This document shows positions 1 to 33,986 of a stretch of DNA of 33,986 nucleotides, piece by piece (the stretch's first letter is position 1; each line of letters starts with the position of its first letter). The DNA is from a virus. The stretch is from the IMG/VR virus record IMGVR_UViG_3300032240_001336, positions 1-33,986 of that record. One strand, 5' to 3'. A model generated the notes under the pieces. It saw only the letters and a program-made list of their open reading frames with translations, was not told the origin of the DNA and searched no databases. Made by a program: the position numbers and the translations under genes.

Positions 1-1
1 A

Positions 2-619
2 TCATGCTCATCATACGAATACCGTACAACAGGCGGTATTCCTAGAGCTCAGCACCCAGGACTCAAGAAACTTCTGGCTCAAATCAATGATACAGAAAAG
101 AATGAGACAGCAGGTACACACATTCACGTATACGCTAAAGACCTAGAAGCAGTACAGATTGGTGTAGTTCTAGGTGCATACGCTCTAACACAGCGTGTAT
201 GGGATGTAATCTCAGGTCGCGATGTAGAGAATGACAACCGATGCAAGCAGTATGCAGACCTTGTGCCAGGAGTAGCAGTATCACACACTCTACGTCACAA
301 AACACTTTACAGCGTTGGTAAGTTCAACGCAGTAAACACGCTACACGTTACATCAGACCGCGGAACACTAGAGTTCCGTCAAATGAACTGTAACTTCGAC
401 TACGACAGAATCACATTCTTCGCATGGATGGTTCGTGGCCTAGTAGAAGTTGCAAAACGTGGAGCAGTAATCACAGAATTCTTCAACATCATAGATGTAG
501 AAGGATTCATCAAACTATACGCAAAGTATGGTTTTACAACATTCAAAGAGACAGAAGTAGTAGATGACCCAATGGGTTCACGTTACAACCAGTCTCGGAA
601 CAGGATATCAGTAGCATGA
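2..619 (+). CDS. Phage amidoligase-like (COOH-NH2 ligase) protein, 5' partial
   Basis: The frame is open to the left edge and ends at TGA 617-619, so the N-terminus is missing; about 205 residues remain. The GTHIHVYAKD stretch (about residues 38-47 of the fragment) and a later TLEFRQMN followed by an aromatic-hydrophobic helix resemble the HxH and E-F-R signatures of the putative amidoligase family (PF12224), a glutamine-synthetase-fold group expected to join carboxyl and amino groups using ATP. An internal ATG at 263 would remove the HxH motif and is not credible as the start. The next gene starts in an ATGA overlap, and a class II glutamine amidotransferase lies a little further down. Amidoligase plus amidotransferase pairs are a known phage neighbourhood proposed to modify peptides or make small peptide metabolites. 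The substrate cannot be told from sequence. The family call rests on motifs only. Confidence 0.62.
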   Translation, partial: SCSSYEYRTTGGIPRAQHPGLKKLLAQINDTEKNETAGTHIHVYAKDLEAVQIGVVLGAYALTQRVWDVISGRDVENDNRCKQYADLVPGVAVSHTLRHKTLYSVGKFNAVNTLHVTSDRGTLEFRQMNCNFDYDRITFFAWMVRGLVEVAKRGAVITEFFNIIDVEGFIKLYAKYGFTTFKETEVVDDPMGSRYNQSRNRISVA

Positions 620-954
620 AGCTAGAAATAGAATGGGTTCCAGATGAAGAAGTAGGGTCAAGACGCTTAGGACGCAAACCTAAGCATGACGTTACAGCAT
701 TCATTGAAGAGCTCTACGCAAACCCAATGAAATGGGCTAAATTCCCAATCGCAGTTACACAGCACACATGGGGTTATCGTCTAATGGACAGCTTCAAAAA
801 CATTGAAGTCATCCAGTCAGGCGGCAACAACTTGGCAAACAGTCATCCTGACAAAAAAGCTTGGACCGTATATGTGCGGTTCAACCCTGAGTTCGAAAGA
901 ACACCAGGGAATAAAAGGAAGAAGGTAAGTCAGCTGAGAAAAACAAACAAATAG
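616..954 (+). CDS. Conserved-looking hypothetical protein coupled to the amidoligase gene
   Basis: The start codon overlaps the previous stop (ATGA), which indicates translational coupling and a shared transcript. The 112-residue product is basic, with a Lys/Arg-rich C-terminus (GNKRKKVSQLRKTNK), a central TWGYRL segment and a strand-like WTVYVRFNPEF segment. I do not recognise the family. Its position between an amidoligase and a glutamine amidotransferase suggests a role in the same modification system, for example substrate or nucleic acid binding, but nothing in the sequence proves this. Immediately past its end the -1 frame encodes a hydrophobic peptide, listed separately. Confidence 0.7.
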   Translation: MKLEIEWVPDEEVGSRRLGRKPKHDVTAFIEELYANPMKWAKFPIAVTQHTWGYRLMDSFKNIEVIQSGGNNLANSHPDKKAWTVYVRFNPEFERTPGNKRKKVSQLRKTNK

Positions 955-1025
955 AAGACGCTATAGCATCCGCTATAGCAGTCACAGTATTCCTGTTTAT
1001 CGTATTTGCAGGAATGCTAGCATAA
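915..1025 (+). other. Candidate hydrophobic peptide frame without a normal start codon
   Basis: In the -1 frame relative to the preceding gene, an open stretch from after TAA 912-914 to TAA 1023-1025 reads as a charged segment (KEEGKSAEKNKQIEDA) followed by a clean membrane-spanning segment (IAVTVFLFIVFAGMLA). No ATG, GTG or TTG precedes the hydrophobic part; ATA 951 or CTG would be needed, or a -1 shift from the upstream gene near its A-rich end (AGA AAA ACA), which is not a canonical slippery heptamer. A strong purine-rich GGAAGAAGG lies at 917-925. Either a rare-start mini membrane protein or chance. Confidence 0.25.
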
Positions 1026-1038
1026 CCTGAATCCAATC

Positions 1039-1067
1039 GGGGGAGTCAGAAAAAAACTGGCTCCCCC
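1039..1067 (+). promoter_or_regulatory. 11-bp intercistronic hairpin upstream of the amidotransferase
   Basis: GGGGGAGTCAG (1039-1049) pairs with CTGGCTCCCCC (1057-1067), with one G-U pair and a seven-A loop. No T-tract follows, so it is not a standard rho-independent terminator. It lies 25 bases before the amidotransferase ATG, just ahead of its ribosome binding site (AAAGAAGGA), and may set mRNA stability or processing. Confidence 0.5.
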
Positions 1068-1092
1068 ACAACCTAAAGAAGGAAAAAAACAT

Positions 1093-2262
1093 ATGTGCGG
1101 AATTGGCGGATTTAGCCTCGCATCAAACAGCAAAGTAAACGCCCGCAAACTAGCTCACGCAATGCTTGCAGAACTAGAAACGCGTGGCAACCAAGCATCA
1201 GGCTTTGCTTGGTCAAGAGGAAGAGAATCAGGCATCTTCAAAAAAGATGTTCCAGGTTCAAAACTCAAAACATTCGGAATGCCTAAACGTGCACAAAACG
1301 TTATATTACATACCAGAATGGCAACACACGGCACAATCAAAGACATGCGCAACAACCATCCAGTAATGTCACCAGACCTCAACATTGCACTAGTGCATAA
1401 CGGAGTTATCTGGAACCACAACACGGTGCGCAAGCACGTAACAGGATGGCTGCCAGAAGTCGACACATCAGTAATCCCGGCCACACTGGAACAAAACGGC
1501 CTACAAGGATTAGAGATGATTGAAGGCGACGCAGCAATCGCATGGCTAGACGAAAGAGCTACAAGCAAGTTACATGTAGCAAGAATCGAGCACTCACCAT
1601 TAGTTATAGCAAACCTAATGGACGGTTCATTCGTATTCGCATCAACAGAACTAATTCTAGACAAAGCGCTAAAGCGCATGAAACTAGAATACGAATGGGT
1701 TATGGACCTAAAAGAACACACAGCAATCACCGTAGTAAACGGCATCATCACAGATTGGGATACAGTACCAGAAACCAATCCAATCTACGAAGAGCCAGTC
1801 TACAAAAAGTCATACTTCGATTACCGTTCAGTAACAAACGGTAGTAGAGCACTATCAAAGTGGGATGGCTACGGAGACGGAATCGACATCTGTAGCCCAG
1901 TCGACTATGACAAGTGGGAACAAGAAGAAATAGATGACTGGAACTACAAAAACCTAAAAGTAGGTTGGAACCTAGTAAACAAAACATGGTACTACTACGA
2001 CGGTTACGAAATCACAATGCAAGAAGAAGCAACACATGAAGACGACATCGACTACGATGAAGACAAAGGATTCATAAAAGGCTTCAAAGACTATCTTGCA
2101 GCATTCAGGTATGACGAAGAAACCGGATTCTACCACGATTCAGAAACAGGAGCAGTAGTCGGAGACGAAGAACAACTCTACGAAGACTACGAACACTGGC
2201 GTTACGAAGCGCACTGGTCAAGTAAAGCACGTCACACAAGCCTCTTTGAGGATTGGGACTAA
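1093..2262 (+). CDS. Class II glutamine amidotransferase
   Basis: The protein starts Met-Cys-Gly-Ile-Gly-Gly, giving the N-terminal nucleophile Cys2 exposed after Met removal. Other class II (Ntn) glutaminase residues are visible: RGNQASG (31-37), HTR (73-75), NHP (88-90), HNG (102-104) and Asp124. The domain occupies about residues 1-235 and should release ammonia from glutamine for a partner enzyme. The remaining roughly 155 residues are very acidic and rich in Trp and Tyr (for example WYYYDGYE) and match no synthetase domain I know, so this is a stand-alone amidotransferase rather than an asparagine or glucosamine-6-phosphate synthase (both longer). The upstream amidoligase-like gene is the obvious acceptor partner. 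The ribosome binding site AAAGAAGGA at 1075-1083 supports this start. Confidence 0.85.
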   Translation: MCGIGGFSLASNSKVNARKLAHAMLAELETRGNQASGFAWSRGRESGIFKKDVPGSKLKTFGMPKRAQNVILHTRMATHGTIKDMRNNHPVMSPDLNIALVHNGVIWNHNTVRKHVTGWLPEVDTSVIPATLEQNGLQGLEMIEGDAAIAWLDERATSKLHVARIEHSPLVIANLMDGSFVFASTELILDKALKRMKLEYEWVMDLKEHTAITVVNGIITDWDTVPETNPIYEEPVYKKSYFDYRSVTNGSRALSKWDGYGDGIDICSPVDYDKWEQEEIDDWNYKNLKVGWNLVNKTWYYYDGYEITMQEEATHEDDIDYDEDKGFIKGFKDYLAAFRYDEETGFYHDSETGAVVGDEEQLYEDYEHWRYEAHWSSKARHTSLFEDWD

Positions 2263-2399
2263 AGTTTCCTTTGGTCGGGAAAAGTACCTGAGTATGTACT
2301 AAAAGTGCTCAAAACACCCTTCGCATACGCATCCGTGTGTGTGAAATCCAAAAAACATGGCCTAGCCATAGAAATCCAACAAGGAGATATAACCAAATT

Positions 2400-2615
2400 A
2401 TGGGTAAAGACAAAGCAGCAATGCAGAAAGCATTTATCGCAAACACTAAAAAGCTAATAACGGCTTACACACTTGTGCACAGCGATTTAGAGCAGGACAT
2501 CGGCTACACACGTAAAGGTGACAAAAACCGCAAGAAGGCTATGGAGTTCCTGCGTAGCCGTATGTGGGAGTTGGAGAACGTGTGGATTGACATGGAAGAC
2601 AAGTTGGATGATTAG
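2400..2615 (+). CDS. Small helical protein of unknown function
   Basis: I chose ATG 2400 because AAGGAG lies at 2381-2386, although the spacing is a little long (13 bases); an upstream in-frame ATG at 2337 lacks a ribosome binding site and would add a low-quality basic leader. The 71-residue product is almost entirely predicted helix, with alternating charged and hydrophobic residues (KKAMEFLRSRMWELENVWI) and an acidic end. It overlaps the next gene by 8 bases. I do not recognise it. Small helical proteins of this kind are common among early phage genes; no function is assigned. Confidence 0.6.
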   Translation: MGKDKAAMQKAFIANTKKLITAYTLVHSDLEQDIGYTRKGDKNRKKAMEFLRSRMWELENVWIDMEDKLDD

Positions 2616-2799
2616 TCCACAGGCATTAGAAGAGTTGCATGTCATTGTAAACAAAATGGAATCTTATCGTCATCATTTGTTGAATGATGTTGAAGAGATT
2701 GGCATATACGGTGTCGCGTTTAATGTAAGTAATTACATTATCGCAATCGAAGCACTAATTGCACGCGAGAAATGGGAAATGGACCGAGTGCAAGGTTAG
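2608..2799 (+). CDS. Small hypothetical protein (63 residues)
   Basis: It starts at ATG 2608 inside the end of the previous gene (8-base overlap), with GGAAG at 2594-2598 as a possible ribosome binding site. A longer reading of the same frame from 2518 would overlap the previous gene by about 100 bases in another frame and is not credible. The product is helical and acidic with no recognised motif. It ends 14 bases before a strong terminator, so it is probably the last gene of the transcript that begins upstream of the window. Function unknown. Confidence 0.55.
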   Translation: MISPQALEELHVIVNKMESYRHHLLNDVEEIGIYGVAFNVSNYIIAIEALIAREKWEMDRVQG

Positions 2800-2813
2800 T
2801 GTAGTAAAAGAAT

Positions 2814-2851
2814 GGGAGTTGCGCATATAGTGGCGTAACTCCCGTTTTTTT
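2814..2851 (+). terminator. Rho-independent terminator
   Basis: GGGAGTTGCGC (2814-2824) and GCGTAACTCCC (2833-2843) form an 11-bp stem with one G-U pair and an 8-base loop, followed by seven T residues at 2845-2851. It ends the first transcription unit seen in the window. Confidence 0.9.
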
Positions 2852-3186
2852 ATGTTCATCAAAGTTGAATATAAGCCGCCCATATTTTTAAAAAGTTCCG
2901 AGTGTATATAGAGTGAGAACAATAGTCTTAACTGCGTTGCTCCATGGCTCCGCCATGGCACGACTCGCTTTGCTCGTCGTAGCAAGGGGGTGCCCCTACC
3001 CTCCCTTCGGTCGGGCCGCCCACCCCCCTGCACCCCCCCTCCTCCCCTACCCGATTGCCACATTCCAACAGACACAGGTTAGCCCACCAGTCAAGGGTCG
3101 CGCCCCCCGCAGGCGAGGGGGCAGCTCCCCTCAGGATAGATAATCTTCTATCCTACACGCAACACCTAGGACTAAAGGAGTCCACC
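2852..3186 (+). other. Non-coding region with a GC-rich structured core
   Basis: This 335-base gap has no credible gene. It begins AT-rich (2852-2930) and abruptly becomes very rich in C and G from about 2932 to 3130. Visible structures, in order: outer stem TTGCT/AGCAA (2937-2941 with 2981-2985) enclosing CCATGGC/GCCATGG (2942-2948 with 2952-2958) and ACGAC/GTCGT (2960-2964 with 2976-2980), that is, a three-way junction; an 8-bp stem GGGGGTGC/GCACCCCC (2986-2993 with 3030-3037); GCCCCC/GGGGGC (3102-3107 with 3117-3122); and AGGATAGA/TCTATCCT (3133-3140 with 3147-3154). It lies between a terminator and the DUF669-like gene, so it may be a 5' leader, a structured RNA or a replication or recombination site. 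No promoter could be fixed with confidence. Confidence 0.5.
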
Positions 3187-3657
3187 ATGGCAAATAAGCC
3201 AAAAGCACTACCATTCAACTTCGGTTCAACAACCGAAGCCGAAGCAACACTCATCCCAGTAGGCAACTACTCGGGAACCATCGAACAGAGCAAGTTCGTG
3301 GACATGCCAGACGGAACATCACGCCTATGGATTGGTATCAGAATCCTTGGACCAAAGCAAGCGGGACGTTTCATCACCACCCTATGCCCTACCTCAGACG
3401 CTGCCAAGTCAGCGTACAAGACCAAGGCACTCATCACCGCAGTAGCAAGCCACATCGGTGGCATGTACCTGCCAGCAGACCCTGAGGTACTAAACGGGGC
3501 AACGCTAAGCATTGACGTAATCCAGTGGACTCCAAAGAACACCGGTGAAGCAGTCAACGACATCCGCACATTCAAGGCTCACAAGGTAAACCTTGTGAAG
3601 CCAGAAGCAGTGGAGACACTCATCGCAGAACTAGCAGAAGACATCGCTCAGTTCTAA
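3187..3657 (+). CDS. DUF669-like protein, possible phage ssDNA-binding protein
   Basis: ATG 3187 is preceded by AAAGGAG (3174-3180). The same frame is open further upstream through the GC-rich leader, but that extension is compositionally foreign and is not counted. The 156-residue product opens with FNFGSTTEAEATLIPVGNY, continues through LWIGIRILGPKQAGRFITT, and ends with strands NGATLSIDVIQWTPKN and DIRTFKAHKV. This layout (N-terminal FNF, a PxGxY turn, a 'G..aGR' strand, a late 'GK-l.v.v' strand) resembles the DUF669 family, whose phage members lie near recombinases and are thought to bind single-stranded DNA. The long structured leader suggests post-transcriptional control. Family assignment is moderate and could fail in a profile search. 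Confidence 0.55.
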   Translation: MANKPKALPFNFGSTTEAEATLIPVGNYSGTIEQSKFVDMPDGTSRLWIGIRILGPKQAGRFITTLCPTSDAAKSAYKTKALITAVASHIGGMYLPADPEVLNGATLSIDVIQWTPKNTGEAVNDIRTFKAHKVNLVKPEAVETLIAELAEDIAQF

Positions 3658-3665
3658 TCCAAACA

Positions 3666-3704
3666 GGGCTGCCCCCCCTAGCATACGCAGGGGGGGACAC
3701 GCCC
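3666..3704 (+). promoter_or_regulatory. C7/G7 hairpin between two genes
   Basis: Seven C (3672-3678) pair with seven G (3690-3696) around an 11-base loop, with a possible outer GGGC/GCCC helix (3666-3669 with 3701-3704). There is no T-tract, so it is a doubtful terminator; it may block read-through or protect the upstream mRNA 3' end. It belongs to the same class of C/G-tract hairpins as those at 1039-1067 and 2986-3122. Confidence 0.45.
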
Positions 3705-3731
3705 CACCAAACTTACTAGAAAGGTAAGACA

Positions 3732-4019
3732 ATGAACGGAATCGAAAGAGGAACACGCTTCGCACTATCAGCCGTACTCGGCATGGCAGCAATGCTAACC
3801 AACGAAATCGCAAACAACATTTGGTTCGACGTCAAAGTCTACGACAGAATAGACAGAGTTCAGAACTATGGCGAATTCATCGCACTAACTTGGCTATTCG
3901 TTGCGCTAGCAGTAGCAGTCTTCGTTTGGTCATTCGAAGGAATCCTAGAACGCTTCGCCAAAAAAGAAGAAGAGTTCGACGCAACAAACTTCACAAGCCA
4001 GTTCGACGACACTTGGTAA
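3732..4019 (+). CDS. Small membrane protein, two predicted transmembrane segments
   Basis: ATG 3732 follows AGAAAGGTAAG (3717-3727). The 95-residue product has a weaker hydrophobic segment near residues 10-27 and a strong one near 49-69 (FIALTWLFVALAVAVFVW), separated by a polar loop, and a charged acidic C-terminus. It is probably in the inner membrane. It lies far from the lysis genes, so a holin role is unlikely from context; superinfection exclusion or another host-takeover role is possible but unsupported. It is the last gene before a strong terminator and the codon-usage switch. Confidence 0.65.
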   Translation: MNGIERGTRFALSAVLGMAAMLTNEIANNIWFDVKVYDRIDRVQNYGEFIALTWLFVALAVAVFVWSFEGILERFAKKEEEFDATNFTSQFDDTW

Positions 4020-4029
4020 AAAACAAAAG

Positions 4030-4071
4030 CCTGCCCTCGACACTTCGGTGTCGGGGGTGGGTATTTTTTTT
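4030..4071 (+). terminator. Rho-independent terminator with UUCG tetraloop
   Basis: CGACAC (4038-4043), loop TTCG (4044-4047) and GTGTCG (4048-4053) form the top of the stem, extended by CCC/GGG pairs with wobble positions, followed by a T-tract at 4064-4071. It closes the left module. A further hairpin, GGCGGG/CCCGCC with loop CAAAA (4097-4113), follows. Confidence 0.9.
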
Positions 4072-4233
4072 AGTCCAGGTAGGCCGCGTCTGTTCAGGCG
4101 GGCAAAACCCGCCCACCTTCCAGCCACGGATTTTCCACACACCAAATCCTTCACTTTATGCCGCTAACTAGGACACGGGGTAGGGTTCTCCCCCCATACT
4201 CGTATCGTAAGCATTTTTCTAGCTTTTGTGTGG

Positions 4234-4239
4234 TAGTAT
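4234..4239 (+). promoter_or_regulatory. -10 element of an apparently leaderless promoter (late module)
   Basis: TAGTAT is preceded by GG and ends 6 bases before the ATG at 4246. Transcription would therefore start at or next to the A of the start codon, and no ribosome binding site is present. No clear -35 is visible. It is the first promoter after the terminator at 4030-4071 and would drive the packaging and head genes. Confidence 0.55.
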
Positions 4240-4245
4240 GTCTTT

Positions 4246-4461
4246 ATGGATATTATTGTTTCTAATTTTGGTAAGGGTTCTTTGAACATGCAAATTTCTT
4301 TGTATGATTCAGATGAGTCGTCGTCTGTTTTTCGCGCTGTTTGTGGTTCTGATGCTGAGGTCTTTTTTGAGCTTCACGGGGACTTTGAGGTGTGGGATAT
4401 TATTTCTGCGGCTGCTGATTCTTTCAGGGTGGAATTTGATTTGTTGAATGAGTCTTTGTAA
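4246..4461 (+). CDS. Small acidic hypothetical protein, probably leaderless mRNA
   Basis: The 71-residue product is acidic with alternating strand-like stretches (FEVWDIISAAADSFRVEFDL). The start lies 7 bases past the end of a -10 element and lacks any Shine-Dalgarno sequence, pointing to a leaderless transcript, which is common in Actinobacteria. It is the first gene of the late module and 32 bases before the next small gene. Codon use is strongly T-ending, unlike the genes to the left. The family is not recognised. Confidence 0.6.
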   Translation: MDIIVSNFGKGSLNMQISLYDSDESSSVFRAVCGSDAEVFFELHGDFEVWDIISAAADSFRVEFDLLNESL

Positions 4462-4493
4462 AAAAATTTTTCGTATAGTTTTTGGAGGTTTTT

Positions 4494-4649
4494 ATGTCAC
4501 GTGGTATTGCTGATGAGGCTGAGGATGATGAAGTCCAGGAGTCTGAGGAGATTTCTAATCAGGATTTGTCTGAGATGATTTTTATTGTGTTTAATGAGGT
4601 TAAGGCTTTGCAGCTTAAGTTGGATGAGGTTTTGAATGGCAAGGGGTGA
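4494..4649 (+). CDS. Very small acidic helical protein upstream of terminase
   Basis: This 51-residue gene starts at ATG 4494 with an excellent ribosome binding site (TTTGGAGG, 4481-4488) and ends at TGA 4647-4649, overlapping the small terminase by 14 bases. The product is acidic at the N-terminus (DEAEDDEVQESEEIS) with a helical, coiled-coil-like second half (FNEVKALQLKLDEVLNGKG). Codon use matches the terminase genes. Its role is unknown; tight coupling suggests a packaging-associated or regulatory part. Confidence in coding is good because of the ribosome binding site, codon use and overlap. Confidence 0.7.
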   Translation: MSRGIADEAEDDEVQESEEISNQDLSEMIFIVFNEVKALQLKLDEVLNGKG

Positions 4650-5154
4650 GGTTTCTCTTCTTGATGATACTTTGTTGAGGGCTGCGGCTTCTGGTAAGTC
4701 TGGTGATGAGATTGAACGTATTACTGGCATTCCTGCTGCTCAGGCTCTTGTGCATGTTAAGAACCTTCTATCTCGCCGTGATGTGTGGACTGAGGTCGAG
4801 CAGCGTCAGTTGCTTGTGCATGAGTTGAATGGTTTGAAGGATTCTTTGTTGCAGAATGCTGTTGAGTTTAAAGACCCGACTTCAGCTCGTTTGCTTTTGC
4901 AGACCTTGCAGGAGTTGGGCCGTAGGTTGGATTCTCAGAAATCTAGTTTGGATGCTGATGTTTTGCGTTTGTCTTCTTATCAGCAGACTGTTATGTTGCG
5001 GGCTATGGATGCTGCATTAAATTTTGCTAAGAAGGAGTTGCGTGAACGTTTTCCAGATGTTGCTGTTGATGACCTTGATGCTTTGGTGGGTGAGGGGCTT
5101 TTGATGGCTAAGGCTGAGTTGTTGGCGGAGTCTGATTCTGATGAGTTTATCTGA
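4636..5154 (+). CDS. Terminase small subunit candidate
   Basis: The 172-residue protein is all-helical. Residues about 10-50 read like a helix-turn-helix (LRAAASGKSGDEIERITGI followed by AAQALVHVKNLLSRRD), suited to recognising phage packaging DNA. A long middle helical region (LLQTLQELGRRLDSQ) could form the oligomer ring, and the C-terminus is acidic (ESDSDEFI), as in terminase small subunits that contact the large subunit. It lies just before the large terminase, separated only by a mini Cys-rich protein. The call depends on layout and position as much as sequence; the alternative is an HTH regulator. Confidence 0.65.
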   Translation: MARGEVSLLDDTLLRAAASGKSGDEIERITGIPAAQALVHVKNLLSRRDVWTEVEQRQLLVHELNGLKDSLLQNAVEFKDPTSARLLLQTLQELGRRLDSQKSSLDADVLRLSSYQQTVMLRAMDAALNFAKKELRERFPDVAVDDLDALVGEGLLMAKAELLAESDSDEFI

Positions 5155-5347
5155 GTCTTGTAGTTGTGGTGCAGGTTTTTCTGCGGATAGGGAAGATGAG
5201 CTAAATCTTTTAAATCAGTGGCGTGCTAGGCATAAGTGTCCTAAGCCTGTTCGTGGTGATTTGGGTTTGACTTCAGTGTCGGAGCTTGCTCCTGATTATC
5301 ATATTCCTGAGATGCATATTGGTTTTAGAGGTGATGATGATGATTGA
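5141..5347 (+). CDS. Mini protein with zinc-ribbon-like Cys/His motif
   Basis: ATG 5141 lies inside the end of the small terminase gene (14-base overlap), with GGCGGAG at 5124-5130 as ribosome binding site. The 68-residue product has CSCGAGF near the N-terminus and HKC about 24 residues later, a C-x-C...H-x-C pattern that could bind one zinc ion, and an acidic end (GDDDD). It overlaps the large terminase start by 8 bases. A zinc-binding helper of packaging or a DNA/RNA-binding protein is plausible; function unknown. Confidence 0.6.
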   Translation: MSLSESCSCGAGFSADREDELNLLNQWRARHKCPKPVRGDLGLTSVSELAPDYHIPEMHIGFRGDDDD

Positions 5348-6851
5348 TGGCGTGATTGATGGTGTGATTCAGGATTTGCGTAATCGTTCTAAGAACTCAG
5401 TTTATTTGACTGACCCTGCAGCTTGGGCTTCTGATGTATTGGGTAAGACGATGTGGTCTAAGCAGGCTGAGATTGGTCGAAGTCTTGTAGAAAATACTCA
5501 TACAGCTGTTGTAAGTTGTAATGGAGCGGGTAAGTCTGCTGTGGCTGGTATTTTGGGTGCTTGGTGGATTGCTGTTCATGACCCGTATGAGGTTGCTTTG
5601 ATTTGTTCTGCGCCTACTTATCCTCAGATTGCGCGTGTGTTGTTTCGTGAGTTGAAAGATAATCATAAGCTGGCGGCTATTAATGGCTTTAGCCTTCCGG
5701 GTCACATTAATCAGTCTGAAGAGTGGAAGCTTGATGATGAGTATGGCACGCTGATTGGGTTTGGCCGTCGTCCTGCTGATACTGATATTGTTTCTGCTTT
5801 CCAAGGTATTCACAGAAGGTATGTGTTTGTGGTTTTGGATGAGGCTGGTGGTATTCCTGCTGACTTGTATACTGCTGCTGAAGCTGTTACTACTACTGCC
5901 GACTCTAGAGTTTTGGCTATTGGTAACCCAGACCGTAGGGGTACTGAATTTCATAGAATTATGCGTGAGGATGAGACTTGGAATAAAATAAAAATTTCTG
6001 CTTTTGATACACCAAATTTTACTGGTGAAAAAGTTCCAGATGATTTGAAGCCTTTGTTGATTCAACCCGCTTGGGTTGAGCGTCAGAAGGTTGCTTGGGG
6101 TATTGATTCAGCTAGATATCGTTCAAAAATTTTGGCTGAGTTCCCTGAAGAAGATGACACTACATTTTTCTCTCAGCAAGCTATTGATAAGGCTATAGAT
6201 TGTGAGATTGAAGAGGACATGAATATCCCAGTAGTACTGGGTGTTGACTTGGCACGCTTTGGTGATGATGATTCTGTTGTTTACTCGAATAGAGGTGGCC
6301 GTTTACGTCACATGTCTACATGGTCTAAAGCTAATGCTGTTGAGTCTGCTAACCGTGTGCATGAGATGGCTGTTGCTTTGGGTGCGTCTGAGGTTCGCGT
6401 GGATGCTACCGGCCTTGGAGCGCCTGTTGTAGATATGTTAGCAACTATGTGTGATGGCAAGTACTTTGTTATTAGCATTATTGGTTCTGCTGCTTCTCCA
6501 GATAACATGAGATGGCTTAATGCCCGTGCTTGTGGCTATGATTCTTTGCGTGAAGGTATGATTATGGGTCGAATCGACTTAGACTTAACCGATAAAGACC
6601 TTTTAGATGAGATGATGGCAATTAAGTACAAATTTAGTGCTAAAGGTTCTATTCAGATTGAGTCTAAAGATGATATGCGTTCTAGGGGTATGAAATCTCC
6701 TGACAGATTGGATGCTGCTATGTATGCAGGGCTTGACATGTCTAAGTTGTTGAACTCTCCTTTTGGTAATTCTAAGCCTGGAGATAAGTTGTTGGTTGAT
6801 GCGGATATGATGGATAATATTTATCCTTTTTACTCTGACTGGACATGGTAG
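5340..6851 (+). CDS. terL: Terminase large subunit (packaging ATPase-nuclease)
   Basis: The ATPase half shows Walker A CNGAGKS (residues 60-66), Walker B VFVVLDEAGG with Asp167-Glu168, and the coupling motif VLAIGNPDRRG (191-201). The RNase H-like nuclease half shows VVLGVDLARFGDDDS with Asp303, VRVDATGLG with Asp355, and DRLDAAMYAGL with Asp455/458, the expected acidic metal-binding set. It cuts the concatemer and pumps DNA through the portal. Four overlapping starts exist (GTG 5331, ATG 5334, 5337, 5340); 5340 is best spaced from AGAGG at 5327-5331. At 503 residues the length is normal for the family. The frame is open well upstream, but that part overlaps the mini Cys-rich gene and is not real. 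Confidence 0.95.
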   Translation: MIDGVIDGVIQDLRNRSKNSVYLTDPAAWASDVLGKTMWSKQAEIGRSLVENTHTAVVSCNGAGKSAVAGILGAWWIAVHDPYEVALICSAPTYPQIARVLFRELKDNHKLAAINGFSLPGHINQSEEWKLDDEYGTLIGFGRRPADTDIVSAFQGIHRRYVFVVLDEAGGIPADLYTAAEAVTTTADSRVLAIGNPDRRGTEFHRIMREDETWNKIKISAFDTPNFTGEKVPDDLKPLLIQPAWVERQKVAWGIDSARYRSKILAEFPEEDDTTFFSQQAIDKAIDCEIEEDMNIPVVLGVDLARFGDDDSVVYSNRGGRLRHMSTWSKANAVESANRVHEMAVALGASEVRVDATGLGAPVVDMLATMCDGKYFVISIIGSAASPDNMRWLNARACGYDSLREGMIMGRIDLDLTDKDLLDEMMAIKYKFSAKGSIQIESKDDMRSRGMKSPDRLDAAMYAGLDMSKLLNSPFGNSKPGDKLLVDADMMDNIYPFYSDWTW

Positions 6852-6854
6852 AAT
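6849..6854 (+). promoter_or_regulatory. Possible -10 element before the portal gene
   Basis: TAGAAT preceded by GG, at the very end of the large terminase gene, about 30 bases before the portal start. It matches the GGTAnnAT pattern seen at the other candidate promoters of the window. Weak on its own because it overlaps coding sequence. Confidence 0.25.
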
Positions 6855-6884
6855 ATAACTATATTTATTTGATTTGGAGATATT

Positions 6885-8318
6885 TTGGACGATTTTGAAG
6901 ATTTTTCTAACAATTCAGAGCGATTTTCTGAATCATATCAGCGTATGGCTGATGTTATTTTGTCTATGGATGATAAGGGTTGGGCTCCTTTTGGTGAGTA
7001 TTTAAACTCTTTAGATGCTTTTAGCCTTGAATCTCTGCACACTTTGTCTACACAGTTGAGTGAGCGTGTTGACGGTAACCCCTTATTGAAACGCGGTCTA
7101 GGTCTTAGAACTAGCTATGTTTTTGGTAAGGGTGTTGAATTTGATGGCCTTTCTGCGCGTGTTCGTGAGATTGTAGAGTCTGATAATGCGCAAACAGTTT
7201 TATTCAGTTCACAGGCTATGGCCATTAATGAGCATGCACATTTTACTGCTGGACAGTTTTTTATTTTAGGCGATGTGTCTTCTAAAAAAATTCAGCGTAT
7301 TCCTTTTAGTGAAATTACTGGTTGGGTTACTGACCCTGACGACAGCGAATTTGTGCGCTATTATCGTAGGTCTTGGACTCGTCACAGTCAAGAAACTGGT
7401 GGTAATCCTGTACAGGTTTCTGTTTGGTATCCTTCTGACCTTTATACCCCTGTTGGTAACTATGCTAGACGCATTCAAAATCAGCCAGTCGATTCAAGCA
7501 GGGTAATGTTTTCCTCTATGGTTAATAAGCGTACCGGAACTATATGGGGTGTACCTGATGCTTTTTCTGCTTATCCTTGGGCTCACGCATATAATGAATA
7601 TCTAAAAGATGGTTCTCGCATTCTAAAATCTTTAGCTATGTTTGCTTGGCAGTTAAAATCTCGTTCTAAGAGTGGCGCAGCTACTGCTGCAGCTACAATT
7701 GCTACGCCTAATTCTGCAGGTTCTACAGCGATTCTTGGTGCTGATATGGAACTTTCTTCTTTACCCAGAGCTGGTAGTGTTGACCTAAGTAGTGGCCGTG
7801 CCTTAGCTGCTATGGTTGCTTCTGCTTTAGAAGTTTCTGTTGTTACGCTTATGTCTGACCCTGGTTCTTCTGGTGCTTATGGAACTGCACAAACTTTGGA
7901 TGTTCCTACCATTAAAGCAATGCAGGCTCGTCAAAAGATTTGGGAGCAAATGTTTAAGCGTGTTCTAAAGTTTATGGGTGCGCGTAGCGTTGAGGTTAAA
8001 TGGCCTAAGATGGAATCTGAAGCTACTTACCGACAGATTCAAGCTATCTCATTAGCTTATGAGGCTGGTGCTTTGTGGGAAGATGAGTATCGTGATGCTA
8101 TTCTTGATGAGCTTGATGTTGTTCCTATGCACAAGGGAATTTCGCCTTTTGCTCAGGATAAAGTAAATAATATTACGGCTACAACCGCACCCGCTACCAC
8201 AGCACCCGCTGCTTCTAGCGGCAGTGCTACACCATCAAAAGGTAATACAGGAACTGTAGGTCAAATGTCTAATAGTGATAATTCTTTGAGAAGTATGGAT
8301 AATCAACCAACTGCATAA
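6885..8318 (+). CDS. Portal protein
   Basis: The start is TTG 6885 with TTGGAG (6874-6879) as ribosome binding site. The 477-residue protein follows the large terminase, is followed by the maturation protease, and has portal-like features: an early helical region, LKRGLGLRTSYVFGKGVEF, the FSEITGWVTDPDD strand region, WGVPDAFSAYPWAHAYNEYL and a long central helical stem. The final 50 residues are low-complexity Thr/Ala/Ser/Pro (TTAPATTAPAASSGS), probably a flexible tail. Portals form the dodecameric ring at one capsid vertex through which DNA passes. Position and pattern make the call strong; no single catalytic motif exists for this family. Confidence 0.85.
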   Translation: MDDFEDFSNNSERFSESYQRMADVILSMDDKGWAPFGEYLNSLDAFSLESLHTLSTQLSERVDGNPLLKRGLGLRTSYVFGKGVEFDGLSARVREIVESDNAQTVLFSSQAMAINEHAHFTAGQFFILGDVSSKKIQRIPFSEITGWVTDPDDSEFVRYYRRSWTRHSQETGGNPVQVSVWYPSDLYTPVGNYARRIQNQPVDSSRVMFSSMVNKRTGTIWGVPDAFSAYPWAHAYNEYLKDGSRILKSLAMFAWQLKSRSKSGAATAAATIATPNSAGSTAILGADMELSSLPRAGSVDLSSGRALAAMVASALEVSVVTLMSDPGSSGAYGTAQTLDVPTIKAMQARQKIWEQMFKRVLKFMGARSVEVKWPKMESEATYRQIQAISLAYEAGALWEDEYRDAILDELDVVPMHKGISPFAQDKVNNITATTAPATTAPAASSGSATPSKGNTGTVGQMSNSDNSLRSMDNQPTA

Positions 8319-8326
8319 TAGTATGG

Positions 8327-8332
8327 TATCAT
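8327..8332 (+). promoter_or_regulatory. Possible -10 element before the protease-scaffold gene
   Basis: TATCAT preceded by GG, in the short gap after the portal gene and 34 bases before ATG 8367. It shares the GGTAnnAT pattern of the other candidates. No -35 seen. Confidence 0.35.
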
Positions 8333-8366
8333 TACATATAGCGAATGTTAAATGTATGGAGATTTT

Positions 8367-9323
8367 ATGGCAATTACTTTAAGTGAGTCACTTGGCTTTA
8401 GTGCCAGTGAAGGTAAGAATAAGTGGCGTGTAAAAATCATTCAATCTGGATGGGGTTCTTCAGGTTATTATTCTGAATCATTGCTTTCTACTTTTGGTCC
8501 TAATGTTTTTAAGGCTGGCACAAAAGTATTTATGAATCACCCAGACGTTAATTCCCGTCCTGAGCGTGATGTGCAAAAACTTGCAGGTAAATTAATTACC
8601 GATGCATCATTTTCTGAGGGCGCACTTTACGCTGATATAGAATTTTACTCTAGTTATGCTCCTATTATTAAGGAGATGGCTGGAGACATTGGTTTGTCAA
8701 TCCATGCTTTTGGGGATGCCCAACTTGGTGAGGCAGAGGGTCGCGAAGGCCCAATCATCGAATCTCTTGTTGAAGACCCTTTAACTAGCGTCGATGTTGT
8801 AACAGTGGCTGGAGCGGGTGGTAAGTTTCTTAACCTCCTTGAAAGCTATTCAAGAAAATCACTAACAGAAATTAGTGAATCACTATCGGAAGGAAATGGT
8901 ATGTCCATTACTAAGGAAGAATTTGATGCAGCAATTGCTGACCTCAAAAGCGCCTTCGTTGAGGCACTTTCACCAGTTGTAGAGTCAGTCTCTGTGCTGG
9001 TAGAATCCGCTAAGCCTGTTGAGGTTGAAGGGGACGAAGCCGATGTGGCTCCTGCTCTTGATGCTGTAGACATTGCGGAAAAGTTCAACGAATCAGGTCT
9101 ACCTAAGATTGCTCTTCAGCGTATTGCTGAAAGCCTTAAGTCAGATAACAACGTCAAGTCTCTTGACGAGCTAATCGTAGATGAGAAGGCTTATGCTGCA
9201 TCTCTTCGTGAGGCATTCGCCCCCGCATCAGAGGAAGTTGGAGTTATCCATGAATCTGTTGCTAAATCATCAAGCCTGCTAGACGAGTTTTCTGCAATTG
9301 CAGCTCGCATTAGCGGTAAGTAA
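8367..9323 (+). CDS. Capsid maturation protease fused to scaffold
   Basis: I chose ATG 8367 because ATGGAGA lies just upstream (8356-8362); the in-frame ATG at 8352 has no ribosome binding site. Residues 1-165 carry the pattern of prohead proteases of actinophages: IIQSGWGSSGYY, VFMNHP with His58, RPERD, and GDIGLSIHAFG with Ser111, the likely Ser/His catalytic pair of a herpesvirus-assemblin-like fold. GREGPIIESL and VVTVAGAGGKF follow. Residues about 179-318 are acidic and helical, typical of scaffold that guides shell assembly and is then digested. The boundary coincides with an internal start with its own ribosome binding site (see the nested entry). It acts inside the procapsid. Confidence 0.85.
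   Translation: MAITLSESLGFSASEGKNKWRVKIIQSGWGSSGYYSESLLSTFGPNVFKAGTKVFMNHPDVNSRPERDVQKLAGKLITDASFSEGALYADIEFYSSYAPIIKEMAGDIGLSIHAFGDAQLGEAEGREGPIIESLVEDPLTSVDVVTVAGAGGKFLNLLESYSRKSLTEISESLSEGNGMSITKEEFDAAIADLKSAFVEALSPVVESVSVLVESAKPVEVEGDEADVAPALDAVDIAEKFNESGLPKIALQRIAESLKSDNNVKSLDELIVDEKAYAASLREAFAPASEEVGVIHESVAKSSSLLDEFSAIAARISGK
8901..9323 (+). CDS. Nested scaffold protein from an internal in-frame start
   Basis: Inside the protease gene, GGAAGGA (8888-8894) precedes an in-frame ATG at 8901 (residue 179 of the long form) by 6 bases, an ideal start. The 140-residue product would be the acidic helical scaffold alone (MSITKEEFDAAIADLKSAF onward). Lambda makes its Nu3 scaffold from inside gene C this way, so separate expression here gives a simple route to excess scaffold over protease. 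Codon use also changes around this point, with more C-ending codons than upstream. The site is seen directly; use of the start is inferred. Confidence 0.6.
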   Translation: MSITKEEFDAAIADLKSAFVEALSPVVESVSVLVESAKPVEVEGDEADVAPALDAVDIAEKFNESGLPKIALQRIAESLKSDNNVKSLDELIVDEKAYAASLREAFAPASEEVGVIHESVAKSSSLLDEFSAIAARISGK

Positions 9324-9335
9324 GAAAGGTAAATC

Positions 9336-9680
9336 ATGGCTAATAACGAAATTTATGCCGTAGCCGATTCCCTAGTCTTTCCTGTAGCAAGCACTGTTAA
9401 GTCAGGCGACTTGGTTCAGGTTGGTCAGGTTATTGGTGTTGCCGAGCGCGACGCAAAAGTTGGAGAGAATGGTAGCTACTACACTACTCTTAAACGTTCA
9501 GGCGTGTTCGAGCTTTCAACCCTAGTTGCCGTAACTGTAGGCGCTAACATGTATGTTACATCTGCAGGTGTTGTTACTACTGTTTCAACTAGCAACAAAT
9601 TCATTGGTCACGCACTAAAAGCTAAGACAACTACCGTTGCTGGTCTTGTCCCAGTTATTCTAGTGCAGTCGGCTGCGTAA
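9336..9680 (+). CDS. DUF2190-like capsid decoration (cement) protein
   Basis: AAGAAAGG precedes ATG 9336 at a normal distance. The 114-residue protein is beta-rich, with a KSGDLVQVGQVIGVAERDA segment, a GVFELSTL strand, VTVGANMYVT and a late FIGHALKA segment followed by GLVPVILVQ. This matches the DUF2190 pattern of small capsid cement proteins that bind the outside of HK97-fold shells. Position directly before the major capsid gene fits. Expected high copy number agrees with the C-richer, apparently optimised codons here and in the next gene. Confidence 0.75.
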   Translation: MANNEIYAVADSLVFPVASTVKSGDLVQVGQVIGVAERDAKVGENGSYYTTLKRSGVFELSTLVAVTVGANMYVTSAGVVTTVSTSNKFIGHALKAKTTTVAGLVPVILVQSAA

Positions 9681-9693
9681 GGTAAGGTAAAAA

Positions 9694-10821
9694 ATGACTG
9701 AAAACATTACTCCACGTCAGGTCGAAGCTGCGAAGATTCTTGAAGGTGCTATCCAAGGTGACCGCACTGCCAAGCTAAAGCTTCAGGAAGGTATCGCCAC
9801 AAGCGACCTACCTACACAGCTCGCTCCTGTTATTAACAAAATCATGCTCCAGAACTATGCTGCACAGCCTAAGATTTGGGACATGCTTGCACAAAGGCTT
9901 GTTGTAGACGACTTCCGTCCAGTTCAGTATATGAACATGGCTTATGAAGATGAAGGTTATGACAACGCTGGCGACACATTCCGTCCTGGTTCACTTCCAA
10001 CTGTTGGCGAGTACGATGAGTACCCAACTGCTGGTTGGTTCTCTTTCAGCGAAGCTGAATTCAAGGTAAAGAAGGCCGGTTCTCGTATCCGCTTCTCATG
10101 GGAATCTATCATCAATGATGGAAACATCTCTATTCTAGAGCGTCTACCTATCGAGCTTGCTCGTAAGGCTGCCGGTAAGGAAGATGAAGAAGTTACTAAG
10201 CAGCTTGTTGCTACTGGTGGCCTAAACACCACCAACTTCAAGACAGCTAACCAGAACCTTCTAACAGCTAACTCTGCTCTTGGTACTGCTGTTAACGCAC
10301 CTCTAAGCCTTGAAGCTCTTGAGGCTGCGATTACACAGGCTAACCTACAGACTTACAATGCTCGTAACGCTCAGCCTTTGAGCCGTTTCGTGCTTGTTGT
10401 AAATGCTGGTCTAGAGCTAACAGCTAAGAAGATTCTTGCTATCCAGCAGGTTCGTACAGAGACTACATCTGGTTCAGTTGTTAAGTCTACTATTACAGGT
10501 AACCCGCTTGCAGCTTCAATCGAAATTGTTGTAAACCCATGGTTGAAGAAGATTAACTCTAGCTCAGACAACTACTGGTTCCTACTTCCTGTGCCTTCTG
10601 ACACACTAAACCCAGGTTTGGTTCTTGGATTCCTTCGTGGATACGAGACTCCTGAGCTTCGTGTTAAGGCTAATGGTGGTCTATACCTAGGTGGCGGTGC
10701 AGTTCCTGCTCGCGAAGGTTCATTCGATAACGATGACTTCGAGATGAGAATTCGTCACATTGCTACTGGTGGATTCTTGATTCCTACCGGAACAATTGCT
10801 TCTACTGGTGCTGGTTCATAA
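9694..10821 (+). CDS. Major capsid protein (HK97 fold expected)
   Basis: The 375-residue protein follows the decoration protein by 13 bases (ribosome binding site AAGGTAAGG) and is closed by a strong terminator. It has an N-terminal helical part without an obvious long scaffold domain, a central RIRFSWESIINDG segment, ELARKAAGKEDEEVTKQL as the probable spine helix, and a late DDFEMRIRHIATGGFLIP strand. No single residue signature defines the fold; position, size and codon bias (more C-ending codons, few rare ones) support the call. A separate scaffold gene upstream fits a capsid protein lacking its own delta domain. Confidence 0.85.
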   Translation: MTENITPRQVEAAKILEGAIQGDRTAKLKLQEGIATSDLPTQLAPVINKIMLQNYAAQPKIWDMLAQRLVVDDFRPVQYMNMAYEDEGYDNAGDTFRPGSLPTVGEYDEYPTAGWFSFSEAEFKVKKAGSRIRFSWESIINDGNISILERLPIELARKAAGKEDEEVTKQLVATGGLNTTNFKTANQNLLTANSALGTAVNAPLSLEALEAAITQANLQTYNARNAQPLSRFVLVVNAGLELTAKKILAIQQVRTETTSGSVVKSTITGNPLAASIEIVVNPWLKKINSSSDNYWFLLPVPSDTLNPGLVLGFLRGYETPELRVKANGGLYLGGGAVPAREGSFDNDDFEMRIRHIATGGFLIPTGTIASTGAGS

Positions 10822-10838
10822 CATTTAACCAACTAAGA

Positions 10839-10865
10839 AACCCCGCTCAAAAGGCGGGGTTTTTT
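10839..10865 (+). terminator. Rho-independent terminator after the major capsid gene
   Basis: AACCCCGC (10839-10846) and GCGGGGTT (10854-10861) form an 8-bp stem with a 7-base loop; T residues run through 10865. It limits capsid-gene transcripts. Confidence 0.92.
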
Positions 10866-10873
10866 ATTGCTGA

Positions 10874-10879
10874 TATAAT
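10874..10879 (+). promoter_or_regulatory. Extended -10 promoter between two terminators
   Basis: TATAAT with TG one base upstream (10871-10872) forms an extended -10 (TGnTATAAT), which can work without a -35. It lies just after the capsid terminator and before a second terminator at 10909-10948, so it would start a very short RNA near 10886. Confidence 0.5.
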
Positions 10880-10885
10880 TTAGTT

Positions 10886-10948
10886 GTCACGTTCCCTCCT
10901 TCGTGGCTGCCCCACCCTGTTGAGCCTTTGCTCCAGGGTGGGCTTTTT
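10886..10948 (+). ncRNA. Candidate small RNA of about 60 nt, or attenuated leader
   Basis: A transcript from the extended -10 at 10874 would run into the terminator ending near 10948. It would contain a short CACG/CGTG hairpin (10888-10891 with 10902-10905) followed by the 9-bp terminator hairpin. No open frame of useful length lies inside. It could be a small RNA or a leader controlling the fibre gene by attenuation. Inferred only from promoter and terminator spacing. Confidence 0.3.
10909..10948 (+). terminator. Second rho-independent terminator before the fibre gene
   Basis: CCCACCCTG (10911-10919) pairs with CAGGGTGGG (10934-10942), with an extra G-C pair around a bulged C and a 14-base loop, followed by five T (10944-10948). 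Two terminators within 110 bases isolate the fibre gene from capsid transcription. Confidence 0.85.
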
Positions 10949-10954
10949 ATAGGG

Positions 10955-10960
10955 TATAAT
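10955..10960 (+). promoter_or_regulatory. -10 element close to the collagen-fibre start
   Basis: A consensus TATAAT preceded by AGGG, only 9 bases from ATG 10970, so the RNA would have a leader of about three bases or none. It lies directly after the second terminator and gives the fibre gene its own promoter. No -35 resemblance at the usual distance. Confidence 0.65.
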
Positions 10961-10969
10961 GAAGGCATC

Positions 10970-12715
10970 ATGATAATTTTTCCAAATAATAATTTACCAG
11001 ACCTAGCTCAAGATTGGGCTGATACTGTTGAACGCGAAATTAAGCGTATTGATAAAAAATCTGAAAACTCTGGCATTGGCGCAGGTGGCTCAAGTGGCCC
11101 ACAGGGGCCTCAAGGGCCTCAAGGAGAGCCCGGAACACCTGGAGCTACAGGTGCTACTGGTCCAGCTGGAGCAACCGGCCCCACAGGTGCTACAGGGCCT
11201 ACTGGGCCTAGGGGTTTACAGGGGCTTGTTGGTGATGATGGCCCACAAGGCCCAATGGGCTTTACTGGGCCTACTGGACCTACTGGAGCAACAGGCGCTA
11301 CAGGACCGCAAGGTATACAGGGCGTAAAGGGCGACACTGGAGCTACTGGTGCTACTGGAGCTAAAGGTGATACTGGAGCTACTGGTGCCACTGGGCCGCA
11401 AGGTATTCAAGGACTAACTGGAGCTACTGGAGCTGCTGGTACTAATGGAACTAATGGGGCTGCCGGCGCAACTGGTGCTACTGGCCCACAAGGTATTCAG
11501 GGGGATACAGGTGCTACTGGTGCTACTGGAAATGGTATTAGTTCTATAGTAAGAACTTCTGGTACTGGTGCTGCTGGAACAACAGATACTTTTACTATTA
11601 CTTATACAAGTGGGTCTACAACTACTTTTACTGTTTATAATGGCTCTAACGGAACTAACGGAACCAATGGAACTAATGGCACAAATGGTGCTGCTGGTCG
11701 TGGAATTACATCTATTGCTAGAACTTCTGGTACTGGGCTTGCCGGTTCTACCGATACTTATACAATAACTTACTCCGATGCTTCAACTTCCACTTTTACT
11801 GTAGTTAACGGTACTAATGGAACCAATGGAACTAATGGTCAAGGTGTTCCTGCAGCTGGAACTGCTAATCAAGTTTTAACTAAAATTAATGCTACTGACT
11901 ATAATACACAATGGTCATCTGACTTAACTCTTAATAGCATCACTCTTCCAAGCCAAACAGCATCAAGGTTTTTTGCTGCACCAACCGCAGGTGGTGTTCC
12001 ATCATTTAGAGCGATTTCACCATCAGATTTCATGCAGTCTACATCACCATCTTATGGCCAAGCACTAGTTTATGCACCAGTTACTGGTGGTTGGACTTGG
12101 AGTTCTTTTTTCTCAACATTTGGTGGAAGCATTACTGGAAACTTAAATCTTTCTGGAACTACTAGAGAACTTCAAATGAACGCTTTGGCTGGTACTGCTG
12201 GACAAGTGCTTACATCCTCTGGTACTGGCCTTACTCCTACTTGGGCAGATAAAGGATATACTAAAATTGCTGAATCTATATTTAGCGGAACACAGCCATC
12301 ATTTTCTTCAATTCCTCAAACTTATAAAAAGCTTGTTATACAAATATCGTTTACAAATATTGGTGGTCTAGCTGGAACATTTTCTATGAGCTCAAATACT
12401 CGCTCTAATACAGCTTACACAACCTACTCAACAGGCTCTACTGCATCATCAACGGCTGGAGGTACGCCTTCTGGACTTCCATTAACAACTAACGCAACTG
12501 CACCAGCGGTTGGAAATATTTATACAGTTGAAATCCCAAACTATACGTCAGCAAACCCAACCATGTGGCTTTCTGGTGGAGTTGGTGTTACAACAAACGC
12601 CTCTAGATGGGGAGTTGGAACAGTTATATCTAATATAACTCAAATTTCTTTTGAAGCAACAACTAATACATGGACCGGGGCTACCGGAACTGCTACTATT
12701 TATGGAGTTAATTAA
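10970..12715 (+). CDS. Collagen-repeat fibre, probably capsid- or neck-attached
   Basis: I chose ATG 10970 by the promoter position; an earlier in-frame ATG at 10928 lies within the terminator. The 581-residue protein has a short N-terminal helical part ([20 protein letters not shown], 11-30), then Gly-X-Y collagen repeats (about 43-188), two copies of an R-T-S-G-T-G...TFTV motif (near 190 and 245) joined by Asn-Gly-Thr runs, two GTAxQVLT motifs common in phage fibres, and a beta-rich C-terminal domain of about 150 residues. It should be a trimeric fibre. Its place between the major capsid and connector genes, far from the tail fibres, suggests a head or whisker fibre rather than the main receptor binder. 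Its GXY coding repeats are a likely site of length variation. Confidence 0.8.
11096..11536 (+). repeat. Collagen-coding Gly-X-Y tandem repeats
   Basis: Nine-base-type repeats coding Gly-Ala-Thr, Gly-Pro-Gln and Gly-Ile-Gln triplets fill this stretch, with recurring blocks such as GGTGCTACTGGAGC. The repeats are imperfect at DNA level, and the frame stays open throughout. Slippage or recombination between copies could change fibre length. Confidence 0.85.
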
Positions 12716-12906
12716 TGAATAAAATAACTGATATAAACTGTGAAACTGGAGAAATAACTGAAAGAGATGAAACTCCAGAAGAAATGGCAGCAAGAGAAGA
12801 ATCTACTAGACAAGAAACTGAAGCATTAGCTATTAAGCAATCAGCTTTAGCTAAATTAGAAAGATTAGGTTTAACTGAAGATGAGATTAATGCAATTATT
12901 AGCTAA
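12715..12906 (+). CDS. Small helical protein paired with the collagen fibre
   Basis: It starts in a TAATG overlap with the fibre gene, so the two are translationally coupled. The 63-residue product begins [18 protein letters not shown], has an acidic amphipathic middle (ETPEEMAAREES) and ends with LAKLERLGLTEDEINAII, a short UBA-like helical turn. Small helical genes directly behind phage fibre genes often serve fibre assembly or attachment, which fits the coupling, but I cannot assign a family. Confidence 0.7.
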   Translation: MNKITDINCETGEITERDETPEEMAAREESTRQETEALAIKQSALAKLERLGLTEDEINAIIS

Positions 12907-12917
12907 AAAAGATAGGG

Positions 12918-12923
12918 TACAAT
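12918..12923 (+). promoter_or_regulatory. -10 element of an apparently leaderless connector-gene promoter
   Basis: TACAAT preceded by AGGG ends 6 bases before ATG 12930, the same geometry as the promoter at 4234. No Shine-Dalgarno sequence lies between it and the start. No -35 seen. Confidence 0.55.
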
Positions 12924-12929
12924 AGTAAC

Positions 12930-13325
12930 ATGTCAGATATTACTCCCCCAAATTATTCAACTGCTATTGGTCAAGTTCGCCTACTTATTCCAGATACGGA
13001 ACAATTAGAAAATCCTAAAGACCTTACTGCTGCTTCGTCTTATATCTTTAATGATGCTCAAATTCAAGCTTTCATCACGCTTTATAACAATAACATTAAA
13101 AGAGCTGCCGCTGCCGCAAAGCTTGCCTTAGCTACTTCTGAAGCTTTAATTAGCAAGGTTATCAAGACCTATGACTTTTCTACTGATGGAGCTAAGTTAG
13201 GTGCTGAGCTTCGTGCACAGGCTAAGCAACTTCAAGATGAAGCTCGCGAAGATGATATGTATGATTCATTTGAAACATTTATTGTTGCTAGCCCTACAGA
13301 AAAGTGGGATAACGATTGGCTTTAA
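12930..13325 (+). CDS. Head-tail connector (adaptor) protein
   Basis: The 131-residue protein is mainly helical: AIGQVRLLIPDTEQ at the start, FNDAQIQAFITLYNNNIKRAAA and AAKLALATSEALI forming the helix bundle, and a flexible acidic C-terminus. This layout resembles gp6/gp15-type adaptors that bind the portal ring. It is the first of four consecutive connector-type genes and seems to be leaderless. It overlaps the next gene by 10 bases. Confidence 0.7.
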   Translation: MSDITPPNYSTAIGQVRLLIPDTEQLENPKDLTAASSYIFNDAQIQAFITLYNNNIKRAAAAAKLALATSEALISKVIKTYDFSTDGAKLGAELRAQAKQLQDEAREDDMYDSFETFIVASPTEKWDNDWL

Positions 13326-13789
13326 ATAGTCGTCCAGTTTTGGACCCACGTTGGACAACTCATCATTCTCCAGTTGAAGATGGGTTTGCTTTAGCATATA
13401 TACAAATTTTTAAACCAAACAATGTTGATAAAGTTTATAATGCAACAAACAATACTTGGAGCGGTAATCCAACCATACTCTATAAAGGCTGGGCTAGAAT
13501 ACAGCCAAACCGACCTTTTACTGCAGCTGAAGGTAATAATGATTTTGTTCCAACATCAACTAAAGATGTTGCAATGTTTTTTAATATCATGAGAAATGAC
13601 ATTACGGGATTTAATCACACTATTGCAGATATTCGTCCAGGCCATGAAGTTAAAGTAACTGCTTCACCAGCTGACGCGCAAATGTTAAATTTTACGTATT
13701 CAGTTAAATCAGTAATTAACAGCTCAAACACATGGTCACGTGGTATTGTTTGTGAAGTTAATCAAGACATAAAGCCTAACTATGCCTAA
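13316..13789 (+). CDS. Head closure/stopper-like neck protein
   Basis: TTG 13316 is the likely start, inside the end of the previous gene. The 157-residue product is beta-rich: FALAYIQIFKPNN, ILYKGWARIQPNRPF, an IADIRPGHEVKVTAS loop-strand, and NFTYSVKSVINSSNTWSRGI. Order and size fit the head completion (stopper) proteins that close the neck after packaging. Sequence alone is not diagnostic. It overlaps the next gene by 8 bases. Confidence 0.6.
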   Translation: MALNSRPVLDPRWTTHHSPVEDGFALAYIQIFKPNNVDKVYNATNNTWSGNPTILYKGWARIQPNRPFTAAEGNNDFVPTSTKDVAMFFNIMRNDITGFNHTIADIRPGHEVKVTASPADAQMLNFTYSVKSVINSSNTWSRGIVCEVNQDIKPNYA

Positions 13790-14321
13790 GAGTTCATTTG
13801 GGCTTGAGAAAAAACTTGAGCAAGAAGTTGAGAAGATTAGACGTATCATTGGACGTGCTGCTAGAACTGGTGCTATTGAGACACGTAAATTTATTTTAGG
13901 TGGCTCACCTACAGGCACGCAATGGCATGTGCAGGTTAACCGTAAACGAGGTAATGCTTATGGTGCACGTGTGGAGACAGGCAAAATGCTTGAATCTGTT
14001 TCTTTTAGTAGACCTAAGTGGGACCCAACAACTAAAAGCTATAAAGCAAGCTTTGGTTTTCCATATGCTGAAGGAACATTTGGTAACATTAGAAATGTTC
14101 GACCTTCAAGCAAATATGCTGCTAAAATTGATATGATGAGAAGTCCTAACTTTAAGCCTTGGGCTAGCGACAAGAACTATTTTGCAATGCAGGAATATGG
14201 TTCTGAAATGCCTGGAAGTAATGTAAAACGTGGTATGCATGCAACAAGAAGGGCAATGGTTATTGTTCGGAAACAAATTGATTCAGAAATGTCTAGATTT
14301 TATAAGAAAGGTAAGAAATGA
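13782..14321 (+). CDS. HK97 gp10-like neck/minor head-tail protein
   Basis: The 179-residue basic protein has an N-terminal helix (EKKLEQEVEKIRRIIGRAAR), a strand region (TQWHVQVNRKRGNAYGARVET) and a C-terminal YFAMQEYGSEMP followed by VKRGMHATRRAM, which resembles the 'fiEfGt..mpa.p.lrpA' ending of HK97 gp10-like proteins. These act at the neck between stopper and tail terminator. It overlaps the stopper gene upstream and is coupled by ATGA to the next gene. Confidence 0.65.
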   Translation: MPKSSFGLEKKLEQEVEKIRRIIGRAARTGAIETRKFILGGSPTGTQWHVQVNRKRGNAYGARVETGKMLESVSFSRPKWDPTTKSYKASFGFPYAEGTFGNIRNVRPSSKYAAKIDMMRSPNFKPWASDKNYFAMQEYGSEMPGSNVKRGMHATRRAMVIVRKQIDSEMSRFYKKGKK

Positions 14322-14749
14322 GTTTATCCCTACTTCCTACCCAAGATGCTATAACTGTGAAGCTTAAAGAGCTTCCACAAACTGTTTATGAAAATACTTT
14401 TCCAACAGATGACATACTTCAATACTCTGCTGGTCAAATGCTTCCTTTTATTGTGCCACTTTTTGGCGGATATTCTAGAGCCATGGTCGGCAGAGGAATT
14501 TTATCTGTGCGCCAAGACTTAGGTGAAAGCTTTGTTTCAGTGGCCTGCGTAGGCCCAACAGAACGTTCTGCAAGGCAGGTAGCTGACCTTGTTTTAAATA
14601 AACTTACTGGATTCAAGCCAGTAAATGCCAGTGAACTAACACCGGCTCCAAATACTGGTTCCCTAGTATTTGATAACTCCGTAAAACCAATAAAATACAT
14701 ATCTGAAATAACATTTATTTATTATGTTAATACAGATGTGGTATCATAG
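14318..14749 (+). CDS. Tail terminator protein candidate
   Basis: ATGA overlap with the previous gene. The 143-residue product has an alpha-beta layout: an N-terminal helix region, LPFIVPLFGGYSRAMVG, a SFVSVACVGPTERSARQVADLVLNKLTGF helix-turn region and a C-terminal strand pair (YISEITFIYYVN). Size and position (after the gp10-like gene, before the tail tube) fit the ring that stops tail tube growth and joins the head. Assignment is by synteny. Confidence 0.6.
   Translation: MSLSLLPTQDAITVKLKELPQTVYENTFPTDDILQYSAGQMLPFIVPLFGGYSRAMVGRGILSVRQDLGESFVSVACVGPTERSARQVADLVLNKLTGFKPVNASELTPAPNTGSLVFDNSVKPIKYISEITFIYYVNTDVVS
14742..14747 (+). promoter_or_regulatory. Possible -10 element before the tail-tube operon
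   Basis: TATCAT preceded by GG overlaps the last codons and stop of the tail terminator gene, with a downstream ribosome binding site (AGGAAAGG) and ATG 14771. It fits the window's GGTAnnAT pattern, but the overlap with coding sequence makes it weak. Confidence 0.25.
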
Positions 14750-14770
14750 TAAAGATAGGAAAGGTCTATA

Positions 14771-14956
14771 ATGGCAACTTATATTAATACACTTACTGGC
14801 GAAGAGGTAGAAGTACCAGAGCATTACCTAGAGCACCCAATTCTAGGTGCTTACCTTGCTCCGCTAGATTCAGATGTTGACGCTCCAGGAGCTGAAACAA
14901 AAACTAAAAAAGCCAAGGGTTTCTCCTTTGGAACATCCACCGAGAACGAGGAATAA
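14771..14956 (+). CDS. Small hypothetical protein before the tail tube
   Basis: The 61-residue product starts MATYINTLTGEEVEVPEHYL and ends in a charged, flexible tail (KTKKAKGFSFGTSTENEE). The ribosome binding site AGGAAAGG is clear. Small proteins opening with a 'NT.TGE.vevPe' pattern are often seen at this position in actinophage genomes, but their role is not known to me. It is 3 bases ahead of the tail tube gene and surely shares its transcript. Confidence 0.65.
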   Translation: MATYINTLTGEEVEVPEHYLEHPILGAYLAPLDSDVDAPGAETKTKKAKGFSFGTSTENEE

Positions 14957-14959
14957 ATA

Positions 14960-16270
14960 ATGCCTAGTAAAATGCTACGCCCAAATGTGGGCATATACGT
15001 TGCAACCTCAGATGCTTTTGCTGACTGGAAAAACCCAACTTTTGCAGAACTCACAAGCTCAACTAAGGTTTTCAACATCTCTGCTGCAGTTACAGATGAC
15101 TACACTCTAAACCAAACAGATTCACAGTCAGATAACTCACTCAGCTTGGTTGACAATGCTGACGTAACAACTCCAACTTACTTTAATTACGAAGCATCTC
15201 TTGATGGCTTCCGTGACCAGAGTCTTACAGCAACTTCTGTTTACAACAAGTTTCGCGACTTGTTCAACACTGTAGATACTGAGTACTACCTAATCAAGCG
15301 CGTTGGAAAGCTTCACAGTGATACTCTTGCTGGTGGTGACCTTATTAGCATCTTTGGTGTTAAGACAGACTATCCAGTAGATATCTTTGGCGATGGCGAA
15401 ATGATTCGCTTTGGTGCAAGATTCTTGACAACTGGTAAGGTTAAGCTTAACTACACTGTTCCAACTGGTACTGCAACTGCCTTTGGTACTACTGCTGCAA
15501 CAACTGGAACTAAGAGTACTTCTAACGGTAAGATTAAGGTTTCTTGGACCCCTGTTGCTAACGTAACTACTGAATCAACTTTCCTAACTGGTACTGCTTT
15601 GACTATCCTTGCAGATACTACTAAGTCTTATGACCTAACCGAAGCTATTGCTTGGGATAGCTTTGAGCTTGGTAACCAGGACTCAAACAAGATTGAAGAC
15701 CGTTCAATTTTGGATGAAGGACAGGTTCAGACTCGTGGTTTTGCTCAGATGTCAGGTATGCTGAACTTCTTCCGCAGCCCTAAGAGCACTACTACCGCAA
15801 CTGTTGTTTCTGGCGCTGCTGCAGCAACTACCTTTGTTGTTTCTACTGACATAACTGCTAAGGTTGAAGTTGGTATGAGCGTTAAGGTTCTGTCTGCTGA
15901 TGGTCTAACTACTAGATTCAAGGACCTAACTGTTACTGCTGTTAGCTACTCAAGCCCAAACACAACTGTTACTCTAAGCGGAGCAAACGCTACTCTACTT
16001 GTAGCTGGCGACATTGCAACATTCTTCAACGCACAGACTCTAGCTTGGGATACATTCTACCTTTCAACAGGTTCAACTCGCCCTACCGGCTACCTAACTG
16101 TACGTGTAAACAAGGCTGCTACAAGCGTTTATGCTGCTTCTGATGTTGTATCTATTTACAAGTTCACTGCAGATGCTGTAAAAGAAAACACCGAAGGTGA
16201 AGACAGCATTAAGTTCATGGTCAACTTTGCCCCACAGGGTAAACTTGGCAAGAACGTTGTTCTAGCTTAG
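14960..16270 (+). CDS. Major tail tube protein with extra C-terminal region
   Basis: The 436-residue protein is beta-rich. The N-terminal part (VGIYVATSDAFADWKNPTF, FNISAAVTDDYTLNQT, SLDGFRDQSLTATSVYNKF) and VDIFGDGEMIRFGARFLTTGKVKL look like a long-form tail tube subunit. The middle Thr-rich section (about 170-290) and a section near 275-370 (VSGAAAATTFVVSTDITAKVEVG onward) read like inserted beta-sandwich decorations facing outward. Codon use is more C-rich than for neighbours, which suits a protein needed in hundreds of copies. Placement before the chaperone frameshift pair supports the call. Confidence 0.8.
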   Translation: MPSKMLRPNVGIYVATSDAFADWKNPTFAELTSSTKVFNISAAVTDDYTLNQTDSQSDNSLSLVDNADVTTPTYFNYEASLDGFRDQSLTATSVYNKFRDLFNTVDTEYYLIKRVGKLHSDTLAGGDLISIFGVKTDYPVDIFGDGEMIRFGARFLTTGKVKLNYTVPTGTATAFGTTAATTGTKSTSNGKIKVSWTPVANVTTESTFLTGTALTILADTTKSYDLTEAIAWDSFELGNQDSNKIEDRSILDEGQVQTRGFAQMSGMLNFFRSPKSTTTATVVSGAAAATTFVVSTDITAKVEVGMSVKVLSADGLTTRFKDLTVTAVSYSSPNTTVTLSGANATLLVAGDIATFFNAQTLAWDTFYLSTGSTRPTGYLTVRVNKAATSVYAASDVVSIYKFTADAVKENTEGEDSIKFMVNFAPQGKLGKNVVLA

Positions 16271-16323
16271 TCTAATTAGACTGGTCGGGGCGGGGACTTG
16301 CGCCCATTTGCCCCGCTCCGACC
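16269..16323 (+). promoter_or_regulatory. Perfect palindrome plus 13-bp hairpin between tube and chaperone genes
   Basis: A perfect 14-base palindrome AGTCTAATTAGACT (16269-16282) covers the tube gene stop and touches a long hairpin: GGTCGGGGCGGGG (16283-16295) with CCCCGCTCCGACC (16311-16323), one G-U pair and a 15-base loop. There is no T-tract. It probably lowers read-through from the very abundant tube mRNA into the chaperone genes or protects the mRNA end. Confidence 0.6.
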
Positions 16324-16371
16324 TTAAACCCCCCTTAATGTGCGAACAAACTATTTTTGAAAGGCGCAATA

Positions 16372-17010
16372 ATGAGCGAAGAAATTACTACTGCAGAAGA
16401 GACTGCAGCAACTCCCCAGCAAGATGACACTGCTGAACAGATTTTGAAGATTGTAGATACAGCACAATCTCAAGGTGTGTTTAACTTAAGTGAAGTTATT
16501 AAGGGTCGAGGATATCCAACAAAAGAAGCAACTATTTATCTTGATGCAGATACAGCATTCCAACTCGCAGAACTTAATGACTTGATGACTGAATATGTTG
16601 ATGATGAAGTTCTAGCACAAAATGAAGCTAAAGCTGAAGAGCTTGCTGAAAAAATTAAAAAGTCTGCTGTAACATTTGTTATGCGTGGAGTTAGTCAAAA
16701 AATTGTTGAAGACGTTGTTAAGAAGACTAATGAAAAGTATCCACCGCAAGCCGGTCGCCGTGAAGCAACTGATGACCCTGATTGGGTAAAATACTATATT
16801 GCCGCTTTAGTCGCACATAATATTGTTAGAGCTATTGATGCTGATGGCAATATTGATGAACGAATTTTTACTGCTGAAGAAATGCTTGAGATGCGTGAAC
16901 TCTTAACTGCAGATTCTTGGAATGTGCTTGTAGAGAATATGCAAAAACTAACTCTTGCTAGTGGCTATTTTGAGCAGTTGACTGACGCAGGTTTTTTACC
17001 GAGGTCTTAA
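16372..17010 (+). CDS. Tail assembly chaperone, short form
   Basis: ATG 16372 follows GAAAGG (16359-16364); an in-frame TTG at 16357 lies at the ribosome binding site itself and is less likely. The 212-residue product is acidic and helical (NEAKAEELAEKIKKSAVTF; DDPDWVKYYIAALVAHNIV; FTAEEMLEMREL) and ends LTDAGFLPRS. It matches the G-type chaperone of siphoviruses, which coats the tape measure before tube assembly. A slippery T-TTT-TTA lies near the stop and extends it into the -1 frame. Position between tube and tape measure genes is diagnostic. Confidence 0.85.
   Translation: MSEEITTAEETAATPQQDDTAEQILKIVDTAQSQGVFNLSEVIKGRGYPTKEATIYLDADTAFQLAELNDLMTEYVDDEVLAQNEAKAEELAEKIKKSAVTFVMRGVSQKIVEDVVKKTNEKYPPQAGRREATDDPDWVKYYIAALVAHNIVRAIDADGNIDERIFTAEEMLEMRELLTADSWNVLVENMQKLTLASGYFEQLTDAGFLPRS
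16992..16998 (+). promoter_or_regulatory. Programmed -1 ribosomal frameshift site
   Basis: In the chaperone frame the codons are GG-T, TTT, TTA, giving a canonical X-XXY-YYZ heptamer. Slipping back one base continues ACC GAG GTC TTA ACA TGG into a frame open to 17414. A short GGGC/GCCC hairpin (17018-17021 with 17026-17029) lies about 20 bases downstream and may act as stimulator, though its distance is longer than the usual 5-9 bases. Confidence 0.88.
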
Positions 17011-17414
17011 CATGGCCGGGCAATCGCCCCTACCTTGTTAAGATTAAAACTGCTATAGCAAATGGGATTCGCCCATCTGCAATGCTATTTCATGAGCAAC
17101 CTAGCGACCCTTGGGTTCCATTTGATTTTCTGCTTCTTGAAGGATATCAAATGCTTGAAGATGAGACTTGTAATGAGTGTGGCAATCCTATCTGGGTGTG
17201 CAGAAATGAAGAAGCAGATAATGTTGGCTTTAAAGTTAAAGTTGGCAAATGCTTTGCTAAAGCTGAGCTTGATAAGTGGAGTGAAAAAGAAAGTAAAAAG
17301 ACTCGTAAGTCATATGGTGAATCTCCATATGTCGTTGCATATACCTATGATGATGGTCCTATGCCTACTCGTAGGTCATATTTGCAATCTTTAATGGAAA
17401 GAGATAGTGTATAA
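16998..17414 (+). CDS. Tail assembly chaperone, -1 frameshift extension (GT-type)
   Basis: These 138 residues are joined to 209 residues of the short form by the slip at 16992-16998, giving a fusion of about 347 residues. The first part (TEVLTWPGNRPYLVKIKTA, then IANGIRPSAMLF) is a typical chaperone T-domain opening. The extension holds CNECGNPIWVC and a later KCF, a zinc-ribbon-like cluster. An ATG at 17082 in this frame has no ribosome binding site and would drop the conserved opening, so independent translation is unlikely. The minor fusion product is expected to bind tube subunits and carry them to the chaperone-coated tape measure. Confidence 0.85.
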   Translation, partial: TEVLTWPGNRPYLVKIKTAIANGIRPSAMLFHEQPSDPWVPFDFLLLEGYQMLEDETCNECGNPIWVCRNEEADNVGFKVKVGKCFAKAELDKWSEKESKKTRKSYGESPYVVAYTYDDGPMPTRRSYLQSLMERDSV

Positions 17415-17415
17415 T
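17410..17415 (+). promoter_or_regulatory. Possible -10 element before the tape measure gene
   Basis: TATAAT overlaps the chaperone stop codon, followed by a TGTATACA palindrome (17419-17426) that could be an operator or a chance AT-rich match. The tape measure GTG start is 34 bases downstream. No -35 seen. Confidence 0.35.
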
Positions 17416-17449
17416 ATGTGTATACATATTGAATCCATTTAGGAGAAGC

Positions 17450-20400
17450 GTGGCTGAAGACTTTAATATATCCCTTGGGTTAGATACAAGTAGTGCCGAC
17501 AAAGAGCTTTCAGCCTTTGTTGCAAAAGCTCGCAAACAGGCTAGAGAGCTACGCAAAGAACTTAGTTCAATCAAATCACCAAAATTTACAATTGATGCTG
17601 ACGTATCTTCTACTCTAAAGCAAGTAGATGTATTAACTAAAAAGATTGAACGCCTAAAGAAGTCTGTTGGTGCTAGCACTAAAGACCCTATGGCTGCCGT
17701 TAAGCCAGCTGATATGACTAAAGCTCAAGAGTCGATGAGGCGTGTTGAGTCTAGAATGGCAACTCTTAAGATTAGCCTTCAACAGCTTAATAAAGTAGGT
17801 AGTAAAAGTCCTGCAGCTACTGCATCTTTAGTTGATGTAAAGTCTGAATTAAAAAAACTTGAAGCTCAGAAAAAAGAAATTAGAGATAATGCTATAAAGC
17901 AGGCTGCTGAAATTAGAAAAGCACAGCAGGAGTTAGCTAAAGAATATTCTGACCCAAAGGTTATTGCAGCGGCAAATTCTTATAGAGAATCTCTTAAGTC
18001 AAATAAGGAAGCTCAGCTTAAGGCTGATTCAGAACGCTCTAGAATAATGAAAGAGATTGAAAGACTTGAGCGTAGTCCTGAGGTAATAGCTGCGATGAAG
18101 GGGCAAGTAGCTGGGCTTAAAGAAATGCGAGCAAGAGCTAGTAAAATGAATGATGAGGCTCGTAAAGAGCTTTCTGCTATTAAGGCAGATTTTGCTGCGG
18201 GTAAAACAGACCGCTCTAAGGTTGATGCAGCTGCTAAAAAAGTTAAAACTCTTCATGAATATATTTTGTGGGCTAGTGCTGAAATTGAAACTCTTTCTGA
18301 TGCTGGACCTAGAACTAAGGGTCTTAAGAGTATTACAAAGAAAATGGGTGTCAAGGCCGCTTATGGTGGTGACTCTGGTGTGCGTGGTGAAACGCCTGTC
18401 ATTAGGTCAACTTCAATACCAAATAGCAGAGACTATCAAAAAATTATTATTGAAGCACAAAAGCTTGCAAAGCAATCAATTGAAATTGGTTTAGCTCGCG
18501 GTTCTAAAACAATTGCTGAAACAAGACCAAATAAGCAAACAACTGGTGGAGTTGTTCCAAATCTTTTAATTGCCGCACTGCATCAACTATTTCCAAATAA
18601 GGTTAGTGCAGAGCAAGCTGGTGCAGCATCTAGGGGTGAAGGTGGAATTGGCGTAGTTCTGCGTGATACTAAAACAGATATAGCTACAATGCTTGAAAAC
18701 TTAGCTCAAGCAGAAAGAGAAATTTCTGGTTCTGATAGTGAGCTTGCTCAAACTATGAGTGAACTTTCTAGCTCAATGGTTGACCTTGGAGACCAAATGG
18801 GTGATGGTAAAACTTCTCAGAGCCGTAGCGGAAAGAGATTATCTGCTGCAGATGAGGCTGCTCAAAGAGAAATTGTTATGGGTGGTGGAACTAGCGCAAT
18901 TGGAAGCATTACTACTGCTAGTGAAGATACTTCTAGAAATCTTAGAGATGCAAATGATTTTACTAAGAGATTACTTGAAGCACTTTCAGCTGGCGATGAC
19001 CAGCGTAAGAAGGGCGGAGTTAGTGATAGGCGTGGTGGGGTTTTTGCTATTGAAACTGAAAATGCTATTGGCCTAGCTGATGATGCTGTGCTTAAGTTTG
19101 CTACAGTTACTGCAGATGAATTTGAAATGGCTGTTGAGCTTGCTACTAAAGCTGGTCAATTTATGCAGGCTGCTACCGGTACTGGTGGAAGTATTAAAGG
19201 AAGAATTGCTGGAGCACAGTTACTTTCTAATAGGACTAATCAGGGAAAGTATAGAAGCCCTTTTGGTAGTGCTGCTACTTCAGAAGATGGCCGTGATAGC
19301 GAATTAGAAGCTACAAAGCAACGGGATAAAAAAAGCGGAGAATCTAAACTTGAGCCAATTGGTTATGGGGCACATGATAAGCTGTTAGCGGATGCTATTG
19401 ACCGTGGATTCCAAGCATTTTTACAAGGATATTTAAAGTTAGAAGAAAAGCCTAAAGTTGGCGTTAAAGATATTGTTGGGCCTCTAGGAACTTTTGCTAG
19501 TGCAAAGCCTGGTTCTGAAGCGGAAAAAATTATTAAAGCAATTCAGGCTGCTTCACAGCAAAGCTCAACAGATAAAAACATGTCGGCAATTGATGCTACG
19601 CTTGGTGCATCAAGTCCATTTGCAATCTTAATTAAAAGCTTAATTGCAAAGGTTACGGCTGGGGTTAATAATCCAGTTCTTGAATCAACTGGAATGTCTG
19701 GAGATATGGCAACATTCCAATATCAGGCATTAGGAAATAATGATACTGCTGGAGCAATGTCTGAAATTGGTTCTATTCAAGATGACTTTATTAGCATGGT
19801 TCATTATCTTGCTATTCTTTATGATAAAGCTGGGCTAAAGGTCAAATCTGGAATTACTAGAGGAGACTATCAGAATGTTCCCGGTTTATCAACTGCTGGC
19901 ACTCAAGCTGACCCGCATATGGATTCATTCCTTAGGCTATTTAATGCTACTCGCGCTCCTGGAAAATTAACAATACCAGCACTTGATAGTAGTGGTCAAA
20001 GACTTAGAGATGAATCTGGTGCCCCATTAGCTGGAGAGATTGAAAATGTTTTCCAAAACTTTGGTGAGCAACTAACTCCATTTACACAGGTCCTTCAAGA
20101 CCTTGCTGTAGTATTTGCTGATATTTACAAGATGCCTATGGCTGGAAACCTTGGTAAGATAGGTAAATTTAATAATCTAGGATTGCCAGACCCTGCAGGC
20201 ACGGAGATGACTCACGGCCAAGCATTTACGCAAAATCGTCAAGGCTTTATTGCTGATATGCTTCGCGCGTCTGTTGAAAACGTTCAAAAACCAGATGAAA
20301 AGAAAGATGCTACAGATAAAGCTGGTGGAGCACTAGTTCCAATTGATGCTATGAATGGTATTCTTGAAAAACTTTCTGTAATAACTGAAGCTTTTTATGG

Positions 20401-23400
20401 TGGCCCGGCTCAAATGTCTGGCACTATGGAGAATGGTGAAGTTGTAGATATCAGTAACCAATTACTAGATGCGATGGTTCAGGCATTTAGTCGCTCTAGA
20501 CAGGGGCAAGATAACCGTACTATTGGTATGGGAATTCAAAGTCAGGGAACGCTACCTGCTGCTCAAAGTGCTATTCGTGCTAAATATGGCGAGACTGTAA
20601 ATGGTCTTACTGCGGGCCTAGCACCTGGAGTCGCTAGAGCTGAGCAAGCTGGTGCTGATACTGCTATAGCTTTCATTGACGGCTATGAAACTAAAATGGA
20701 GATTCAGTCACCATCTAAGCGTATGCGTAAATCTGGTGAAGATACTATTGATGGTCTTCGAGTTGGATTGTTTGGTGGTATTGAAGAGCTTGATAAGGCT
20801 GGTAGGGCGCTTGCTGAATCATTTGATAAAGGATATACAGAACAAGCTAAAGTTGATGCTGTTAAACGTATTCAGGCTATGCAAAAAGCTGGAGATATTA
20901 AAGGTGCAGAACTTGCTACTGCAAGCATGCGTAAAGCTCCGGTTGCCGATGTAAAGCCAGCCACTTCATCTGCTTTACTTTCAAGTCAAGAAGAAATTCA
21001 ACGCAGAAATGCTGCAAACCTTGCACAGCTTGATAGATTAAGAGCTCAGGGTGAAGACCTTCTAGTTGCTCTAGATATTGAGTCTACGGGTGGACGTAAT
21101 GCTGACCATCCACGTGGTGGACTGCGTAACCGTGTATTTGGATACTCTGCGGTTGCTGGTGCTGGTGAGTTTTCACGTGAGCAAGGTGTGCTTCCTGGAG
21201 CCCCTGTTGTAACTCCTAAGATGACCGGCATTTCCCATGGAATGCTTGTGCCACCAAAAGACCAAGGACAGTTATTTACTGGTCACGTTGCTGGGGTACT
21301 TGGACTACAGGGTGCTGATGGAACGAACCTTGAAGTGCTACCTAACCTTATTAAACGTATTGCAAGTCTTGGATATGGTAAACAGAATACTACTGGTAGC
21401 GAAAAAGAGTATGTTAAGCAACTTGAAGATATTGCTGCACTTTTAACAAAACTTTATGAAGATAAGATTCCTCTTGCAATTCATAATGCTGGAGTTAGCG
21501 ACCTAAGTGCTCTTGGTAAAGAGTTTGCACATTATGGAATCACGGCACCCACTGCTGGACAATTTAAGGACGCTAATCTTCTTGTAGAGACACAGAGCAT
21601 GGGCAAGATGCTTGGTGGATACATGAAGGATTTGGGCGGTAAGGTAAGCCTTAGCGTTGGAAAAATCTATGAGCTATTTACCGGTAAGGCTATGGGAACA
21701 GAGCTTATTCCGCCTGTTGGCAATGTGCCTAAACTTGCCGATAGCTCCGCAGTAGCGCATGACCCTACAATCGACACTGCAGCCACACTTGTAAATGCTG
21801 CGACTATGCGTGCCGCTGCTGGAAATGCTGGCATAGTACAGACTGGTTTACTTGGTAAGAAAATTGCACTTCTTGATGCTACTTGGCAAAAAGTTTCTGA
21901 TGCTATTTGGGGTTCACGTAAGTTTGGTTCTCCTGGTCAGGCTGGCAATGTTGGTGGAATGACTACTGGCGACCCTAAAGAGCTCGCTAGCTTTAAGCGT
22001 CAGGCCGCTACTCATGGTGGTCAGTTACAGCCCGTATATGGCCCACAGCAGGCTCCAGCACCAACTCCCGTAGTAGTTCCAGTTACTCCAGCTCAAGACC
22101 CTCAGGCGGCCGCACAAGAGGCAGGTGATGCTGCTGCGAGACAGGCTAGAGCTATAGATGCTCTTGAAAAAGAAAAGGCTCGTATCCGTAAGGAAAAGGC
22201 TCGCATTGAATTCCAGTATCAAGTTGACCTTGTTGAACAGGACATGTCTGTTCTTAAAAATCTTCAAGCAGAACTTAATAAGCCACACAATCAAGGTGAG
22301 GTTCAAAAAAAGCAGCTTGTTGCAGATATGGCTAAGCTTCAGGCTACTATTGATAAGAAACTTAAAGAAAGCTCTGAGCTTGCTGATGGCGTTCGTAGAC
22401 AACTTGATGCTAATGGTGGAGTTAGAACTTTATTCCGCGCCAAGAAGGGCACTATTGGTAAGAGCGATAAGCAAAAAGAACTTGAAAAACAAATTAAAGA
22501 TGCGCAAAAAGAAATTGATGCTCAGCTAGGTACACAACCACAAGCTAAGCCTAAGTCTACTCGTTCACCTGGCAGTGTTATTGCTGCACCACTAGCAGAG
22601 TTGCAGGCAGCTGAACAGCGTATTCAAACTTCATTAACCAATGCTGTATCTAATAGCCTTGGTCCTGCACTTGTAAGCCGTCTAGAGCAAGAACTAGCAT
22701 ATGTGCAGAAGAGCATTAAGTCTGGCCCTGTAGGTAAGCGACGCATGCGCGATGCTCAAGGAAACCTGACATCTGCAGAAGTTGATGTTTTTAAAGCCGA
22801 GGGTGTGCGTGGAGCTAAAGACCGCGTTGCAGGTAAAACACAAATTTCAAATATTAGAAAAGGCTTACTAGCTGAGCTAAAGACTGCAGAAGAAAAAGGC
22901 CGTACCGAAACTGTAGCTGAACTAACCAAGCTTATAGATGAACTTGATAAGTCTCTCGCCTCCGGCCCTGTAGGTAAATACAAGAATGGCCGTGATGCTT
23001 TTGAGCTTCCTGATGGCTATCGCCAAAAAGCTAAAAAAGAAAAAGTAGTAATCTCTAATGTTGGAGATGCTAAGACTCCGGGCGCTTATGATAATATAAC
23101 ACATAAAAACTGGATTGACCAAGGCTTAGAAGCTGAGGCTCAAAAGAGAAAAGCTGCATCTGAGGCGATTAAGGGTCAGATGAAGGGCGAGATGACCACC
23201 ATGGCGCAGGTGGAAAAATACAACCGCAAGATGATGGACTCTTGGATTAGCGGACGCTATGCTTTGTATGATGTTGCAAATACTTATCAACAGTTCCAAC
23301 GTGTGCTCATGCAAGTTGGAAAAAGCATGCAACAAGCAGTTGGAGTTTATGCTTCATTTGAAACATCATTCACCTCTGTTGAAAGAGCTCTACAGCCACT

Positions 23401-26400
23401 TCCGGATGAGTTTGCTGGTATGCGAAATGAAATTGTTAAACTTACAGCAGAACTGCCAGTAGCGTTTGATGAATTATCTAAAATTGCAACGCTTGGTGCT
23501 CAGATGGGAATTAAAGCAGATGGCATCACAAACTTTACAGAGCAAGTTACAAAGTTCTCAGCTATTACTGGCCTTGCCTCAGATACCGTTGCACAAAAGT
23601 TTGGTCGAATTGCTCAGCTAGCTAAAATTCCTTCAGAAGATTTTGATAAGCTTGGTTCTGCCGTGGCTTATGCGGGTGTTAATGCTGTTGCTACTGATGA
23701 AGAAATTCTTACCTTAACAGAAAATATTTCTGCCGCAGCAAATAATTCTGGTTTTGCTGCTGATGAAATTATTGGTTTAGCAACGGCTATGTCATCCCTT
23801 GGTATTGCACCTGAACAAGCACGTGGTGTTATTACTCGTTTGTTTGCTGATATTAATCGTGCAGTTGAGGGTGGGGGAAAGCCGCTTGATGCATATGCTA
23901 AACAACTTGGAATGAGTGCTCAAGGAGCTAAAGAACTATGGAAATCTGACCCTCAAGGATTCTTTAAAGCAATGCTTGACGGCCTTAAGGGTAGCAAGAA
24001 TATGACAGGTGCTCTTGATTCTTTAAACATTAAAGAAACACGTGAAGTTACTACTTTACAAAAGCTTGCTAACAATATGGATGTCTATAATCAGGCGATG
24101 ATGGATGCTCATGATTCTTATGCTAATGGTTCATTCTTATCAGATGCTTATGGTAAGACTCAAGATAATCTTGCAACAAAAATGGAACTTGTTAATAATC
24201 AAATTAAGATGTTCCAAGATGCCTTTGGCTCAGCACTTAGTGGGCCAATAGGAATTGCTGTTGATTTGTTAAATGGATTATTAAAATCACTTAATGCTAT
24301 ATCAAAAAATCCTATAGGTCAGTGGGCTTTGAGAATTGGAACTGCAATGATTGGCTTAGTAGCTATCATGACTACCTATAAAATGATTAGTATGAAGGCT
24401 ACTGCTGCAACCTTAGCTTTTAGAACTGCTCAGGTTACTTTAAGTAAAATTTCTGGACAAGATGCTGGTATAAATGGTTTCAGAAAAATGCTTATGGGTC
24501 AAGAGCAACTTATTATTCGTTCTAATGGGCGTATTGAAGTTGCAAGTAAAAAGCGCATTAAAGAACTAGAAGCTTCTGGCCAAATTAAAAGAGCTGCACC
24601 TGGAAGTGCTGAAGATGTAGCACTTAGGTCTGGTGCTGATGCTAGAAGAGCTGGACTTGATTCAACACAGGGAATGTTAAATCAAAGAAATGGTATGGCT
24701 CAAGCAACTCTTAATAGTAACCAAGATACTATAGCAACCCTTGATAATACTAAGGCTAAGAACGAAAATACTGCAGCAAATAATGCAAATGCTGCGTCAT
24801 CTGAAGCAAATGCTGCTTCATCTATGACTGAATCTGAAGCTAAAACCGCTTCGGTAATTGCTATTGAAGACGAGATTGCAGCAAATGAACAATTAATTAG
24901 TTCAAAGCAAGCAGCTCTTGTATTAATTGAAAATGATATTCTTGCTAAAGAAGCTTCAATTGCTGCGGGTGAAGGTAATGTTGCCGCCACTGAAGCTATG
25001 GTGATGGCTAATAGGCAAGAAGCTGCATCAATTAGTCAAGAAATTGCTGCTATCGAAGCTAAAAACGTTGCTCTTGCGGCATCTAATACAGCTACCGCTG
25101 AAACGGTAGTAGTGATGACCGCAGCTGAATCTATGACAAATAAACTTGGTGGAGCAATGACTAAGTTATCATTAGCTGCTGGTGTTATATCTGTTGCTCT
25201 TATGGCAGTTAGTGCTATTGCAGAATACATGGATAGCCTTAAGGTAAACCTTGAAGAGGCTGGTGGTGGTCTTGCATCATTCCGTGAAGCAATCTATAAA
25301 GATACTGCAGCATATAGAGAGGCTGAAAAAGCACAAAAAGGTAGTGGTGAAGCTATCTCAACTTATAGCAGTAAAATTACAACAGCTAAGACTGGTCTTG
25401 CTGATTGGGCTGTTGGCCTTCAAGCGGCAACTGGTTCAGAGGGTGATTTAACAGATGCTGTTAGCACAACAACTGAAGAGGTGCAAACACAAACACTTGC
25501 CCTAGGAAAAAACTCTGTTCAATGGTTGGCTAATGCTGCAATGCAGGATGATGTTATTCAAGGTATGTTTAAGTCATATTTTGAAAATGGACAAGATTTA
25601 GGTAATTTAGCCACACAGGCTGGTTCAAGTATTGGGCTGATGGTTGAGGCAGCATTAAAGCTTCCTGGAACTGGTGCAGCAGAATATCTTGATAGAACAT
25701 TTAATGCAATGAATCTAGACCCATCTATATCTGGTAGGGTTTATGATGACTTGATGAAGATAGCAAAATCTCTAGATATTACAACCCTTGCCGGTGTGCA
25801 AAACTCAAAGGTAATTAAAGAACTTATGGGAAGTTTTGGTGCCAGTGATAGTCTTGATGACTTTAATACTAATCTAGATGGTGCTGCTGCCAAAGTTTAT
25901 ACATTAACTAATTATGTTTCTGACTTGAGCGGTTTACTTTCTAGCGCATTTACAATTAGATATGGCCTAACAGAATCTGTTGATAAGATGGCAAATGCTT
26001 GGACTGCTGTTAAAGATAGGCTAACTGAGGCCAAGAAGCAAATGCAGGCTATTAATCAAGAAATTTCTGGTATGACTGCAGATAGAAATATTCTTGAATA
26101 TCAGTTGAGCATTGCGCTTAAATATGGCGATACTATTCGTGCGGATAAGATTCGTGCAGACATTGCAGCCAAAACTGGTGAAATTGCTGGAAAGCAAGAT
26201 GACTATAATAAGGCTGCACAAGATGCTAGCACTAGCCTTACTGGAATGAGTCCTGGGGCAATTAACAATCGTGAGACTATGCGTAGCATGGTTCAAACCT
26301 ATAATGAACGCATGGCCGCTTTTGCTAATGCTCAAAAGACTGCTACCAATAAGGCTGATAGAGCTAGAATTCAGGCTGAAGCCGATTCACTTAAAGCAGA

Positions 26401-27826
26401 TTTTATTGCTAAAGCAAGAGCTCTTGGTTTTGCTGAAAATGAACTAGCCCCTTATGTTGCGTCCTTTGGTGACCTTAAAACTGTTGTTGCTAAGCTTCCA
26501 AACACTTTAACTATTAAAGTTAATGCTGACCCGGGTATGCGTGCTTGGCTTGAATGGTGGGCCGCTAATAAAGATGGCAATGGAAATGTTGTTGTTGTTG
26601 ATAAAGACCCAGCTGCCACCCCAACCGCTCCAACCGCCCCTACTACTCCAAATGGAACACCAAATAGTCCAACATTAACAAACAATCCAAATCATGGCGT
26701 ATATACACCTACCAATGAGACTTGGAAGGCAACTAAGACTGCAAAGAACCTGAATACATTGTCTAGGCCAGCTTTAAAGGCTCTTGGTGAATCTTTCCAG
26801 CCTAATTTTATGCAAGGAAAAATGGATGCAGCTAGACTAGCTAGAGATAATCAGGCTAATGCAATTCAAGCAAAATATAGTAAACAAATTAGAAGGTCCG
26901 GAAAGAGCATTGACGAATTGGGTATGGACCCATCTCTTTTGAATGCAGATAATGGATTTACTTTAGCCGATAAAACTGATTTTACGAATATGTATAAAGA
27001 ATATCGAAGATTAGGTAAAACTTTATATAATTTTACAGTAGATGTTAATGGCAATCAAACCCTTGATGTAAATAAATCTGCCGCAGCACAAGATGAATTA
27101 ACTAACCTAACTAAGCTTTTACCAGCTTGGGTAATTAAAGATGTTAACTGGTTAAAAAATTCAGAAAAACTTACAATACAGGCTCAGGGATTAAGAGCAA
27201 CCGCACTACGTCAATATGTGTCAAAAGCTAATGAGCTTAAGGTATCTACAAGAACTGATAAATTTAATACATTAGATAGCTTTAGTCAAACAGTGCTAAG
27301 GCCTCTACTCGATAAATATAGGCAATATGTTGCAAATGATGATAACCTAAAAGCTAGCGTTGAGGGTGCAAGAGGAGAGCTTAGTAAGTTTGGCTATGAT
27401 GCCAAAAAGCTATCATTCTTACTTGGTGATGCTAAATGGAAATCTGCAACTGGCTATGCACTCGGTGGTCTTATTCCAGGTGCAGCTCCATCAAACCCTA
27501 GACTTGATAACATGTTTGCATCAAGTCCTAACGGCACTATTGCTGTGCGCTCTGGTGAGTATATTCAAAGCCAGCAAGCAGTTAGATACTATGGTGTTGA
27601 CTTCATGAATGCTATTAATAAGATGCAAATGCCAAGATTAATGCAGCCTACACAGTCTTCTGGCTCTTCATCTAGTGGCAATATTGTGGTAGAATTATCT
27701 TCGAATGCAGTAATGCAATTAATGGCAATGTCTAACCGCCCAATTAACTTGTACTCAGATGATAGACAAATTGCTAGTAGCGCAAATAGAGGAAACAGAT
27801 TACTTGCAATGAGAGGGTCTAACTAA
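17450..27826 (+). CDS. Giant tail tape measure protein with embedded exonuclease-like domain
   Basis: GTG 17450 follows AGGAG (17441-17445); an in-frame TTG at 17429 lies upstream of that site and is rejected. The product has 3458 residues. In order: helical coiled coils (about 15-290); a mixed Gly-rich region with the SPSKRMRKSGE motif near 1088, common in tape measures; a DEDDh exonuclease-like domain (about 1195-1455); a Pro/Ala linker near 1540; charged coiled coils with a repeated SGPVGK block; the TP901-type tape measure core (about 1950-2310); hydrophobic segments near 2292-2312 and 2571-2592; an Ala-rich coiled coil between them; and a C-terminal GGLIPG...VRSGEYIQSQQAV region. The SPSK motif normally lies late in tape measures, so the order suggests fusion or expansion. 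It fixes tail length, fills the tube and is probably released during DNA entry. Confidence 0.93.
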   Translation: MAEDFNISLGLDTSSADKELSAFVAKARKQARELRKELSSIKSPKFTIDADVSSTLKQVDVLTKKIERLKKSVGASTKDPMAAVKPADMTKAQESMRRVESRMATLKISLQQLNKVGSKSPAATASLVDVKSELKKLEAQKKEIRDNAIKQAAEIRKAQQELAKEYSDPKVIAAANSYRESLKSNKEAQLKADSERSRIMKEIERLERSPEVIAAMKGQVAGLKEMRARASKMNDEARKELSAIKADFAAGKTDRSKVDAAAKKVKTLHEYILWASAEIETLSDAGPRTKGLKSITKKMGVKAAYGGDSGVRGETPVIRSTSIPNSRDYQKIIIEAQKLAKQSIEIGLARGSKTIAETRPNKQTTGGVVPNLLIAALHQLFPNKVSAEQAGAASRGEGGIGVVLRDTKTDIATMLENLAQAEREISGSDSELAQTMSELSSSMVDLGDQMGDGKTSQSRSGKRLSAADEAAQREIVMGGGTSAIGSITTASEDTSRNLRDANDFTKRLLEALSAGDDQRKKGGVSDRRGGVFAIETENAIGLADDAVLKFATVTADEFEMAVELATKAGQFMQAATGTGGSIKGRIAGAQLLSNRTNQGKYRSPFGSAATSEDGRDSELEATKQRDKKSGESKLEPIGYGAHDKLLADAIDRGFQAFLQGYLKLEEKPKVGVKDIVGPLGTFASAKPGSEAEKIIKAIQAASQQSSTDKNMSAIDATLGASSPFAILIKSLIAKVTAGVNNPVLESTGMSGDMATFQYQALGNNDTAGAMSEIGSIQDDFISMVHYLAILYDKAGLKVKSGITRGDYQNVPGLSTAGTQADPHMDSFLRLFNATRAPGKLTIPALDSSGQRLRDESGAPLAGEIENVFQNFGEQLTPFTQVLQDLAVVFADIYKMPMAGNLGKIGKFNNLGLPDPAGTEMTHGQAFTQNRQGFIADMLRASVENVQKPDEKKDATDKAGGALVPIDAMNGILEKLSVITEAFYGGPAQMSGTMENGEVVDISNQLLDAMVQAFSRSRQGQDNRTIGMGIQSQGTLPAAQSAIRAKYGETVNGLTAGLAPGVARAEQAGADTAIAFIDGYETKMEIQSPSKRMRKSGEDTIDGLRVGLFGGIEELDKAGRALAESFDKGYTEQAKVDAVKRIQAMQKAGDIKGAELATASMRKAPVADVKPATSSALLSSQEEIQRRNAANLAQLDRLRAQGEDLLVALDIESTGGRNADHPRGGLRNRVFGYSAVAGAGEFSREQGVLPGAPVVTPKMTGISHGMLVPPKDQGQLFTGHVAGVLGLQGADGTNLEVLPNLIKRIASLGYGKQNTTGSEKEYVKQLEDIAALLTKLYEDKIPLAIHNAGVSDLSALGKEFAHYGITAPTAGQFKDANLLVETQSMGKMLGGYMKDLGGKVSLSVGKIYELFTGKAMGTELIPPVGNVPKLADSSAVAHDPTIDTAATLVNAATMRAAAGNAGIVQTGLLGKKIALLDATWQKVSDAIWGSRKFGSPGQAGNVGGMTTGDPKELASFKRQAATHGGQLQPVYGPQQAPAPTPVVVPVTPAQDPQAAAQEAGDAAARQARAIDALEKEKARIRKEKARIEFQYQVDLVEQDMSVLKNLQAELNKPHNQGEVQKKQLVADMAKLQATIDKKLKESSELADGVRRQLDANGGVRTLFRAKKGTIGKSDKQKELEKQIKDAQKEIDAQLGTQPQAKPKSTRSPGSVIAAPLAELQAAEQRIQTSLTNAVSNSLGPALVSRLEQELAYVQKSIKSGPVGKRRMRDAQGNLTSAEVDVFKAEGVRGAKDRVAGKTQISNIRKGLLAELKTAEEKGRTETVAELTKLIDELDKSLASGPVGKYKNGRDAFELPDGYRQKAKKEKVVISNVGDAKTPGAYDNITHKNWIDQGLEAEAQKRKAASEAIKGQMKGEMTTMAQVEKYNRKMMDSWISGRYALYDVANTYQQFQRVLMQVGKSMQQAVGVYASFETSFTSVERALQPLPDEFAGMRNEIVKLTAELPVAFDELSKIATLGAQMGIKADGITNFTEQVTKFSAITGLASDTVAQKFGRIAQLAKIPSEDFDKLGSAVAYAGVNAVATDEEILTLTENISAAANNSGFAADEIIGLATAMSSLGIAPEQARGVITRLFADINRAVEGGGKPLDAYAKQLGMSAQGAKELWKSDPQGFFKAMLDGLKGSKNMTGALDSLNIKETREVTTLQKLANNMDVYNQAMMDAHDSYANGSFLSDAYGKTQDNLATKMELVNNQIKMFQDAFGSALSGPIGIAVDLLNGLLKSLNAISKNPIGQWALRIGTAMIGLVAIMTTYKMISMKATAATLAFRTAQVTLSKISGQDAGINGFRKMLMGQEQLIIRSNGRIEVASKKRIKELEASGQIKRAAPGSAEDVALRSGADARRAGLDSTQGMLNQRNGMAQATLNSNQDTIATLDNTKAKNENTAANNANAASSEANAASSMTESEAKTASVIAIEDEIAANEQLISSKQAALVLIENDILAKEASIAAGEGNVAATEAMVMANRQEAASISQEIAAIEAKNVALAASNTATAETVVVMTAAESMTNKLGGAMTKLSLAAGVISVALMAVSAIAEYMDSLKVNLEEAGGGLASFREAIYKDTAAYREAEKAQKGSGEAISTYSSKITTAKTGLADWAVGLQAATGSEGDLTDAVSTTTEEVQTQTLALGKNSVQWLANAAMQDDVIQGMFKSYFENGQDLGNLATQAGSSIGLMVEAALKLPGTGAAEYLDRTFNAMNLDPSISGRVYDDLMKIAKSLDITTLAGVQNSKVIKELMGSFGASDSLDDFNTNLDGAAAKVYTLTNYVSDLSGLLSSAFTIRYGLTESVDKMANAWTAVKDRLTEAKKQMQAINQEISGMTADRNILEYQLSIALKYGDTIRADKIRADIAAKTGEIAGKQDDYNKAAQDASTSLTGMSPGAINNRETMRSMVQTYNERMAAFANAQKTATNKADRARIQAEADSLKADFIAKARALGFAENELAPYVASFGDLKTVVAKLPNTLTIKVNADPGMRAWLEWWAANKDGNGNVVVVDKDPAATPTAPTAPTTPNGTPNSPTLTNNPNHGVYTPTNETWKATKTAKNLNTLSRPALKALGESFQPNFMQGKMDAARLARDNQANAIQAKYSKQIRRSGKSIDELGMDPSLLNADNGFTLADKTDFTNMYKEYRRLGKTLYNFTVDVNGNQTLDVNKSAAAQDELTNLTKLLPAWVIKDVNWLKNSEKLTIQAQGLRATALRQYVSKANELKVSTRTDKFNTLDSFSQTVLRPLLDKYRQYVANDDNLKASVEGARGELSKFGYDAKKLSFLLGDAKWKSATGYALGGLIPGAAPSNPRLDNMFASSPNGTIAVRSGEYIQSQQAVRYYGVDFMNAINKMQMPRLMQPTQSSGSSSSGNIVVELSSNAVMQLMAMSNRPINLYSDDRQIASSANRGNRLLAMRGSN
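21032..21815 (+). other. DEDDh (DnaQ-like) 3'-5' exonuclease domain inside the tape measure
   Basis: Three ordered motifs match this nuclease superfamily. ExoI: LLVALDIESTGG with Asp1209 and Glu1211. ExoII: LAIHNAGVSDLSALGKEF with His1345 and Asp1351. ExoIII: VAHDPTIDTAATLV with His1437 and Asp1442 in the H-x4-D spacing typical of the DEDDh type. All four acidic metal ligands and the catalytic His are present. The spacing is longer than in minimal DnaQ domains, with an inserted loop after ExoI. The frame is continuous with the tape measure on both sides and codon use does not change, so this is an integral domain. Activity is inferred. Confidence 0.75.
22721..22978 (+). repeat. Two copies of an SGPVGK block, 240 bases apart
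   Basis: TCTGGCCCTGTAGGTAAG (22721-22738) and TCCGGCCCTGTAGGTAAA (22961-22978) code SGPVGK after helices LAYVQKSIK and IDELDKSLA, and both are followed by Arg/Lys-rich stretches ending in R-D-A. An approximately 80-residue unit seems duplicated in the tape measure. Confidence 0.5.
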
Positions 27827-28755
27827 TGGCTGTATATGATGGTAAAGTTTGGTTTGGTAACCAGCGTTATGGTACCTGGATTAAAGCTCCGCTAGCTGAT
27901 ATGAATGCTGGGGCTACTGGATTTAGTTCTGAACAAGTATTTAATAATGGTGGAAGCTTTGTAAAGTCTTCTTTTGGTTCAGCTAAATCATATGACCTGT
28001 CTTGGAACGGTAACTTAGATGACTTGCAAATTATTAAAAACTTTAAAGACGGTATTTATGGTGGTGGGTTGCTTTACTGGGAAGACCCATTTGCAAAAAA
28101 CATTTTGCCACCGCATTGGGCTGCGCCCATGCTTACTGTGCGTGATTGGCCAAGCCTTATCTCTAGTGATAATAAACCTACTCCAGTTACTCATACCCTT
28201 ACCGCAAAAAACCTTCCGTACCAGAGTGCGCTATATACAGTTACTAACACCGCAGAAACATCTAGGTCTTTAACTTTGCTAGTCCCTGAGGAACACTTTT
28301 TACAAGTTGGCTTTGTTTACAGCGCAACTGGAACTGCAAGTATTAAGGCTGTCCCTATTCTTTACGATGGCACTGAAGGCACAACGGTAACATTGACTCA
28401 AAAGGCTTATAGTGACTCAAGCTTGTATGATGGCAGTTATGGACAATTTAGCAACCTTACCGGTGCTTCACCGCGTGTAAAAGCTGTAAGAATATATATA
28501 TCTAAATCAGATGCAACTCCATCTACAATAACTATTCGTGGTGGAATTGCAACATACCATGTAAGCGGAAGCGTTGCTGGGCATAATCATGATGCATATA
28601 CTCAAGCATATTATTACTCAACAGTTTGGTCTGCTGGACAGGGAACAACAGGTTGCGTCATGGATGCACCAACAATTCAATACAAAAATATTGTTGGAAG
28701 TAATGAGCTCATAAACATGAGCACAAAATTAAAGGAAGTTGAAGCATGGCTATAA
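27826..28755 (+). CDS. Distal tail (Dit-like) minor tail protein
   Basis: It starts in a TAATG overlap with the tape measure stop. The 309-residue protein is beta-rich: VWFGNQRYGTWIKAPLADMN and SFGSAKSYDLSWNG at the N-terminus, GGGLLYWEDPFAKNILPPHW, then a carbohydrate-binding-module-like beta-sandwich (about 120-250; SRSLTLLVPEEHFLQVGF, RVKAVRIYISKSDA) and a C-terminal GCVMDAPTIQYKN strand. Genes directly behind tape measures encode the distal tail hub, and sugar-binding inserts are known in evolved Dit proteins. It may thus link the tube to fibres and touch host polysaccharide. Confidence 0.7.
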   Translation: MAVYDGKVWFGNQRYGTWIKAPLADMNAGATGFSSEQVFNNGGSFVKSSFGSAKSYDLSWNGNLDDLQIIKNFKDGIYGGGLLYWEDPFAKNILPPHWAAPMLTVRDWPSLISSDNKPTPVTHTLTAKNLPYQSALYTVTNTAETSRSLTLLVPEEHFLQVGFVYSATGTASIKAVPILYDGTEGTTVTLTQKAYSDSSLYDGSYGQFSNLTGASPRVKAVRIYISKSDATPSTITIRGGIATYHVSGSVAGHNHDAYTQAYYYSTVWSAGQGTTGCVMDAPTIQYKNIVGSNELINMSTKLKEVEAWL

Positions 28756-30413
28756 AACTTGTAGCCGATTCTGGTACAGCACGAATTGGTGATGTACAAA
28801 CATATTCCGTAAATGTTGAAGCAATTCCAACTGATGCTACTGATAGTTCTGGTTCAACCTGGTCAATGGATATCACTGCACCGGCAGCTTTAACAAAGAT
28901 TGATTTTGATGGAAATAGGGTTAACCTTTCTGGTGCTACTAGAACTTCAGCCCTACTTGGTCGTGGAGTCTCATTGATAGACTATGGTATGTTTTCTGAT
29001 GAATCAAAATATGATTATCAAAAACAAAGTTATGGTCGTGGCGGATTTAAGGGTACTGTAAGTTCGCTGTCAATTAGTGATGGTGATAATATTCAATTAA
29101 CCATTGATGGCATTCTTTTTAAACTTAACTGTGAAAAAACTGCTGACCCACATTTTGGAGCAACAGCAACACAAAAAACTGCTTTTATATATTATTGCAA
29201 ACTTGCTAGTCTTACTGTTAATCCCGATGACGTTGATAGTGATTTTGATGTCCCAGTTGCTTATCCAGCTTGGAAAGGAAATGTTTGGGAATACATTAAA
29301 ATGTTTTGTGTAGCAAATCAAGCAGATATTTTTGTTGACTCTACTGGTGCGGTTCATTTAGAAAAGATTAGAAGAAATACTATTCCTGTTGTTGAGCGTA
29401 GTGGAGCATCAACGAATGTTACTCTACTTGGAACTTCTCGCACAGTTGAGGTATACGACTATGATACTTCATGGGAAACTGATACTGTTATATATGCTGC
29501 AACATCAACACTTCAAGTTAATACGGGTGAAAAAATCACTGAAACTGTAGATGTTCAAGCATCAACTATATCCTCTAAGATTATTCAACCAGTGTGTGTT
29601 TCAGCAATTCAGCCATACCCATTTACTGGTGGAATAGGTAAGTCAGTTTATGTAGTTATAGATAATTTAAATATTCCAGTTTCTCCATCTTGGTGGAATA
29701 GCAATGGCGGTAAAGTTTCTGCAGCAGTTTCTCCAGATAATCCATTACAGCTTGATATTACAATTCAAGCGCCTAATCAACCTAACTCTGCTTATGTTGA
29801 ACCATTTAGATTAGCTGAGTATGATAGTGATGCTAGACCTGCTTTATACATTTGCGGTGAAGCAGTAACTGTTAAAAAAGCTTTGCGCTCAGTTTCTACT
29901 GGTGCTGACCAGACATTTATTTCAAGAGATTCTAAAGCTACGGTGGATAATCCATTTATTCATGAAGCATCATATCATTTAGCACAGTCTGCTGCTTTTG
30001 CTACTGGCCCTACGGTAGACGTTAGTTTAACTATTGGCACATCTAAGCTTCAAGATGAAATAAATAATATTTCTGGAGCAAGATTCTTTTATAATAATGG
30101 ATATTATCGCGTTGCCAGTGCAAATATTTCTGAATCTGGAATTAGCGTAACTGGTAAGGTTGATACTATTTTTAATGACCTTGTTTCAATATACTCAGTA
30201 AACTTTAATAACTATAATTCAACAACTTTATTTACTACTTTTGCAACATTTAACTCTGCAACTGGAAATGCATTATCAAATACTTTTACTGGATTTGATT
30301 CAGTTTATCCAGCTAAAACTTTTACAGAACTTGGAGCATACTATAATAGTATGACTTTTTCAGATATGGCTATAACGCCGTTAGGAGATACACTGAACCC
30401 TTATGTCAACTAA
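28746..30413 (+). CDS. Tail hub / tail-associated (Tal-like) minor tail protein
   Basis: ATG 28746 overlaps the Dit-like gene by 10 bases, with AAAGGAAG upstream. The 555-residue protein is mostly beta with a hub-like middle: VWEYIKMFCVANQADIFVD, then GAVHLEKIRRNTIPVVE, resembling the ring domain of baseplate hub proteins in which a short helix precedes an 'l..d..G.l.l' strand. The C-terminal 80 residues are Phe/Thr/Asn-rich (FNNYNSTTLFTTFATFNSA) and may form a tip or fibre anchor. No peptidoglycan hydrolase motif was found. Position after Dit supports a hub role. Confidence 0.65.
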   Translation: MAIKLVADSGTARIGDVQTYSVNVEAIPTDATDSSGSTWSMDITAPAALTKIDFDGNRVNLSGATRTSALLGRGVSLIDYGMFSDESKYDYQKQSYGRGGFKGTVSSLSISDGDNIQLTIDGILFKLNCEKTADPHFGATATQKTAFIYYCKLASLTVNPDDVDSDFDVPVAYPAWKGNVWEYIKMFCVANQADIFVDSTGAVHLEKIRRNTIPVVERSGASTNVTLLGTSRTVEVYDYDTSWETDTVIYAATSTLQVNTGEKITETVDVQASTISSKIIQPVCVSAIQPYPFTGGIGKSVYVVIDNLNIPVSPSWWNSNGGKVSAAVSPDNPLQLDITIQAPNQPNSAYVEPFRLAEYDSDARPALYICGEAVTVKKALRSVSTGADQTFISRDSKATVDNPFIHEASYHLAQSAAFATGPTVDVSLTIGTSKLQDEINNISGARFFYNNGYYRVASANISESGISVTGKVDTIFNDLVSIYSVNFNNYNSTTLFTTFATFNSATGNALSNTFTGFDSVYPAKTFTELGAYYNSMTFSDMAITPLGDTLNPYVN

Positions 30414-31188
30414 ACCTGTCTCTAACGCTCCAGAATCTATGCAGAAATGGACTCGCTGGGTCGATAAACAACTTGATGAACTTGGTGATGGTGCTATACC
30501 CAAAATCATTTCTAAGCTATCTAAGATGGATTCTAATGATATTCGCTATCAACAAATAATTTCAGCACTTCAATATCAAGTTAAGTATTTAACCGATACT
30601 ATTTCTACTGCAACCGATTTTGCTTCGCTGCAGGCTACACTTAAAGGTGTATCAAATATTGCTGCGGTAGTACCCCCAGTAACTACTCCAGTAACTACTG
30701 AAACAACTTTAACTTTTACTGCATCAGGTTCAGCTTCTTGGGCTGGAAGCAACCTTATTACAGGTAGCGGAACATACACTGATGCTGGAATGATGTATCA
30801 AGGCCCAGCTGCTGGAACTCAAAAAACTGCATCATTCTGGTTTTCTAGCGCAGACCTTGCTAAAGTTTCTGGTAAAACAATAAAATCAGCATATATATAT
30901 GTCAAGAATAGGCATTTTTACTATAACGCTGGTGGCACAGCAGACTTTGGTACACACGCGTATCAGACAAATACTCAACCAACTACGCGTACAAACCCAT
31001 TTAGCTCTACATTTAGCTATGGTGAAGGTAAATGGATATCATTAAGCTCAACAGTGTATAATGGTATATCAGGTGGAACAATTAAAGGTTTCTCCATAGG
31101 TATTGGTGCAACTGATGACCCTAATGATTACTCATACTTTGATGGCGCAACAAAACCTTATCCACCAAAACTTAAGATAACTTACTAA
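30403..31188 (+). CDS. Minor tail / fibre protein with C-terminal beta domain
   Basis: ATG 30403 lies 10 bases inside the end of the hub gene. The 261-residue product has a helical N-terminus (about 10-85: MQKWTRWVDKQLDELGDGAI, YQQIISALQYQVKYLTD) that may trimerise, a Pro/Thr hinge (VVPPVTTPVTTET) and a beta-rich C-terminal domain of about 160 residues with strands SASFWF... and KTIKSAYIYVKNRHFYY, ending in LKITY. This N-helical, C-beta plan fits a tail-tip fibre or receptor-binding subunit. Receptor unknown. Confidence 0.6.
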   Translation: MSTKPVSNAPESMQKWTRWVDKQLDELGDGAIPKIISKLSKMDSNDIRYQQIISALQYQVKYLTDTISTATDFASLQATLKGVSNIAAVVPPVTTPVTTETTLTFTASGSASWAGSNLITGSGTYTDAGMMYQGPAAGTQKTASFWFSSADLAKVSGKTIKSAYIYVKNRHFYYNAGGTADFGTHAYQTNTQPTTRTNPFSSTFSYGEGKWISLSSTVYNGISGGTIKGFSIGIGATDDPNDYSYFDGATKPYPPKLKITY

Positions 31189-31199
31189 TAGGAGAGAAA

Positions 31200-32195
31200 A
31201 TGGCTCAAACATCTAACCTCAAACTTGTATCACCAGATGCTTCATCTGTATTAATTCCATTGCACAGCCATTTTGCTGTGCTTGCCGGTGGAGTTGACCA
31301 AGCTATTACAGACCGCTTTCAATATAAAATTCTTGCATATGAAACAGTAGCAGATAGAGATGCTGTATATACTGAATCAACTGGTTTACCAGTTGATGTA
31401 AACTCAAGCAAGCCAGCATTAGTTGATGGTGATTTATGCTATATTCGTCAAAATAAAAGATACTACATTTGGAATGTTAACTCAACTGGAACAAACTCTT
31501 GGACTCAAACGCTTAAAAGATTTTATTTTTCTAGCATAGCTAACCGTGATGCATATCTTGCTGAGGATATTATGGAAGGTGACACATGTTATGTCACAGA
31601 CGTTGATATTAACTATACTTGGAATGGCTCTGTTTGGGTTTTAATGTCACAGCAAGCCACAGTGCGTAATATGGATACTGGATATACTTATCAACCACAG
31701 TTTAGCTCGGCAATTTCAACTGGAACATTTACAAATGGTTTAACTTATGCTGTACCAATTTTTATTCCACAAACACTTACTGTATCAAATATTTATTTCA
31801 ACCTCGTTACAGCCTCAACCGCAACAGCATCGTTAACTTTTGCTATCTATAGCAACTCAACTAGCGGAATTGATTATCCAGCCACAAAACTTGTAACTAG
31901 TTCTGCTTTTACGGCTGGAACCGGAACTACTACTGGAGCAAAAACAATAGCAGTTACAGCAACAGTGTTGCAACCAGGAATTTACTGGCTTGCTATGGCA
32001 TCAAACAACGGTGGAGGTACTGACCCAACTATTAGCAGATTCTCCCAATCACCATATTTGCCAATGTCAACTACTACATCTCTAGCTTTTCTTGGCAATG
32101 CTGCATGGTCTATGTCTGGAACTACTCCAGCTGCTACTTGGTCTACAACAAAAACATTGGCTCAATATGGGCCACTAATTACGGTAGGAGCATAA
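31200..32195 (+). CDS. Tail fibre / receptor-binding protein A
   Basis: AGGAGAGAAA directly precedes the ATG. The 331-residue protein has an N-terminal anchor (SPDASSVLIPLHSHF, then LAGGVDQAI), a middle with two repeats of a 'V.DRDAVY / IANRDAYL ... GDxCYV ... W' pattern (about 50-155) that resembles phage fibre shaft modules, and a jelly-roll-like C-terminus of about 160 residues (TLTVSNIYFNLVTASTATAS; LQPGIYWLAMASNN). The latter is the kind of head that binds surface glycans. It shares its anchor with the next gene. Confidence 0.65.
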   Translation: MAQTSNLKLVSPDASSVLIPLHSHFAVLAGGVDQAITDRFQYKILAYETVADRDAVYTESTGLPVDVNSSKPALVDGDLCYIRQNKRYYIWNVNSTGTNSWTQTLKRFYFSSIANRDAYLAEDIMEGDTCYVTDVDINYTWNGSVWVLMSQQATVRNMDTGYTYQPQFSSAISTGTFTNGLTYAVPIFIPQTLTVSNIYFNLVTASTATASLTFAIYSNSTSGIDYPATKLVTSSAFTAGTGTTTGAKTIAVTATVLQPGIYWLAMASNNGGGTDPTISRFSQSPYLPMSTTTSLAFLGNAAWSMSGTTPAATWSTTKTLAQYGPLITVGA

Positions 32196-32196
32196 T

Positions 32197-32868
32197 ATGC
32201 CTAATACAACAACATGGACAATTACTTATCCAGATTCTACAAGTAACTTAACACCGCTTGAATCACATTTTCAAAATATTGCAACAACAACTGATACTGC
32301 CTTAACTACTTTAAAGTCAAATATTAGGGGCTCTGATAGCACCTCAACAATTGGAACACTATCAACTGCTGTTGCTGCTATTAATACTAGACTTGCATTA
32401 AACTTGCAAACATCAGGTGCCAGTCCATCTGGTGCGCCAGTAAACTCTGGAGTTGAAGGCTCAATGCATTGGGATAGCGTTGGAAATGTTTTATGGATTT
32501 ATGACAATGTTGCTGGATGGCAGAAAGTTTGGAGTGATACAGGTTGGCAAAATATAACTGTAAGTGCTACTTTTGCTGCTGGTGGAGCTGTGCCACAGTA
32601 TCGTATAATTGGAAATACAGTACACCTTAGAGGTTCTTTTGCTGCAACTGGAATAACTGCAGCCGGAACATCATATAACGTTGGCCAGCTACCATCAACA
32701 GCATATCCAGCAAGTGCATTATATTATGTTGGAGCTACATCATCTACTGATACAACTAAGGCTTCAAGAATATCAATTTCTGCAAGCGGCGTATTAAGCA
32801 TTACTACCGGTAGCATCACTGGTGGTGTGCCAAGCTATTATATTCACTTCTCATATCCACTACTATAA
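32197..32868 (+). CDS. Tail fibre / receptor-binding protein B
   Basis: It starts one base after the previous stop. The 223-residue protein opens with YPDSTSNLTPLESHF, then IATTTDTAL, the same anchor motif as protein A, followed by a short spacer, a GSMHWDSVGNVLWIYDN strand turn common in phage fibres, and a beta-rich head of about 110 residues (ISVSATFAAGG-like strands; IIGNTVHLRGSFAATGI). With the previous gene it may form a fibre set with different specificities or a base and tip pair. Confidence 0.65.
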   Translation: MPNTTTWTITYPDSTSNLTPLESHFQNIATTTDTALTTLKSNIRGSDSTSTIGTLSTAVAAINTRLALNLQTSGASPSGAPVNSGVEGSMHWDSVGNVLWIYDNVAGWQKVWSDTGWQNITVSATFAAGGAVPQYRIIGNTVHLRGSFAATGITAAGTSYNVGQLPSTAYPASALYYVGATSSTDTTKASRISISASGVLSITTGSITGGVPSYYIHFSYPLL

Positions 32869-32880
32869 TAAGGAAATAAA

Positions 32881-33591
32881 ATGACAGAAACAAAATTACA
32901 CCCAATTCTTGAAAAAAGAGGAATTACTCCAGGAACTCCAGAGGCAGTGCTTAAAGTCGCTGAAGTTTTTGTGCAAATGAAATATGAAGAAGGACCAAAC
33001 AAGGACAATGTTTTTGGTAAATGGTTTGGAGCTAACAACACTCATTGGTGTGCAGAGTTTGTAAGCTACTGCTTCAATAAGGCTGGCGCAGGTCACGTTG
33101 TTAATGGTCTTCAAACAAAAAATGGCTACCTATCCTGTACTGCAGGTATTGCAGCAATGAAGAAGCGTGGCATTAAGCAAGTTGAAGCTAAAGATGCTCA
33201 GCCTGGAGATATCATTTTCTTTGACTGGGAGCACGACCATGACCCAGACCACACAGGAATTGTTGTAAGCAATAACCCTAAAAAGAAGACTATTATTTGT
33301 CGTGAAGGTAATACAAGCCGTGGAGATGGTTCTCGCTCAAATGGTGGGCAAGTTGCTCAGCGCGTTCGTAACTATAGCAATGTTTTTGCTGTATTTCGCC
33401 CAGAGTGGAAGAAGACATCAGTTGATGCTACTAAAGTAATTGTTGAAAAAATAAATAAAGTAGTTGATTCAAAGCCTGTTGAAGCTGTTGCAAAGCCTGT
33501 TATTAAAATTCATGAGCCAGCAAAACCTCCAGTAGTTGAAGCAAAGGTTGTCGTTAACCCACCTAGAACTGGCGGAATGATAGCAGAATAG
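32881..33591 (+). CDS. CHAP/NlpC-P60-type endolysin
   Basis: TAAGGAAAT precedes the ATG. The 236-residue protein has a papain-like cysteine peptidase pattern: THWCAEFVSYCFNKAG with Cys57, DHTGIVVS with His124, and CREGNTS with Glu142/Asn144 as third residue. DAQPGDIIFFDW is the usual strand before His. Such enzymes cut peptidoglycan peptides. No signal peptide is seen, so export would need a holin, a candidate for which follows. Residues about 175-236 are a Lys/Pro/Val-rich tail (KPVIKIHEPAKPPVVE) with no recognised wall-binding repeat. Fibre-to-lysin adjacency could also fit a tail lysin, but position before a holin favours endolysin. Confidence 0.85.
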   Translation: MTETKLHPILEKRGITPGTPEAVLKVAEVFVQMKYEEGPNKDNVFGKWFGANNTHWCAEFVSYCFNKAGAGHVVNGLQTKNGYLSCTAGIAAMKKRGIKQVEAKDAQPGDIIFFDWEHDHDPDHTGIVVSNNPKKKTIICREGNTSRGDGSRSNGGQVAQRVRNYSNVFAVFRPEWKKTSVDATKVIVEKINKVVDSKPVEAVAKPVIKIHEPAKPPVVEAKVVVNPPRTGGMIAE

Positions 33592-33599
33592 CTATACTG

Positions 33600-33605
33600 T
33601 ATAAT
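33600..33605 (+). promoter_or_regulatory. Possible -10 element before the holin gene
   Basis: A consensus TATAAT, with TG directly in front, lies in the 40-base gap between endolysin and holin genes. It would give a leader of about 20 bases. No -35 seen. A separate promoter here would allow lysis timing to be set apart from tail genes. Confidence 0.45.
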
Positions 33606-33631
33606 TACTAATAGGGCGAGAATGGACTAAA

Positions 33632-33907
33632 ATGTTGGAAAGAATAAAAGAAATCGCCTCTATTGTCGGAACGCTAGCTTGGCGCGGCTTTGGTGTATTC
33701 CTATTTATATTAGGTGGTGCAGCTCGTTCTGGTTCTGTTATTACTGGAAGTGCGCTTACTGGTATTTTGATTGCTTGGGTAACTTTGATGCTAGGTATTA
33801 TTGGTGCAGTTGGTTATGCAATTGCCGTAACTGGTTCAGTTAGCACAGAAGATGTTGCTAAGGCGGCTCAGGATGCAGTGCAAAAAGTAGAAAAATCTAG
33901 AGAGTAA
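33632..33907 (+). CDS. Holin candidate
   Basis: The 91-residue protein has two hydrophobic segments (about 19-31 with GFGVFLFILGGAA, and about 40-66 with TGILIAWVTLMLGIIGAVG), a short N-terminal charged helix and a charged C-terminus (AKAAQDAVQKVEKSRE). Size, topology and position right after the endolysin fit a class II holin that opens the membrane to release it. The ribosome binding site is weak (GGGCGAG), with a further ATG-TAA minicodon pair at 33622 just upstream, which might lower or delay expression. Confidence 0.7.
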   Translation: MLERIKEIASIVGTLAWRGFGVFLFILGGAARSGSVITGSALTGILIAWVTLMLGIIGAVGYAIAVTGSVSTEDVAKAAQDAVQKVEKSRE

Positions 33908-33986
33908 TGAAGCAGCCCTCATTTGGGCTGAAATTTTCTAGAACTTTTCTAGCAGCCTTTATTTTTATATCATCATTATTTATTGG
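33907..33986 (+). CDS. Start of a membrane or exported protein, 3' partial
   Basis: ATG 33907 overlaps the holin stop (TAATG). The visible 26 residues read MKQPSFGLKFSRTFLAAFI and then FISSLFI, a basic start followed by a hydrophobic stretch like a signal or transmembrane segment. It could be a second holin, a lysis accessory protein or an unrelated membrane protein. The frame is cut by the window end. Confidence 0.4.
   Translation, partial: MKQPSFGLKFSRTFLAAFIFISSLFI
33913..33937 (+). terminator. Weak terminator-like hairpin after the holin
   Basis: CAGCCC (33913-33918) pairs with GGGCTG (33925-33930), loop of six bases, followed by AAATTTT. It lies inside the partial frame that starts at 33907, so one of the two calls may be wrong, or the terminator is leaky. 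Confidence 0.3.

Follow-up and report, generated by a model that had tools for sequence, protein, structure and literature searches.

A predicted DnaQ-like exonuclease domain within the giant tape measure protein of a clade of uncultured tailed phages

Enzyme domains embedded in phage tape measure proteins (TMPs) are already known, as are TMP-like effectors of contractile systems. The tape measure of mycobacteriophage TM4 carries the peptidoglycan hydrolase motif mt3 (PMC1796659), and enterococcal phage tape measures reportedly carry lytic transglycosylases (PMC10194240). In actinobacterial contractile injection systems, Sle1-type effectors are TMP-related proteins with exchangeable functional domains that are loaded in a tail-like tube (PMC13277306). 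DnaQ-like DEDDh exonucleases (DnaQ epsilon, the PolC exonuclease, DinG, RNase T, TREX1/2, 3'hExo) are either free proteins or fused to a polymerase or helicase, whereas the domain described here is placed inside a structural tail protein. It has in common with mt3 and with the enterococcal transglycosylases that it is embedded in a tape measure, but those enzymes act on the cell wall while this domain is predicted to act on nucleic acid. With the Sle1-type proteins it shares the TMP-like carrier, although those belong to cellular nanomachines as effectors and have their functional domains at the C-terminus, and here a phage tape measure holds an internal nuclease domain. In the open-access literature searched, we found no tape measure described as containing a DEDD nuclease. 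What is apparently new is a conserved, apparently intact nuclease in a TMP.

The DNA analysed (hereafter the window) is an IMG/VR-type virus record of 33,986 bases with the gene order of a siphovirus: terminase, portal, protease, head protein, tail tube protein, tail assembly chaperone, tape measure, minor tail proteins and a CHAP-domain protein. An amidoligase-like gene, with a glutamine amidotransferase-like gene after it, occupies the left end (2-2262), and a collagen-repeat, tail-fibre-like protein is encoded between the capsid gene and the next head-tail genes (10928-12715), an unusual location for a fibre.

The TMP gene (17450-27826) lies, like every feature described within it, on the plus strand and comprises 3458 codons plus the stop, with a GTG start and a Shine-Dalgarno sequence (AGGAGA) just 5' of it. 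A first-pass annotation of this DNA had described one unbroken frame of 3458 residues, and indeed no stop interrupts it from the GTG at 17450 to the stop codon ending at 27826. It had also taken the carrier for a tape measure, which the profile searches support: TIGR01760 (tape_meas_TP901) matches residues 1955-2297 (E 1.3e-33; 116.5 bits, cut-off 28.8), and the protein is also matched by six PHROG tape-measure families, with a best E of 7.6e-126. The gene is placed between the tail assembly chaperone and the minor tail proteins, as for TP901-type tape measures. By its TIGR01760 and PHROG matches and the siphovirus tail gene order, the protein is securely identified as a TP901-type tape measure. 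The conserved TP901-type core, supported by the PHROG and TIGR01760 matches, spans residues 1893-2312 (23126-24385), and it is preceded by a giant, clade-specific N-terminal part (residues 1-1892, 17450-23125) that contains the exonuclease domain. Core, C-terminal block and gene position are shared with the TP901-type TMPs of Curtobacterium phage Yappy, Clavibacter phage CMP1 and Arthrobacter phage Amigo. Compared with the TMPs of seven cultured relatives (1174-1635 residues), the window protein has about 1,700 additional residues before the core, the exonuclease domain among them.

This domain spans residues ~1195-1485 (21032-21904), as delimited by profile comparison with null models, the AF2 fold of a homologue and an island of conservation. 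Its four acidic residues fall in three motifs in the DEDD order (D-x-E, D, D). Motif I (D1209-I-E1211, in DIESTGG; 21074-21082) aligns with LDTETTG of DnaQ, and motif II (H1345 to D1351, HNAGVSD; 21482-21502, with D1351 at 21500-21502) aligns with HNAAFD. Motif III (HDPTID; 21758-21775) aligns with the H...D of DnaQ through H1437 (21758-21760) and D1442 (21773-21775). The spacing between H1437 and D1442 is H-x4-D, compared with Y-x3-D in DEDDy enzymes, which assigns the domain to the DEDDh and not the DEDDy group. All five residues (D1209, E1211, D1351, H1437, D1442) are found where the first-pass annotation had placed them. Of the limits it had given for the domain, 21032-21815, the end falls slightly short, as the conserved block reaches to about residue 1485 (21904). 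Upstream of the domain, at 20702-20725 (TMP residues 1085-1092), lies a conserved IQSPSKRM...SG...GL motif of a kind often seen in tape measures. No PDB profile match pointing to additional enzymes was obtained for TMP residues 301-1170.

Standard annotation is silent on this domain: no exonuclease match was found in Pfam, PHROG, NCBIfam or PADLOC scans or in PDB sequence profile searches. Pfam PF00929 (RNase_T) had no match over its gathering threshold in the window or its relatives, so the domain is filed under the wider DEDDh superfamily only and not under that Pfam family. As the standard searches gave nothing, relatives were gathered from viral contigs. A profile built from seven of the eight aligned family sequences was then compared with a reference set of 14 independently fetched DnaQ-type exonucleases, namely E. 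coli DnaQ, one PDB chain and twelve phage loci retrieved by tblastn with DnaQ. The local profile-profile score was 34.1, while 100 column shuffles gave a maximum of 20.5 (mean 13.0, SD 2.1). Globally, hhalign scored 39.2 with a probability of 89%, the highest of 60 shuffles reaching 8.5, and motifs I, II and III, with all five catalytic columns, were in register with DnaQ.

Results of a sliding profile test over the whole TMP showed that five segments score at least 29, each of them containing motif I and/or motif II, while no other segment, the one holding just motif III (1401-1738) among them, exceeds 17.7. The segment with motif I alone (901-1238) matches the DnaQ profile, and so does 1301-1638, which has motifs II and III alone. 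The domain differs from the DnaQ-like enzymes in being too divergent for family models and in carrying long insertions between motifs I and II and between motifs II and III. Relatives of the family were searched for more widely as well. Three family members gave no tblastn match against 50,697 phage records, and two scans returned no relative in bacterial and archaeal genomes, so neither a host nor a prophage can be assigned. One distant true member (L032) came from a degenerate-DNA scan for AHDPTID; the other matches of that scan were rejected as contigs of already known relatives or chance matches in unrelated or short frames. Neither the window nor seven relative records, all possibly incomplete, contain a second, free-standing RNase_T-type exonuclease.

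The structural evidence comes from this L032 sequence, the most diverged member of the family (34-37% identical to the window domain). Its AF2 model, made from a seven-sequence alignment, reached a pLDDT of 76 and a pTM of 0.81, while the window's own domain, modelled from three sequences only, had a pLDDT of 34; for the window, the fold is therefore predicted from this homologue. In the L032 model, strands and helices follow one another as in a DEDD exonuclease. D36 and E38 belong to strand 1, a helix begins at D142, and the last long helix has H221 and D226 about its first turn; the catalytic residues of DnaQ-like DEDDh enzymes occupy the same positions. When 999 Foldseek candidates were compared with the model by VIA-align, a DEDD exonuclease-type domain was present in 50 of 50 among the matches listed. 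The best was PolC (Z 14.7, 3.0 A over 180 residues), and further scores were 13.6 for DinG, 12.7 for a TREX1 homologue, 12.6 for DnaQ and 12.3 for RNase T. Foldseek itself gave a weak best match in the PDB (E 1.9e-3) and a best E of 3e-5 in a viral library, where several entries named DEDDh or exonuclease were among the matches. On the basis of the homologue model, the domain is predicted to have the RNase H-like alpha/beta exonuclease fold. The exonuclease domains of polymerases alpha and theta, both in the list of structure matches, are catalytically dead, so the fold alone is no proof of activity.

Over eight distinct aligned sequences, including the window (the others being 38-69% identical to it over the domain), the five catalytic residues are invariant in 8/8, down to 38% identity, as is H1345 of motif II. 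In total only 41 of 338 query positions are invariant, and the chance that five arbitrary positions would all be among them is about (41/338)^5, roughly 3e-5. The surroundings of motif I can vary, L032 having DDEKTA where the window has DIESTG. Along the TMP, the domain stands out as a conservation island after a variable N-terminal stretch. Rough NG86 estimates of dN/dS were lowest for the core (0.12-0.15), followed by the domain (0.20-0.32) and then by residues 1-900 (0.43-0.69); only this ranking is usable, because dS is high (about 0.8 to 2.6). A second conserved block is located at 22550-23119 (residues ~1701-1890); three close relatives are 52-84% identical over residues 1701-1800, and the block is largely missing from L006 and L032.

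Taken together, the invariance, the profile score and the homologue fold make the five-residue match more than a chance match of motifs. The DnaQ-type domain that the first-pass annotation had proposed within the TMP is thus borne out by profile, predicted fold and conservation, and we regard it as nearly certain that residues ~1195-1485 are a DEDDh-type domain inside a tape measure. The domain has the full set of metal-binding and catalytic residues and is likely to be catalytically active, with a predicted 3'-5' exonuclease activity.

We also looked at how the domain is distributed among related tape measures. A scan with the TMP core collected 77 related TMP loci. The eight with a core identity of at least 57% all carry the domain (E 5.4e-107 or better); because these loci include two pairs of duplicate contigs, the number of independent cases is below eight. 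Their TMPs measure 3316-3712 aa and their cores start at residue 1427-1970. None of the other 69 loci (core identity at most 45%) has the domain: these TMPs are no longer than 1846 aa and their cores start at residue 47-388, and eight of these ORFs are truncated 3', which leaves the region ahead of the core intact. The seven cultured phages with similar cores have TMPs like those of the domain-less group (1174-1635 residues). The domain therefore lies inside an N-terminal expansion of ~1,700 residues, compared with about 50-390 residues before the core in other TMPs. The joint presence of domain and expansion in eight loci and their absence from 69 indicate that the exonuclease came, or was kept, with the expansion. 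Both appear restricted, in this sample, to one clade of uncultured tailed phages, and as far as the 77 loci show, the expansion with its exonuclease would have arisen once. The nearest domain-less tape measures (L071, L072 and L073, 1407-1741 aa, with cores 43-45% identical) would be useful to trace this expansion.

What such a domain may do in a tape measure can be approached from published work on other phages. Residues 1-37 of the phage 80alpha TMP occupy the neck next to the end of the DNA, while its C-terminal helices contact the tip protein (PMC11661146), and the lambda TMP has been found at the inner membrane during injection (PMC13190303). In TM4, removal of 114 residues including the embedded wall hydrolase, which helps infection, cut the tail by about 20 nm where 17 nm were predicted (PMC1796659); the agreement indicates that an embedded domain counts as extended protein. 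From these lambda, 80alpha and TM4 results we infer that the exonuclease domain is ejected with the TMP. In the resting virion, it would probably be stretched or confined in the tail tube and inactive. Upon tail firing, the TMP would exit C-terminus first, so that the domain would leave the tail after about 2,000 TMP residues and before its own N-terminal ~1,200 residues and the DNA. Once released, it could fold at or past the inner membrane and shorten nucleic acids of the host, or oligonucleotides that signal defence, from their 3' ends. We give a probability of roughly 0.58 to this reading, a DEDDh exonuclease that is ejected with the TMP and acts afterwards. Computation shows the carrier, the homologue's fold, the five residues with their conservation and the restriction to one clade, while activity, ejection, refolding and substrate are deduced. 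Counting against delivery, space would be tight for a folded domain of ~30 kDa in three or more copies in the tail lumen.

Besides action after ejection, the first-pass annotation had named action in the infected cell ahead of tail assembly. The enzyme could indeed serve the producing cell at that stage or while tails are being built, with host or phage nucleic acid as its target or in the form of a cleaved TMP fragment, and no delivery would then be involved. A DEDDh fold would be unhindered in the cytoplasm, where the TMP is synthesised, and the domain is far from the conserved core and could be cleaved off. But an enzyme needed in the producing cell would hardly be expected on a late structural protein when a free gene would suffice, and the single long frame is maintained in every clade member with a complete ORF. 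An internal start is not apparent either: in the window, the ATGs up to 75 codons upstream of motif I lack a Shine-Dalgarno sequence. We therefore hold action confined to the producing cell to be rather unlikely. The domain might otherwise be a former exonuclease that has lost catalysis and is retained to support the structure of the tail or ejection channel or to bind nucleic acid there. Other proteins, polymerase alpha for example, keep inactive DEDD domains for structural purposes, and such a role would suit both the embedding in a structural protein and the altered motif I surround of L032. A dead domain is expected to lose at least some of its catalytic residues, and here all five have remained invariant in 8/8 sequences, while so few other positions have; we consider this possibility improbable.

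Two further explanations carry still less weight. The enzyme could process the phage's own DNA ends, for instance by trimming a 3' end of the incoming genome on its way out of the tail, in line with the contact of the 80alpha TMP N-terminus with the DNA-end region of the neck (PMC11661146) and with a domain travelling just ahead of the DNA. By the TM4 rule of 0.15 nm per residue, however, residue 1209 would be placed ~180 nm below the neck and packaged DNA would be out of its reach in the resting tail, so that trimming of the packaged end within that tail is unlikely from the geometry. To our knowledge, no other phage needs such trimming, and we judge a role in processing the phage's own ends very improbable. 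As for a chance arrangement of motifs in ordinary tape measure sequence, it would agree with the failure of curated family models and PDB sequence searches to match, but the profile score far outside the shuffles, the DEDD fold prediction and the invariant catalytic residues refute it in practice and leave it next to no probability.

Under the delivery reading, the TMP would double as an injected nuclease effector, stretched and inactive in the tube and active in the newly entered host ahead of all phage gene expression, for instance to counter defences based on nucleotide signals or nucleic acids; we put this proposal forward tentatively, at slightly less than even odds. Two questions become testable with this finding: where the N-terminal part of a TMP is located once the protein has been ejected, and whether an enzyme kept in extended form in a tail tube can regain its fold inside the host. 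Standard annotation overlooks domains of this sort as long as no relatives have been collected. A nuclease in a TMP suggests that the ruler protein can also deliver nucleic-acid enzymes, beyond the known cell-wall enzymes, and that phages may send a nucleic-acid-trimming enzyme into the bacterium ahead of their own DNA.
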